A DNA stretch of 64,000 nt, from NCBI GenBank assembly GCA_024279915.1, contig JAJRRB010000021.1:1-64000 (forward strand), written 5' to 3'. The DNA is from Deltaproteobacteria bacterium. Its GTDB lineage: Bacteria; Desulfobacterota; Desulfuromonadia; Desulfuromonadales; BM103. The position numbers and the translations under genes are program-made. The notes below the pieces were generated by a model. That model was given only the letters and a program-made list of their open reading frames with translations, was not told the origin of the DNA and searched no databases. Positions 1 to 64,000 of this stretch are shown piece by piece. The number at the start of each line of letters is the position of its first letter. Positions within the stretch are counted from its first letter, which is position 1.

Positions 1-574
1 TATAACCCCAGACATTGCCGATCATGGCACCGAGGAAGATAATCAGGATCGAAGAGTGGGTGACATAAACGCCGAAACGGGACAGAGCACCCTTTTGCGA
101 GAAAAGATGGATTTTGCCATCTTCTTCGGTAACCACCGGTGTTGCGAACTTCTGGCCGAGCAGGGCAACAACTTTGTCGCGCACGCTCTCGATTGTCCCT
201 TGTGTAACAACTTCGCCTTTATTGGAAAAGGTACGAAACAGGCCATCGTCTGCGACCAGGATCGGTTCGCGCACAATTTTGATAATACGCGGCAGGCGTT
301 TGATCGAACAGCAGATCAGGTTAACGGCAAAAAGCCCCATCAGGGATAAGAACCAATAGGAATGATACATGTCGAAAATTTGCAAAGCGTCAAGCGCCTT
401 AAAGGTCGACTCGCTCATGCCGTAATTCTGCATGTACTCCTGAGGAGACTTGTTCTGCTCGATGACCGTACCGATAATCGAGGTCGTCGCCAGCAGAATC
501 AGGGTAATAATCGCCAGCTTCAGGGAACAGAAAAAATCCCATAGCTGGTCGTTGAAACTCTTTTCTTTACTCAA
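1..574 (-). CDS. resB: Cytochrome c biogenesis protein ResB/Ccs1 family, N-terminal part (3' end cut by window edge)
   Basis: Minus strand opens with TTG at 574 after GGGAGA; reads LSKEKSFNDQLWDFFCSLKLAIITLILLATTSIIGTVIEQNKSPQEYMQNYG..., typical ResB start; not in ORF track because it runs off the edge. Confidence 0.85.
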   Translation of the reverse strand, partial: MSKEKSFNDQLWDFFCSLKLAIITLILLATTSIIGTVIEQNKSPQEYMQNYGMSESTFKALDALQIFDMYHSYWFLSLMGLFAVNLICCSIKRLPRIIKIVREPILVADDGLFRTFSNKGEVVTQGTIESVRDKVVALLGQKFATPVVTEEDGKIHLFSQKGALSRFGVYVTHSSILIIFLGAMIGNVWGY

Positions 575-633
575 ATTATTTTCTCCCGGGCAGAAGGACA
601 AAAGCGTCCATTCTTCACCCTCTAAAACTTATA

Positions 634-672
634 CTGTCGTGTCTGAGCAACCATGCTGCTCAGACACGACAG
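634..672. terminator. Perfect 16-bp inverted repeat (ctgtcgtgtctgagca / tgctcagacacgacag), probable terminator or attenuator between purE and resB
   Basis: Arms 634-649 and 657-672, 7-nt loop; lies just 3' of purE on the minus strand; only a weak T-tract. Confidence 0.55.
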
Positions 673-757
673 AAACCTTGCTAAATTAATATGACTTACC
701 AACCCCTGTCAAGACAAGGTGTGTCGGAAATTATTCGTTACCGACCGCCAAAACGGA

Positions 758-1276
758 TCAGCTGAAGTCCTCAGCGAGTCGCTTATCAAGAGCGGCAGCT
801 TTAGCCTCACCTCCGGAAGCCATTTCGGCTTTGAACTGCACAAGCTTTTCACTGAGGTCGGCGTCATCAACAGCCAATATTTGTGCAGTAAAGATACCGG
901 CATTACGCGCACCGGCCTTACCGATCGCCATGGTCGCCACCGGGATTCCGGCTGGCATTTGCACCATTGCCAAAAGGGCGTCCATACCATTCAGCGCGGT
1001 GGCATCGATCGGCACAGCAATTACCGGTAGAGTTGTTTCAGCAGCAATCACGCCGGCAAGATGGGCTGCAGCTCCAGCTCCTGCGATCAGGACTTTTATG
1101 CCGCGCTCTTTCGCACCACGAACAAAGTTAGCGGTACGTTCCGGGGTACGATGAGCACTGGAGACAGTCATCTCGAAGGGGATACCGAACTGCTTGAGCG
1201 CAACGGCTGTTTCCTTCATGATTTCGTAATCGTTGTCGCTTCCCATGAGGATGCCGACAAGTGGGGTTTCATTCAT
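758..1276 (-). CDS. purE: N5-carboxyaminoimidazole ribonucleotide mutase
   Basis: VGILMGSDNDYEIMKETAVALKQFGIPFEMTVSSAHRTPER motif. Confidence 0.96.
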   Translation of the reverse strand: MNETPLVGILMGSDNDYEIMKETAVALKQFGIPFEMTVSSAHRTPERTANFVRGAKERGIKVLIAGAGAAAHLAGVIAAETTLPVIAVPIDATALNGMDALLAMVQMPAGIPVATMAIGKAGARNAGIFTAQILAVDDADLSEKLVQFKAEMASGGEAKAAALDKRLAEDFS

Positions 1277-1316
1277 AAGTTAAACCTCTTCCTTTTTTAC
1301 CTTTCACTTTTTACAG

Positions 1317-2588
1317 TCAGCGATTTAAAGCCTTCCGCCCTATATCTTTGCGGAAATGCACACCGTTCCAGTTAATCTTCGCAACAGCAGCGTAGGCACA
1401 ATCAATCGCTTCGGCAACCGTACTGCCGAGGCCGGTAACACCAAGAACCCGGCCACCACTATTGACAATTTTGCCATCCTTGAGGCTGGTGCCAGCATGA
1501 AAAACAACTACATCCTCCATCGCCAGGACTTCTTCCAGGCCGGTGATCTCAAACCCCTTGTCGTAAGAGGCCGGATAACCGCCTGAGGCCATAGCTACAC
1601 AGACAGCAGCCTTGTCGTGCCACTCAATCGAATCCTGTTGCAGTTTGCCACGGGCACAAGCCTGCAGTACCGGTACGATATCCGACTTCATGCGCATCAA
1701 CAGCGGTTGAGCTTCCGGGTCACCGAAACGGGCATTATACTCAACCACCCGTGGTTTACCATCTTTGATCATCAGGCCAACATAGAGAATGCCACTGTAC
1801 GGGCAACCGTCATTAGCCATCCCGGTAATCGTCGGTTTGACAATGGTTTCGACAATCACATCGTGAAGAGCCGCAGTCACAACAGGAGCCGGGGAGTAAG
1901 CACCCATGCCGCCGGTATTGGGCCCTTCATCATTGTCGAAAGCGCGCTTGTGGTCCTGAGATGAGGCCAGCGGAAGAATATTCTTACCGTCTGTGAAGAC
2001 AAAAAACGAGGCTTCTTCACCATCCATAAATTCTTCAATGACCACGCTTGCGCCCGCTGCACCAAAAACCTTGTCGAGCATGATGTCGTCAATGCCAGCA
2101 ATTGCCTGCTCTTCAGTCATGGCGACGATGACGCCCTTACCGGCTGCCAGACCATCGGCCTTGACCACAATCGGTGCACCCTGTGCTTTGACATAGGCAA
2201 CGGCAGCATCACGCTCCGTGAAGGTCTGATAGGCAGCGGTCGGAATATCGTATTGGGCCATCAGGTCTTTGGAAAAGCTTTTACTGCCCTCGATACAAGC
2301 GGCGGCCTGATTTGGGCCGAAGATTTCCAGGCCAGCAGTCTGAAACCGGTCGACAATGCCCATTGTCAGCGGTACTTCCGGTCCAACCACGGTCAGGTCA
2401 ATCTTCTCAGCAGTGGCAAAGTCGATCAGGGCATCAATATCATCAGCAGGAATATGGACACATTCGGCCAGGCCCGCGATGCCAGGGTTACCCGGAGCAC
2501 AGTAAACCGCCTCCACCAGAGGCGACTGCGCAATTTTCCAGACCAGCGCGTGCTCGCGTCCACCACCACCAATGACCAGTACCTTCAT
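1317..2588 (-). CDS. purD: Phosphoribosylamine--glycine ligase
   Basis: MKVLVIGGGGREHALVWKIAQSP...CAPGNPGIA; ATP-grasp; adjacent to purE and purH. Confidence 0.97.
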   Translation of the reverse strand: MKVLVIGGGGREHALVWKIAQSPLVEAVYCAPGNPGIAGLAECVHIPADDIDALIDFATAEKIDLTVVGPEVPLTMGIVDRFQTAGLEIFGPNQAAACIEGSKSFSKDLMAQYDIPTAAYQTFTERDAAVAYVKAQGAPIVVKADGLAAGKGVIVAMTEEQAIAGIDDIMLDKVFGAAGASVVIEEFMDGEEASFFVFTDGKNILPLASSQDHKRAFDNDEGPNTGGMGAYSPAPVVTAALHDVIVETIVKPTITGMANDGCPYSGILYVGLMIKDGKPRVVEYNARFGDPEAQPLLMRMKSDIVPVLQACARGKLQQDSIEWHDKAAVCVAMASGGYPASYDKGFEITGLEEVLAMEDVVVFHAGTSLKDGKIVNSGGRVLGVTGLGSTVAEAIDCAYAAVAKINWNGVHFRKDIGRKALNR

Positions 2589-2650
2589 ACCTTCTCCTTT
2601 GATCTTTAGCCTTTAAACCAATCAAAAGCACAACCAAACCCTTTTATTTT

Positions 2651-2748
2651 AGCCGCGGTCAAAATCTGTGAAAATCTGTAAGGACAAAGACACAATCTCG
2701 TGGTCTTTTGGTTTCAAACACAGACCTTGACAGATTTTAACCGCAGCT
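2651..2748. repeat. Intergenic palindromic element, type D (AGCCGCGGTCAAAATCTGTG AAAATCTGTA ... GACAGATTTTAACCGCAGCT)
   Basis: Inverted arms agccgcggtcaaaatctgt / acagattttaaccgcagct; each arm has 10-nt direct sub-repeats (aaaatctgtg/aaaatctgta). Confidence 0.75.
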
Positions 2749-2820
2749 AATTTGCTTTTGACCTGCTAGTTGGTTTGTACTCTTCAACTATTCAACAGCC
2801 TCACATCAACAGTTTCATCA

Positions 2821-4386
2821 TCAATGTCTGAAATGCCGCATGCTGGTAAAGACCATCGCCATACCATGCTCATCAGCGGCAGCGATGACTTCTTCATCAC
2901 GAATCGAGCCGCCCGGCTGGATGACGGCGCTGATGCCAACGGCAGCAGCATTGTCAATACCATCACGGAAGGGGAAGAATGCATCTGAAGCCATGACCGC
3001 GCCTTTGACTTCGAGACCGGCGTGTTCAGCTTTGATTGCGGCGATGCGTGCCGAGTTGATCCGGCTCATCTGACCAGCACCAACGCCGATAGTCATGCCG
3101 TCCTTGCCGTAGATAATAGCATTCGATTTGACGAATTTTGAGACTCGCCAAGTGAAGAGCAGGTCCTTCATCTCTTCTGCAGTAGGTTGCCGTTTACTGA
3201 CAACCTTCAATTCGTTAGTCAACTCCAGGTCTGCCTCCTGGACCAAAAGGCCACCGTTGACGCGTTTGAAGTCAAGCCTGGAAGCCGTCTGCTCAGGCCA
3301 TTCACCACACTCAAGCAGGCGGACATTCTTCTTGGCAGCGACCACAGCGACTGCTTCTTCAGTCACCTTTGGGGCAATGATCACTTCAACGAACTGTTTA
3401 TCGGCAATCGCCTGAGCAGTGGCTGCATCGAGCTCACGGTTAAAAGCAATAATACCGCCGAAAGCTGACTCAGTGTCGGTGCTGAAAGCGCGTTGGTAAG
3501 CATCGAGCAGCGTCTCGCCATAAGCCACGCCACAAGGGTTGGCATGCTTGACAATCACGCAGGCTGGACCTTCGTTAAATTGCTTGATACATTCCAGAGC
3601 CGCATCGGTATCGGCAATATTGTTATAGGAGAGTTTTTTGCCCTGCAGCTGCTTCGCGGTCGCAATTGAAACCTCGGCAATATCGCTTTCAACGTAGAAA
3701 GCCGCCTTTTGATGCGGGTTCTCGCCGTAGCGCATAATCTCGGTGCGTTGAAACTGGAAAGTCAAAGCACTGGGAAAATCGGCGCTCTCTGCATCAATCC
3801 GGCGCCCGAGCCAGTTGGAGATGGCGGCATCGTAGGCCGAGGTGCGCTGGTAAACTTTGAGGGCCAGACGAAAGTTGGTTTCCCGAGAGACATCACCAGC
3901 GTTGGCTTTCATCTCGTCCAGGACCACAGCGTAATCGGTTGGATCAATAACGACTGTCACCGACTGGTTGTTCTTGGCCGCGCTGCGCAGCATGGTCGGA
4001 CCACCGATGTCAATATTCTCGATAGCATCCTCAAGGGTGCAATCAGATTTGGCCACAGTCGCCTCAAAAGGATAGAGGTTGACCACCACCATGTCGATCG
4101 GAGTGATGTCGTGCTCTGCCATCTTGGCAACATGAGCCGGATTGTCACGCAGGCCGAGCAAACCGCCATGAATCTTGGGGTGCAATGTTTTGACGCGCCC
4201 GTCGAGCATTTCCGGATAGCCGGTGTGCTCGGAGACATCTTTAACAGTGAGTCCAGCTTCGCGCATCATGCTGGCGGTACCGCCGGTGGATAGAATTTCC
4301 ACGCCGTATTTACTTAACTCTTTGGCAAATTCGACGATGCCGGTTTTATCGGAAACACTGATCAGTGCACGTTTGATGACAGCCAT
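2821..4386 (-). CDS. purH: Bifunctional AICAR formyltransferase / IMP cyclohydrolase
   Basis: [38 protein letters not shown]; the upstream ORF extension to 4455 is probably not translated. Confidence 0.97.
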
Positions 4387-4466
4387 GGTAGGACCTCTTG
4401 AGAATAATTGGTTTATGTTTGGAAACGGTCTAAAGAAATTAAAGCTCTGGGTCAATCCCTTTTTAT

Positions 4467-4570
4467 GGGACGCTGATCAAATCTGATGAACGCTGATTCA
4501 AAACCAAAACAAAAAGCTAAGGGTTGATTCTAAATCATGCCCTTTCTGCGTAAATCAGCGTCCAATTGAT
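4467..4570. repeat. Intergenic palindromic element, type B, copy 1 (GGGACGCTGATCAAATCTGATGAACGCTGAT ... GCGTAAATCAGCGTCC)
   Basis: Inverted arms with ~10-nt internal period; near-identical copy at 10762-10860 including part of the spacer. Confidence 0.8.
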
Positions 4571-4578
4571 TTTGTTTT

Positions 4579-4603
4579 CTCCGCGCCTTCGCGTCTTTGC
4601 GTT
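4579..4603. repeat. Solitary arm of type A element (CTCCGCGCCTTCGCGTCTTTGCGTT)
   Basis: Revcomp = A ACGCAAAG ACGCGAAG GCGCGGAG, 8-nt period; same word family as 9181, 12854 and 14181 elements. Confidence 0.65.
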
Positions 4604-4616
4604 AAATAGATTTGAT

Positions 4617-5855
4617 TTATAATTCCAGGGCCTCTAAAAAGTGCCTTTCGAAAGCCGGAGTCCCAGAGAGAGGGAAAGGCTGAATTGTGTTTAGCAGATC
4701 AGCCAATCGCTGTTGTCCGTCTGTAGCGGTCAAATAGGCTTGCAAGCCCGCCAGCACACCGTTTGCGATAAAGGAGGTTTTATCTAACATGGGCTCTGGC
4801 AGCAAGGCAACCCTTTTCAGAACCTCTACAGGTAAAGCCTTACCAAGGGCACCGGTGACCAAAACTTGCGACACATCTCCAGGCGCAAATCCACCTCGTT
4901 CAAGCAGGACTTGCGTCCCCGCTCGCACCGCCCCTTTCGCTAGCTGGAAGTTGCGCAGATCGTCCTGCGTCAGGAGCAACTCTCCGGTAGCATCGCGATG
5001 GAAGCGGATCGCCCACGAGTTTTCATGTTCGACCAGATATCGATTGAGGTTGGTCTCGACTTCATCTGCAGCAAGGATACGCCCGGTCGCATCGATCAAT
5101 CCGGCCTGGCGGGCCACAGCAACCAAAGCCGCCAGACCACTGCCGCAGAGACCGCGTGGCTGGCCACCTCCAGCCACGGTTAGTTGCAGACGATCTCCAG
5201 TCAGTTGTACATCAGTGACCGCACCATCAGCCATAATCATCCCCGTGCCAATGTTGCCGCCCTCAAATGCTGGGCCAGCTGCTGCAGAAGTGACCCACCA
5301 GCATTCGCCGTCCCATAGAGCGAGTTCAGCGTTGGTGCCGACATCAATCAAAAGGGTTCCAGGCCGAATGTCCTGCACAGCCAGGAGACAGGCGATCAGA
5401 TCGCCGCCGACAAACCCCGAGGCCAGGGGGAACAGCTCCAGGGGAGATGAAAGACCAAGGTCGATTTCGTTGGCAGAGATACGAGTCAGCTCTTTGTAAG
5501 GAGGCTTGTGTGGTGGGAAAAGTAACGAAGAAACAGGTAAATTGCGCAGCAAGCAGGACATACCGGGGTTACACGCTGCAGCAACAGAAGCGATGTCATC
5601 GGGCACGCAATCGGCCTTGTCGACAAGCTCTGCGGCCAAAGACCGCAGACCACTGATAAGAAGTGACTGCAGCTCTTCGCCGCCACCATCATGAGCCTGT
5701 TGCAGACGCATCAGAATATCAGTACCATGCTTTCGCTGAGGATTGACGATCTGTGTCTCAACCAGCACGTCACCTGCTGGGCCGAGCAGTCTTCCTGCCA
5801 GTGTGGTGGTACCAAGATCAAGAGCTATATGTCGTTTTGTAGAGGACGTTTTCAT
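4617..5855 (-). CDS. ASKHA-domain ATPase, RACo-like (DUF4445-type), without N-terminal 2Fe-2S ferredoxin domain
   Basis: HIALDLGTTTLAGRLL...NPQRKHGTDILMRLQQA...LLIDVGTNAELAL...AGPAFEGGNIGTGM...GLCGSGLAALVA. Confidence 0.8.
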   Translation of the reverse strand: MKTSSTKRHIALDLGTTTLAGRLLGPAGDVLVETQIVNPQRKHGTDILMRLQQAHDGGGEELQSLLISGLRSLAAELVDKADCVPDDIASVAAACNPGMSCLLRNLPVSSLLFPPHKPPYKELTRISANEIDLGLSSPLELFPLASGFVGGDLIACLLAVQDIRPGTLLIDVGTNAELALWDGECWWVTSAAAGPAFEGGNIGTGMIMADGAVTDVQLTGDRLQLTVAGGGQPRGLCGSGLAALVAVARQAGLIDATGRILAADEVETNLNRYLVEHENSWAIRFHRDATGELLLTQDDLRNFQLAKGAVRAGTQVLLERGGFAPGDVSQVLVTGALGKALPVEVLKRVALLPEPMLDKTSFIANGVLAGLQAYLTATDGQQRLADLLNTIQPFPLSGTPAFERHFLEALEL

Positions 5856-5864
5856 CAGGGGAAA

Positions 5865-6998
5865 TCAGGAAGAAAAATCATTAACAAAAACTCTTGGCAC
5901 CCGCTCGCTGATGTTACAAAAGACCTCGTAGGTGATTGAACCAACTTTATCCGCCCACTCTTCAGCAGTAATGAGTTCGTCACCGTCACGACCGAGCAAA
6001 GTAACATCATCACTAACCTGGACATCAGCAAGATCGGTCACATCGACAAGGATCCAATCCATACAAACGGTACCGGCAACGGGAACCCGCTGGCCGCGAA
6101 TCAGAACTTCGCCACAATTAGTCAGCAGACGGTTATAGCCATCAGCGTAGCCGACCGGAACAGCCGCAATCTTTGAATCTCTCGAAGTCACAAAACGATG
6201 TCCATAGGAGATGCCTTCTCCAGAGGGGACATCCTTGAGTTGAGCCACCTGACTCACAAAGCGCATGACTGGCCTTTGCGTAAACGGGTGGTCAAAAGGG
6301 CCTCCGGTCAAACCACCGTACAAGGAAATTCCCGGCCGCACCAGATTGCATCCATTCAGTTCGCGGCTATAGATACCGGCGCTGTTAGCGAGATGGCGAT
6401 AGCGGGGGTTGAATCCAGCCTGTTCGACGGTCTCTACCACTGCGGAAAAAGCGTCACACTGCAAAGCGGTCAATGCCCGCTCCGGCTCATCGGCCACAGC
6501 AAAGTGGCTCATCAAACCAGTCATATTCAGATTCGGCAAAGCCTTCAGAACAGGGAGTACCTCATCAAGTCGATCAGCCCGGAATCCGAGTCGTCCCCTG
6601 CCCGTATCAACCTTGAGATGATAATCAACAATTCGTCCGGTATCGCGAGCAGTACTGTCCAAGCGACGGGCGCAATCCAGGTCGTAGATAACTGGAGTCA
6701 ATTGATATTCAAGAAGATCCGATTCCTGGCCGGGGAAGAGGCTGCCGAGAATCAGGACCGGTTTGTCAATACCTAGTTTGCGAAGTTCTACGCCTTCTTC
6801 GACAAGGGCGACGCCAAACATATTGGTACCTGCAGCAGCGAGAGCAGGCGCAACAGAACTGACGCCATGACCATAGGCGTTCGCTTTGACCACAGCCAGA
6901 ACATCACAACCAGCACCAACGGTGCGTTGGACTTCCAGAAAGTTGTGCCGGAGAGCGGCAAGGTCGATTTCGACTCGAGTTGGACGAGGGACAGGCAT
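5865..6998 (-). CDS. alr: Alanine racemase
   Basis: RPTRVEIDLAALRHNF...VVKANAYGHG (PLP-Lys); C-terminal ...GSITYEVFCNISERVPR. Confidence 0.96.
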   Translation of the reverse strand: MPVPRPTRVEIDLAALRHNFLEVQRTVGAGCDVLAVVKANAYGHGVSSVAPALAAAGTNMFGVALVEEGVELRKLGIDKPVLILGSLFPGQESDLLEYQLTPVIYDLDCARRLDSTARDTGRIVDYHLKVDTGRGRLGFRADRLDEVLPVLKALPNLNMTGLMSHFAVADEPERALTALQCDAFSAVVETVEQAGFNPRYRHLANSAGIYSRELNGCNLVRPGISLYGGLTGGPFDHPFTQRPVMRFVSQVAQLKDVPSGEGISYGHRFVTSRDSKIAAVPVGYADGYNRLLTNCGEVLIRGQRVPVAGTVCMDWILVDVTDLADVQVSDDVTLLGRDGDELITAEEWADKVGSITYEVFCNISERVPRVFVNDFSS

Positions 6999-7083
6999 GG
7001 ATGCTCCGCTGAAATTGAATTTGACATTAGAGCATGTGATTCTAAGAAGTGTAAAGAGTAAAGGGCTGCGTGTACGGACCTTA

Positions 7084-7126
7084 TCAACTGCAAGAATTTC
7101 AGCAACAACAGAATTCTTGCAGTTGA
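7084..7126. promoter_or_regulatory. Perfect 15-bp inverted repeat upstream of alr (tcaactgcaagaatt / aattcttgcagttga)
   Basis: Arms 7084-7098 and 7112-7126 with 13-nt spacer; operator-like or hairpin. Confidence 0.45.
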
Positions 7127-7149
7127 CACACCGTGGGCAATCTTTTAGG

Positions 7150-7317
7150 CTAGCAGCCTATCGGACAATCAATAAACTGGCTGCAAATTCGTCTGTTTGG
7201 TCCAGATTTCAGCTCCTTTTCGACCAATAGCTACGGCTATTACTCTCAAATGAGCCAAAATCTGGCCTCAAACATGCAAATTTTCGCTTCAGCCCTGATT
7301 GTCCGACAGGCTGCTAG
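7150..7317. mobile_element. 168-bp palindromic MITE/REP-like element, type E
   Basis: Termini ctagcagcctatcggacaatca / tgattgtccgacaggctgctag (22 bp, 1 mismatch); imperfect complementarity along the whole arm; apex aatagc-tacg-gctatt at exact centre 7233.5; no ORF. Confidence 0.7.
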
Positions 7318-7343
7318 GTTAAGTTGAACGGAGAGGTTATCTT

Positions 7344-7529
7344 ATGTGTCTGAATGATGGTCATTTTCTCCTGGTCCAAGGCGATCAGGAAACTGCTCTG
7401 GAAGATGTCGCTTCACTACTGGTGATGAACGGCAAAGTGCGTCTGGTCGATGTGTTCGGCAAGCATCGTGATATCGACGCAACAATCCAGGAAATCGATT
7501 TACTGAACAGTCGGATTGTTCTGGGCTGA
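7344..7529 (+). CDS. CooT-like (nickel-binding family) small protein
   Basis: 61 aa, MCLNDGHFLLVQGDQETALEDVASLLVMNGKVRLVDVFGKHRDIDATIQEIDLLNSRIVLG; MC start and C-terminal IxxIDLLNSxIVL are CooT-like; SD ggagagg. Confidence 0.65.
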   Translation: MCLNDGHFLLVQGDQETALEDVASLLVMNGKVRLVDVFGKHRDIDATIQEIDLLNSRIVLG

Positions 7530-7557
7530 CCAGAGCAACCTGCTTTTATATCTGCAC

Positions 7558-7652
7558 CACCGCTAGGGGAGTACGTTTGCTGAGAGCTTCGTTATTGACG
7601 AAGCGACCCTTAGAACCTGATCCGGATCATACCGGCGGAGGGAAGCGGCCTG
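7558..7652 (+). promoter_or_regulatory. TPP (THI-box) riboswitch aptamer
   Basis: ggggagt...gctgagag...gacccttagaacctgatccggatcataccggcggagggaagc, canonical THI element. Confidence 0.93.
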
Positions 7653-7683
7653 GACAGCAACGAGCATCCCGTTATGCGGGCAA

Positions 7684-7721
7684 GCGCCGTGGCCACCAGC
7701 CTGGGCGCATTCTTATTTTTT
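7684..7721 (+). terminator. Putative riboswitch expression-platform terminator before thiED
   Basis: gcgcc...gggcgc stem (inner gtggccac) then attcttatttttt; SD for thiED follows at once. Confidence 0.5.
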
Positions 7722-7734
7722 GGAGAAGAGGAAA

Positions 7735-9165
7735 ATGATCAAGGGTCTCTATCTGATTACTCCACAAGGTTCTGACGAGCAGATTCTGAAGGTTGTCCGT
7801 GAAGGATTACGTGGCGGAGTCCGCGTCGTGCAGTACCGCGACAAGCAACGCTCCCCAGAGGCAAAGGTCAATCTGTCCCACCAGCTGGCGCAACTGTGCA
7901 AAGAAGCCGGAGTGACCTTCCTGATCAATGATAATCCGGAACTCGCCATTGCATGTCTTGCCGATGGGGTCCATCTGGGTCAGGATGATGGTTCGGTTCA
8001 CGATGCCCGCAGACTGCTCGGCGCGAACAAATTGATTGGCGTTTCAACCCGCACCGTCGACCAGGCGCTCAAGGCCGAGATGGCTGGCGCCGACTACATC
8101 GGTGTCGGTAGCGTATTCCCGACCGAGACCAAAGATGATGCGGAACTGGTCGGGCTGGAGACGCTGCGCAAAATACGCCGGGCCGTCAAGATCCCCCTTG
8201 TCGCAATTGGCGGTATCGGCTGGACCAATGGCGCCGAAGCTCTTGATGCAGGTGCCGACGCTCTGGCGGTTATTTCGGCTATTGCTGACGATTCGAATCC
8301 TGCCCTCGCAGCCAGAGAGCTTTCGTTGCTCTTCAACAGCAAAAAAGCCCCGGAAGAGACCCGCGTGATGACGATTGCCGGATCTGACCCCGGCGGCGGT
8401 GCCGGGATTCAGGCAGATCTCAAATCGATCGCCCTGCTAGGCTCCTACGGCACCAGTGCCATCACTGTGCTGACCGCACAGAATACGCTCGGGGTTCAAG
8501 GACTTTCTCCGGCCTCAGCAGGCTTCATTGTTAAACAGGCGGAGGCCGTTCTGGACGATATCGGCACCGACACGCTTAAAACCGGCATGCTTTACAATGC
8601 CGAGATCGTCAGCAGTGTCGCCGGACTCATGCAGAGATACAACCTGCTCAGCGTGGTTGACCCGGTCATGATCGCCAAAGGCGGTACTGCACTGTTGAAG
8701 AAAGAGGCTGTTGAAGCCGTACGTAATGAGCTATTGCCCCGCACCTATCTACTGACACCCAACATTCCAGAGGCTGAAGCACTGACCGGGCGAAAGATTC
8801 AGACTCTCGAAGAGATGGAAGAAGCTGCGAGAAGCCTGCAAGAGATGGGGCCAAGGCATGTTCTGCTTAAGGGCGGGCACCGTGAAGAGGATGCGATTGA
8901 TATTCTCCTGGCCGGGAAGACGGTACAAAAGTTGACTGCAGAACGCATCGACACCACCAGCACCCACGGCACCGGCTGCTCCTACTCAGCAGCTCTCGCC
9001 ACCCTGCTTGCCCAGGGGCGACCTTTGCTTAAAGCCGCCGAATCAGCCAAACTCTTTATCAATGAAGCGATTCGTCATGCTGTGCCAATGGGTGGTGGAC
9101 ATGGCCCGATCAATCATTTCGCTGGCGCGAAGGCTGTGCGGAACGCGGATCGCGAACTATCATAA
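7735..9165 (+). CDS. thiED: Fused thiamine-phosphate synthase (ThiE) / hydroxymethylpyrimidine(-phosphate) kinase (ThiD)
   Basis: N-half MIKGLYLITPQG...VVQYRDK...GVGSVFPT; C-half VMTIAGSDPGGGAGIQADLKSIALLGSYG; SD ggag-agagg before ATG 7735. Confidence 0.93.
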   Translation: MIKGLYLITPQGSDEQILKVVREGLRGGVRVVQYRDKQRSPEAKVNLSHQLAQLCKEAGVTFLINDNPELAIACLADGVHLGQDDGSVHDARRLLGANKLIGVSTRTVDQALKAEMAGADYIGVGSVFPTETKDDAELVGLETLRKIRRAVKIPLVAIGGIGWTNGAEALDAGADALAVISAIADDSNPALAARELSLLFNSKKAPEETRVMTIAGSDPGGGAGIQADLKSIALLGSYGTSAITVLTAQNTLGVQGLSPASAGFIVKQAEAVLDDIGTDTLKTGMLYNAEIVSSVAGLMQRYNLLSVVDPVMIAKGGTALLKKEAVEAVRNELLPRTYLLTPNIPEAEALTGRKIQTLEEMEEAARSLQEMGPRHVLLKGGHREEDAIDILLAGKTVQKLTAERIDTTSTHGTGCSYSAALATLLAQGRPLLKAAESAKLFINEAIRHAVPMGGGHGPINHFAGAKAVRNADRELS

Positions 9166-9180
9166 GAAAAACACAAAACG

Positions 9181-9293
9181 TTTAACGCAAAGGCGCAAAG
9201 ACGCAGAGGGTGCAAACAAAAGCATCAAACATAGGTCATCATTCTTACTTTGCGCCTTGGCGTCTTGAGTGAGCATAGCAAACGGGCGTTAAA
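9181..9293. repeat. Intergenic palindromic element, type A (ACGCAAAG GCGCAAAG ACGCAGAG ... CTTTGCGC CTTGGCGT)
   Basis: 8-nt direct sub-repeats in inverted arms, between thiED and thiC. Confidence 0.75.
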
Positions 9294-9346
9294 AGCCTTT
9301 TATCCACATTCAAAAACCAACAAAATATACAGAAAAAAGAGGATTC

Positions 9347-10654
9347 ATGAAAACACAGAACACACTGACTCAACTCGAACTCGCCCGTCAGGGCGTTGTC
9401 TCAGACAAAATGAAGCAAGCTGCAGCAACGGAAAACATTGATCCTGAAATCCTGCGCCAACGCATTGCCGAAGGGACAGCGATCATCTGTCATAACAACA
9501 AGCACACCAACGGCATCCCGCTGGCGGTTGGCAAAGGCTTGCGCACCAAGGTCAACGCCAACATCGGTACCAGCAAGGATGACACCAGTATCGACAAGGA
9601 GCTGGAAAAGGCTCGTGTAGCAGTTGCTGCGGGTGCTGATGCCATTATGGACCTCTCGACGGGTGGTCCGATTGATGAAATTCGCAGTGCGATCATCAAT
9701 GAGACCACAGCCTGTATCGGCTCGGTTCCGCTTTATCAGGCAGCTGTCGATACGGTGACTCGCAAAGGCAAGGCAATGGTTGATATGACCGCCGACGAAA
9801 TATTCGATGGCATCATCAAGCATCTCGACGACGGTGTTGACTTCATCACCGTGCATTGTGGTGTAACCAGAGCGACAGTCGAGCGAATGGATAAAGAAGG
9901 TCGCATTATGGAGGTAGTCTCTCGTGGCGGTTCCTTCACCGTCGAGTGGATGAACCATAATAATGCCGAGAACCCGCTCTTTGAACAGTTCGACCGACTA
10001 CTGGAAATCGTCAAACCTTATGACGCCACCCTCTCTCTTGGCGATGGCTTCCGCCCTGGCTGCTTGGCCGACGCCAGCGACCGGGCGCAGATCCAGGAGC
10101 TGATTCTGCTCGGAGAGCTGGCCCAGCGTGCCTGGAAAGCTGGCATACAGGTCATGATCGAAGGTCCTGGTCATGTGCCTCTGAACCAGATTGAGATGAA
10201 TATTCAGTTACAAAAGCGTCTCTGCCACGGAGCCCCTTTCTATGTACTCGGACCGTTGGTTACAGACATCGCCCCCGGTTACGACCACATCACCTGCGCC
10301 ATCGGCGGCACCCTGGCCGCAGCAGCCGGTGCCGACTTCCTCTGCTACGTTACCGCCAGTGAACACTTGGCGCTACCCACCGTTGAGGATGTTCATGAAG
10401 GCGTTATCGCCTGCCGTATCGCCGCCCACGCAGGCGACATTGTCAAAGGCGTACCCGGTGCCATAGAGAAGGACATCGCTATGGCGAAGTGCCGCAAGGA
10501 ACTCGATTGGGAAGGCCAGTTTGCTCTCGCTATGGATCCAGAAAAAGCCCGCCGTATCCGCGCCGAGTCCGGCGTTGATGAAGAGCATGGCGCCTGCACT
10601 ATGTGTGGGGAGTTTTGTGCTTATAAGGTGATGAACGAGCGAAAAACGACTTAA
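9347..10654 (+). CDS. thiC: Phosphomethylpyrimidine synthase
   Basis: IAEGTAIICHNNKH...VNANIGTS...GADAIMDLSTGG...; C-terminal CTMCGEFCAYKVM. Confidence 0.97.
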   Translation: MKTQNTLTQLELARQGVVSDKMKQAAATENIDPEILRQRIAEGTAIICHNNKHTNGIPLAVGKGLRTKVNANIGTSKDDTSIDKELEKARVAVAAGADAIMDLSTGGPIDEIRSAIINETTACIGSVPLYQAAVDTVTRKGKAMVDMTADEIFDGIIKHLDDGVDFITVHCGVTRATVERMDKEGRIMEVVSRGGSFTVEWMNHNNAENPLFEQFDRLLEIVKPYDATLSLGDGFRPGCLADASDRAQIQELILLGELAQRAWKAGIQVMIEGPGHVPLNQIEMNIQLQKRLCHGAPFYVLGPLVTDIAPGYDHITCAIGGTLAAAAGADFLCYVTASEHLALPTVEDVHEGVIACRIAAHAGDIVKGVPGAIEKDIAMAKCRKELDWEGQFALAMDPEKARRIRAESGVDEEHGACTMCGEFCAYKVMNERKTT

Positions 10655-10687
10655 TTATATGCGATGTTGACCTTAGATAGAGATGAA

Positions 10688-10711
10688 GGGCCACTTCAAT
10701 CGAAGTGGCCC
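10688..10711 (+). terminator. Intrinsic terminator after thiC
   Basis: gggccacttc-aatc-gaagtggccc then ttttctt. Confidence 0.85.
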
Positions 10712-10761
10712 TTTTCTTAACTCAACGGTTATAACCTAAAAGCAAAAAGCTAAGACCTAAT

Positions 10762-10860
10762 GGGACGCTGATCAAATCTGATGAACGCTGATCAAACCCA
10801 GGACAAAATCTTAGGTTGGTTCTAAATCATGCCCTTTCAGCGTAAATCAGCGTCCAATTG
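10762..10860. repeat. Intergenic palindromic element, type B, copy 2
   Basis: gggacgctgatcaaatctgatgaacgctgat ... ggttctaaatcatgccctttcagcgtaaatcagcgtccaattg; matches copy at 4467-4570. Confidence 0.8.
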
Positions 10861-10904
10861 CCCTTAGCTTTTTTCTATTCCTAAAACAACTCCATCCTCC
10901 GCCA

Positions 10905-12812
10905 CTACTCCCCCAAATACGTATAAGAAACCAGCATCTTATCGAGCAACTCAACAAAATGACTGGTTTCCTCAAAAGAGACTTGTCGTAACGCCACCTT
11001 CTTCTCCAGATTATCCTGTACGTGCTTGAGAATTTCCGGTCCCTTGTACTGCACATGCTTGAGACTTTCCCAGGTCGCGTCGCCCTTGATCACCGTATCT
11101 ATTTTGTAATTGGTCTTCTTGTTGAAGGTAATGTGCACGGCATTGGTATCACCAAAGAGGTTATGCATATCACCGAGAATCTCCTGATAAGCGCCGATCA
11201 TGAAAAAACCGATGTAGTAATCCTCGTCACCCGCCACCTTGTGCAGAGGCAAGAATTTGGTTCTGCCATTCTCACCGACGAAACTGCTCACCTGGCCATC
11301 GGAATCACAGGTAATATCAGCAATTGTGGCCATAACATCAGGTTTCTGACTGAGCCGTTGCAACGGCATAATCGGGAAAAGCTGGTCGATCGCCCAGGAA
11401 TCCGGAACTGATTGGAAAAGCGAAAAATTGGCGAAGTAAGTCTGACGCAGACTCAGTTGAAAAACCTGCAAGTCCTCTGGAACCTCGCGCATCCGCTCCA
11501 CAATCTCGTTGATCTTGATAAATATCTTGTTGCAACGCCAGTCGGCAAGGGCTCGATCATGCAGAGTCAGGTAGCCAAGGCTGAAAAGACTCACGGCCTC
11601 CTGAATCAACTGTAAGGTGTCGTGATAGTCCTCACGCAGAGAGTGCCGATCAAGACTCTGGTAAATGTCATAAAGTTTTTTGACTGTCGGCGACAGTTTA
11701 TCAGATTCCTCAAGCACGTCATCGTAATCAGGCAAAGCGTTCTGAGTGTTGGTATTGAGAATATTGGTGATCAACACCGAATAGTGCGCGACTATCGCCC
11801 GCCCCGATTCAGAGATGATATTGGGGCAAGGCACACCAGCCTCAACACAGATATTCTTCACCTGGTAGATGACATCGCTGGCGTACTCTTCGATGGAGTA
11901 GTTGACACTGGAGAAGTAGCTCGACTTCGATCCATCGTAATCAACGCCAAGGCCGCCACCAATATCGAGATACTCAAGACCGACTCCCAACTTCCGCATC
12001 TCGGCATAGATCCGGGCACCTTCCACCAAAGCATTTTTGATCTTGTCGATCTTGGTGATCTGGCTGCCGATGTGAAAATGCAGCAACTTCACCTGATCGA
12101 GCAGGTCATGCTCTTTAAGCAAGTCGATAGCCGCCAGGAGCTCCGAGATCTTCAAACCGAACTTGGCGTCACTGCCGCCAGAGGTTGCCCATTTGCCTGT
12201 GCCTTTCGCGGAGAGTTTGACGCGGATGCCGAGCTTTGGTTTGATGCCAAGCTTTTCCGACATGGTAATAATCTTTTCCAGCTCGAAGAGTTCCTCAACA
12301 ACAATAGTGATGTCGTAACCAATCTTGTTGGCATAAAGAATCGTTTCGATAAAATCATTATCTTTATAGCCGTTGCAGATAATCGGCAAATCCTTACCCG
12401 TAGCAAAGGAGATAGCCGCCACCAGTTCCGGCTTGGAACCAACCTCCAGACCAATTTTATGTTTTTTGCCGAACTCGGTAATCGCTTCAACCACCTGACG
12501 CTGCTGGTTGACTTTTATAGGATAGAAGGTCTGATAACCAGCCGGATAATCGTTCTCTTCAATGGCATTACTGAAGGCACGGTTAATGGCATCAATGCGC
12601 CCCTTAAGGACATTCATGAAACGGATCAGGATCGGCGGTTTGATTTTACGCTTGATCAGATCATCGACCAACGCCCGCAGATCAATAGAGTATTTCGAAT
12701 TCGGCGAAGGATGAACACAGACATGCCCTTTGCGGTTGATGGAAAAGAACCCATCACCCCAGTTATCGATGTTGTAGGTTTTTGCTGCGCTCTTGATTGT
12801 CCAACGTTCCAT
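10905..12812 (-). CDS. speA: Biosynthetic arginine decarboxylase
   Basis: MERWTIKSAAKTYNIDNWGDGFFSINRKGHVCVHP...YPIKVNQQRQVVE; SD AGGTGG before ATG 12812. Confidence 0.96.
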   Translation of the reverse strand: MERWTIKSAAKTYNIDNWGDGFFSINRKGHVCVHPSPNSKYSIDLRALVDDLIKRKIKPPILIRFMNVLKGRIDAINRAFSNAIEENDYPAGYQTFYPIKVNQQRQVVEAITEFGKKHKIGLEVGSKPELVAAISFATGKDLPIICNGYKDNDFIETILYANKIGYDITIVVEELFELEKIITMSEKLGIKPKLGIRVKLSAKGTGKWATSGGSDAKFGLKISELLAAIDLLKEHDLLDQVKLLHFHIGSQITKIDKIKNALVEGARIYAEMRKLGVGLEYLDIGGGLGVDYDGSKSSYFSSVNYSIEEYASDVIYQVKNICVEAGVPCPNIISESGRAIVAHYSVLITNILNTNTQNALPDYDDVLEESDKLSPTVKKLYDIYQSLDRHSLREDYHDTLQLIQEAVSLFSLGYLTLHDRALADWRCNKIFIKINEIVERMREVPEDLQVFQLSLRQTYFANFSLFQSVPDSWAIDQLFPIMPLQRLSQKPDVMATIADITCDSDGQVSSFVGENGRTKFLPLHKVAGDEDYYIGFFMIGAYQEILGDMHNLFGDTNAVHITFNKKTNYKIDTVIKGDATWESLKHVQYKGPEILKHVQDNLEKKVALRQVSFEETSHFVELLDKMLVSYTYLGE

Positions 12813-12853
12813 GTTTACCACCTATAAAAAAGGGACTTATTTACAAAAACCAT

Positions 12854-12976
12854 TTAACGCAAAGACGCTAAGACGCTAAGACGCAAAGGGATAAGGGCAA
12901 GACGAAAAGCGTTTGAATTGTTTTTAAACGAGCATTAAAGAAGGTCTCTTTCTTCTTTGCTTTGCGTCTTTGCGTT
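12854..12976. repeat. Intergenic palindromic element, type A (ACGCAAAG ACGCTAAG ACGCTAAG ACGCAAAG ... CTTTGCGTCTTTGCGTT)
   Basis: Four exact-phase 8-nt units in left arm; inverted right arm. Confidence 0.8.
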
Positions 12977-13007
12977 ACGCTTTTCTTCTTGTTCTCAGTT
13001 TTTTCTT

Positions 13008-14180
13008 TTAAGAGAGCCTCCCCCGAAAATCATCATAATTGAAGCTACGCACAATCTGCAACTGACCAGTTTCCGGCTCAAAGATGCAGAGATGAGGATG
13101 CTGGATACCATTGAAAGTGGTGGTCTTGACCATCGTGTAATGAGCCATATCGAGAAACGCCAGACGATCACCCGGGCTCAATGGCTGACCGAAGGACCAG
13201 TCACCGATAATGTCACCAGCCAGGCACGACGGACCACCGAGGCGATAAGTGTGTGGCTTCACCCCGGGCTCAGAGCCGCCATAAATCTCTGGTCGATAGG
13301 GCATCTCCAGGATATCCGGCATGTGGCAAGTTGCCGAAACATCGAGGATTGCCGTATCAACTTGATTATGCACCACATCCAGAACTTCACCAACCAACAG
13401 ACCTGTCCCGATTGCTATCGCTTCGCCCGGTTCCAAGTAGACATCAACATCGTACATTTGCTTAAAATGTCGGATCAATTCAACCAAACCATCAATATCG
13501 TAACCCTCACGGGTGATATGGTGCCCGCCACCAAGATTGAGCCATTTCATCTGCGGCAAAAACTTGCCAAATTTCTCTTCGAAAACTTCTGCCGTGCGAG
13601 CCAATGGTTCAAAAAGATGCTCACAGAGAGTATGAAAATGCAGACCTTCAATCCCGGCTAGCGACTTACCATCAAATTCGCTGCGACGAATACCGAGCCT
13701 CGAATTCGGCGCACAGGGGTCATAAAGTTCAGTATGCCCTTCCGAGTGCTCGGGATTGACGCGCAGCCCGATCGACACCCTGCCCTGCTCTTTCTCCCAT
13801 AGTGGCCGAAAACGTTCCAACTGGTTAAACGAGTTAAAGATCAAGTGATTGGAGATCGATAGCAGTTCAACCACGTCACTCTCTTTGAACGCAGCGGCAA
13901 AGGAATGCACCTCGCCACCGAACTCCTCCCGGCCAAGCCGTGCTTCCCATGGCGATGAGGCACAAACACCTTGCAGCGTCTCGCTTATCAACGAAAAGGT
14001 ACTCCACATGGCAAAAGCTTTGAGCGCCATGAGGATCTTCGCGCCGCTGCGCCGCTGCACCTCATCGAGAATGCCAAGATTATGGCGCAATCGGCCAAGA
14101 TCGATGACGTAGGCTGGCGATGGAGCCAGTTTTAGAATTTTCTGGATATCGATATCGGTCAAATCATTAAACCTTATCAT
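13008..14180 (-). CDS. nspC: Carboxynorspermidine/carboxyspermidine decarboxylase
   Basis: PSPAYVIDLGRLRHNLGILDEVQRRSGAKILMALKAFAMWSTF; ends in YDDFRGRLS; next to CASDH-like gene. Confidence 0.92.
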   Translation of the reverse strand: MIRFNDLTDIDIQKILKLAPSPAYVIDLGRLRHNLGILDEVQRRSGAKILMALKAFAMWSTFSLISETLQGVCASSPWEARLGREEFGGEVHSFAAAFKESDVVELLSISNHLIFNSFNQLERFRPLWEKEQGRVSIGLRVNPEHSEGHTELYDPCAPNSRLGIRRSEFDGKSLAGIEGLHFHTLCEHLFEPLARTAEVFEEKFGKFLPQMKWLNLGGGHHITREGYDIDGLVELIRHFKQMYDVDVYLEPGEAIAIGTGLLVGEVLDVVHNQVDTAILDVSATCHMPDILEMPYRPEIYGGSEPGVKPHTYRLGGPSCLAGDIIGDWSFGQPLSPGDRLAFLDMAHYTMVKTTTFNGIQHPHLCIFEPETGQLQIVRSFNYDDFRGRLS

Positions 14181-14337
14181 TCAACGCGGAGGCGCTGAGA
14201 CACGGAGAAAACTTTAAATCTGCCTATATAAGCAAAAAGCTATGGTTGTTTCTATACGGCGAATTGTCACTGTTTGGATTGTCTTGTGTTTCCTACCCAA
14301 GCCAGCTTTCCTCTGCGACTCGGCGCCTCCGCGTTGA
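14181..14337. repeat. Intergenic palindromic element, type A variant (ACGCGGAG GCGCTGAG ACACGGAG ... CTCTGCGACTCGGCGCCTCCGCGTT)
   Basis: Inverted arms of ~25 bp with 8-nt period, ~105 bp spacer, between nspC and CASDH gene. Confidence 0.75.
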
Positions 14338-14345
14338 AACAAAGA

Positions 14346-15545
14346 TTACAATTCCGGCCACTCGCCACCATCAACAACAACATGCGGCAAACCCATCGGC
14401 CCAACCTCATCAAGGAACAGTTGTGGATCGAACTGCTCCATATTCCACACCCCCGGTTTGTGCCACTTGCCAGTCAGCATCATGATGCCGCCAACCACAG
14501 CTGGCACTCCGGTCGTGTAGCTGATCGCCTGGGAATTTACTTCAGCGTAGCACTTTTCATGGTCGCAGATATTGTAGATGTAGACCTGTTTGCGCTGACC
14601 ATTCTTCCAACCTCTGGCGATCACGCCGATACAAGTGCGCCCTTTGGTCAAGGGACCAAGTGAACCTGGATCGGGCAGAATAGCCTTGAGGAACTGCAAT
14701 GGCACGATCTTCTGACCATTGTATTCCACTTCATCGATACGGGTCATACCAACATTCTGCAGCACTTCGAGGTGTTTGAGATAATTGTCTGAAAAGGTCA
14801 TCCAGAACTGAGCTTTTCTGATCGTCGGAATGTGCTTGACCAGCGACTCCATCTCTTCGTGATACATCCGATAGATGTTCATCGACCCGATCCCTTCAGG
14901 GAAATCGAAAGAACGCTTGGTCTGCAAAGCACCACTTTCCACCCAATCACCATTCTCCCAATGACGACAGGTAGCAGTCACTTCACGGATATTGATCTCC
15001 GGATTAAAGTTAGTGGCAAAAGGCTGGCCGTGATCACCGGCATTGGCATCAATGATGTCAATTTCCTGGACTTCATCGAGATAGTTTTTGGCGGCAAGAG
15101 CTGTATAGACATTGGTCATGCCTGGATCAAACCCGCTGCCGAGCAGAGCCATAAGGCCCTTCTCTTGAAAACGCTCCTGATAATCCCACTGCCATTGATA
15201 TTCAAACCTGGCCGTATCAAGAGGTTCGTAGTTGGCAGTATCGAGATAATCGACTCCGGCCTCAAGACAGGCGTCCATGATGGTTAAATCCTGATAAGGC
15301 AGTGCTACGTTGATCACCAGCTGCGGTTCTTCCTGGCGGATCAATTCCGTCAATTCAGGAACGTTGTCAGCATCCACCTGTGCCGTCTTGATGTCAATAT
15401 CGGCAATTTCGGCAGCGATCGCATCACATTTGGACTTGGTCCTTGATGCCAGGGTGATAGCGGAAAAGATATCCGGCCGTTGTGCGCATTTATGCACGAC
15501 AACATTGCCGACACCACCGGCACCTACAATTAAAACTTTGCTCAT
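14346..15545 (-). CDS. Saccharopine dehydrogenase family, probable carboxynorspermidine/carboxyspermidine dehydrogenase
   Basis: MSKVLIVGAGGVGNVVVHKCAQRPDIFSAITLASRTKSKCDAIAAEI...; next to nspC. Confidence 0.88.
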   Translation of the reverse strand: MSKVLIVGAGGVGNVVVHKCAQRPDIFSAITLASRTKSKCDAIAAEIADIDIKTAQVDADNVPELTELIRQEEPQLVINVALPYQDLTIMDACLEAGVDYLDTANYEPLDTARFEYQWQWDYQERFQEKGLMALLGSGFDPGMTNVYTALAAKNYLDEVQEIDIIDANAGDHGQPFATNFNPEINIREVTATCRHWENGDWVESGALQTKRSFDFPEGIGSMNIYRMYHEEMESLVKHIPTIRKAQFWMTFSDNYLKHLEVLQNVGMTRIDEVEYNGQKIVPLQFLKAILPDPGSLGPLTKGRTCIGVIARGWKNGQRKQVYIYNICDHEKCYAEVNSQAISYTTGVPAVVGGIMMLTGKWHKPGVWNMEQFDPQLFLDEVGPMGLPHVVVDGGEWPEL

Positions 15546-15571
15546 GTCTGGCTCCATATGCTTTGGTTTAA

Positions 15572-15662
15572 CCATCCTGTTTATCCTGTCCATCCCTGTT
15601 AATTATGTCTTTAAGACCAGAATCTGTATTTACAGGGATATGCAGGATGAGCAGGATAAAAT
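15572..15662. repeat. Intergenic palindromic element, type C (CATCCTGTTT ATCCTGTCCA TCCCTGTTAA ... ACAGGGATATGCAGGATGAGCAGGATAAAAT)
   Basis: Inverted arms each with 10-nt period (atcctgt words); between CASDH gene and ChaN-like gene. Confidence 0.78.
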
Positions 15663-15843
15663 CTTCAGCCCAAAGGAAAAACCCTCAGAGTACGAACAAT
15701 ATCCACACTGCCTTGTTTGTCAATTGAAAAAACAGCTAACGTCCAACACAACACCTTGATATTTCTCTTGAACGCTAGGTCTTGAACATGGTCTAATTTG
15801 TTCTCTACGTAAAAACTTTTCCACAAACTTAATGGATGTAATA

Positions 15844-17100
15844 ATGCGAAGCAAAATTCACTGTAAGCTCTCTCTTGTTTTCCTCTCTTCACTACTCTTT
15901 ATGACGGCTTGCACCATGAGTAAACAACCAATCGGCAATCCAGAATCCCCTTACCCACCAGCGGAGAAGCCCGTAGTTGGCGACATTTACCACCTGCCTA
16001 CCGGCGTCAAGGTCACTGCAGAGCAGATGCATGCTGCAACGAAAGACGCACGCATTGTTTATGTCGGCGAGACTCACGATAATCCTGCTGCGCATCGTCA
16101 GCAACTGCAAGTTCTCAGAGCTATGGCGAAACGTTATCCGGGACAAGTCAGTCTCGGTATGGAGACGTTCAATGCCAATCAGCAGGAAACCTTGGACCAA
16201 TGGATTGCGGGAGAGCTGAATGAGAAGGAGTTCCTGAAGAAGTCCAACTGGTTCAGCAACTGGCGGATGGACTATGCCTATTATCGCGAAATTCTGGATT
16301 TTGCCCGCGAAGAGAGAATTCCGGTTGTCGGCCTGAATGCAACCCGTGAAATGGTCAAAAAGGTCGGTAGAACAGCTCTCGATGCGTTGGACGAAGAGAC
16401 TCGCAAACAACTTCCGGAATTTGATCTGGAAGATCCTTACCAGTTAGCCATGGCAGAAGCAATTTACGCTGACCACAGCAGTGGCAAAGCGATGCTCGAT
16501 GGTTTTTTACGTATTCAGACACTGTGGGATGAAACCATGGCAGAGAACATCGTGCGAACCATGGAGGACAAAGGTGCTGAGCATCGCATGGTGGTGATGG
16601 CTGGCGGCAACCACGTTCGATATGGATTCGGTATTCCACGCCGCGTCTATCGCCGCCTGCCGACATCTTACATCCTGATCGGCAGCCGAGAGATTGTCAT
16701 CCCGGAAGAGAAGCAGGACAAGCAGATGAATGTAGACATGCCACGCTTTCCGATGCTGCCTTATGACTACCTGGCTTACACGGAGTACGAAAGTCTTCCC
16801 GGTGAGCGCGTCAAGCTCGGTGTGCGTATGAAGGAAGAGGATGGCAGGGTCGTCGTCGAGGCGGTTGTGCCACATTCAACAGCGGATGAAGCTGGAGTTC
16901 TGGCCGGGGACATCATTATCTCACTGAATGAAATTTTGATAGAAGATAGCTTTGACCTGGTCTACGAAGTGAACCAGCGCGTTAGTGGAGATCAAGTGAC
17001 TCTGGTTGTGGAGCGCAACGGTGAACAGCTCAAACTTGATGTCACGTTCATCCCACTGCCGAAGACAGATGCACATGGCACGAGGAGTCACAAAAAGTAA
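15844..17100 (+). CDS. ChaN-family (heme-binding uptake/EreA-like) lipoprotein with C-terminal PDZ domain
   Basis: Lipobox MTACTMS; DARIVYVGETHDNPAAHRQQLQVL; GGNHVRYGFGIP; PDZ-like VVPHSTADEAGVLAGDIIISLN. Confidence 0.82.
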   Translation: MRSKIHCKLSLVFLSSLLFMTACTMSKQPIGNPESPYPPAEKPVVGDIYHLPTGVKVTAEQMHAATKDARIVYVGETHDNPAAHRQQLQVLRAMAKRYPGQVSLGMETFNANQQETLDQWIAGELNEKEFLKKSNWFSNWRMDYAYYREILDFAREERIPVVGLNATREMVKKVGRTALDALDEETRKQLPEFDLEDPYQLAMAEAIYADHSSGKAMLDGFLRIQTLWDETMAENIVRTMEDKGAEHRMVVMAGGNHVRYGFGIPRRVYRRLPTSYILIGSREIVIPEEKQDKQMNVDMPRFPMLPYDYLAYTEYESLPGERVKLGVRMKEEDGRVVVEAVVPHSTADEAGVLAGDIIISLNEILIEDSFDLVYEVNQRVSGDQVTLVVERNGEQLKLDVTFIPLPKTDAHGTRSHKK

Positions 17101-17110
17101 GAGTTTCCAA

Positions 17111-17134
17111 AACACCGAACACCGAACACCGAAC
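17111..17134 (+). repeat. Heptanucleotide tandem repeat aacaccg x3.4
   Basis: aacaccg aacaccg aacaccg aac by reading. Confidence 0.85.
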
Positions 17135-17174
17135 ATACAAGAGCCGCTCAAGGAAATGAGCGGCTCTTGTATGT
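17132..17174. terminator. Long hairpin terminator after ChaN-like gene
   Basis: acatacaagagccgctca-aggaaa-tgagcggctcttgtatgt, 18-bp stem, then tttatg. Confidence 0.75.
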
Positions 17175-17265
17175 TTTATGATTTCTGCGCTACGCGCATC
17201 CTTTAATTAGTGCCCATCCGGAAACTCTGGATGGGTGCAGCGTACGTTTCTTATTTGGAAACGAA

Positions 17266-18246
17266 TTAAGCCTTCCCAGCACTCCCCAGCACCTCTTTAT
17301 TCTTATGATTGAGTAGCGCAACAAGTTCTTTGCGCGCCGCGCCGAGATATTTACGAGGGTCAAACTCACCGGGGTTGTTCGCCAGGAATTCGCGAACTTT
17401 AGCGGTCACCACAAGACGACCATCGGAATCAATATTGATTTTGCAAACGGCACTCTTGGCAGCTTTACGCAACTGCTCTTCCGGCACGCCAACAGCGCCT
17501 TCCATCTTGCCGCCATATTTGTTGATCAAGGCAACATAATCCTGCACCACACTCGAGGCACCGTGGAGGACAATCGGGAAGCCGGGGATACGTTTTTCAA
17601 CTTCTTCAAGGATATCGAAACGTAGTGGCGGCACTTCCTCGCCTTCTTTCAGTTTGAACTTGAAAGCACCGTGGCTGGTGCCGATGGAAATCGCCAGGGA
17701 ATCAACACCAGTCTTCTTGACAAAATCCTCAACTTCCTCCGGTTTGGTATAGGTTGACTCTTCGGCCTGGACATCATCTTCAATGCCAGCGAGAACACCG
17801 AGTTCACCTTCAACAGTGACATCGAACTGGTGGGCGTACTCAACGACCTTTTTGGTCAGGGCAACGTTCTCATCGTAGGGAAGGTGAGAGCCATCAATCA
17901 TGACCGAGGAGAAACCATTATCAACGCAGGCTTTGCAGATCTCGAAGGAATCGCCATGATCAAGGTGCAAGCAGATCGGGAGATCAGTGCCCATCTCCTG
18001 AGCCATCTTTACCGCGCCCATCGCCATATAGCGCAACATGGTGGCGTTGGCATAATCACGCGCCCCCTTGCTGACCTGAATCATAACCGGTGAGCGGCTC
18101 TCGACACAGGCTGTAACAATCGCCTGAAGTTGTTCAAGGTTGTTAAAATTGTAAGCTGGGATGGCATAACCGCCTGCCATTGCCTTAGCAAACATGTCGC
18201 GAGTATTGACCAGTCCGAGTTCCGAATAGTGTACCTTGTCGCTCAT
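17266..18246 (-). CDS. fba: Class II fructose-bisphosphate aldolase
   Basis: AIPAYNFNNLEQLQAIV...CLHLDHGDSFEICKACVDNGFSSVMIDGSH...VLHGASSV. Confidence 0.96.
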   Translation of the reverse strand: MSDKVHYSELGLVNTRDMFAKAMAGGYAIPAYNFNNLEQLQAIVTACVESRSPVMIQVSKGARDYANATMLRYMAMGAVKMAQEMGTDLPICLHLDHGDSFEICKACVDNGFSSVMIDGSHLPYDENVALTKKVVEYAHQFDVTVEGELGVLAGIEDDVQAEESTYTKPEEVEDFVKKTGVDSLAISIGTSHGAFKFKLKEGEEVPPLRFDILEEVEKRIPGFPIVLHGASSVVQDYVALINKYGGKMEGAVGVPEEQLRKAAKSAVCKINIDSDGRLVVTAKVREFLANNPGEFDPRKYLGAARKELVALLNHKNKEVLGSAGKA

Positions 18247-18440
18247 CAGAAAAGATCCTCCCTTTTGGATGTTTCAATGACGTTTTTATAGCCACCTCTT
18301 AATACCAATTCAACTGCGACAAGTCCAGATCAAACTCCCGAAAATGACTCTACGCCCACTTGCATATCATAACCCCTTGAACTAGGATTAAATGGTATGG
18401 ACGACAACAGACTTAACAGTAACAGTGGAAGGAAACAGAC

Positions 18441-19886
18441 ATGAACCTGGAGAAAGACGAGCAATACTTTTCTGATTGGAAGCAGCGTGAGGAGATCGCT
18501 GAAGCAATGTTGCCGATCATTGGACGACTTTACCGGGATCACGGCATTGTCGTCACGGTCTATGGGCGAAGTCTGGTGCACGGCTCCATGATCGACATTC
18601 TGAAGGCCCACCGCTTTGCGCGTCAAATCCTGGAAAACGAGCTTTCTGTACGTGATACTTTCCCGGTTTTACAGGCGATGGAGAGTCTCGATCTGGCACC
18701 AACACGGATAGACATTGGTAAACTGACCGTTCGCTATCAGGCACAAGGCTCCGGCTATGATTTGACTGCTTTCGTACGGCAGGAGCTGGCAAACGCAAAC
18801 ACGGGGCAGACCTCGCTACTCAGCGAGCCCCGCGATGTCGTGTTATATGGTTTTGGCCGTATTGGTCGACTACTGGCAAGAATACTGGTGGACAAGGCTG
18901 GTGGTGGTGACAAATTGCGTTTGCGTGTAGCAGTGGTTCGTAAAGGCGACGAAGATGACTTGATGAAACGTGCCAGTCTGCTGCGCCGCGATTCGGTCCA
19001 CGGTCACTTCAACGGAGCGATCACCATCGATGAGGAAGAGAATGCGATCATCGCCAATGGCAATATGATTCGTCTTATTTATGCAGATGCTCCGGAGCAG
19101 ATAGATTACACTCAATACGGCATCCAGGATGCAATCCTGATTGACAACACAGGTAAGTGGCGAGACCGCAAAGGTCTGGATCGCCACCTGCAAGCCAAGG
19201 GGATCAGTAAGGTCGTCCTGACAGCTCCTGGCAAGGGCGACATTCCCAACGTGGTCTTCGGCGTCAACAACGAACTTCTGGCAGATAATGAAACCATCTT
19301 TTCGGCGGCCAGTTGTACCACCAACGCTATCGTTCCCGTACTGAAGGCAGTCAACGATCGCTACGGGATCATCAGCGGCCACGTCGAAACCTGCCACTCT
19401 TACACCAACGATCAGAACCTGATTGACAACTATCACGACAAACATCGGCGCGGCCGCAGCGCCCCGCTCAATATGGTCATCACCGAGACCGGCGCAGCGA
19501 GCGCTATCGCCAAAGCATTGCCAGAATTAACTGGCAGACTGACCGGCAACGCAATCAGGGTACCAACACCGAATGTCTCGCTGGCAATTCTCAATCTGAC
19601 CCTGGACAAGCAAGTCAGCCGCGAGGAGCTCAATAGTTACTTACGTGACGTCTCCCTTGACTCACCGCTGCAAAACCAGATCGACTACACCAATTCACCT
19701 GAAGCTGTCTCAAGCGACTTTGTCGGCTCCATCTATGCTGGAATCGTTGACTCGATCTCAACGATCGTTTCTGAAGACCGGGTTGTTCTCTATGTCTGGT
19801 ATGACAATGAGTTTGGCTACAGTAGCCAGGTCGTGAGGCTAGTGCAGAAGATGGCAGGGTTAGAGTTGCCTGTTTTGCCTTTTTAA
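18441..19886 (+). CDS. gap: Glyceraldehyde-3-phosphate dehydrogenase, long form with ~130-aa N-terminal extension
   Basis: VVLYGFGRIGRLLARIL; SAASCTTNAIVPVLKAV; VWYDNEFGYSSQVVRL. Confidence 0.93.
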   Translation: MNLEKDEQYFSDWKQREEIAEAMLPIIGRLYRDHGIVVTVYGRSLVHGSMIDILKAHRFARQILENELSVRDTFPVLQAMESLDLAPTRIDIGKLTVRYQAQGSGYDLTAFVRQELANANTGQTSLLSEPRDVVLYGFGRIGRLLARILVDKAGGGDKLRLRVAVVRKGDEDDLMKRASLLRRDSVHGHFNGAITIDEEENAIIANGNMIRLIYADAPEQIDYTQYGIQDAILIDNTGKWRDRKGLDRHLQAKGISKVVLTAPGKGDIPNVVFGVNNELLADNETIFSAASCTTNAIVPVLKAVNDRYGIISGHVETCHSYTNDQNLIDNYHDKHRRGRSAPLNMVITETGAASAIAKALPELTGRLTGNAIRVPTPNVSLAILNLTLDKQVSREELNSYLRDVSLDSPLQNQIDYTNSPEAVSSDFVGSIYAGIVDSISTIVSEDRVVLYVWYDNEFGYSSQVVRLVQKMAGLELPVLPF

Positions 19887-19916
19887 GCTTTTACCTGAAT
19901 CCACATATTAATTGAA

Positions 19917-19944
19917 GGGCGACAGATGTAATCATCTGCCGCCC
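19917..19944 (+). terminator. Intrinsic terminator after gap
   Basis: gggcgacagatg-taat-catctgccgccc then ttttcttt. Confidence 0.8.
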
Positions 19945-20230
19945 TTTTCTTTGATGCTTTTGTTTCGGTGCCGTTTTTTGGCTATATCACACACCATAAT
20001 CGGCCTTTTGACGCAAAACATTAAAACACGCCAGACAGCTAAAACGCCCTTGATCAGATAATTTTTCACATAATTCAACAACTTACATATACAACTATCT
20101 AGATTGGCATAGATTGTGTAATCGAGATATATGAAAGACAATATCAAGATAAGATAATTTTAATCACGAGTTCACCGCTCTCGACAATAACGACGGGTGG
20201 AACAACCAAGGAAACGGAGGCATTTTAAAC

Positions 20231-20551
20231 ATGAAAAAGCTACTCAAACCGGTACTCTTCCTTACCCTGGCAGCATTCATTGCCACATCGGCCCTGGCCG
20301 CTGAAGGTGGCAACCCGCGCAAGGGCAAACATCTCTACAAAAAGAGCTGTAAGACCTGTCATTCCAGTGGCGGCGAGGGCGGCGAAGTCACTCCGATGAC
20401 TAAAACCCAGTCTCAATGGGATCGTTTTTTCAAAAAGAAAAAGCACGACACAGCGTCCTGGGAGAAGTTTTCGGAACAAGACTTGAAGGACATCCATCAG
20501 TTCCTGTTTGACCACGCAGCAGATTCTCCCCAACCTCAGACTTGCGGTTGA
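20231..20551 (+). CDS. Monoheme c-type cytochrome (signal peptide)
   Basis: MKKLLKPVLFLTLAAFIATSALA | ...CKTCH..., ends DSPQPQTCG. Confidence 0.85.
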   Translation: MKKLLKPVLFLTLAAFIATSALAAEGGNPRKGKHLYKKSCKTCHSSGGEGGEVTPMTKTQSQWDRFFKKKKHDTASWEKFSEQDLKDIHQFLFDHAADSPQPQTCG

Positions 20552-20602
20552 TTTATTGAATGGGGGAAATCGAACGCGGGTCCAAATCATCCCATTGGAG
20601 GT

Positions 20603-20959
20603 ATGACCATGAAAAGCTGTTTGAACTCCCTCAAAGTCTCTGCTCTGACCCTGTTAATTATTGGCCTCGTTACAATAAGTGTCGCCCACGCGGCAATTGA
20701 AGGTGGCGATGCCAAAAAGGGCAAAAAACTGGCCAAAGAAAAATGTAAATATTGCCATGTGGCCGGAGCTGAAGGAGGCACCATAACGCCGCTTTCCAAG
20801 ACCCAACGGCAATGGGAACGCTTCTACAGCAAAGACAAGCACAACAAAAAGGCCCCAGGCACATGGGACAAGATCAACCCGAACGAACTGACCGACATCA
20901 TGCAGTTTATGTATGATCACGCTGCAGATTCGCCACAACCGGAAACCTGCGGACAATAA
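20603..20959 (+). CDS. Monoheme c-type cytochrome, paralogue of 20231-20551
   Basis: CKYCHVAGAEGGTITPLSKTQRQWERFY..., ends DSPQPETCGQ. Confidence 0.85.
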   Translation: MTMKSCLNSLKVSALTLLIIGLVTISVAHAAIEGGDAKKGKKLAKEKCKYCHVAGAEGGTITPLSKTQRQWERFYSKDKHNKKAPGTWDKINPNELTDIMQFMYDHAADSPQPETCGQ

Positions 20960-20991
20960 TTTTTTTCACCTTTTTCTTTAGGAGGAACAAG

Positions 20992-22704
20992 ATGCAGAAA
21001 TTTCTGTATCTGATTATGGCCGCCCTGCTGGTTTTACCAGCAACCGCTTTCGCGGTGGGCCAGGAGGATGCCATGATCTCGGAGTTGCAGAAGCAGATCG
21101 AGGAGCTGAGCGAAGAGCTCGAAGATCTGAATGATCGCGTCGATGGGGCCGAACGTCATGCCACTCTCGACCGGATTGAATTCAGTGGTGACCTGCGCTC
21201 CAGAGTACACAGTCTGCACTACCAGGATGTAACATTCAATCCAGGCATCAATGTTGACTTCGACAAGTTTGGCGCTGATGCCATGAGCGGTGTCTTCGGC
21301 GACCCAACGAACCCGACTTCCCCACTTGCTCAAATGATGGCTGCCAACCCAGCACTTGCTCAGGCCTTTATGAGTGGGCAATTACAGGGTGTTGGCATTT
21401 TCCCACTGGCAACTCTCGACAAAGGGGACATCAACAACGACATCCTTTACGACTCACGTTTGCGCCTCAACATGAAGGCCAAGGTCTGGGATAATGTCAA
21501 ATTTGCTGGCCGCCTCTCCATGTATAAGGGATGGGGAGATTCTACCAATTCGCAGGTATTTGATTCCTGGAACGCTTTCACCATGGACGCCACCAACGGC
21601 GGCAACTCTAACGGTGACGTTTTGCGAGTTGATCGCGCCTACATGGATTGGAGCAACATCGCTGATAGCGGCTTCTATCTTTCGATCGGTCGTCGTCCTT
21701 CCACTTACGGTCCGCCCACTGAGATCCGCGAGAACGAACTGCGCGGCGGCACCCCGACTGGCAATGTCATGAACCTCAACTTTGACGGCATCACCATCGG
21801 TCGCAGCCTTGAAGAATGGACAGGCATCGAAGGCATGATCGCCCGCTTCTGTTACGGCCAGGGCTTCGAATCGGAATGGGGTAACGGCGAACTCTTCAAC
21901 AACCTTAAAACTAAAGACACCCATTTTGCCGGCTTCAACTTCGACCTGTTCAACGACGGCAAGAACTTCCTGCAAACAACCATCTTCACCGCCCAGGACC
22001 TCAACGACGGTTTCAAGGGCACCATCGCTTTCCCAACTCAATATGCTGAGTTGTTTGCTCCTACTTTGTACAAAGACATGCAGAAGTTTCCCAACTTCAA
22101 CTTCGAAACCCGCGTTCAGCCAAGCACCACGATTGGTGATATCAACCTCGGCGGTATCGTTTACACCCGCAAGGAAGATAACGGCATCACATGGTTCGGC
22201 TCTGCCGGTTGGACCCAACTGCGTCCCAACGGCAAGGCTGGGATGTTCGGCGGCATGGGTTCCGACGCTGTTTTTGAGGCCGAACTCTCTGCCGATGGCA
22301 CCGAAATCATAATGCTTCCAAAAACAGCAACTAATGATGGCAACGAGAACGGTTACGGCATCTACGCAGGTATTCAGGTTCCGGCACCTTACGGTAAGGT
22401 CGGTCTCGAGTACAATTACGGCTCCAAGTGGTGGACCCCTTTCACCCAATCTCAGGATGACTCGCTCGGCAGCAAACTGGCGACTCGCGGTCAAGTCGGC
22501 GAAGCCTACTATATCTTCGACATTAACCCGAAGATGTTCATCAAGATTGGCGGCCTCTACTACGACTTCAAGTACACTAATAGTGGCTCACCGGTTGGCA
22601 AACCGCAGAAAGTCGACGACGTCAAGGATGGCAAAGCCTATTCCCTGATGCCTGTCATCGACACAGCATACGATCTGAATGCGTCTCTGACAGTTAAGTT
22701 TTAA
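20992..22704 (+). CDS. DUF3373-type outer-membrane beta-barrel protein
   Basis: Signal peptide, coiled-coil ISELQKQIEELSEELEDLNDRV, long beta-rich segment with GRRPSTYGPPTEIRENELRGGTPTGNVMNLNFDGITIGR, C-terminal LTVKF. Confidence 0.8.
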   Translation: MQKFLYLIMAALLVLPATAFAVGQEDAMISELQKQIEELSEELEDLNDRVDGAERHATLDRIEFSGDLRSRVHSLHYQDVTFNPGINVDFDKFGADAMSGVFGDPTNPTSPLAQMMAANPALAQAFMSGQLQGVGIFPLATLDKGDINNDILYDSRLRLNMKAKVWDNVKFAGRLSMYKGWGDSTNSQVFDSWNAFTMDATNGGNSNGDVLRVDRAYMDWSNIADSGFYLSIGRRPSTYGPPTEIRENELRGGTPTGNVMNLNFDGITIGRSLEEWTGIEGMIARFCYGQGFESEWGNGELFNNLKTKDTHFAGFNFDLFNDGKNFLQTTIFTAQDLNDGFKGTIAFPTQYAELFAPTLYKDMQKFPNFNFETRVQPSTTIGDINLGGIVYTRKEDNGITWFGSAGWTQLRPNGKAGMFGGMGSDAVFEAELSADGTEIIMLPKTATNDGNENGYGIYAGIQVPAPYGKVGLEYNYGSKWWTPFTQSQDDSLGSKLATRGQVGEAYYIFDINPKMFIKIGGLYYDFKYTNSGSPVGKPQKVDDVKDGKAYSLMPVIDTAYDLNASLTVKF

Positions 22705-22718
22705 GTCGTTTAACGAAT

Positions 22719-22747
22719 GGGGAGAGGTTCGCCTCTCCCCTTTTATT
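22719..22747 (+). terminator. Intrinsic terminator between DUF3373 gene and octaheme gene
   Basis: ggggagagg-ttcg-cctctcccc then ttttatt. Confidence 0.85.
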
Positions 22748-22864
22748 TGCCCCGATTAATCTATATATTAATATATTGTATTAAGCTGTCAACAACCAGT
22801 TATCTGATAACAAGAAATATTTTTCATAACACTAACAAAAAACCACACCCAAGGAGAAACAATC

Positions 22865-24256
22865 ATGAAGCGACTCTTTATGTCGGGCGCTCTGTTCAGT
22901 GTCCTGCTTCTCACCATCACAACGGCCTCAGCCCTGGCTGCGGAGAATGATCACAGCTACTACGTACAGGGTCCCATGGACAGCGGACCGGACGTCACAG
23001 CCCAATGTCTGAAATGCCATGAGAAGCACGCAACCGACTTCATGAAGACCACTCACTGGACCTGGGGGATGGAGCAGGAAGTCGATGGTCGCAAGGTTGT
23101 GCGCGGCAAGAAAAACGCCATCAACAACTTCTGCACCTCAATCGCCGGCAACGAACCACGCTGCACCAGTTGTCACGCCGGCTATGGCTGGAAGGACTCA
23201 AGCTTCGATTTTAGTAATGCTGGCAACGTTGACTGCCTGGTCTGTCACGATACCACTGGCACCTATGTCAAAGAACCGACCGGCGCAGGTAATCCTTCCA
23301 AGCGCGTTGACCTGGTTTATGTCGCCCAGAATGTCGGCAAACCGAGCCGCTACAACTGCGGCACCTGCCATTTCTATGGCGGCGGCGGTGACGCAGTCAA
23401 GCATGGTGATCTCGATTCCTCAATAGAGTACCCGAGCCGCGAAATTGATGTACACATGGACGCCGACGGCAACGATTTCACCTGTCAGGAGTGCCACGTC
23501 ACTAAAGACCACAGTATCCCGGGCAATTCTCTCGGTGTTTCTCCCGGCGGCACTTCGCACTTCAACTGTGAAAACTGCCATACTGAGGAGCCTCACACTC
23601 AGGCCCGTCTGAATAAGCATATCGCCGATGTCGCCTGTCAGACCTGCCATATCCCGGTTTTCGCCAAGGATGTCCCCACCAAGCTTTCCTGGGACTGGTC
23701 AACTGCTGGTGAGGAAGGACACAAAGAAGAAAAAGACGAATACGGCAAGCACGCTTATTCGAAGAAAAAAGGTCATTTCAAGTGGGGTAAGAACGTCGTT
23801 CCTGAGTACCTCTGGTACAACGGCTCAGCCAGCGCTTATGAAGTCGGTGACAAGATTGACCCTGACAAAGTCACTCGCCTGACCTATCCCAAGGGTGACA
23901 TCAAAGACGAAACAGCCAAGATCTTCCCCTTCAAGCTGCATTCGGGCAAGCAGATCTACGACACGAAGAACAAGTATTTCATCACCGCCAAGGTCTTTGG
24001 TGATGGCGGCTACTGGCGTGATTTCGACTGGGACAAGGCGGCCACACTCGGCATGGAAGCCAGTGGGACTCCTTACAGCGGCGAATATGGTTTTGCTGCC
24101 ACAGAAATGTACTGGCGCATAAATCACATGGTCTCACCAAAAGAGGACGCTCTCAGCTGTCTCGATTGTCACGACGACAATGGCCGCATGAACTGGAAAG
24201 CCCTCGGCTACAAGGGCGACCCTATGGACAACCCAAAGTATTCTCGATCTAAATAA
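22865..24256 (+). CDS. Octaheme c-type cytochrome, tetrathionate reductase (OTR) family
   Basis: Signal peptide; eight CxxCH motifs (CLKCH, CTSCH, CLVCH, CGTCH, CQECH, CENCH, CQTCH, CLDCH). Confidence 0.9.
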   Translation: MKRLFMSGALFSVLLLTITTASALAAENDHSYYVQGPMDSGPDVTAQCLKCHEKHATDFMKTTHWTWGMEQEVDGRKVVRGKKNAINNFCTSIAGNEPRCTSCHAGYGWKDSSFDFSNAGNVDCLVCHDTTGTYVKEPTGAGNPSKRVDLVYVAQNVGKPSRYNCGTCHFYGGGGDAVKHGDLDSSIEYPSREIDVHMDADGNDFTCQECHVTKDHSIPGNSLGVSPGGTSHFNCENCHTEEPHTQARLNKHIADVACQTCHIPVFAKDVPTKLSWDWSTAGEEGHKEEKDEYGKHAYSKKKGHFKWGKNVVPEYLWYNGSASAYEVGDKIDPDKVTRLTYPKGDIKDETAKIFPFKLHSGKQIYDTKNKYFITAKVFGDGGYWRDFDWDKAATLGMEASGTPYSGEYGFAATEMYWRINHMVSPKEDALSCLDCHDDNGRMNWKALGYKGDPMDNPKYSRSK

Positions 24257-24282
24257 GCCTCCTGAAACTTATTTGGACTTTT

Positions 24283-24312
24283 GGGGACCGGCACCAGCCG
24301 GTCCCCTTTTTC
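24283..24312 (+). terminator. Intrinsic terminator after octaheme cytochrome
   Basis: ggggaccggc-acca-gccggtcccc then ttttttc. Confidence 0.9.
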
Positions 24313-24418
24313 TTTTCAGGCTATGGCCAGAAGCTGGCATGCCATGCAAATCTGTTGATTTTTCCTCAAATAAGACTATGATGATGGCTCACATAACCTA
24401 TTTTAAGGAGTCGTTTCC

Positions 24419-24619
24419 ATGTTCGGACTGGGTACTACAGAACTAATTATCATCCTGGTGCTTGTCATGATTGTTTTTGGTGCGGGTAAACTGCCATCGG
24501 TGGGTGGTGCCCTGGGCAAAGGGTTGCGTAACTTCAAGGACGGCGTTAAAGAAGGCAACGAAGAGTCGGAAAAAGATCCTGACAAGATTGATGATAACGA
24601 CCAGGACAAAGAATCCTGA
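24419..24619 (+). CDS. tatA: Sec-independent translocase TatA/TatE
   Basis: MFGLGTTELIIILVLVMIVFGAGKLPSVGGALGKGLRNFKDGV. Confidence 0.95.
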   Translation: MFGLGTTELIIILVLVMIVFGAGKLPSVGGALGKGLRNFKDGVKEGNEESEKDPDKIDDNDQDKES

Positions 24620-24643
24620 CCTGTTCATAAATAGATAAAAAAA

Positions 24644-24672
24644 GGCGTCTCCGAAATGGAGGCGCTTTTTTG
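24644..24672 (+). terminator. Intrinsic terminator after tatA
   Basis: gcgtctcc-gaaat-ggaggcgc then ttttttt. Confidence 0.88.
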
Positions 24673-24774
24673 TTGGCACCAGGAAGCTTCTCGTACTTGC
24701 CATGCCATGGGAGCCCGTGCTAATTTTCTTATTTGTTTTTAGACGAAATAAAACCCTGGAGGTTGACTAAGAAA

Positions 24775-25062
24775 ATGAGAATTACTCGGGCAGAAGTCGA
24801 ACATGTCGGTCGTCTTGCACGGCTGGCTTTGAGTGACGAAGAACTCGACTCTCTTACTGGCGAGATGGATGCGATCCTCGATTATGTAGAGCAGCTTAAA
24901 GCTCTCGACACTGAAGGGATTGTGCCAACGGCTCATGCCGTTCCTATGGAAAATGCCTTTCGCCCTGATGAAGTCAGGCCAAGTTTCACTCCGGAGCAAG
25001 CCTTGAGCAACGCCCCCGATGCTATAGAGAGTGCTTTCCGGGTTCGCCGAGTCATTGAATAA
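24775..25062 (+). CDS. gatC: Asp-tRNA(Asn)/Glu-tRNA(Gln) amidotransferase subunit C
   Basis: MRITRAEVEHVGRLARLALSDEE; upstream of gatA; in-frame TTG 12 nt upstream is an alternative start. Confidence 0.93.
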   Translation: MRITRAEVEHVGRLARLALSDEELDSLTGEMDAILDYVEQLKALDTEGIVPTAHAVPMENAFRPDEVRPSFTPEQALSNAPDAIESAFRVRRVIE

Positions 25063-25086
25063 ACAACTATTTACGGACAAAATATT

Positions 25087-26550
25087 ATGACGATTTTCGA
25101 CCTGACGTTGGCCGAGTTACGCGCCAAGCTGGACAACCTGGAACTCTCGGCAGTTGAGGTAACCAACGCGTATCTGGATCGCATTGCAACCACCAATCCT
25201 GATCTCAATTCTTTCATCACTGTCTGTGACGAAACTGCAATTGCCGAGGCACAGGCCGCCGACCAGGCAATCGCTGCTGGTGAGGTTGCTCCATTGACCG
25301 GCCTGCCCATCGCGGTAAAAGACATTTTCAATACCGCTGGCCTGCGCACCACCTGTGCTTCACGTATCCTGGAAAATTACGTATCACCCTATGACGCCAC
25401 AGCAATTTCCCGCATCAAGGTGCAAAAAGCTGTGATTATCGGCAAGCTGAATATGGACGAATTTGCCATGGGCAGCTCCAACGAAAACAGCGCTTTTGGT
25501 GCCGTCCGCAATCCATGGGATCTTGAGCATGTTCCAGGTGGGTCTTCTGGAGGCAGTGCAGCCAGTATCGCGGCCCATCAAGCAGCAGCCGCGCTGGGCA
25601 CCGACACCGGCGGATCGGTTCGTCAACCAGCAGCACACTGCAGCGTGGTCGGTTTGAAACCAACTTACGGCCGCGTCTCCCGTTATGGAGTCGTCGCTTA
25701 TGCCTCCTCTCTGGACCAGGTTGGTCCGGTCACCCGTGATGTTCGTGACAGTGCGCTGCTGTTGCAGGCGATCGCTGGCTATGACTCGGCGGATTCAACC
25801 TCTGTAGAGACCCCGGTTCCCGACTACCAGGCGAACCTGACTGGTGACCTGAAAGGCATGAGAATCGGCCTGCCAAAGGAATATTTCATCGAAGGTCTGG
25901 ATGAAGATGTACGCAAAGCTGTTGCAGATGCTGCCGCAACATACCGCGACCTCGGTGCAGAAATTATCGAAGTCTCTCTGCCACATACCGCCTATGCCGT
26001 AGCCTGCTACTACCTGATTGCCACCGCCGAAGCTTCCAGCAATCTGGCCCGCTACGACGGTGTGCGCTACGGTCTGCGTGATGAGAATGCCGAAAAACTG
26101 ATCGACATGTATATGCAAAGCCGGGCCGCCGGCTTCGGTACGGAAGTCAAGCGCCGCATCATGCTCGGCACCTACGCTCTCTCTTCAGGGTACTACGATG
26201 CCTACTATATTAAGGCACAGAAGGTCAGAACCCTGATCCGTCAGGATTTCCTCGACGTCTTTGAAAAAGTCGACACCCTGCTAACGCCGGTGGCCCCAAC
26301 CCCGGCTTTTGCCCTGGGAGAGAAAACAGACGACCCCTTGCAGATGTACCTCTCAGATATTTACACCATCCCGGTCAATCTGGCTGGTACCTGCGCCATG
26401 AGCCTGCCCTGCGGCTTTTCAGAAAAAGGGCTGCCAATCGGCTTGCAGTTGATCGGCAAACCATTCGATGAAGCAACCATGCTACGCACCGCCCATGCTT
26501 TCGAGCAGGCAACGGAATGGCATAAACGAACACCGAATTTTAAGGTTTAA
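25087..26550 (+). CDS. gatA: Asp-tRNA(Asn)/Glu-tRNA(Gln) amidotransferase subunit A
   Basis: [24 protein letters not shown]...[33 protein letters not shown]. Confidence 0.97.
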
Positions 26551-26552
26551 TC

Positions 26553-27998
26553 ATGACTGTACGTTACGAAACCGTCATCGGGTTGGAAGTCCATGCCCAG
26601 CTGACCACCAACACTAAAATCTTCTGCGGCTGTTCAACAGAGTTCGGTCAAACACCCAACTCACAGACCTGCCCGGTCTGTCTGGCACTGCCTGGCGCTC
26701 TGCCGGTTCTTAACCAGAAGGCGGTGGAGCTTGCCATCCGAACCGGACTGGCAACCAACTGCCAGATCACGCCACGCTCGATCTTCGCGCGCAAGAACTA
26801 TTTCTATCCTGACTTGCCAAAAGGTTATCAGATCTCCCAATTCGAACTGCCGGTCTGCGAACATGGCTGGCTGGATATCGACTTGGAAAATGGCGAACGC
26901 AAGCGCATCGGCATTACCCGCGCACATATGGAAGAGGATGCTGGCAAACTGGTGCATGGCGACACTCCGGAGACTTCCAGTAGCTCGCTGGTCGACCTCA
27001 ATCGAGCCTGCACACCATTGTTGGAAATCGTTTCGGAACCTGACATGCGCTCCGCTGATGAGGCGATTTCCTATCTGAAAAAATTGCACCAAATCGTTGT
27101 CTATCTGGGGGTTTGTGATGGCAACCTCGAAGAAGGCAGCTTCCGTTGTGACGCCAATATCTCGGTTCGCCCCTATGGACAGGAAGAGCTCGGCACTCGC
27201 GCCGAGCTGAAGAACATCAATTCCTTCCGCTTTATCAAACAAGCAATTGAGTATGAAGTAGAACGTCAGATCGACTTGATTGAGGGCGGCGGCAAAGTTG
27301 TTCAGGAAACCCGTTTATTTGACAGCAACACTGGCATGACTCGCTCCATGCGCGGCAAGGAAGATGCCCACGACTACCGCTACTTCCCCGACCCCGATCT
27401 AGTGCCTCTGGTGATCAGTCAAGAATGGATCGAAGAGGTACGAGCCACCCTCCCCGAACTGCCCGAGGCAAAACGCACCCGTTTTGTCGAAGAGATGGGG
27501 CTAACTGCCTATGATGCTGAAGTTCTCGCGGCTGATCGCAAACTGGCTGATTATTTTGATGCCTGTGTTGCGTTCTCCAAAGAAGCCAAGAGCTGTGCCA
27601 ACTGGATCATGGGCGACGTGCTGCGCAAGCTCAAAGAAACCGATACAACCATTACCGACGCCCCGGTCTCCCCGGAGCGCCTCACCGACCTTCTGGCTCG
27701 TATAGCAGACAATACAATCTCCGGGAAAATTGCCAAGACCGTCTTTGAAAAAATGTGGCAAGGAGGCCAGACCGCCGATCAGATTATTGAGAAGGAAGGC
27801 CTTAAGCAAGTCACCGACACAGGAGCGATCGAAAGCCTGGTCGATGCAGTAATCGCAGCTAATCCGGATCAGGTGGCTGAATACCTGGGCGGCAAGGATA
27901 AGCTGATCGGCTTCTTTGTCGGCAAGGTCATGCAAGCAAGTCAGGGTAAAGCCAACCCCGGCATGGTTAATCAACTATTGAAGAAGAAACTCGTATAA
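26553..27998 (+). CDS. gatB: Asp-tRNA(Asn)/Glu-tRNA(Gln) amidotransferase subunit B
   Basis: [28 protein letters not shown]...[15 protein letters not shown]. Confidence 0.97.
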
Positions 27999-28029
27999 CT
28001 GAAGTAAGAACTGACAGGAAACTGATAAA

Positions 28030-29103
28030 ATGAGCAATTGTGGTGCTTTCCCTGATGCTGGTGGCATTCGACCAATCAAATACGATAATGGCGTCCTGCG
28101 TCTGATTGACCAACGGCGTCTGCCCACCGAGGAAGTTTGGCTGGAGTATACCGATTATCAGGAAGTCGCTGAGGCAATCCGCAGCATGGTGGTTCGCGGC
28201 GCACCGGCAATCGGCGTCACTGCCGCCTATGGCGCCTACTTCGGTGCCCTTGCCATTGAGGCTGAGACTTATGCTGATTTCATTCGTGAATTCGATCAAG
28301 TTTGCGAAGTACTCGCCGGAACCCGGCCAACTGCGATCAATCTCTGCTGGGCCCTGGACCGCATGAAGAGTCTGGTACAGGCCAACACTGATCAGCCGGT
28401 CAGCAATCTCAAAATTGGCCTCGAGTACGAGGCCATGGCCATCAACGAAGATGATATCCGTATCAATATGAAGTTGGGACGTAACGGTGCGGCACTCCTG
28501 CCGGACCAGGTGCGCATCCTGACCCATTGCAATGCCGGTGCCTTGGCCACTGGCGGCTACGGTACAGCTCTCGGTGTGATTCGTGCGGCCGTTGCTGCAG
28601 GTAAAGAGGTTGCTGTTATTGCCGATGAAACCCGACCTTTTCTACAAGGTTCGCGACTAACGGCATGGGAGCTACAGCGCGACAATATCCAGACGGTGCT
28701 GATCTGCGACAACATGGCTGGCTATCTTATGTCCAAAGGCGCAATCGATGCCGTAATTGTCGGTGCCGACCGCATCGCTGCCAACGGCGATGTCGCCAAC
28801 AAGATCGGTACTTACACAGTTGCAGTACTCGCCAAAGAGCATAATATTCCCTTCTACGTTGCAGCACCGATATCAACCATCGACCTGCAGATCGCTGACG
28901 GATCAGAGATTCCAATTGAAGAACGCGACATTCGAGAGGTTACCCATATAGGTGAGCAGCAACTGGCACCTGAAAACATTGCCGTATTCAACCCGGCCTT
29001 TGACGTTACCCCGGCCCGACTGGTCAGTGCCATTATCACGGAACATGGTGTCGCCCAAGACAATTACACAGAACAGCTGGCAGCTTTTGTCAGGCAGGGT
29101 TAA
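28030..29103 (+). CDS. mtnA: S-methyl-5-thioribose-1-phosphate isomerase
   Basis: IRSMVVRGAPAIGVTAAYG; LTHCNAGALATGGYGTALGVI; VGADRIAANGDVANKIGTY. Confidence 0.95.
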   Translation: MSNCGAFPDAGGIRPIKYDNGVLRLIDQRRLPTEEVWLEYTDYQEVAEAIRSMVVRGAPAIGVTAAYGAYFGALAIEAETYADFIREFDQVCEVLAGTRPTAINLCWALDRMKSLVQANTDQPVSNLKIGLEYEAMAINEDDIRINMKLGRNGAALLPDQVRILTHCNAGALATGGYGTALGVIRAAVAAGKEVAVIADETRPFLQGSRLTAWELQRDNIQTVLICDNMAGYLMSKGAIDAVIVGADRIAANGDVANKIGTYTVAVLAKEHNIPFYVAAPISTIDLQIADGSEIPIEERDIREVTHIGEQQLAPENIAVFNPAFDVTPARLVSAIITEHGVAQDNYTEQLAAFVRQG

Positions 29104-29114
29104 TAATCGACTTG

Positions 29115-32100
29115 ATGACTTTTGCAAATTCTCCAACCTGGCACGAGCAGCTCACAGCTGGCAATGAAGCGGCCCTTGCTGTCACTGCTACCGAAGCTGG
29201 TTTTATGGAGCCGGCAAAGACCGCAACCAACCTGATTCTACTACAGGAGGTTTTGACAGATCCCGAGCTTGTCATTGATCTTGCCAGAGAGGCATTAACA
29301 ACTGCTGATCCTGACCAGGCACTCAACAACCTCGAACGTTTGTGCGGAACAGTCGACAAAACAGACCTGCCAATCGTTCTCATCGACCAAACTTCCACCA
29401 AGCAATTATTGACAATACTCGGAGCCTCTGCCTTCCTTTCTGGCATTCTCTGTCGTCGGGCAAGTTTTTTTGCCGGTCTCTTTCAAAAAGGTCAAATCAA
29501 AAAAACAAAAACCGAAGAGCAGATGTGCACGGAGCTGCTCCAGCTGATCTCTGACGATGCAGACACTGCTGCACTGAAGAAGGGGCTGCGTGTCTACAAG
29601 GCCCAGGAGATGTTGCGCATTGGCGGTCGCGATCTGTGCGGTCTGGCAGAGCTCGAAGAAGTGACCGACGAGCTCTCGTCCTTAGCCGCTGCGACTTTGC
29701 AAAGAGCATTTGAAGTCTGTAGCATCCAGTTGCAAGCTGAGTACGGTCTCCCCATGCTTGATGCCGACGACGGCACTTCAACGGAACAAGCCGAATTCAC
29801 GATTCTCGGCATGGGTAAGTTCGGTGGCTGTGAACTGAATTTTTCTTCTGATGTCGACCTGATCTATTTTTACAGCTCTGACCGTGGTCAGACAACAGGC
29901 ATCACCGACCCCGTTCGCGGTCAGCGTAACCGGATTTCACTCCACCAGTACTTCGTGAAGTTATCCGAACTGATTAGCAAGGCGATCGGCCAGGCGACCG
30001 AAGATGGCTTCGTCTTCCGCGTTGATCTGCGCTTGCGCCCTGAAGGGAACAGTGGCGAGATGGCTAATTCTCTCGCTGCCGGAGAGATTTATTACGAGAG
30101 TTGGGGCCAGAGTTGGGAACGTTCAGCAATGCTCAAGGCCCGGCCGGTGGCCGGATCAAAAGCGCTCGGCGAACAACTGTTGCAGAGGCTGGAACCGTTC
30201 ATCTACCGCCGTCATCTCGATTACGCCATGATCGATGACATCAAGGTGATGAAACAAAAAATTGATCGCAGCCTGACGCGTGAAAAAGAGGGCGAACTGA
30301 ACCTCAAGCTGGGACATGGCGGTATTCGGGAAATCGAATTTTTTATTCAGGCCCTGCAGCTGATCAACGCTGGTAAAAACCCGCATCTACGTGAACGCAA
30401 CTCTTTAAAGGCCCTGCAACTACTCTGTGCTGAAGAGCTCATAACCATCGAAGAGAGGGACAATCTGAGCGAGGCCTACCGTTTCCTACGCACCACAGAA
30501 CATCGCATTCAGGTTGTCAACGAGCAGCAGACTCACAACTTACCGACCCGACCAGAAGAGTTGACGGCTCTGGCCAGACGCTGTGGATTTACTCACTCTG
30601 ATGAGTTCATGGCTGTTTTGCAGCAGCATAGAGAGTATGTCACAGCCATTTTCCGTGATCTCTTTTATACCAGCGAAGAAGAGTTGCCGTCGCAGGTCAG
30701 TCCTGAGGTTGCCTTTCTTTTCGATGACAATGCCGACCCGGATCTCTGTATGGACCTCCTGGAAGAGAAAGGCTTTAGCCAACCGGGAAATGCCTACGAG
30801 AGTCTTAAGGTTCTGCGTCAAGGTGGCACCAAAGGTTATCTGACCGAGCGGGCACGCCGACAGCTTGATCGAATCGCACCACTGCTTTTTCAGGAAGTAT
30901 TACACAGCCCGGATCCACCGATGGCTCTGGCGAATATGGAAAAATTCCTGCAGGCTTGTCGACGGGCACGTGGCACTTATTATGCCCTGCTTGCTGAAAA
31001 CCATGAGATCATCAAAGTTCTGGTCTCCCTTTTTGCCACCAGCCAGTTTCTTTCGCGCAACTTTATTCAGCACCCGGAAGTTCTTGACTCACTGGTTTCA
31101 AGGAGCTATGCCCAGAACGTCAAGGAACCTGAAGATCTCACTGCAGAGCTGTCAGGACATCTTGCCAACGCATCTCATTACGAAGAAAAGCTGAACACTC
31201 TGCGCCGCTTCCGCAATGAAGAGTTCCTGCGTATCGCCCTCAACGATCTTCATGGTCACACACCACAAGGCCAAACCACTCGACAGCTGTCGTTAGTGGC
31301 CGATGCCTGCCTGCAGCAGGCCTTGATCATGGCACGTGAAGAGCTCCTGGAGCGATACGGTTTACCATATTGCCCGGACGACAACGGCGCTTCTCACGAA
31401 GCAGAGTTTGTGATTGTCGGCATGGGCAAACTTGGTGGCATGGAATTAAATTATCACTCTGATCTTGATATCATCTTTATTTATGAAGGTGAGGGAGATA
31501 CCAGACCGGTTGAGGGGACCGATCCGGAGCGGTTCAGACCCCAGACCAACAAACAGTACTTTATACGCCTGGCCCAGAGAATCATCTCCGTTTTGACCAT
31601 GATCACTCAGGAAGGATATGTTTATGAGATCGACACTCGCCTGCGGCCATCCGGTAATCAGGGTCAGCTGGTCTCTTCACTGCCAGCTTATCGTGAATAC
31701 CACGAAGGCTCTGCCGCGCCATGGGAGCGTCAGGCACTGATCAAGGCCAGAGTGGCTGCTGGTTCAGGGAAATTGGCCTCAAGCTATGAAGCCCTGACTG
31801 CTGAGATCGTCTACGAGCGACCCTTGCCGGAGAACCTTGCCGAAGAGATCTGTCGCCTACGACAACGTATGGAAAAGGAACTCGGCAAAGAGGATGAGCG
31901 GCAACGCAACATTAAAACAGGCCGCGGCGGTATGGTTGATGTTGAATTCATCGCCCAATATCTACAGTTGCTGCACGGTAAAGAAAAGCCTGCACTACGC
32001 TGCCGCAACCTGGTGGAGGCTCTCTCAAACCTGCAGAGTGAAAACTTGATTTCGACATTGGACTATGAGAATCTAACCACTGGCTACAAGTTCCTGCGAC

Positions 32101-32309
32101 GTCTGGAGAACAAGCTGCGTCTGGTTCATGACCAGTCAGTTAACGAATTAACTGCCGATTCCAAGGCTCTCGCCAAACTGGCCAGACACCTCGGCTACCC
32201 AGACACGTCAGGACATCCGGAAAAGTTATTTCTGGAAGAATACGCCAGCACAACCCAGACCATTCGAGAGACTTTTGGCCGTATCCTGGCGTGCACGGAG
32301 AACATTTGA
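29115..32309 (+). CDS. glnE: Bifunctional glutamine synthetase adenylyltransferase/deadenylylase
   Basis: Two GxGKxGGxELNxxSDxDxIF modules; 1064 aa. Confidence 0.96.
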   Translation: MTFANSPTWHEQLTAGNEAALAVTATEAGFMEPAKTATNLILLQEVLTDPELVIDLAREALTTADPDQALNNLERLCGTVDKTDLPIVLIDQTSTKQLLTILGASAFLSGILCRRASFFAGLFQKGQIKKTKTEEQMCTELLQLISDDADTAALKKGLRVYKAQEMLRIGGRDLCGLAELEEVTDELSSLAAATLQRAFEVCSIQLQAEYGLPMLDADDGTSTEQAEFTILGMGKFGGCELNFSSDVDLIYFYSSDRGQTTGITDPVRGQRNRISLHQYFVKLSELISKAIGQATEDGFVFRVDLRLRPEGNSGEMANSLAAGEIYYESWGQSWERSAMLKARPVAGSKALGEQLLQRLEPFIYRRHLDYAMIDDIKVMKQKIDRSLTREKEGELNLKLGHGGIREIEFFIQALQLINAGKNPHLRERNSLKALQLLCAEELITIEERDNLSEAYRFLRTTEHRIQVVNEQQTHNLPTRPEELTALARRCGFTHSDEFMAVLQQHREYVTAIFRDLFYTSEEELPSQVSPEVAFLFDDNADPDLCMDLLEEKGFSQPGNAYESLKVLRQGGTKGYLTERARRQLDRIAPLLFQEVLHSPDPPMALANMEKFLQACRRARGTYYALLAENHEIIKVLVSLFATSQFLSRNFIQHPEVLDSLVSRSYAQNVKEPEDLTAELSGHLANASHYEEKLNTLRRFRNEEFLRIALNDLHGHTPQGQTTRQLSLVADACLQQALIMAREELLERYGLPYCPDDNGASHEAEFVIVGMGKLGGMELNYHSDLDIIFIYEGEGDTRPVEGTDPERFRPQTNKQYFIRLAQRIISVLTMITQEGYVYEIDTRLRPSGNQGQLVSSLPAYREYHEGSAAPWERQALIKARVAAGSGKLASSYEALTAEIVYERPLPENLAEEICRLRQRMEKELGKEDERQRNIKTGRGGMVDVEFIAQYLQLLHGKEKPALRCRNLVEALSNLQSENLISTLDYENLTTGYKFLRRLENKLRLVHDQSVNELTADSKALAKLARHLGYPDTSGHPEKLFLEEYASTTQTIRETFGRILACTENI

Positions 32310-32310
32310 C

Positions 32311-34308
32311 ATGGGTCATGAGGGGGACAGCAAACACATTCTGATGGTTGACGACGACCCGAATATCCGTCGTTTTCTCGCTGAGTCCCTGCGCCTGCAC
32401 GGCTACGAAGTCCACAGCTTTGAAGATGCGGAAGCAGCTCTTCTGGAGCTGGATAAACACAATTTTGACCTGGCCCTGCTGGATATTCTTCTACCCGGAA
32501 CCAACGGACTGCAACTCTGCCGTAAGCTAAGATCGCTGCCAAAGACCAAAGAACTTCCGGTCATCATGATGACCGCCTTTTACAAACAAGCAGACCATAT
32601 TCGCGATGCCCGCGAACAGTACGGTGCAACGGACTACCTGCTCAAACCGTTCCCTCTGAAAACACTTCACGAGAAGATCGATGCCCTGATAGGTGCCCCC
32701 ACAGCGGCATCAGATACAGAACGTCTCAGTATCGAAGGCAAACTTACCGAGACCGGTCTGCCACGCATCCTGCACAACCTTTACAGCCTGCGTGCAACCG
32801 GACTGTTGCACCTGGAGAACAACGACGTCAAGAAAGTCGTCTACATACGCAACGGCTATCCTCTTTTCGCGCGTTCAAACCTGGTGCGAGAGTTTCTTGG
32901 TCAGATACTCGTACGTACCGGACATCTCAGCAACGAGGACCTGGAAAAATCTCTGCAAGTCGCCAAAGAAAAGGGCCAGCGTCACGGCATGGCCCTGATC
33001 GAAATGGGTCTGCTCACTCCACACCAGTTGAACGACGTCCTGCGCAATCAAGTACTCGAAAAACTCCTCGACACATTTTCCTGGTCAGACGGTCGTTACC
33101 GGTTCATGCAGGCTCGCGAGTTCAAAAAGGGCATCACCAGTATCGACCTGTCTCCAGCTAACCTGATTCTACAGGGATTACGCGACTATGCCAGCCGTGA
33201 GCAGGTCCTGAAGATACTCGAACCGCATCTTGACAGCTATCTGCAGCAAGCCGAGAACCCTCTCTACCGTTTCCAGGAGATCCAACTCACTGCCAATGAG
33301 GAACGTATCCTGGCAAGCTGCCAGGGCAGTACAACCTTACACGATGTTCTCAAACGACATTTGTTGTCACGCAAGGAGGCAGAGCCCCTGCTGGCCACTC
33401 TACTGAGTACGGGAATACTGGTCGCACGACTCGAACCGGAGATTGTATCTGTCGAGTCCGGTGGCGATGAAACAGTGGATCTTCGTACTCGCCGGGAAAC
33501 CTTTTTGAAGGACTATGCCTGGATGATGGAGCAGGACTATTTCACACTGCTCGGCGTGAGTGAGTCTGATTCCCGTGATCAGGTGCGCAAGTCTTACTAC
33601 AGTCTGGTTAAGAAATATCATCCGGACCGCTTTTTCGAACAGGACGTTCTGCTTGACCTGAGAGACAAGGTGAATGCTCTCTTTCAACGTATCAGTGATG
33701 CTCACGAAACGCTGAGTGATGAGACGACCAAAGCTCGTTATATAGGGGATCGTAAGGGAAGCCCAGTCAGGTCGACCACCAATCTTGAGACGATTCTCAA
33801 GGCAGAGACAGCCTTTCAGAAGGGTGTGGTTCTCTTCCGCGTCAAAAAATACAACGAAGCACAAAAAACCTTTGCTGAGGCTCTGGAATTGAGTCCTAAT
33901 GAAGCGGAATATCTCATGTATCAGGCGTGGTCAGCCTACAAGGCTAATCCCAGATCAACTGAGGTCGTCATCAATACCCGCAAGAAACTGATCAGAGCGA
34001 CAGAATTGAGCCCCAAGTTGAGTCTGGCCCACTTATATCTTGGCTACCTCTCTAAAGATGAAGGCAATGAGAGAGAAGCACAGCGTCGTTTCGAACGGGC
34101 AATCCTCTGCAATCCAAATTGCACTGAAGCTCTCCGTGAATTACGGCTGATGAGTATGCGTAAGGAAAAGCAAAAAAAGAGAAGAAGGGACTCTTTGGTA
34201 GAATGTTCAGTTAGCGGCCTGTTAGACAATCAGCGCTGCGAAGAGTCTGTCACATCCCAAGGATCTACCGGCACATCTAGCCAACTGACGCAAGGATCGT
34301 TCAGTTGA
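32311..34308 (+). CDS. REC - DUF4388 - J-domain - TPR multidomain regulator (C-terminus probably altered by a -1 frameshift; -1 frame would stop at 34214)
   Basis: HILMVDDDPNIRRFLAESL...LLDILLPG...LLKPF; DYFTLLGVSESDSRDQVRKSYYSLVKKYHPDRF (HPD); TPR-like repeats after; coupled to glnE (TGA c ATG). Confidence 0.85.
   Translation: MGHEGDSKHILMVDDDPNIRRFLAESLRLHGYEVHSFEDAEAALLELDKHNFDLALLDILLPGTNGLQLCRKLRSLPKTKELPVIMMTAFYKQADHIRDAREQYGATDYLLKPFPLKTLHEKIDALIGAPTAASDTERLSIEGKLTETGLPRILHNLYSLRATGLLHLENNDVKKVVYIRNGYPLFARSNLVREFLGQILVRTGHLSNEDLEKSLQVAKEKGQRHGMALIEMGLLTPHQLNDVLRNQVLEKLLDTFSWSDGRYRFMQAREFKKGITSIDLSPANLILQGLRDYASREQVLKILEPHLDSYLQQAENPLYRFQEIQLTANEERILASCQGSTTLHDVLKRHLLSRKEAEPLLATLLSTGILVARLEPEIVSVESGGDETVDLRTRRETFLKDYAWMMEQDYFTLLGVSESDSRDQVRKSYYSLVKKYHPDRFFEQDVLLDLRDKVNALFQRISDAHETLSDETTKARYIGDRKGSPVRSTTNLETILKAETAFQKGVVLFRVKKYNEAQKTFAEALELSPNEAEYLMYQAWSAYKANPRSTEVVINTRKKLIRATELSPKLSLAHLYLGYLSKDEGNEREAQRRFERAILCNPNCTEALRELRLMSMRKEKQKKRRRDSLVECSVSGLLDNQRCEESVTSQGSTGTSSQLTQGSFS
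34212..34233. repeat. Possible degenerate half of type E element (tagcggcctgttagacaatcag)
   Basis: Resembles tagcagcctgtcggacaatcag terminus of element 7150-7317. Confidence 0.4.
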
Positions 34309-34940
34309 ATATTCTCCGTGACACAAGCACTTTCGATACAGGCCTTTTCGATAAAACGCCGAAGCATGTCGAGATCGTGTTCATTGGAGAATTTGAAAAG
34401 AACCCCAATTTGAGGTTTGAACCGCTTCTTGGAATCTCCAGCAGGAATGCAATACAAGACCTCTGCCGGAGTTCTGAACACCTTACCTGCCAGTTTGAAT
34501 GCAATATCCACCACCTTGCCACGCGGTATTTCATGCGCGCAGGTAATGCGTCCACCACGCCCAGAGAGAGAGACCAGGCAACCGTCAAACCAGTCATTTT
34601 CAATTTTCAGATCAACATCGGCTTCCATGACAACCCGGATATGGCGACGAGGGGTCGGGAACAAGTGGGCTTCCAGCAGATGATATAGACGGGTTAAGGA
34701 GATGGGAATTTCAAGAAACTCCCCTTCCGACAGCGGCATGGGGGTCAGCCAAACCACCTGGGCTTCATGCTCAGACAATTTAACCCCGCGCTCAGCAAAG
34801 ATAACTTTCGCCGCAGACAGATCTTCTACGGCAAAGAACCGCCAATTGGCAAGAATACGGTTTAAAAGTCTGTTGAATTTCAGGTTGCGCGTTACAACAG
34901 CAACCTGTTTGATATTGGATTGTTCGCCCCCAAGTAACAT
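34230..34940 (-). CDS. PilZ-domain protein with N-terminal extension
   Basis: PTPRRHIRVVMEADVDLKIENDWFDGCLVSLSGRGGRI, PilZ RxxxR and D/NxSxxG-like spacing. Confidence 0.7.
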   Translation of the reverse strand: MLLGGEQSNIKQVAVVTRNLKFNRLLNRILANWRFFAVEDLSAAKVIFAERGVKLSEHEAQVVWLTPMPLSEGEFLEIPISLTRLYHLLEAHLFPTPRRHIRVVMEADVDLKIENDWFDGCLVSLSGRGGRITCAHEIPRGKVVDIAFKLAGKVFRTPAEVLYCIPAGDSKKRFKPQIGVLFKFSNEHDLDMLRRFIEKACIESACVTENIQLNDPCVSWLDVPVDPWDVTDSSQR

Positions 34941-35078
34941 TGTGTTACTTACTCCCTCTTAGATTTAATCCATAACTCACGAGTATTCTACAACAAACAG
35001 CACAATTTTTATCCTAGAAACCACAGTTAATCTTGAAAAATATTCCATGTCCACATGCGGTTGATTACCCACCACACT

Positions 35079-35852
35079 CTACAAATCTGTTTCCATTTTT
35101 TTGACCACTGCGCGGTCCAGCAAATGCCGCGGTTGTACATTGTCCAGAGCGCGAATCATGCTGCGCTTAACGTGACGATTGTCTTTATGCAATTCAGTGA
35201 GCAGTCGTTTCATTCTCTGGCGATTCTGGTCTTCCTCTCCCATCACAGGACAACCACAATCTATAATTGGAAATTCATTCTGCTTGGAGAACTTTATTAT
35301 ATCGGATTCTTCCACATAAACCAGAGGCCGAATCACTGTATGTCGTTTATTATCCGCCAACATCTTAGGACTCATAGCTGCCAATTTGCCAGAGTAGAAC
35401 TGGTTGAGAAGTAACGTCTCAATGAAGTCATCAAGATGATGACCGAGCGCAATCTTGTTACATTCAAGTCGATCCGCCACGTCATAGAGAACTCCCCGGC
35501 GTAGCCGGGCGCAAAAAGCGCAATATGAGGAACCAGGATGTCGCTTCTCCTCGATAATCTGCGAGCAGTTAGTTGCTTCCATATGTACTTGGAAACCACA
35601 CTCTTTCAAGTAGTCTTCCAGAACATCTTTGCGATAACCGGGGAACCCGGCATCGACATTAACTGCAATCAGTTCGTACTGAATCGGAGCACGGCGGCGT
35701 AGCTGCTCGAGGATATGCAACAGGACATAAGAATCCTTACCACCGGAAACGGCGACTGCAATCCGGTCACCCTCCTCAATCAGACCAAATTCGCCAACAG
35801 CTTTTCCGGTCAGTTTTTTGATTCTTCGAAATTGGCTATTATCGAGTAGCAT
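35079..35852 (-). CDS. ttcA: tRNA 2-thiocytidine biosynthesis protein TtcA-like
   Basis: IAVAVSGGKDSYVLLHIL (PP-loop); SSYCAFCARLRRGVLYDVA; ALGHHLDDFIETLLLN. Confidence 0.9.
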   Translation of the reverse strand: MLLDNSQFRRIKKLTGKAVGEFGLIEEGDRIAVAVSGGKDSYVLLHILEQLRRRAPIQYELIAVNVDAGFPGYRKDVLEDYLKECGFQVHMEATNCSQIIEEKRHPGSSYCAFCARLRRGVLYDVADRLECNKIALGHHLDDFIETLLLNQFYSGKLAAMSPKMLADNKRHTVIRPLVYVEESDIIKFSKQNEFPIIDCGCPVMGEEDQNRQRMKRLLTELHKDNRHVKRSMIRALDNVQPRHLLDRAVVKKMETDL

Positions 35853-35868
35853 TGTCGAGGACCTGCCT

Positions 35869-38800
35869 TTAATTTTCTGTTTCAATACGATGGTCTGCAT
35901 GTCTCTCTTGCAGACCAATAAACTGTCGAGCATCTTCCAGAATCAGGTAGAGAGAAGGAACCAGCAACAAGGTAATACCGGTGGCAAAAAGGATCCCGAA
36001 AGCCAGACTGATCGCCATTGGTATGAGAAACTGAGCTTGTACGCTGGTTTCCAGGATAATCGGCATAAGACCAAAAAATGTTGTCAAAGAGGTTAACAGA
36101 ATAGGTCGAAAACGTCTTTGACCGGCCTCTATAACCGCGTCCAGCAGCGGCTTACCCTTCCTTCGCATCCGATTGGTGTAGTCTATCAGCAGCAAGGAAT
36201 CGTTGACAACCACACCGGTCAGGGCAACAATTCCGAACATACTCAGGATGCTCAGGTCGTACCCCATAATATAATGCCCGAGGGTTGCACCGACGATACC
36301 GAAAGGGATCGCAGTCATGATCAACAGCGGTTGGGAATAACTTCGGAAAGGAATCGCCAGCAGGGCAAAGATAATGATCAATACCAGCTTGAAGCCGTTA
36401 AACATACTCTCCATCGATTCCCGTCGATTCTTATCCTCACCTTCCATGTCATAACTTAAGCCCGGATAATCAGCCATCAGTTTCGGCAAAGCTGTTGACT
36501 TGATTTCGGCGAGGATCTCTTCTGCATTGGCAGTATGACTATCCACTGTCGCAGTCACATTGATCACTCGCTTGCGATCGCTCCGATTGATCTTACTGAA
36601 GCCACGGCTCTCAACCAGAGTCGCAGCCCGATCCAGTGGAATCTCACCGCCGCCCGGAACCCTGATACGCATATTTTCGAGATCCCAGAATCGCTGACGA
36701 CTCTCTTCAGGATAGCGGACCAGAACTTTGACTTCATTTCGACCCCGCTGCAATCGCAATGCTTCCGAGCCGTAAAAAGCGCCGCGCAACTGTCGGCCCA
36801 GGTTCTCTTCAGTGATTCCAAGAGTGCGTGCTTCAGGCTTCAATCGAACTTTAACCTCTCGTTTGCCAAGCGTGTAATTGTCGGTAATGTCACCCGTGCC
36901 CGGGTATGTGGCAATGATGCCCTTGAGACGTTCAGCCGCCTCATCGAGAACGGTAAAATCCTCGTGAGCCAGTTGAATATCGATATTGGCACCAAGATGA
37001 ATCAGGTTCGAAGTAAAAGTTAAGGTTTCCACCCCCACGATCTCTCCCAAACTCTCTCGCCAACGGTTGGCGATCTCGGTTGCCGTCACCGCACGATTCT
37101 CACTCGGGGTCAAAAACATGGAGATACTGGCAAGGTTCCCGCCCGAACTGGAAAAATTACCAGCTGGCCCTCGATCCGTCGTTGCCGAACCAACATTCGC
37201 ATAGACATGACGCATGACAGAAACGCCCGGCGGAAGCTCTTTATCATACTCGGCAACTGCGTCAAGCCCAGCGTTGACGACCTGTTCCTGAATCTGGGTG
37301 GTTAATCCTACGGGGCTTCCCGGAGCCAACTCAAGAGCAACCTGGATGACGTTACTGTCAACCGTAGGCATAAATCTAAATTTGACAATTCCGCCGCCGA
37401 CCAGACCGAAGCCAACAAACATCAGAACCGCACAGGCCACAGCGACAGTCGTGTAGCGATTCTTCAAGCAAAGATCAAGGGTCTTCCGATACGGACCGTT
37501 AATAAATTTCTGCAGGGCGCTGCCGAAACGCCGCCGATTCTTATCGAGGATGCCCAGTAAGCCACCCGGGGTCTGCCGGGGTTTACCAATTGACAAATGA
37601 GCAGGCAAGATGAAAAGCCCTTCAACAAGAGACACCAGCAGAATTATTATGACAATCGCAGGAATTACCATGATGAACTTGCCCATGATGCCACTGGTAA
37701 AGAGCAAAGGCAAAAACGCCGTTACCGAAGTCAGGATCGCAAAGACTACCGGTTGGGCAACCTCGATAGTGCCATCGATGGCCGCTTGCAGATAGGGCTT
37801 GCCGGTTTGGCGGTGTTCATAAGTATTTTCACCAATGACAATCGCATCGTCGACCACGATGCCAAGCGCCATGATAAAAGCAAAGAGTGAGATCATGTTG
37901 ATCGAGACATCGATTGCCGGCATGAAGAGCAACGCACCGCAAAACGAGATAGGGATGCCAAGCATAACCCAGAGGGCCAGGCGAATTTCAAGGAAAAGGC
38001 TGAGAGTAAAAGAGACCAGCACCAAACCAATCATGGCATTTCTGACGAGGAGGTCCTTACGACTTTTGAAAAGTTCCGAGTTATCGTTCCAGGTGGCAAG
38101 TTTGACGGATTCCGGAAACTGACGCCGTTTGGCCTCGACATACTTTTTGACGGTGTCGGCTATTTCCGTCGGCTTCTGGTTACCAACCCGGTAGACCTTG
38201 GCCATGGCTGCTGGCAGGCCATCGAAGAGGCCAAACTGGTCAGTCTCCTCGAAGCTATCCTTAACGATGGCGATATCGCCGATGGTGACTTCTGTACCAT
38301 CAGGAGTGGTCAGGACAACAATACTGGCATATTCATGACCGACATAGCGTCGTTCCTTGGTTCTGACAAGAATCTCGCCGGAACCGGTTTTTATTGTCCC
38401 GCCAGGTAGATCGAGAGATGCCTGGCGAACCCGTTGCGCAATCTGGTCAAAAGTCAGATCATAGCGGCGCAGGTTGGTTTCATCGATCTCAATAGAAATT
38501 TCATAGGGACGCACACCGCTCAGATCAACCTGGGTGATATTCGGTTCCAGCAGAAGTTCATCGCGGACCTGCTCAGCCAGCTCCCGTAAGCTGCGTTCCG
38601 GCAAGTTGCCGAAGACCACCACTGAGATGACCTCACGTCGGTTGAGCATCTTACTGACCACCGGTTTTTCAGCATCATTCGGGAAAGTGATGATCCGGTC
38701 GACTTCGCTCTTGATATCCTGTAAAACCAGATCGATATCAGCATCAGTTGTGATCTCTGCAGTGACAACCCCGTAACCTTCAGCAGCCACTGATTTAACC

Positions 38801-39039
38801 TGTTTGATGCCGTCAACTCCGGTCAGGTTTTCCTCAATTTTGAGAATGACCCCCTCTTCAACTTCTTCCGGTCCGGCACCGGGATAAACCACGCTCACCT
38901 GAATACGATCAAGGGTTATATCCGGGAAAACCTCCTGTTTGATACTGAAACCGAGGATCAAACCGCCAATGATTAATACCAGCATCAACAGGTTGGCGGC
39001 GACGTGATTCTCCGCCATCCAGCGAATTGCTCCGTTCAT
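35869..39039 (-). CDS. RND efflux transporter permease (AcrB/HAE1-type)
   Basis: 1056 aa; MNGAIRWMAENHVAANLLMLVLIIGG...VVYPGAGPEEVEE; FGIVALTGVVVNDSLLLIDYTN. Confidence 0.95.
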   Translation of the reverse strand: MNGAIRWMAENHVAANLLMLVLIIGGLILGFSIKQEVFPDITLDRIQVSVVYPGAGPEEVEEGVILKIEENLTGVDGIKQVKSVAAEGYGVVTAEITTDADIDLVLQDIKSEVDRIITFPNDAEKPVVSKMLNRREVISVVVFGNLPERSLRELAEQVRDELLLEPNITQVDLSGVRPYEISIEIDETNLRRYDLTFDQIAQRVRQASLDLPGGTIKTGSGEILVRTKERRYVGHEYASIVVLTTPDGTEVTIGDIAIVKDSFEETDQFGLFDGLPAAMAKVYRVGNQKPTEIADTVKKYVEAKRRQFPESVKLATWNDNSELFKSRKDLLVRNAMIGLVLVSFTLSLFLEIRLALWVMLGIPISFCGALLFMPAIDVSINMISLFAFIMALGIVVDDAIVIGENTYEHRQTGKPYLQAAIDGTIEVAQPVVFAILTSVTAFLPLLFTSGIMGKFIMVIPAIVIIILLVSLVEGLFILPAHLSIGKPRQTPGGLLGILDKNRRRFGSALQKFINGPYRKTLDLCLKNRYTTVAVACAVLMFVGFGLVGGGIVKFRFMPTVDSNVIQVALELAPGSPVGLTTQIQEQVVNAGLDAVAEYDKELPPGVSVMRHVYANVGSATTDRGPAGNFSSSGGNLASISMFLTPSENRAVTATEIANRWRESLGEIVGVETLTFTSNLIHLGANIDIQLAHEDFTVLDEAAERLKGIIATYPGTGDITDNYTLGKREVKVRLKPEARTLGITEENLGRQLRGAFYGSEALRLQRGRNEVKVLVRYPEESRQRFWDLENMRIRVPGGGEIPLDRAATLVESRGFSKINRSDRKRVINVTATVDSHTANAEEILAEIKSTALPKLMADYPGLSYDMEGEDKNRRESMESMFNGFKLVLIIIFALLAIPFRSYSQPLLIMTAIPFGIVGATLGHYIMGYDLSILSMFGIVALTGVVVNDSLLLIDYTNRMRRKGKPLLDAVIEAGQRRFRPILLTSLTTFFGLMPIILETSVQAQFLIPMAISLAFGILFATGITLLLVPSLYLILEDARQFIGLQERHADHRIETEN

Positions 39040-40208
39040 TATTTAGCCCCCCGCAACTGCGGCCGTAACAACATTCCCTCAGCTGCACCGGTAAGGTTCG
39101 TCAGGACAATCTTTTCACCGGCATTCAGTCCCGATCGGACCAGGACTTCATCACGTTCCCGGCGGATAATTTCGACCTCACGAATATGCAACCTGTTTTC
39201 CTCGTCAACAATCCAGATGGTGTCGTTATCGTGTAAAGCACCACGCGGCACAGCAATAACATCAGAGATTTCTTCGCCCTGCAGATGGACCTCAACGAAC
39301 ATACCGGGCAAGAGATCGTTCAGAAGCTTTCCCTCAGTGTTTTGAGCATAAGGTTCAGAAACAGTGACCACCACGCGCGCCATCCGGTTGCGTGGGTCGA
39401 TTTCGCCCAAGGCTCGGGTTATTACTCCCTGCCACTTAAATGTCTGCCCACCGGATTGCAGCTCAATTTTCGCCAACGAGCCTTCCTGCATTGTACTGCT
39501 ACGCGGCACCTGCAACCAGACGAGCTCATCGAGGGAAAGCGGCACAACAACTTCTATCTGGTCCACCCCGGCCACTGTCGCGACCGGAGCTCCGGCATTA
39601 ATAAACTGGCCAATCTCAAGCTGCTCACTGCGTACGTAGCAGTTAAATGGTGCGAACACCCTGGTCCGTTGCAGATTGAGTTCGGCCTGCTGGACATTGG
39701 CTTGGGCGGCATCGCGCTGCGCCCTGGCACTTTTCAACTGGGGTTCATAGATGACCAGTGAGTTAGGCTCTGCACTATTATCACTGTTAAGTAAATGCCA
39801 TTCTTTGCGGGCCAGATCGGCCAGATTCTCGTTACGCAGCAGCTCGAATTCCGCCTGAGCAAGACTCGATTGAGCAAGAGCTATCGCCAGTTGATAATCA
39901 ACGTCTTCGATGGCAAAGAGCAATTCACCTTGACGAAAGATGCCACCGGCCACCATCTGCGGAGAAAGTTCGCTGACGCGGCCTTTAACCTGGGGCGTAA
40001 TACCGACTTCGTAACGCGACTGGGCACTACCGGTACCACTGATGATAACCTGGCGGCTGGTTTTAACCAGCTCTGCCACCTCAACCAGGGGACCTAAGTA
40101 AGTTGTCTCATGAGGCTTAGGAACCTTGCGCGATTTAATCAGGACAAAGGTCAACACCAGGGCAATCACGATAACCAGAATTGGCAATAGAGCTCTCTTC
40201 ATTTTCAT
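39039..40208 (-). CDS. RND efflux periplasmic adaptor (MFP/HlyD)
   Basis: GLAQSRYEVGITPQVKGRVSEL-type lipoyl/barrel motifs; operon position. Confidence 0.92.
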   Translation of the reverse strand: MKMKRALLPILVIVIALVLTFVLIKSRKVPKPHETTYLGPLVEVAELVKTSRQVIISGTGSAQSRYEVGITPQVKGRVSELSPQMVAGGIFRQGELLFAIEDVDYQLAIALAQSSLAQAEFELLRNENLADLARKEWHLLNSDNSAEPNSLVIYEPQLKSARAQRDAAQANVQQAELNLQRTRVFAPFNCYVRSEQLEIGQFINAGAPVATVAGVDQIEVVVPLSLDELVWLQVPRSSTMQEGSLAKIELQSGGQTFKWQGVITRALGEIDPRNRMARVVVTVSEPYAQNTEGKLLNDLLPGMFVEVHLQGEEISDVIAVPRGALHDNDTIWIVDEENRLHIREVEIIRRERDEVLVRSGLNAGEKIVLTNLTGAAEGMLLRPQLRGAK

Positions 40209-41623
40209 TATTTCTTGTCCTTATTAACCTGCAAACGTGAATTCACTTTGTCCTGCATCCAGGCTCCCCCGAGCGATCGTGCCAGACTGATTCGATCAGC
40301 AAGCAGTTGGCGTTGCGCGGCAAGCAGGCGGCTACTGACATCAAAATCAGTACGCTGGGCAGTCAGTACTGGCAGGTAGTCGACCAGGCCGGCAAGATAA
40401 CGATCCGTGGATAACCTCATGGTCGCTCCAGTCGCTTGCGCGGTTTCAGCAAGACGTTCGACACGCTGCTCGGTTGCAAAGTTATTGACCAAAGCGTCCT
40501 CGACTTCCTGAAAGGCTGACAGCACTTTTTGTTGGTAGTTGGCCACAGCCTCGCGCAGAGCAGCCTCTTGTCTCTCTACCTCGGCCCGCCGTCTGCCACC
40601 ATCAACAATAGGCAGAGCCAAGTTGCCAAGCAGGCTCCAGAATTCGCCCTTGATCAGACCTGCGGTAACATCCTGACGAAGGGAGCCGTAACCGCCGGAC
40701 AGGCTGATTGATGGAAAACGATCAGCAATGGCCGCAGCAACGCCAGCATCAGCAGCCTCAACACGTTGCAAAGCCGCCTGGAGATCAGGGCGCTGACTGA
40801 TTAAACTAGCAGGAATACCAGTTGCAAAAAGGTCTGGAGCGCTGGGCAATTGTTCGAGACTGCCGTCAGGGCTACGCTCCGGATAGCGACCAATCAGCAC
40901 AGCCATGGCATGTTCGGCCTCGGCCAGGCGGGCTTCAAAAAGATAGCGTGCTGCCTGAGCTCCGGTCAGGTTCTGGCGCGCCTGGTACATATCGACAGCA
41001 GGGACCAAGCCCAGGTTATAACGGTTTTCGACACGCGTCGCCGTATCAGCAAAAGAGGCAATCGATTGCTCAGTCAGTGCCAGTTGGGATCGTTGCTCAA
41101 CAGCCAGAAAGTAGAGGTCAGTCAATCGCGCCGACAGCCCGAGGTAGAGGGTCTCTACATCTTGACGACTTGCTGACAGTTCCAATTCTGCCGCCTGGCT
41201 CTGCGCTGCCAGCTTGCCCCATAAATCGAGTTCATAACTGGCCGCCAGTGATAGCTGCTGGCTATCGCCAATAAAATCGTCATGCAGACCAGGCTGATTT
41301 GAGCGTCCTTGGCTTGCACCGCCGACAAGAGCCGGAGACTGAGCGCTGCGAGTAATTCTAAAGGCGGCTTCGACCTGCTCCAGTCTGGCAATTGCCTGGG
41401 TCATCTCCAGATTCTGAGCAAAGAGTTCTGTCATCAACAGGTTGAGGCGCTCATCGTTAAAAACCAGCCACCACTGATCGACTGACAACCCCTGCTCACC
41501 GACCTCTTGATTTTCCAGATATTCCGGTGGTGGAGTCACTGACAACTCAACTTTAATTGGATCATGCAATGAACAACCAGCCAGAATTAGTATCATGCAG
41601 AGAACGCCAAGACGTATCATCAT
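40208..41623 (-). CDS. Outer-membrane efflux lipoprotein (NodT family)
   Basis: Lipobox LILAGCSLHDP; SAQSPALVGGASQGR; SLGGAWMQ. Confidence 0.93.
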   Translation of the reverse strand: MMIRLGVLCMILILAGCSLHDPIKVELSVTPPPEYLENQEVGEQGLSVDQWWLVFNDERLNLLMTELFAQNLEMTQAIARLEQVEAAFRITRSAQSPALVGGASQGRSNQPGLHDDFIGDSQQLSLAASYELDLWGKLAAQSQAAELELSASRQDVETLYLGLSARLTDLYFLAVEQRSQLALTEQSIASFADTATRVENRYNLGLVPAVDMYQARQNLTGAQAARYLFEARLAEAEHAMAVLIGRYPERSPDGSLEQLPSAPDLFATGIPASLISQRPDLQAALQRVEAADAGVAAAIADRFPSISLSGGYGSLRQDVTAGLIKGEFWSLLGNLALPIVDGGRRRAEVERQEAALREAVANYQQKVLSAFQEVEDALVNNFATEQRVERLAETAQATGATMRLSTDRYLAGLVDYLPVLTAQRTDFDVSSRLLAAQRQLLADRISLARSLGGAWMQDKVNSRLQVNKDKK

Positions 41624-42255
41624 TGAGTCGCCTCCATGCCCGCCGTAGCAAAATCCAGGAAGATATCAACCAGATCATCAACCGGCACATCGATGTTGAC
41701 ATCGTCTGGCACAATGGAATGACGCTCATGACAGCGCATGATGTGACTCAGTGAGCCGAAAGCAAAGTGCACCCGCCAGAAGAGAGTCTGACGCGACCAT
41801 TCCGGCAGCGAGAGAGCCAAGGCCTGAAACAATCGATTCATCAGAGGCTCCATATGATTCATGAAAATCGTCATGGCAACACCACGCGGCTCAGCGAGAA
41901 TCCTGCCAATCAGCGCAACAAAATCCTCGCTGTCAGAGCCATGCAGGCGTAAGCACAGGGTTGGCTCGACAAATGTCCGCAGGACCTCTCGACACATCGG
42001 TGTTTCTCCGGCTCGTTCCGTTTTCTCCAACAGAGCTTCAAGCTGACCAAGACGAATTTCATTAAGAGGGTTCAGACGGCGTTCGATGACTGCTTCAAGA
42101 AGAGATTCTTTGCTACCAAAATGATAGTTGACCGCGGCCAGATTGACTTTGGCCTCAGTAGTTATACTGCGCAGGGAGGTGGGATGATAACCGTCCCGGG
42201 CGAAAAAATGCTCTGCTGCGCAGAGGATTCTCTGTTTGGTGTCTGGCTGGCTCAT
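41620..42255 (-). CDS. TetR-family transcriptional regulator of the efflux operon
   Basis: TKQRILCAAEHFFARDGYHPTSLRSITTEAKVNLAAVNYHFGSKESLLEAVIERR. Confidence 0.93.
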   Translation of the reverse strand: MSQPDTKQRILCAAEHFFARDGYHPTSLRSITTEAKVNLAAVNYHFGSKESLLEAVIERRLNPLNEIRLGQLEALLEKTERAGETPMCREVLRTFVEPTLCLRLHGSDSEDFVALIGRILAEPRGVAMTIFMNHMEPLMNRLFQALALSLPEWSRQTLFWRVHFAFGSLSHIMRCHERHSIVPDDVNIDVPVDDLVDIFLDFATAGMEATQ

Positions 42256-42463
42256 TAGATGTCTACATCTCCATGGGAAACAAAAAAAACAGCAACGACA
42301 TTCATACGTATGATTTAAACGTTTGTTTTAATCGGGTCAAGTAAATTGTTCTGTAGAGGGGACAAGGCTTTATACACAAAGAAATTGCCAAAAACCCGCC
42401 ATTCATTTAAGATGAGAGCGCTCAAACGACAAGAAACTTATGTCCATAAGGGGGGGGCTGTTT

Positions 42464-42895
42464 ATGTTATGCAGAGGGGCCGGACTGATATTTCTCATAC
42501 TGTTTTTTTCTGGCTGTGCTTATCTGGACGAGCCGCGCTGGGCCATGCTTGGCGACACCAATGAGCAGGCCTTTTTTATTGACCAAGAGAAAGTACAGCG
42601 ATTACCCGACGACAGCTACAGCTATCAGGTAAAAGTCTACCGGTATGAGGAAGGGCACGTTCATAAAAACGACGAAGGGCACGACACCAACCGACTCCTT
42701 ATTGTCGAAATGAATTGTAGAGAGAGACAATGGACAGAAACAGGCAGTAGTGTCATGGACCAAAACGGTAAAGTCCTGTTCCGACGTCTAATTCTCATGC
42801 CACCTTCCCACCCTGTCGAACAAGGGACCATTCACGAGTCTGCCTTCAACTACCTGTGTGGTGACGATTCCGTCATCGCGCAACATAACCATTAA
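42464..42895 (+). CDS. Small lipoprotein, surface-adhesin-E-like
   Basis: FFSGCAYLDEPRWAMLGDTNEQAFFIDQEKVQRL...VEMNCRERQW; start could also be ATG 42440. Confidence 0.5.
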   Translation: MLCRGAGLIFLILFFSGCAYLDEPRWAMLGDTNEQAFFIDQEKVQRLPDDSYSYQVKVYRYEEGHVHKNDEGHDTNRLLIVEMNCRERQWTETGSSVMDQNGKVLFRRLILMPPSHPVEQGTIHESAFNYLCGDDSVIAQHNH

Positions 42896-42978
42896 TAATT
42901 TCACACACCTCCCTAGATTGCGTCCGGCAGTTTACCTGCTAGCCTATAGGTATCATTTCACCTAAAGGACACGTCTAT

Positions 42979-45900
42979 ATGTTCACCTGGAAACGCTTTT
43001 TCCTGGCAGGCGGCATCACTCTTCTGCTCGCCCTGACGTTCATCATGTTCATCCTACCCGGCATGATCAGTGACCGTGCTAGCCGATGGGTTAATGAAGA
43101 GACCGGCCGAGACCTCAAGATTGAATCGATCAGTATCAATCCGTTTAGTCTTAGTGTAGAAGTTCGCAAACTCAGTTTAAGCGATATAGACCAGGCCAAA
43201 CCATTTGTATCCTGGGACCTCCTTCGGGTTTCCCTGAGCATGTCATCCCTCTATCACCAGGCACCGATCATAGACGAACTCCACCTTGATCGCCCCGACA
43301 TCCACCTGGAAAGACTGACTGCAGACCGCTTCAACTTCAGCGACCTGATCCCGGAGCAGGGAGAAGAGGTCATCGCCGACCCGGCTGCTGAACCAACCCG
43401 TTTCTCAGTCAACAACCTCGTGATCAGCAACGGCCAGATCGACCTTATCGACAGCAGCCTAGAGGAGCGAATCCACCATACGATTCGCGATCTGCAGCTG
43501 GTCCTGCCAACCATAGGCAACCTCCCTTACATGGTTGAGAGTCCCGCGCAGCCACTGTTTCGGGCAGTCATCAACGATTCACCCATCAACCTAGAAGGTG
43601 AGTTGAAGCCGTTTAGCAACAGCCAGGAAATGCAACTCTCTCTCGTTCTGGAAAACATAGACCTACCTTACTATCTTGATTACGTACCGGTCGATTTGCC
43701 CGTAGATTTACGCAATGGCAAACTCAGCCTTGACCTCGACATTCTCTACAGGATCACGACTGAGAACGGCGGAGAGTTGGAGTTAAGCGGGCAATTAGAC
43801 CTAACCTCTCTCGACATATGGGACAAGCGAGAGGAGAAGCTTTTTTTCTTGCCACTGCTACAGATCGAGCTCGCCCCATCTCAACCATTGCAACAGCAAG
43901 TACACCTCTCAACTGTACGCGTTTACAATCTCGAGGTTCAACTAAAGCGCAATCGGCAGGGCGAATGGAATCACGCTCGTATGGCACCGACAGAAGAAGA
44001 GCAAGCGTCTCCAAAAGCGCAGGAGAAAGAGACCGTTCTTTTCAAGCTTCTGGTCGATACGTTAGAGATCCATGACGGGGTACTCTTCTTCGAGGACAAC
44101 CTCCCAACCGGAGGCTTTGATACTGTGGCACGGGAGATCAATCTAAATGTCAGCAATTTCGCCCTCGACGCGAAGAGCGGAATTCCCTTCGACCTCTCCC
44201 TGGAAACAGAGCGGGACGAGCTGATTAAAATCAACGGTTACTTCCTGCTCGCCCCCTTCACTCTGGCCTTACAAACCGAAGTGCTCAATATCGACATGGC
44301 GGCCTATGAGCCTTACTACCGGGACGCTTACTCGGTACCCCTAGGCGGAAGACTCGACCTTCAGACGGATTTGATGATCAATCCAGAGCAACCCATGTTG
44401 ATCAGTAACGGCATAATCAAGTGGCAGGATGCTTACATGGCCTTCAATGAGAAGGAAGGGATGGGAATTGCCCTGGTTGACATCTCCGGCCTCTCCTTCG
44501 ACCTTGGCAAGAATCGGCTGGAAGTTGACTCGGCACACTATGAAGATGGTTTGGTCAACTTTTCGCGCAGTCCCGAAGGCCATTGGTCTTTCCTCTCGAG
44601 GAACTTCCCGATTCTGGCCAAATTAACGGAGGCTCCAGACGAGGAGCCCATACCTGAAATCACAAAGAAAGGTCCGGGTTTCAGCTACAACATCGGCAAA
44701 CTGACCATCAAGAACTGGGCGTTTGGAATTAACGACAAACTCCCGGAGACCCCTGTCAAACTGGAAGCTAGCGAATTCAACCTGACCTTCAATAACCTGG
44801 CGGCACCGGAGAAGGTCGAGAGTCCGTTCACCTTTTCGACGACTTTTCAGCGCAAGGGGCAAATCGAAATTAAGGGGACAGCTACACTCGCCGACCAATC
44901 GGTTCACCTGAATACCCACCTCAAAAAAATCCCTCTGTCGTCCTTCGCTCCATACGTCGCTGAACAACCGAACATGGTTCTCGTTGACGGCTATCTCAAT
45001 GCACGAATGAATAGTTTTATTGACGCCGGTTCCGAACCGTTACAAGTCACTTACGACGGAGATATCGGTATCAGCCGTTTCCACTTGCTCGACAGTCTGC
45101 ACCGTGAGGATCTGCTGAAATGGGACAACCTGCAATTCGCTGGGATCAACGGTCAGGCGGAATCGTTGAAAGTAGCGATCGAATCGATCACCCTCAGTGA
45201 CTATTTCGCCAAAGTACTTATTGATGAAGACGCCCGCCTGAACCTTGCAGAAGCGTTCAACAATAAGGAGATAACTGATACTGCTGTCCAGGAGGGAAAT
45301 ACGACCGAAACGAAGGATAATCCAGAGGAGGCATCGGCACCTCTGGATATCAACATCGGTACCATTACTTTACAGGGTGGCCATGTCGATTTCACCGACC
45401 GTAGCCTGCCACGACCGTTCCGTGCCGACATGCGTGAGTTAGGCGGTCGCATCCAGGGACTTAGCTCCGACCCAAAAACCCGCGCCGAAGTCGCCCTCAG
45501 GGGTCACCTGCGCAATCAATCTCCCTTGGTGATCAGTGGTGCAGTCAATCTTCTGGCGGAAGAACTCTTTCTCGACCTTAAACTCAACTTCAACGACATT
45601 GAGCTCAGTCCCCTCTCCTCCTACACCGGAACCTATGTCGGCTACCTGATCGAGAAGGGCAAACTCAACCTGGCCTTAGAGTATTACCTTGATAACGATC
45701 AACTCAAGGCCAACAACAAGATATTCCTCGATCAGTTCAGCTTCGGTGAATCGGTTGAAAGTGAACAAGCTATCAGTCTGCCAGTCAACCTGGCCGTCGC
45801 CCTTCTAAAAGACCGGAATGGCGAGATACACCTCGACATACCGGTGTCTGGCAGTCTTGACGACCCGCAGTTCAGCATCGCCGGAGTGGTATGGACAGTC

Positions 45901-46551
45901 ATAAAGAACCTGCTGATTAAGGCAGCCACCTCGCCTTTTGCCCTCCTTGGAGCCTTGATTGGCGATGACGAAGAGGATTTCAGTAATATCAGCTTCGAAC
46001 ATGGCTCTGCACAGCTGAGCACTACAGAGAAAGACAAATTACAACGAATGGCACGAGCCTTGACGGACCGCCCAGCCCTTGAAGTTGCAATAAGTGGTTT
46101 CATCGACCCGGACAACGACCCCGAGGGTTACCGCAGAGAGCAGCTCAAAGTTAAAATCAAACGCCTCAAATATCTTGATCTGGTCGAGGATGAGGGACTC
46201 CCTGAAGGCACCAGGGAAGAGGATGTGATCGTCCCTGTCGAAGAGTATGCCGACTACCTCTGGCAAGTCTACCGCAAGGCAACGTTTCCTAAACCGCGCA
46301 ACTTTATCGGTATGACAAAAAAACTGCCTGGAACCGAGATGGAAAAACTAATCTACGCCCACACTCCGGCCACACAAAACCATCTTGGCGACCTTGCTCA
46401 AGCACGGGCCATGGCAGTACAGAAATTCCTGGTTGAAAAGGGTCAGTTGACGCAAGAAAGGATCTTTTTAAAGGAGCCGGACATCACCGCAGCTCCGGAC
46501 CATGAAACAACCTATCGCGCCAGAGTCGAGCTTGGTGCAACGGTTCGTTAA
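42979..46551 (+). CDS. DUF748-domain (AsmA-like) large envelope protein
   Basis: 1190 aa; N-terminal TM; SDRASRWVNEETGRDLKIESISINPFSLSVEVRKLSL; C-terminal OmpA-like FEHGSAQLSTTEKDKLQRMARALTDRPALEVAISGF. Confidence 0.85.
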   Translation: MFTWKRFFLAGGITLLLALTFIMFILPGMISDRASRWVNEETGRDLKIESISINPFSLSVEVRKLSLSDIDQAKPFVSWDLLRVSLSMSSLYHQAPIIDELHLDRPDIHLERLTADRFNFSDLIPEQGEEVIADPAAEPTRFSVNNLVISNGQIDLIDSSLEERIHHTIRDLQLVLPTIGNLPYMVESPAQPLFRAVINDSPINLEGELKPFSNSQEMQLSLVLENIDLPYYLDYVPVDLPVDLRNGKLSLDLDILYRITTENGGELELSGQLDLTSLDIWDKREEKLFFLPLLQIELAPSQPLQQQVHLSTVRVYNLEVQLKRNRQGEWNHARMAPTEEEQASPKAQEKETVLFKLLVDTLEIHDGVLFFEDNLPTGGFDTVAREINLNVSNFALDAKSGIPFDLSLETERDELIKINGYFLLAPFTLALQTEVLNIDMAAYEPYYRDAYSVPLGGRLDLQTDLMINPEQPMLISNGIIKWQDAYMAFNEKEGMGIALVDISGLSFDLGKNRLEVDSAHYEDGLVNFSRSPEGHWSFLSRNFPILAKLTEAPDEEPIPEITKKGPGFSYNIGKLTIKNWAFGINDKLPETPVKLEASEFNLTFNNLAAPEKVESPFTFSTTFQRKGQIEIKGTATLADQSVHLNTHLKKIPLSSFAPYVAEQPNMVLVDGYLNARMNSFIDAGSEPLQVTYDGDIGISRFHLLDSLHREDLLKWDNLQFAGINGQAESLKVAIESITLSDYFAKVLIDEDARLNLAEAFNNKEITDTAVQEGNTTETKDNPEEASAPLDINIGTITLQGGHVDFTDRSLPRPFRADMRELGGRIQGLSSDPKTRAEVALRGHLRNQSPLVISGAVNLLAEELFLDLKLNFNDIELSPLSSYTGTYVGYLIEKGKLNLALEYYLDNDQLKANNKIFLDQFSFGESVESEQAISLPVNLAVALLKDRNGEIHLDIPVSGSLDDPQFSIAGVVWTVIKNLLIKAATSPFALLGALIGDDEEDFSNISFEHGSAQLSTTEKDKLQRMARALTDRPALEVAISGFIDPDNDPEGYRREQLKVKIKRLKYLDLVEDEGLPEGTREEDVIVPVEEYADYLWQVYRKATFPKPRNFIGMTKKLPGTEMEKLIYAHTPATQNHLGDLAQARAMAVQKFLVEKGQLTQERIFLKEPDITAAPDHETTYRARVELGATVR

Positions 46552-46704
46552 CTTTAATTATAGCCAGAAGACTGACGAACACTTCTCACAAACTTCTTTA
46601 GACAAAATTACTGAGGAAGACCTGATTGAAAACCTGTTCATTCATACTCTTTTGAGTTATTCTGTGTTGCGTTTATATTTAATTTCAGAGGAGTCAAGAT
46701 AGTC

Positions 46705-47016
46705 ATGCTTACACGTATTGTGCTTTTCCTGCTGGTTATCGGGCTGGTTTACCTCAATTACACCACGCCGAAAATCGAAGCTCATCAAGCCTTCCTGCTC
46801 GCCGAACTGCAGCAGAGCTATCCGGTTCCAGAGGAAATGCAGGAACGACTCTGGAGACAGGTCGATTATTCAAACTTCATGGTCTGTTCATTCATGAAAA
46901 CCAAAGAAGGCAGCACGCTGATTTCTTATGGATTCCTGAAGAAAGTCAAGCTGGTTGATACCGAGTGGGTCGATAAAGTCAAAGAGCAGATACAAAGACA
47001 GGAAGACACCTATTGA
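46705..47016 (+). CDS. Hypothetical small exported/membrane-anchored protein
   Basis: 103 aa with N-terminal hydrophobic segment; SD gagg upstream. Confidence 0.55.
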   Translation: MLTRIVLFLLVIGLVYLNYTTPKIEAHQAFLLAELQQSYPVPEEMQERLWRQVDYSNFMVCSFMKTKEGSTLISYGFLKKVKLVDTEWVDKVKEQIQRQEDTY

Positions 47017-47114
47017 TTCACCTACTGAAAGTGTAAAGCTGGCGGATCTCCCCATAAAATAAGCCAAACTGCCTGGAATCAGGCAAAACTGACAAGAGAT
47101 AAAGTTCTGCAACT

Positions 47115-48938
47115 GTGGCCAATCTTAATCTTCTCCTCAACAATCTAAGAAAAATCGATTGGCGTTTATTGACACGCCCCGTCATTCTCAGCGTCCTGGT
47201 TGGTCTGGTCACCGGTAGCGCAGCCGTGCTTTTTTACTTCGCTACGAACAGTATCGAACATTTTTTTCTCAACAACCTGGCTGGCTACCGACCACCCAAG
47301 GAGGGTGCAGAGGCGGTGCTGGCCATGGGCGATCAGATGATTGACTCCCTGGCCATGGATCATCGCTGGTTCCTCTTTCTGATACCGATTATTGGCGGCT
47401 TGATTTCCGGATTTCTCGTCTTCAAATTTGCCCCGGAAGCTGAGGGACATGGCACTGATGCGGCAATCGACGCCTTTCACAACAAAGGCGGCGTTATCAG
47501 GGCACGCGTCCCGATCATCAAGGGCCTGGCCTCTATGGCAACTATCGGCACCGGTGGTTCAGCAGGGCGTGAGGGTCCAATTGCGCAGATCGGGGCTGGC
47601 TTCGGATCGTTTATTGCCACTAAATTGAAACTGACTTCTGCCGATCGACGGATACTGCTGCTGGCCGGGATGGCTGGCGGTATCGGTGCCACTTTCCGTT
47701 CGCCCCTTGGTGGTGCCCTCTTTGCTGTCGAGGTTCTCTATAAAAACCCGGAGTTTGAACATGAAGGACTGATCCCGGCTATCATCTCCTCGATTACGGC
47801 GTTCTCTCTCTTTGGTGCCACTACCGGCTGGAAACCTTTACTGGCGACTCCACAGTTCAGCTTCGAGCATCCACGGGAACTCATCTGCTTCCTGCTGCTT
47901 GGCATCACCTGTGCCGCCTTGGGCAAGTTGTACGTTAAGTGTTTCTACGGCGCACAACATCTTTTCAAAGAGTGGGATTTCCCGATCATGCTGAAACCTG
48001 CGGTTGGCGGACTTCTGCTCGGTCTGCTGGCAATGGCGGTACCTCAAGTACTCGGCTCCGGCTACGGCCTTGTACAGGCTGCCCTCTATGGCAAGGTCGC
48101 TCTCTGGGTCATGTTGCTGGTTGCCTTTGCCAAAATTATCGCCACTAGTCTGACGATCTCGTCCGGCGGTTCCGGTGGTGTCTTCGCACCCAGTCTGGTC
48201 ATTGGTGCCATGCTTGGCGGTGCTTTCGGTGCGACAGCAGAGCTACTCTTCCCGGCGATGGTTCACGACCCACGGGCCTATGTATTAATCGGCATGGCTG
48301 GCTTTTTTTCCGGCGTGTCCAAAACGCCGATCGCTACCCTGATCATGGTCAGTGAGCTGACTGGAAATTACGGTCTGATCGCTCCATTAATGCTGGTCTG
48401 CACCGTGGCTATGATCGTTTACCCACGCAACTCAATTTATCAGAAACAGGTCAAAAGCCGCATCGATTCACCGGTTCATCTCGGCGATTTCATTGTCGAC
48501 ATCCTTGAAGGAATCCGGGTTGATGACTTGCGTGAGCATGGTCGAGAACCGACCCTGATTGCCGAAGGTCTGCCTTTACCACAGATTCTCGAACAGATCG
48601 CCAATGCCGAGTGCGCATACTATCCGGTCGTTGATGAGAACATGTGTATGACCGCTATTTTCTCTATCAATGACATCCGGCGAATCCTGGCCGAAGAGCT
48701 CCCCCCCGGCCTGGTTCTGGCCAGCGATATCGCAGTATCCCATGTCATCACAACAACGCCAGATGAGTCCTTAACAGACGTCATGCGCAAACTTTCCAGC
48801 CGTGGTCTGGAAGAGATCCCGGTGGTTGCTGAGGATGACTCTCAACGGGTTCTTTTCATGCTGACGCGCCGTGCCGTTCTGGCCCGCTACGCCACGGAAC
48901 TTGAAAAGAACAAGAAACATTACTCGACAGACGAATAG
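47115..48938 (+). CDS. clcA: ClC-family chloride channel/antiporter with C-terminal CBS domains
   Basis: GTGGSAGREGPIAQIGAGFGS; SSGGSGGVFAPSLVIGAMLGG; CBS-like tail. Confidence 0.93.
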   Translation: MANLNLLLNNLRKIDWRLLTRPVILSVLVGLVTGSAAVLFYFATNSIEHFFLNNLAGYRPPKEGAEAVLAMGDQMIDSLAMDHRWFLFLIPIIGGLISGFLVFKFAPEAEGHGTDAAIDAFHNKGGVIRARVPIIKGLASMATIGTGGSAGREGPIAQIGAGFGSFIATKLKLTSADRRILLLAGMAGGIGATFRSPLGGALFAVEVLYKNPEFEHEGLIPAIISSITAFSLFGATTGWKPLLATPQFSFEHPRELICFLLLGITCAALGKLYVKCFYGAQHLFKEWDFPIMLKPAVGGLLLGLLAMAVPQVLGSGYGLVQAALYGKVALWVMLLVAFAKIIATSLTISSGGSGGVFAPSLVIGAMLGGAFGATAELLFPAMVHDPRAYVLIGMAGFFSGVSKTPIATLIMVSELTGNYGLIAPLMLVCTVAMIVYPRNSIYQKQVKSRIDSPVHLGDFIVDILEGIRVDDLREHGREPTLIAEGLPLPQILEQIANAECAYYPVVDENMCMTAIFSINDIRRILAEELPPGLVLASDIAVSHVITTTPDESLTDVMRKLSSRGLEEIPVVAEDDSQRVLFMLTRRAVLARYATELEKNKKHYSTDE

Positions 48939-48945
48939 AGAGTTG

Positions 48946-49548
48946 ATGACTAGAAAATTGAACCTCACCAGCATTGCGAATTCCCTGGCAAAGCAAAGCC
49001 CCACGATACAGGACCTCAGAAAGAAAGGTCATGCTGCCGTCTCCATCGTTCTTAAAGAGGGGGAAATCTCTCCGGAAGTCCTCTTTATAATTCGTGCAGA
49101 GCACGATCAAGATCCATGGTCAGGTAATATTGCTTTTCCTGGCGGTAGACTGAACTCTACAGAAGAGTCACCACAACAAGCTGCAGAGCGAGAGACCTTC
49201 GAAGAGCTTGCTCTACCCCTTGGCCAGGCTCGCTACCTCGGCCGACTCGACGACCTCTACGGGTCAACTTTTCCAGTGCTGGTATCCTCCTTTGTCTATC
49301 AGCTTCTCGAACCAGCAAGATTACAACCGAACCATGAAGTTGCTTCAACCTTCTGGTGCCCACTTGAAAAGTTGCTGGAGCCTGAGCGTCACCAACAGAG
49401 GACTTTCTTTTATAGTGGAAAGGATCGTACTCATCCGGTGGTTCAACTGCTCGACCCGCAACAGCCTCTTCTGTGGGGGATCACCTACCGACTGATTCGC
49501 AACTTTTTTGCACGATGTGAACTTGATTTTGGTTCTTCGGAAGAGTAA
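48946..49548 (+). CDS. NUDIX hydrolase, CoA pyrophosphatase-like
   Basis: GNIAFPGGRLNSTEESPQQAAERETFEEL Nudix box. Confidence 0.88.
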   Translation: MTRKLNLTSIANSLAKQSPTIQDLRKKGHAAVSIVLKEGEISPEVLFIIRAEHDQDPWSGNIAFPGGRLNSTEESPQQAAERETFEELALPLGQARYLGRLDDLYGSTFPVLVSSFVYQLLEPARLQPNHEVASTFWCPLEKLLEPERHQQRTFFYSGKDRTHPVVQLLDPQQPLLWGITYRLIRNFFARCELDFGSSEE

Positions 49549-49664
49549 AAAACAACATCATTCTGTACAACAACTTGCCTCATCGCAATTCTGCGTTAGA
49601 ATCCCAATAGCATTGTCACTCTTATTGAATCTCCACAAACGACAATTAATGAAAGAGGGAAGTA

Positions 49665-50021
49665 ATGAACAACCGTCATTTTCGCAGAGTTCCTTTTGAA
49701 GCTGAAGTCACACTGAATTCCGGTCCGCATGTCTGGTCAGGTGAACTCCTTGACGTCGCCATGAAAGGTGCTATGGTCGGCACCGATTCTCCTCTTCCTC
49801 TCGCCCTTGGCACCGAGTACAGACTCTCTATCTCACTGCCTGGGACGCCGATATCACTCGACTTTCAGGCGGAACTGGTACATCACGAAGAGAGCCGCTA
49901 CGGTTTCAAGTTTATCAGCGAGAATCTGGAGACCCTGACCCATTTGCGTAAGTTGATTGAGCTCAACACGGGCGACGCTGAAGCAACGCGTAGCGAGCTT
50001 TCTGCCTGGCTCAACAACTGA
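49665..50021 (+). CDS. Single-domain PilZ protein
   Basis: NNRHFRRVPFEAEVTLN...GELLDVAMKGAMV. Confidence 0.85.
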   Translation: MNNRHFRRVPFEAEVTLNSGPHVWSGELLDVAMKGAMVGTDSPLPLALGTEYRLSISLPGTPISLDFQAELVHHEESRYGFKFISENLETLTHLRKLIELNTGDAEATRSELSAWLNN

Positions 50022-50046
50022 AGTTGACGACACATCACAGACAGGA

Positions 50047-50073
50047 AAAGGCAGCCTATCAAGGCTGCCTTTT
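50047..50073 (+). terminator. Intrinsic terminator after PilZ gene
   Basis: aaaaggcagcc-tatca-aggctgccttttaa. Confidence 0.82.
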
Positions 50074-50315
50074 AAAATTCGGCTATCAACAACTTCAATC
50101 ATCCAACGTCCGAGACAGACCGTAGAAACTTTATTTGTGACCAAGCCAGTAGACTAATTTAAGAGCCAACTGACGGTTAGCTTCATCAAGAAAACGATTC
50201 TGAAAAACAGCATCATAAGACCTTTAATCTATGAAATTGGTGGGTTTGATATTACAAGAGCAGCAGATGATACAGAGATATTCTAACCGAAAGGTTACAA
50301 CGATTTCAACTTTCA

Positions 50316-51239
50316 CTAAGAAATGAGGTTATTCTCTTCATCAACCAGCATGCCGTAGCAGTTGCCAACCGGTTGCGTCCCGCGGACATCCCGCGACACA
50401 ACGACCTGATCAACATTGGGACGTCCATGACGATTACAAGCGACGAGAGCTTCAACGCACGACCAGCCCAAGTTACCGTCATCCGCCATTTTGGTCATTT
50501 CCTCCAGAGCAGAACGGTTATCGAAGGACAACGGTCGATAGGGCCGAGGTGAGAGAAGGGCATCGTAGACATCACAGGCTGCAACCATCTCCACCACTGG
50601 ATCCAGTTCGGTAATCCCGCGAGGATAGCCACTGCCATCGCGACGTTCATGATGGTCACGTGCTACCAGTACGGCAGGGTGACGATGATCACCAAGATAA
50701 TAAGCAAGCAGGACATAACCAGTCAGAGGATGATATTTAAGTATCTGCTTTTCTTGTATTGTCAATGGCCCGGCTTTTTTCAGAATATGTAGCGGCACCG
50801 TTATTTTACCGAAATCATGGCTGGGACCAGCCATGAAATTCGCTTCGCCTTTTTGCCTGCCATCTTCCAGTCCACTGACCAACATAGAGGAAAGAGTAAA
50901 GACCATCAGGATATGCCGATAGGTATGAAAATCATGTTGGCGGAAATAATCGAGAGCTTTTAACAGAGGCAGGGGCAAGCGTACGCTTTGCATCTGGACA
51001 AGGAGTTCATCTACCAACTTCTGATCAGAAAAGATATCCAGGTAGGGGGGGATTGCCAGGAAACGCTTCAAATCGTCAAGCACAGTTCCATATTCGAGAA
51101 GTTCGCACTCTTCACGAGGCTGTAAACGACCAAGTGCGGCAACCTCTGCAGCGACCTGTTCAGTCAGAAAGGTTCCGGCAGGAAGGAGTTCCTTTCTGTC
51201 CAGAGTAGTAACAGCAATCGACATTTTGCACTGAAACAT
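50316..51239 (-). CDS. HD-GYP domain protein (putative c-di-GMP phosphodiesterase)
   Basis: GPSHDFGKITVPLHILKKAGPLTIQEKQILKYHPLTGYVLL; ARDHHERRDGSGYPRGI. Confidence 0.9.
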   Translation of the reverse strand: MFQCKMSIAVTTLDRKELLPAGTFLTEQVAAEVAALGRLQPREECELLEYGTVLDDLKRFLAIPPYLDIFSDQKLVDELLVQMQSVRLPLPLLKALDYFRQHDFHTYRHILMVFTLSSMLVSGLEDGRQKGEANFMAGPSHDFGKITVPLHILKKAGPLTIQEKQILKYHPLTGYVLLAYYLGDHRHPAVLVARDHHERRDGSGYPRGITELDPVVEMVAACDVYDALLSPRPYRPLSFDNRSALEEMTKMADDGNLGWSCVEALVACNRHGRPNVDQVVVSRDVRGTQPVGNCYGMLVDEENNLIS

Positions 51240-51252
51240 AGTTCTTTCCTTA

Positions 51253-52014
51253 TCAGGTCAGAGGAATCGTTTTGGAAACCTGTGCGGGAAGATCTTTCCG
51301 ATAATAAAACATCAAAACCGTCGCTGGCAACCCTTCCCATTCCAGCTCTGCTCCAAAACGCATCTGGACCGCCTGTTTTTCGCTATCATTTGAGTCAGGT
51401 GACATTAAAAAAAGCGACCGGTCATCCTGCCCTTGGCTGAAAAAACGATCCAGATCAGCAGGACTTTGTGACCATGGCAGTAAAAAATACTTTAATGAGC
51501 GGCCATGTAAATCGTAAGAGTTGGCCCCGAACATGGCTTCTGCCGTTTTATTGGCAACCCGCACGCGCCATTGATCATCAACCACAACCAAAGCATCATG
51601 AACAGCATTTATGACCGAACGTAATTGTTCCTTACCATTGCGCGATTCGTTCAGTGCCTTGCGCAATGCCATCGCGGTCTTGGCTCGTTCCTGAACCTCA
51701 ATAGGGAGATCTTCGTTGGACCGTTGCAACCGCTCGGTGCGTTCTTGGACCACAATCTCCAGGCTTTGATTCCAGGAACTTTGCGCCTCTTCCGCCATAC
51801 GACGTAAGCGAATCTGCTCCGTCATTTCCTTAAAAACTAAAAAATATAGGGTAGGAAAAACGCAGACCATCAACAAAGAAGAATCCAGCAGGACCCGCAG
51901 CGGTAACGACAGCTGGTCCCCTATAGACTCCACAAAAAGCATCACCAGAGCTTCCGCTGTAAAGATTGATGCTGCCGTCAAACCGATGAGTTTAAGCATA
52001 AATAGATCTTTCAT
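51253..52014 (-). CDS. Membrane protein with coiled coil and PAS domain, no kinase domain
   Basis: Two N-terminal TMs; LRSVINAVHDALVVVDDQWRVRVANKTAEAMFG. Confidence 0.78.
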   Translation of the reverse strand: MKDLFMLKLIGLTAASIFTAEALVMLFVESIGDQLSLPLRVLLDSSLLMVCVFPTLYFLVFKEMTEQIRLRRMAEEAQSSWNQSLEIVVQERTERLQRSNEDLPIEVQERAKTAMALRKALNESRNGKEQLRSVINAVHDALVVVDDQWRVRVANKTAEAMFGANSYDLHGRSLKYFLLPWSQSPADLDRFFSQGQDDRSLFLMSPDSNDSEKQAVQMRFGAELEWEGLPATVLMFYYRKDLPAQVSKTIPLT

Positions 52015-52303
52015 TAAGAAAAGAGGAGGTATATTTAATTTTCAAATCCTCACTAACAAACCAAAATACCGTCATTTAACGGCATAAAACACTGAAATAA
52101 CCGTAGTAACAGGAACTGTACTTTATTCTAACTCATCATGCTACGGAGGCAATGACCTGATAAACAGGGGCTTAACGCTCTGCAAAGCGATTTAAGAACC
52201 GCTCCTCACAAAGAAGAAAAAGCAAGACCTGTTCCTTAAAATGTGTTATGGATATGCCGGTTAAATTTTGAGTATAAATCGAAAACAAGGGGAGGCTTAA
52301 GAT

Positions 52304-52768
52304 ATGGGACTCATTGACGTGCAAAAGACGATCAAGGACTCCATCCAGACTGAAAAAGACGCCATGGATTACTATAAATATGGTGCGGAGCGTATGGCTG
52401 AAGATAAGGCACGCCGGACATTTGAGATTCTTGCTCGGGAAGAATATCAACACGCTGAATCTTTCTACCGGATCTATTCCGGGGATGACATTCCTTCCTT
52501 CCAGAAATTTATGGATGCACCCCCGAATACTGAATCAAGTTGGTGGAAGAAACTACAGGGCCTTTTGGTTCAAGATTTTGACGAACGCAAAGCTCTCGAG
52601 TTGGCAATTGAGCAGGAAGACGCGCTGGAAAAAAGCCTCCGTGAGATGGCAGCCAAGATCGATGACCCTGATATTGCGAGAATCTATCTGGCGAACGCCA
52701 CCTCGACTCACAACCACTTGGAACTGGTAGAAGAAGATTATAGGGCCATGTTAGGTATGAGTGGCTGA
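52304..52768 (+). CDS. Ferritin-like/rubrerythrin-family protein
   Basis: IQTEKDAMDYYKYGAERMAEDKARRTFEILAREEYQHAESF. Confidence 0.85.
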   Translation: MGLIDVQKTIKDSIQTEKDAMDYYKYGAERMAEDKARRTFEILAREEYQHAESFYRIYSGDDIPSFQKFMDAPPNTESSWWKKLQGLLVQDFDERKALELAIEQEDALEKSLREMAAKIDDPDIARIYLANATSTHNHLELVEEDYRAMLGMSG

Positions 52769-52796
52769 TTCTTTACGAAATAATTATTGATCTAAA

Positions 52797-52834
52797 CAAA
52801 AAGGCCGTTCCCTAGTGGGGGCGGCCTTTTTTGT
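52797..52834 (+). terminator. Intrinsic terminator after ferritin-like gene
   Basis: aaaaaggccgttccctagtgggggcggcctttttt. Confidence 0.8.
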
Positions 52835-52861
52835 TTTTTTACTAACGACTCTAATGGCTAA

Positions 52862-52967
52862 GCAAAAATTCGTCCGACAAGGCGTAGTGCTTTTTCAGGG
52901 GTGAAGGCATACACGGTATGTCGAAGTCCTGAAAAAACGCTGCAACGCAGTAGGGCGGACTTTTTGC
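52862..52967. mobile_element. 106-bp palindromic REP/MITE-like element, type F
   Basis: gcaaaaattcgtccgacaaggcgtagtgctttttcagg... / ...cctgaaaaaacgctgcaacgcagtagggcggactttttgc; apex catac-acg-gtatg at centre. Confidence 0.65.
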
Positions 52968-52975
52968 AACGCCAT

Positions 52976-53122
52976 TTAGTTGAACATTTTAGCGCCGAGG
53001 TATGCCAGTGCTGGCCAGGCGATCAAGATGGCAGAGACAAAGGCGAATACGCCGAGGACGCTCATGATGGCAACAGTGTAGCTGGCTTTGACATTATTGA
53101 TGACGTTAGATGCGGTTTTCAT
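52976..53122 (-). CDS. 48-aa small membrane protein, tandem paralogue 1 (not in ORF track)
   Basis: MKTASNVINNVKASYTVAIMSVLGVFAFVSAILIAWPALAYLGAKMFN; SD TAGGAGA. Confidence 0.8.
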   Translation of the reverse strand: MKTASNVINNVKASYTVAIMSVLGVFAFVSAILIAWPALAYLGAKMFN

Positions 53123-53182
53123 GTCGATTCTCCTATAGTTTCTCTCACTCAACTGAGAGGGTTGGCTGTTGAAGGCAAGATC

Positions 53183-53329
53183 CTAGTTAAAAAGCTTCGA
53201 CCCAATATAGGCAAGAGCTGGCCAGGCGATCAGTACGGCTGAGATGAAAGCAAAGACACCGAGTGCGGCAATAACGATAACCAGGTAACTACTTTTTACA
53301 TTATCCATAAAGCGACTTTGAGTTTTCAT
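53183..53329 (-). CDS. 48-aa small membrane protein, tandem paralogue 2 (not in ORF track)
   Basis: MKTQSRFMDNVKSSYLVIVIAALGVFAFISAVLIAWPALAYIGSKLFN; SD AGGAGG; 31/48 identical to paralogue 1 by eye. Confidence 0.82.
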   Translation of the reverse strand: MKTQSRFMDNVKSSYLVIVIAALGVFAFISAVLIAWPALAYIGSKLFN

Positions 53330-53379
53330 AATGTCCTCCTGTCAATTTGTTGGTAAGTTGTTCCTCTTTCTTGATTAAA

Positions 53380-53408
53380 GTTTTAACATTAAGAGGATCT
53401 CATGTCAA
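53380..53408 (-). promoter_or_regulatory. Candidate sigma70-like promoter for the 48-aa pair (TTGACA - 17 nt - TAAAAC)
   Basis: Revcomp reads ttgaca tgagatcctcttaatgt taaaac with AT-rich sequence upstream. Confidence 0.4.
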
Positions 53409-53589
53409 CAATAAAATTAAAATAATTTCATTATCTATAATATTTTGATAACATGCTGCTTTGAAAGGTTTTTATGGAGGGTATTTTATAAAGGCAGGTG
53501 TTGATGAAAAGGGTTTATTAATCTTTATTTTGCTAATTCCTGATAATTGCGAACAAAGATCTAGCGAGCCAACAGGCGCGAGCAACCAT

Positions 53590-54272
53590 TTACAGCTTAA
53601 AATTGCGCCAGTCGACAGCATCATAGTCGGCCAAAAGCGCCAGAGCAATAAAGGTGTCAAGCTCCGTCCGCGAACACCCGGTTAGCTCTTTGGTAAAGAC
53701 CCGGATCAAATCGGCCTCTTGCATAAAGACCTCCCGAAAGCGCCAACGAAGTACCTGCTCCGGCAGAGCCAATGGATTACCAGCATGAAGAGTACAAACT
53801 GTGCCGTCAAAATTCTCCCCACTGATATCGATATTTGGCAGACCATGTAAACGACAGGTCAAAGGTCTGTTTGCATAGACTAAACAGTAACCGTTCTCAT
53901 CAAGAAGCGGGCAAGGTGTCTGGTCTTCTTCAGAAGTTGAGAGCCACTCTTCTTCAGGAAAAGAATTCAGGAGGTAGGGATTATGCAGACCTGGCCAGAG
54001 GCCACGAAGTTCTGATAAACGTGGCTGACAACGTTTGAGCACCTGGGCCTGGACATCTGGCGCCAACTTGGCAAATGCCACTTTCAACAACCATGCATCA
54101 AGTAAGGTAATATCAACAGGGCTCGGCAACAGGAACTGCAACCACCGCGACAGGACAGTTCAGAGCCACCGACCTGCAGGCAGGCCGCAAACCAGGCGTC
54201 TACTTCTTCGAGTAACTGACGATAAGTATTCACTGTCGAAGCAAGCATTTGCATAAACTGGGTAATTCTCAC
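53590..54272 (-). pseudogene. YkgJ-family cysteine-cluster (Zn/Fe-chelating) protein, disrupted by a -1 frameshift at 54119-54121
   Basis: Frame 1: ...LSCRGGCSSCCRA; frame 2: PVDITLLDAWLLK...CPLLDENGYCLVYANRPLTCR; adding one C to CCC joins them as CRAPVDIT. Confidence 0.8.
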
Positions 54273-54309
54273 ACAAGTGCAGGGATTTCTCTGGCAGTTT
54301 GGGTCGAAA

Positions 54310-54346
54310 CTTAATCAGGCCAGGCAGAAGCCGGGCCTGATTAAAG
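54310..54346. terminator. Hairpin after the MshN-like gene
   Basis: cttaatcaggcc ... ggcctgattaaag. Confidence 0.6.
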
Positions 54347-54369
54347 GTAGAACTGTACTTATCACAAAA

Positions 54370-55713
54370 CTACTTGAGAGCACTCAGACGTTTCTTGGCG
54401 TACTGGCTCAAATCCAAACGTAACTTCTTCGATTTGAGAGCTCGCTGGTAACAAACAACAGCCTCTTCAGAAAGGTGCTGCCCTTCCAGAGCGCCACCAA
54501 GACCGACCCAGAAGGCTCCGGTCTGTGGCCAGGCAACCAGCAGGTTACGATACGTCTGGGCGGCAAGAAATGGCTCACCAAGACTCTGGTACAGGGAAGC
54601 CAGGACCACATGAGCCTCTGGATCTTCTTCGACGGTCGGCAAACCACCATTCAGCAGAACCTTAGTCGCCGCATCGTAATCACCTTGCTCCACCAGCAAC
54701 CGGGCATACCTTTTCTTGAATGAAATAAAATCGGGAGCTATCTCGAGTCCCTCAGCCAAAATAAACATCGCCTCGCCAGAGTTGCCTTGTTTACTTAAGA
54801 TTTCGACCAACAATTCTCTGGCTGGCAGATGACCTGAATAAAGTTCCAGAGCATGCTGCAAAGATCTTACTGCCAAGTTACTACGCTCTTGCGCTAGAGC
54901 CCACTTACCGTCGAGATAAGCCTCTTCTGCTCTACCATAGGGCGTCGTCGCTTGGGATTTGGACGGCCGGCCGACGATATTTTTAGAACCCATCTGAGTG
55001 TGGCTACGACTCAGGATTGCACCGGGCAAATCATCCGGATGTAAACGCTTTGGAGCTTTGGCGAGGGCCTTGGTCGGAGTCTGTGCTGAATGACGCCTTA
55101 CTGACCGTGGCTTTTGAGTCACGCGTGGAGCAGCAACGACCTTTTTCCCACTGGGCATCGTTGATCCGGAAGTTTTTTTAACAATAGCAGGTTTACTAAC
55201 AACAGGCGCAGGCTTGCTTGCAACAGGCGCAGGCTTGGCAGGTTTTATCTGCGCAGGCGACACCTTGACAGGGGAGGAATCTTTTGCTGCGACCGGTTTA
55301 CTCACAACTGGGGTCATCAGAGTTGAGCCAGACGGGGTTTGAACAATCGGGTCTGAAACGGCCTTGACTGGAGCAATTGGGGGTTCAGCCTCACGCTCCT
55401 CCATAGTCAGCAGATCCGTCTTTGCTGTAACAAGCAGAGTTTCCTCTGACTCTGCCAAATATTCGCTTGCAACAACCTGTTGAGCATCAGTCTGTTTCAC
55501 AACCGGCTCGAAACCAAACATCATATCTGACAAGACCCCGGCCAGCCACCAGACAAGGCAGAGCAGAACCAAAGCTGCGCCACCCAAAACCACCGGCAGA
55601 GGCAGATAGGGGATACGTTCCGCCATCTTGGGCCGCAAGACCTCCGGCTTCGCCTTTCCACCAGTTTTTTTCTGCTGCTGCAGATCACGCAGCATTTGAT
55701 TAATCAAACTCAT
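54370..55713 (-). CDS. MshN/GspB-like TPR protein
   Basis: MSLINQMLRDLQQQKK, single TM, Pro/Lys/Ala-rich linker, C-terminal TPRs; next to ExeA/MshM-like ATPase. Confidence 0.75.
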   Translation of the reverse strand: MSLINQMLRDLQQQKKTGGKAKPEVLRPKMAERIPYLPLPVVLGGAALVLLCLVWWLAGVLSDMMFGFEPVVKQTDAQQVVASEYLAESEETLLVTAKTDLLTMEEREAEPPIAPVKAVSDPIVQTPSGSTLMTPVVSKPVAAKDSSPVKVSPAQIKPAKPAPVASKPAPVVSKPAIVKKTSGSTMPSGKKVVAAPRVTQKPRSVRRHSAQTPTKALAKAPKRLHPDDLPGAILSRSHTQMGSKNIVGRPSKSQATTPYGRAEEAYLDGKWALAQERSNLAVRSLQHALELYSGHLPARELLVEILSKQGNSGEAMFILAEGLEIAPDFISFKKRYARLLVEQGDYDAATKVLLNGGLPTVEEDPEAHVVLASLYQSLGEPFLAAQTYRNLLVAWPQTGAFWVGLGGALEGQHLSEEAVVCYQRALKSKKLRLDLSQYAKKRLSALK

Positions 55714-56663
55714 TGCAATACGCTCCGCAGCAAGTAAATGACCAAAACAATTTCCAGCAGGGTAATGATACCGATGGTGACGTTGAACGATTTTCCAGCC
55801 AGAAGTGACCTGGAGAGTTGCGTTGCATCTTCGGTCTCACGACTAGCCACCTTTACCTGTGGCAGATCAACCACCATCTGACCTTGGCCATAAGCGACCA
55901 TCAGAGCTTTATGGCAAATGATGTTAACCAATCGTGGAATGCCGCGGCTCGAGCGGTAAACGGCATCCAGAGCCGTCGTTTCGAAGAGTGCGCCACCGTC
56001 ATGACCAGCCACCTTCAGACGGTAATTGACGTAACCGGTAACGGCTTCTCGATCCAAAGCAGGCAGATCATAACTGAAAGTTATGCGTTGACGCAGTTGA
56101 CGTAGATCGTTACTTTCGAGCATTTTGTTCAATTCTGGCTGGGCAAAGAGAACAATCTGTAGCAGCTTCTGTTTTTCCGTCTCCAGATTGCTGAACAAAC
56201 GCAGCGCTTCCAGAGTTTCTTGAGGCATGGCTTGCGCTTCGTCAATGCAAAGCACAGCCTTTTTGCCCTTCTTACACAGCACAACCAATTGCTCGGTAAT
56301 CCGTTTAACCAGATCATGCATAGTAGTGCCGCTGGGAATATGAAGTCCCAATTCTTCGGCAAAGGCTTGGTAAAGTTCAAAAGGTTTCAAGAGAGGATTA
56401 GGAAGATAGGCCGTCTGGAAATCGCCAGTCAACGCGACAATCAATTTGCGACAGAGAAGAGTTTTACCAGTCCCGACCTCACCGGTAATTTTGCTCAGAC
56501 CTTCGCCACTCTGCAAAGCAACCAGCAGAACATTCAAAGCCTGTTGATGACCGGTGTAATTATAAAAGTAATCGGGATCAGGCGTCAGCGAGAATGGAGC
56601 TTCCCGTAACTTGAAATGTTCCTGGTACATTAACAGTGCCCCCCAAATCGACACGCTTGCCAA
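55710..56663 (-). CDS. ExeA/MshM-like AAA ATPase
   Basis: MYQEHFKLREAPFSLTPDPDYFYNYTGHQQALNVL; GEVGTGKTLLCRKL; VLCIDEAQAMP. Confidence 0.9.
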   Translation of the reverse strand: MASVSIWGALLMYQEHFKLREAPFSLTPDPDYFYNYTGHQQALNVLLVALQSGEGLSKITGEVGTGKTLLCRKLIVALTGDFQTAYLPNPLLKPFELYQAFAEELGLHIPSGTTMHDLVKRITEQLVVLCKKGKKAVLCIDEAQAMPQETLEALRLFSNLETEKQKLLQIVLFAQPELNKMLESNDLRQLRQRITFSYDLPALDREAVTGYVNYRLKVAGHDGGALFETTALDAVYRSSRGIPRLVNIICHKALMVAYGQGQMVVDLPQVKVASRETEDATQLSRSLLAGKSFNVTIGIITLLEIVLVIYLLRSVLQ

Positions 56664-56753
56664 TAACTAAACGCTGGGTATTATATAGGTTAAATTAAAA
56701 ATAAACCAAGAAATAACGACTACGATACAATCGCCAAAAGATAAGGAGGTTTT

Positions 56754-57074
56754 ATGACACTTACCGAACTTGCCACCAATGATGGCCAAGATAGCCGTCG
56801 TGCCTACGTTGCCGTCAATGGCACTATCTATGATGTTACCGACAGCCCCCTCTGGCAGAATGGATCACACCCTCCCAATCATCAAGCGGGTCAGGACCTG
56901 ACGGAGGAACTGAGCAAGGCACCACACGTCCGTGCAGTTATTGAACGATTCCCGGTGGTAGGGACTCTCGAAGCAGAGATGCCGGCACAAACACCCGGTG
57001 GCAGCGGCAAAAGGACTATCGGAATTATTGTTGTGGCAGCCATTATCGCCCTGGTGCTGCTTTTGATCCTGTAA
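56754..57074 (+). CDS. Cytochrome b5-like heme-binding domain with C-terminal TM anchor
   Basis: MTLTELATNDGQDSRRAYVAVNGTIYDVTDSPLWQNGSHPPNHQAGQDLTEELSKAPH + TM. Confidence 0.8.
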   Translation: MTLTELATNDGQDSRRAYVAVNGTIYDVTDSPLWQNGSHPPNHQAGQDLTEELSKAPHVRAVIERFPVVGTLEAEMPAQTPGGSGKRTIGIIVVAAIIALVLLLIL

Positions 57075-57283
57075 AAGATCCTGACCACAAGGTCAGGAGT
57101 ACATCAGGAATTCCAGAAAATCTTTCGTTACTCATTTTGACTGCTTGATTTTTCTGTCTCGCTCGGTTATCCTCCGCGCCATGTTCCGTTGCGTAATTTT
57201 ATTAGTCAGCATCCTCTGGGCGTCTCTGCTGCTCCTTTCCTGGAGCGGCCCAACTGAGACATCTGCCCAGCCGACACCCGTTA

Positions 57284-57318
57284 TTAATAACGTCTCCTGA
57301 ACCATGAGACGTTATTAA
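57284..57318. terminator. 13-bp perfect hairpin between convergent genes
   Basis: ttaataacgtctc-ctgaaccat-gagacgttattaa. Confidence 0.5.
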
Positions 57319-57357
57319 TTCCCTTATTGTGTCTCTACTCCTTTGTTGCATTTCTAC

Positions 57358-58283
57358 TTATACTATGTCAGCCCCATAACGATCACCCTGTCGAGCACCA
57401 CGCCTGGCAAATTCTGCATCAATCGCATTTAAAACCTCCCACTTTTGAGTGACCAGAGTGGAGCCAACAGTTGATCCCGTGGACCATCGCCAGTCAACCT
57501 ATGGATCAAGGTTGCGGGATGTAGTCGTTCCATAACATCGACCACCAGATCGACATACTCTTTTTTGTCTAACAATTGGATCTTATCCTCTGCATATAAG
57601 TTGCCGAGTGGTGTATCTCTCATGACATGCAGAAGGTGTAGCTTAACACCATCGACCTGCAACCCTGCCAGGACATCTGCCGTGGCCAACATGTCAGCAC
57701 GACTCTCCCCTGGCAAGCCAATAATCACATGGACACATACGCGCAAATCGCGCAACTTGGCCTGGTGGTAGGCCTTGCTGAAAGTTGCAAAATCGTGGCC
57801 GCGTTGCAGCCAGTCAAGGGTACGGTCATGGCTACTCTGCAACCCAAGCTCCAGCCAAAAATAGGTTCTTCGGTGATATTCACCGAGAAGTTCCAGAACT
57901 TCAGAAGGGACACAATCGGGCCTGGTACCAACCGCCAAACCAATGACATCATCAACAGCCAGGGCTTCGTCATAAAAATCCCGCAGCTGGTCTACCGGGG
58001 CCAAGGTATTGGAAAAAGGTTGAAAATAGGCTATGAATCGACCCGCTTTGTACTTGCGAGTCATGACTTCTTTGCCATGTTCCAGCTGCTCTGCGATACG
58101 CAACTGTCGTTCAATGCCGACCGATCCGGAACCTCCCGGATCACAAAAGAGGCAGCCCGCGCCTGTTCTGCCACCGTTGCGATTCGGGCAACCGAAGCCA
58201 GCGTCAACTGAGATTTTATGTACCTTGACACCGAAACGGTTCTTCAGATGCGCAGAAAAAAGGTTGTAAAGTTTCACCGACAT
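57358..58283 (-). CDS. TIGR01212/YhcC-type radical SAM protein; C-terminal 25 or so codons displaced by a -1 frameshift at 57443-57446 (as-read stop at 57429)
   Basis: ISVDAGFGCPNRNGGRTGAGCLFCDPGGSGS; LAPLWSLKSGRF* as read, versus LAPLWSLKKWEVLNAIDAEFARRGARQGDRYGADIV* if one A is added. Confidence 0.85.
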
Positions 58284-58402
58284 GGCAGAACTATGACACT
58301 GCCGTAAATTCAGAGCAAGAGGCCAAACCATTTTCTGTGATTGCAGTCGTGCATCTGATTGGTATAATTAGGCTACTTCAAGCCCCATGTAAGGAGTAGA
58401 CC

Positions 58403-58753
58403 ATGGCACATCTGCTGGTCATTGATGATGAAGGTGACATCCGCCACCTTTACGCTGCCGAGTTGGAAGATGAAGGCCATACTGTTACAACCTGCGGCAA
58501 CCGCAAGGACGCTATGGGTCAACTGTGTCACCAGCGCTTTGATCTGATCATTCTCGACATACAACTTGGCCAGGAAAGCGGCTTGGAACTGCTGCAGCAG
58601 ATCGCTCGCGAACGTGAGAAAACACCGGTGGTGCTCTGCACTGCTTACAGCTGCTATAAGGATGACTTCTCATCCTGGCTGGCAGATGCATACGTCGTCA
58701 AAAGCTCCAACCTCGACGAGTTAAAAAACGAAGTGCGGCGAATTCTCGCATAA
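58403..58753 (+). CDS. Stand-alone response-regulator receiver protein
   Basis: HLLVIDDEGDIRHLYAAELEDEGHTV...DLIILDIQLGQESGLELL...KSSN. Confidence 0.92.
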   Translation: MAHLLVIDDEGDIRHLYAAELEDEGHTVTTCGNRKDAMGQLCHQRFDLIILDIQLGQESGLELLQQIAREREKTPVVLCTAYSCYKDDFSSWLADAYVVKSSNLDELKNEVRRILA

Positions 58754-58808
58754 TTCTGAATCTCTTCCGGATCCGTGGCCAAGCATCCGGACTTGCAAGG
58801 AGACTCCA

Positions 58809-61319
58809 TTGAAAGCGGTTATTATGGCGGGAGGCTTCGGGACCCGCATCCATCCACTAACAATCAGCATGCCCAAGCCGATGATCCCGTTGATCAATCG
58901 GCCGATCATGGAGCATATCGTCAACCTGCTGAAGCAGCATGGCATTACCGACCTGATCCTGTTGCTGTTTCATCAACCAGAAACGATCAAAAAATATTTT
59001 GGTGACGGCAGTGAATTCGGCGTCCACATCACCTACGTGACGCCACTGGAAGACTTCGGCACAGCCGGCGCTGTAAAAGCCGCAGCGCGTCATCTTAACG
59101 AACGGTTCATTATTATCAGTGGTGATTTGCTGACCGACTTTGACTTGTCACAGGCGCTTGCTTTTCATGAAGAGAAGCAAGCGCAAGCGACAATTACCCT
59201 GACATCCGTGACCGATCCTTTACAGTTCGGCGTTGTGATCACCGACAAGGCATCCCGCATTACCAAGTTTCTTGAGAAACCCGGTTGGGGAGAAGTCTTT
59301 TCTGACACCATCAACACCGGCATTTACATTTTGGAGCCTGAAGTCCTAGAGCTGATCCCGGACGGCGAGAATCGCGACTGGTCCAATGATGTATTTCCCA
59401 AAATGCTCGAGAGGAATGACGCTCTTTTCGGTTGCGACATGCAAGGTTACTGGGCCGACATCGGCAACCCTGAAGCGTATCTCGATGCCTGCCACGATAT
59501 CTGTCACGGTAAAGTTTCGGTCCAGATTGCTGAACCGCCATGCCCGGCAGGCAGTACGGTATTTATCGATCCTGGCGCCCTGGTGGACGACCAGGCCAAA
59601 CTCTCCGGCATGGTCGTTCTTGGCGACAACACCCGGATCCAGGGCAACGCCCGACTCATCAACTGCGTACTTGGACGTAACTGTCAGATTGAAGAGGGTG
59701 TTATTCTCGAAGAGGCTGTACTCTGGGACAACGTCTATATCAAAGCTGGCACCAGGGTCACTGGTGCTAATCTCGGCCACCGGGTTCGGGTTGGCCAGCG
59801 GGCGATTATTGAGACGGGTGCCGTGATCGCCGATGAGACCATGGTCGGTGATGAAGTCAACATTCGCCCAAACGTCAAGATCTGGCCACGCAAAGTCATC
59901 GAGAGCGGCTCGACAGTCTCCACCAATCTGATCTGGGGCGAGAAATGGCGCAAGAGCCTCTTTGAAGGTGCCGTGGTTCGCGGTCTGACCAATGTGGAGA
60001 TGACTCCTGAGTTTTCTGCCCGCCTCGGCGCAGCATACGGGTCGACTCTACCCAAGGACAGTTACATCCTGGCCGGTCGCGACGCCATCCGCTCATCGCG
60101 CATGCTCAAACGATCCTTTGTCGGCGGTCTGCTCTCCGCTGGCATCAACGTTCGTGATATCAAAATGATTTCTCTGCCGGTGCTCCGCTACAAACTGACA
60201 ACCTTCGGCGAGGTCGGCGGTATTCATTTCCGCCAGTCACCGGAAGATCTGGCCGCCACGGAAATCGTCTTCTTCGATGGTGACGGCAACGAAATGCCCT
60301 CGGCAGCGGTCAAGAGCATAGAACGCATTTACTTCAAAGAGAACTTTCGACGCGCCCATCATTCAGAGCCTGGAGGAATCGAGGAGCTACCGCACATCTA
60401 CGATTTCTACCGAGAAGGATTTCTGCGTAATCTCGATGATGTCTTATTGAAAAAAACCGCCCCAAAAGTGGTTCTTGATCTTAATCATTCACCTGCGGCC
60501 GATCTCCTGCCAGACCTGTTGACGGACCTCGGCTTCGAAATCACGGAGCTAAATTCCCACGTCCATGAAAAAGCGTTGAACATGAACGCCGACGAACTCG
60601 ATATCGCTCTGGACCGCTTAAGCCGCATTGTCAAAACCCTTGAGGCAGACGCTGGGTTCTGGATTGGACCTTCGGGTGAAAAAATCCGTCTGGTCAGTGG
60701 CAGTGGCCGGATTTTCTCCAGTCGCGAAGCACTCAGCACATTAACCGTCCTGGTTTGTGAAGCAGAGCAAGAAGGTTGCCTGGTAATGCCTGTTGCTGCC
60801 CCTCAAGCAGTAGACACCCTGGCAAAAGCGGGCGGTCAAACCGTGCAGCGTACCCGTTCCGATGGGTACTCGCTGGTTGAAGCGGCGCGTAGTCGTCAGG
60901 TCCGCTTTGTCGCTTCCATGGACGACCGTTACGGTTTCCCAAGATTTCAACCACATTTCGACGGTCTTTTCTCGGCGGCCAAGATCATGGAACTCACGGC
61001 CAGGGCAGAGCTATCTCTGGATCAGGCCTTCTCCAAACTGCCTCAACACACCTATCATCACCTGCAACTGCCCTGCCCCCGGGAGAGCAAAGGTGGATTG
61101 ATGCGCCGCATGAGCGAAGATTCCGTTGACCAACAGGCCTCTTTTACCGATGGTGTACGCATTGACACTGACCGGGGCTGGGTCCTGGTTCTGCCTGACC
61201 AACATCGGCCAATCGCCCACATCTACATAGAAGCTATCGAGCAGGTTGACGCCGACTCCCTGCGAGACCTCTACCAGAAAAAAGTTTCCGGCTGGCTTCA
61301 GGAGTTGACAGATAGCTGA
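58809..61319 (+). CDS. Sugar nucleotidyltransferase - left-handed beta-helix - degenerate phosphoglucomutase/phosphomannomutase fusion
   Basis: MKAVIMAGGFGTRIHPLTISMPKPMIPLINRP; hexapeptide repeats; GRDAIRSSRMLKRS. Confidence 0.92.
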   Translation: MKAVIMAGGFGTRIHPLTISMPKPMIPLINRPIMEHIVNLLKQHGITDLILLLFHQPETIKKYFGDGSEFGVHITYVTPLEDFGTAGAVKAAARHLNERFIIISGDLLTDFDLSQALAFHEEKQAQATITLTSVTDPLQFGVVITDKASRITKFLEKPGWGEVFSDTINTGIYILEPEVLELIPDGENRDWSNDVFPKMLERNDALFGCDMQGYWADIGNPEAYLDACHDICHGKVSVQIAEPPCPAGSTVFIDPGALVDDQAKLSGMVVLGDNTRIQGNARLINCVLGRNCQIEEGVILEEAVLWDNVYIKAGTRVTGANLGHRVRVGQRAIIETGAVIADETMVGDEVNIRPNVKIWPRKVIESGSTVSTNLIWGEKWRKSLFEGAVVRGLTNVEMTPEFSARLGAAYGSTLPKDSYILAGRDAIRSSRMLKRSFVGGLLSAGINVRDIKMISLPVLRYKLTTFGEVGGIHFRQSPEDLAATEIVFFDGDGNEMPSAAVKSIERIYFKENFRRAHHSEPGGIEELPHIYDFYREGFLRNLDDVLLKKTAPKVVLDLNHSPAADLLPDLLTDLGFEITELNSHVHEKALNMNADELDIALDRLSRIVKTLEADAGFWIGPSGEKIRLVSGSGRIFSSREALSTLTVLVCEAEQEGCLVMPVAAPQAVDTLAKAGGQTVQRTRSDGYSLVEAARSRQVRFVASMDDRYGFPRFQPHFDGLFSAAKIMELTARAELSLDQAFSKLPQHTYHHLQLPCPRESKGGLMRRMSEDSVDQQASFTDGVRIDTDRGWVLVLPDQHRPIAHIYIEAIEQVDADSLRDLYQKKVSGWLQELTDS

Positions 61320-61379
61320 TATTTATGAATCAATCCAAACCATTCAATCCCTGACAATACCAACGGAGCATGAGCCAAG

Positions 61380-64000
61380 ATGTCACAGTACCTTGACAAA
61401 ACACCACTATTGAACCGACTTGCGCTGCACCGATTGCAGCAGGCGGGTCTGAACGAACTAGCAGAAGATCTGCTCGACATTAATGCAGCCCGAAAGTTTG
61501 CCCTTTGGCGCCAGGGTTCCGGAGTCGAAACCTACCTCTTCACACTGCTGACAGCAGCAGCAAGGCAGATGGCACTGCACTACTTTGCTCAAATGAACCT
61601 GCAACCTGGCATTGACAAAGTCGAACTGGCTGGAACCATGCATGCCCTGCCGGAACTCGGTACAGCATATCGCGAGTTTCTCCACTGCTACCCCAAAAGT
61701 GAACTGACCATAACCAACAAACCCGACGCGGATGCAACCGAGAGATTGATTCGCCAACGCCTGCTTGCCGAAATCTTTATTCTTGAAGCGCTACTTGACA
61801 ATCCAGCAATCCAAACCTTTCGGGATCTCATTGATGACACCGAGCTTACCTCGCGCTTCGACTATCGTGCTCTGATTGTCCAACTCGATAATCTGCGAAG
61901 TCCATCGCAAAAGGATCAACTCTGGGGACAAAGTCTTCCAGAACTCCTGCGGGCGCCGATGCGTGCAGCTCCGCATAGTCTGGCTGAGCAGGCTTCTTAC
62001 ATCATTCAGCATTGGGCGCCATGGCTGTCTGAGAGTATCGTTGAAAAGGTGCAACTGGCCTGCGCGATCGCTGCCGAGGAAAACCGACCACATCTACCCG
62101 GCCCAGGACCATCGCCAAGTCCGCTCTTCGGTAAGGGCGACGGCAGCAATGTTCCGGCTGCTTTTACTGCTGATGTTGACTGGATGGCCAGTTCTGTATT
62201 GCTGGCGAAGTCGATCTATGTCTGGCTCGACCAGCTCAGCAATCGCTACCAACGAGCCATTATCACCTTAGCTGACATCCCCGATGAAGAATTGGCCTGT
62301 CTGGCAAACTGGGGTTTCAACGCACTCTGGCTGATCGGCATCTGGGAACGCTCCAGAGCTTCAAAACGAATCAAGCAGTTGTGCGGCAATCCTGAAGCGG
62401 AAGCGTCCGCCTATGCACTGAATGCATATCGGGTTGCCGAAGATCTGGGGGGTGAGAGTGCGCTACAGGATCTTGAGCAACGCTGCCAACGTCACGGTAT
62501 CCGTTTAGCCTGCGATGTAGTCCCCAACCACACCGGTATCGATTCCGAATGGGTCAGACAACATCCCGACTGGTTTTTACAGGCTGAACAGCCACCCTAT
62601 CCGGCCTACAGTTTCAGTGGAGCTGATCTTTGCGATGCAGACGAGATAAGCATCCGTATCGAAGACGGTTACTGGGACCATAGCGATGCCGCGGTTGTCT
62701 ATGAATATCATGACCATCGCTCTGGACAGCGCCGTTACATTTATCACGGCAATGACGGCACCCACATGCCTTGGAACGACACGGCCCAGCTCAACTTCCT
62801 GCTGCCGGAAGTACGCCAGGCAATGAGTGACCTGATCGTTCACATCGCCCGGCGTTTCAGTCTAATTCGCTTCGATGCCGCCATGACTCTGGCGCGCAAG
62901 CATTTCCGCCGGCTTTGGTTCCCACCTCCGGGCGGCAGTGCCGGTGTCACATCACGCTCGACCTTCTGGATGTCTGATGCAGACTTTGAGAAAGCTTTTC
63001 CTGTCGAATTCTGGCGAGAGGTAGTCGATCGCATTAATCGCGAAGTCCCCGACACCTTGCTCATCGCCGAAGCCTTCTGGATGATGGAGAGCTATTTCGT
63101 TCGTAACCTAGGCATGCACCGGGTCTACAACAGCGCCTTCATGAATATGCTCAAGCGCGAGGAGAATGCAAAATACCGTAAAATTCTTAAAGATATCCTG
63201 GCCTACAATCCAGAGATTCTGAAGCGTCACGTCAACTTCATGAATAACCCGGATGAAGCGACTGCAGTCGAGCAGTTTGACAAAGGAGATAAGTATTTCG
63301 GCGTCGCCACCTTGCTCGTCACGCTCCCCGGTTTACCAATGTTCGGCCATGGCCAGATCGAAGGGTACCGGGAAAAATACGGCATGGAGTATCGTCGAGC
63401 CTACTGGGACGAAGCACCGGATGGCGGATTTGTCTCTCATCATGAAGCTCAAATTTTTCCACTGTTGCGTATCCGCCAACACTTTTCTGGGGTAGAACAC
63501 TTTTCCCTCTACGACTTTACCACGGCTCACGGTATCGATGAGAACGTCTATGCCTACAGCAACGGCCCTGTCGGGAATAAAATGCTGGTCGTCTACAACA
63601 ATGCCGCGCAACGCACAGAGGGGCGATTGCATCAGGCCGCCCCAAAGGCGACAACGGAACAGGAAGGAGTGGCGCAACCAATGCCGCCTCTCTGCCAGGA
63701 ATTGGGGTTGGATCCCACCCGTGGTGAGTTTTGTCGTTTTCGTAACCTGCAGGGGACTGAATATTTGCAGCAGGTCGATCAACTGGCTGAAGGTCTTGAG
63801 CTTTGCCTGGGCGACTATGAACATCAGGTTTTCCATGATTTCCAGCTTTTCCACGATACGGATGGCCGCTGGCAGAAACTTCACCTTCGTTTGCAAGGCC
63901 GCGCGGTGGACAACCTCGATCGCGAGTTATTGCAGATACTCCACCAACCACTCTGGCGGGCATTTACTCAATTACTGCAACCTGGTCGTTTGCAGGTGTT
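61380..64000 (+). CDS. GH13-family (alpha-amylase-like) glycoside hydrolase, 3' end cut by window edge
   Basis: Open frame from ATG 61380 to the edge; RLACDVVPNHTGID; SLIRFDAAMTLAR; TLLIAEAFW; HVNFMNNPDEATA; not in ORF track because it is open-ended. Confidence 0.9.
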   Translation, partial: MSQYLDKTPLLNRLALHRLQQAGLNELAEDLLDINAARKFALWRQGSGVETYLFTLLTAAARQMALHYFAQMNLQPGIDKVELAGTMHALPELGTAYREFLHCYPKSELTITNKPDADATERLIRQRLLAEIFILEALLDNPAIQTFRDLIDDTELTSRFDYRALIVQLDNLRSPSQKDQLWGQSLPELLRAPMRAAPHSLAEQASYIIQHWAPWLSESIVEKVQLACAIAAEENRPHLPGPGPSPSPLFGKGDGSNVPAAFTADVDWMASSVLLAKSIYVWLDQLSNRYQRAIITLADIPDEELACLANWGFNALWLIGIWERSRASKRIKQLCGNPEAEASAYALNAYRVAEDLGGESALQDLEQRCQRHGIRLACDVVPNHTGIDSEWVRQHPDWFLQAEQPPYPAYSFSGADLCDADEISIRIEDGYWDHSDAAVVYEYHDHRSGQRRYIYHGNDGTHMPWNDTAQLNFLLPEVRQAMSDLIVHIARRFSLIRFDAAMTLARKHFRRLWFPPPGGSAGVTSRSTFWMSDADFEKAFPVEFWREVVDRINREVPDTLLIAEAFWMMESYFVRNLGMHRVYNSAFMNMLKREENAKYRKILKDILAYNPEILKRHVNFMNNPDEATAVEQFDKGDKYFGVATLLVTLPGLPMFGHGQIEGYREKYGMEYRRAYWDEAPDGGFVSHHEAQIFPLLRIRQHFSGVEHFSLYDFTTAHGIDENVYAYSNGPVGNKMLVVYNNAAQRTEGRLHQAAPKATTEQEGVAQPMPPLCQELGLDPTRGEFCRFRNLQGTEYLQQVDQLAEGLELCLGDYEHQVFHDFQLFHDTDGRWQKLHLRLQGRAVDNLDRELLQILHQPLWRAFTQLLQPGRLQV

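Follow-up and report, generated by a model that had tools for sequence, protein, structure and literature searches.

The minus strand of the 64,000-nucleotide stretch analysed here (the window) carries a tandem pair of genes, A and B, each encoding a small membrane protein of 48 aa; both are genuine genes overlooked by ordinary gene finding. With about even confidence, we propose that their family, which has not been described before, consists of inner-membrane proteins with a single helix that bends at a highly conserved Trp-Pro, and that these proteins serve as small accessory subunits, for assembly or stabilisation, of inner-membrane menaquinol:cytochrome oxidoreductases of extracellular electron transfer. 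The proposed role is based on gene neighbourhood: genes of the family, which occurs in metal-respiring Desulfuromonadia, usually lie beside those for ImcH and CbcL, the inner-membrane enzymes at the first step of electron export, and therefore probably encode small helper subunits of the electron-export machinery. Extracellular respiration requires ImcH and CbcL at different redox potentials (PMC6295460), and in the literature considered they are treated as stand-alone cytochromes (PMC6295460, PMC9129911). A term search of these two papers did not turn up a small subunit, and a literature search for a small membrane protein with a Geobacter quinol oxidase, confined to papers accessible without subscription, returned nothing. 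A conserved small-protein family at ImcH and CbcL loci would add an unrecognised component.

Identification of the gene pair

The pair and the ribosome-binding site region of its first gene are located as follows.

53183..53329, minus strand: gene A, first of the pair, encoding a small membrane protein of 48 aa (ORF, homologues, purifying selection, predicted kinked helix)
52976..53122, minus strand: gene B, second of the pair, encoding a small membrane protein of 48 aa (ORF, 31/48 identical to A)
53330..53343, minus strand: ribosome-binding site region of A (AGGAGG)

Both ORFs comprise 147 nt, stop included, and their position, length and translations are exactly those given in the initial annotation, whose estimate by eye of 31 identical residues out of 48 agrees with a computed identity of 65%. 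The good Shine-Dalgarno (SD) sequences ascribed to them are AGGAGG for A (GACAGGAGGACATT-ATG) and AGGAGA for B (ATAGGAGAATCGAC-ATG), each at a conserved ATG. In the ORF listing, B appeared in a longer form from an upstream TTG, but the start conserved among relatives is the ATG with the AGGAGA SD. Chance ORFs had been judged very unlikely, and the pair indeed lies far beyond chance because the same genome (G000) contains a second tandem pair (G000:C75:113889-114263), homologues occur in dozens of genomes, and the genes are under purifying selection. Relatives, in which homologues had been suggested as a check, carry the pair and sometimes a triple, with homologues of A that are 77–98% identical and with SD and WP motif conserved.

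Both A and B are under strong purifying selection. Within the window's own taxonomic family (f1), the median pairwise pN/pS was 0.16 for A genes and 0.18 for B genes, and not near 1, the value named beforehand as speaking against the pair. Between A and B of the window, synonymous sites are near saturation and pN is 0.23.

Distribution and structure of the family

A single-sequence search with a threshold of E ≤ 1 gave a match in 57 of 98 genomes, the weakest being chance matches. By profile search, the family was detected in 77 of the 277 genomes of the class (E ≤ 0.01) and in 49 of 136 genomes of the order (E ≤ 1e-5). When 396 genomes were searched phylum-wide, full-length matches were obtained in members of the class only; two matches outside it were partial ones within longer ORFs (326 and 752 aa) and were put down to chance. 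Among the genomes searched, the family is restricted to Desulfuromonadia.

Common to the members are one hydrophobic helix and the motif (A/S)WPAL(A/S)(Y/H)(I/L)..K, variants of which occur in distant members. The single hydrophobic span described in the initial annotation was found by hydropathy in all 97 collected members, and AlphaFold2 predicted one long helix (mean pLDDT 84) with a break at residue 35, just before W36-P37. The median net charge of the 97 members is +1 on both sides of the span; topology is therefore not fixed by charge. No Pfam or NCBIfam model covered the family when 33 members were searched, which gave a few weak matches to unrelated families (best E 0.006), and a PDB search with the peptides found no solved structure covering it.

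Promoter block and flanking elements

Three further features of the window belong to the surroundings of the pair.

53380..53408, minus strand: promoter-like element TTGACAT...TTAATGTTAAAAC, conserved in an alignment of 21 units taken from different loci
52798..52831, no strand assigned: bidirectional terminator hairpin (near-identical to the one that follows NrfD at the ImcH locus of G000)
52304..52768, plus strand: rubrerythrin-like ferritin-fold protein, convergent neighbour (Pfam Rubrerythrin, E 6e-8; cluster c6, 11 loci)

Upstream of A, the letters of the promoter proposed earlier are present, namely TTGACA (53408-53403) and TAAAAC (53385-53380) separated by a 17-bp spacer, although a generic consensus promoter scan of the window did not list them. 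They form part of a longer block, TTGACATGA...TTAATGTTAAAA...TTTAATCAA, which is nearly invariant in 21 units, and across these different sites and genomes TTGACAT and TTAATGTTAA hardly vary. Inside the block (53380-53408), TTGACAT and ATGTTAA form an imperfect inverted repeat; this dyad is therefore possibly an operator for some regulator.

The terminator beside the pair and that of the NrfD gene at the ImcH locus of G000 match over 47 bp with 96% identity. A hairpin repeat of about 105 bp begins right after the stop codon of B (52868-52975) and looks like a dispersed repeat element; by eye, a relative lies upstream of ImcH at locus L036 (10334-10475), and this copy matches L035:7398-7539 at 91%. 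Of the neighbours in the window, only the rubrerythrin-like gene recurs widely. It is convergent, confined in f1 to the secondary (rbr) site of the pair, and marks this site in the window's lineage. As functional partners, the genes around the pair in the window (rubrerythrin-like, CxxCxxCC protein, PAS and HD genes) were weighed and dropped.

Cytochrome and quinol oxidase genes beside the family

For the analysis of neighbourhoods, loci were picked by peptide score alone, blind to cytochromes, and a multihaem neighbour was defined as a gene with at least five CxxCH motifs; 20 regions of 20 kb, placed by hand in genomes of the study set, served as controls. Outside f1, a multihaem gene was located within 1.5 kb of a member in 24 of 29 genomes from 12 families (24 of 39 loci), and within 4 kb in 26 of 29 genomes from 13 families. 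None of the 20 control regions had a gene with at least five haem motifs. Counted by genome (24/29 vs 0/20), Fisher's test gives p ~2e-9, an exact value not to be leaned on because the controls were a small, hand-placed sample and related genomes do not count as independent. About 40% of the loci outside f1 have no multihaem gene nearby, and the same is true of both pairs in G000.

Pfam and motif tests identified among the neighbours an operon encoding an NrfD-type subunit (PF03916), a 4Fe-4S protein and a tetrahaem cytochrome, and also a NapC/NirT-type octahaem cytochrome. Cluster c2 was named ImcH because it fits the published definition of three N-terminal TM helices, an adjoining CX3CH and five to nine CX2CH motifs (PMC6295460): three such helices, CX3CH and five CX2CH were present in 15 of 15 long members. 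Cluster c4 was assigned to CbcL, with an N-terminal multihaem part bearing nine CX2CH, a C-terminal TM b-type region and a weak Ni_hydr_CYTB match; these neighbours are 57–66% identical across families. In Geobacteraceae-like genomes, the peptide gene is co-directional with CbcL and located two genes upstream, and in some genomes of families f5 and f8 it is directly upstream. In f1, f2 and f10, the peptide genes occupy the interval from NrfD to ImcH; they are on the opposite strand, diverge from ImcH and lie outside the operon.

Further genes were observed at the CbcL loci. A protein of about 250 aa (cluster c21; L107:9914-10672, L058:12338-13135 and others) is conserved between the peptide gene and CbcL; it begins, as judged by eye, with a zinc-ribbon, transposase-like DNA-binding part and is a candidate regulator of CbcL. 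Clusters c22 and c31 (L066:9794-10150, L058, L062, L056) comprise small soluble proteins beside peptide genes upstream of CbcL, one of which weakly matches the C-terminal part of MrpORP.

In the order, f1 excluded, the peptide shows a positive though modest co-occurrence with ImcH (18/27 vs 29/87; odds ratio 4, p = 0.003, no phylogenetic correction). CbcL is present in 215 of the 277 genomes of the class, and many CbcL-bearing genomes, whole genera among them, have no detectable peptide; a search around 18 CbcL genes in peptide-negative genomes revealed nothing resembling it. The peptide is therefore not an obligatory subunit, and this role at CbcL was rejected.

Proposed role of the peptides

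The guess of an accessory subunit made in the initial annotation has gained support that is positional, from the ImcH, CbcL and NrfD neighbours at other loci. The putative partners of such subunits are ImcH, the adjoining NrfD-FeS-tetrahaem module, the NapC-type octahaem cytochrome and CbcL. The peptides would bind neighbouring membrane subunits via the AWPALAY.G.K end of the helix, and copies at other sites, for instance the window's pair, would supply the same function in trans. With several different large partners, a single binding surface is less obvious. The position outside the operon at ImcH-NrfD clusters and the loci lacking a multihaem neighbour, among them both pairs of G000, likewise speak against this role. 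More tentatively, we suggest that the peptides are paired subunits common to the high-potential (ImcH) and low-potential (CbcL) menaquinol oxidases, exchangeable and assembling or tuning the complexes, with copies kept identical by gene conversion.

The placement of the genes bears on two other readings. As regulatory peptides, A and B would switch the activity, stability or turnover of ImcH and CbcL according to redox potential and would not be structural subunits. That members adjoin oxidases of both the high- and the low-potential pathway fits such a switch, as does separate transcription at the ImcH site, where the genes are on the opposite strand and have their own conserved promoter block; purifying selection and the co-directional arrangement with CbcL, however, suit a subunit equally well, and a regulatory role is itself deduced from placement, so that we regard it as rather unlikely. 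It is likewise improbable that the family corresponds to YohP-like small membrane proteins of the stress response, which alter the fluidity of the membrane or the proton motive force, or restrain respiration, and are not subunits of a complex. Length, the single helix, the lack of other domains and the multiple dispersed copies would all agree with this (PMC12719787), and many copies stand alone, but the strong enrichment beside quinol oxidase genes in 12 families and the conserved WPAL(A/S)(Y/H) motif, which suggests specific contact, argue against it.

Copies at several sites in the family of the window

Several f1 genomes have both the ImcH site and the rubrerythrin site occupied. In genome G012, a unit of 531 bp is 100% identical at the two sites with unrelated flanks, and in G003 and G001 the same comparison of the two sites gives 94% and 97%. 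Between sites within these three genomes, A genes are 99–100% and B genes 93–100% identical, while the values for the same site between the genomes are 81–85% for A and 78–83% for B. Occupation of both sites with copies alike within a genome points to concerted evolution, which would most simply be explained by gene conversion. At the ImcH site of G006 and G007, a single hybrid gene with an A-like start and a B-like end was found.

In G000, NrfD directly adjoins ImcH (G000:C68:3706-6680), and the pair is missing from this site. This empty site looks like a deletion between GCCTTTTTT repeats and not like a target that was never filled. At the ImcH site of G014 and G005, A survives only as decayed remnants, and in all three genomes intact pairs persist elsewhere. 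Such loss or decay next to intact pairs at other positions suggests that the site between ImcH and NrfD is most likely the ancestral site of the pair in f1 and that genomes lacking this copy seem to obtain the function from copies at other sites, in agreement with action in trans.

Tandem duplications of the whole pair were seen at G007:C88:1-4324 (L039), where a copy of 1.5 kb is 99.9% identical, and at G014:C34 (L042), where the copies are about 1 kb apart. Peptide units often lie at contig ends (G008, G009, G015, G018, G019, G054), a pattern expected where near-identical copies interrupt metagenome assembly; counts of copies in metagenome-assembled genomes are therefore lower bounds. The pair thus represents a small gene pair that evolves in concert across distant sites and probably breaks metagenome assemblies at its copies.

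The multiplicity of copies touches on two remaining explanations. Type I toxin-like hydrophobic peptides in tandem arrays would also be small, hydrophobic and multicopy and would show recombination between copies, yet the family has a conserved motif at the helix's C-terminal end and a respiratory neighbourhood throughout the class, which make this very unlikely. A selfish or mobile cassette of about 450–540 bp that is merely common near cytochrome genes is equally far from probable and was rejected as the main account on comparison of boundaries: the identical units of G012, the variation of sites in close relatives and the tandem duplications in G007 and G014 favour it, but the unit has no transposase and no obvious terminal repeat, and two occupied sites common to different genera, the deletion-like empty ImcH site of G000, decayed remnants at that same site in other genomes, and low pN/pS speak against it.

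Comparison with known systems

The YohP-type stress proteins (PMC12719787) are likewise tiny single-helix membrane proteins; the genomic setting of A and B differs from theirs, and in the Pfam search similarity to YohP was limited to one weak isolated match (E 0.084) in 1 of 33 members. With regard to ImcH and CbcL of Geobacter (PMC6295460, PMC9129911), it is the neighbour proteins that match the published features, and these are putative partners of the peptides, not relatives. The closest parallels in style are CydX and CioY, subunits of bd-type quinol oxidases, which are also small, consist of one helix, are encoded beside a membrane quinol oxidase gene and have escaped annotation; conservation of Trp, Pro and Tyr is reported for CioY homologues (PMC11955535). 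The A/B family has no sequence match to them, with no CydX-type Pfam or NCBIfam model matched by any of 33 members, its recurrent neighbours are ImcH, CbcL, NrfD and NapC-type genes, and it differs in its tandem copies at multiple sites. By analogy, A and B can be described as CydX-like in style and not as homologous.
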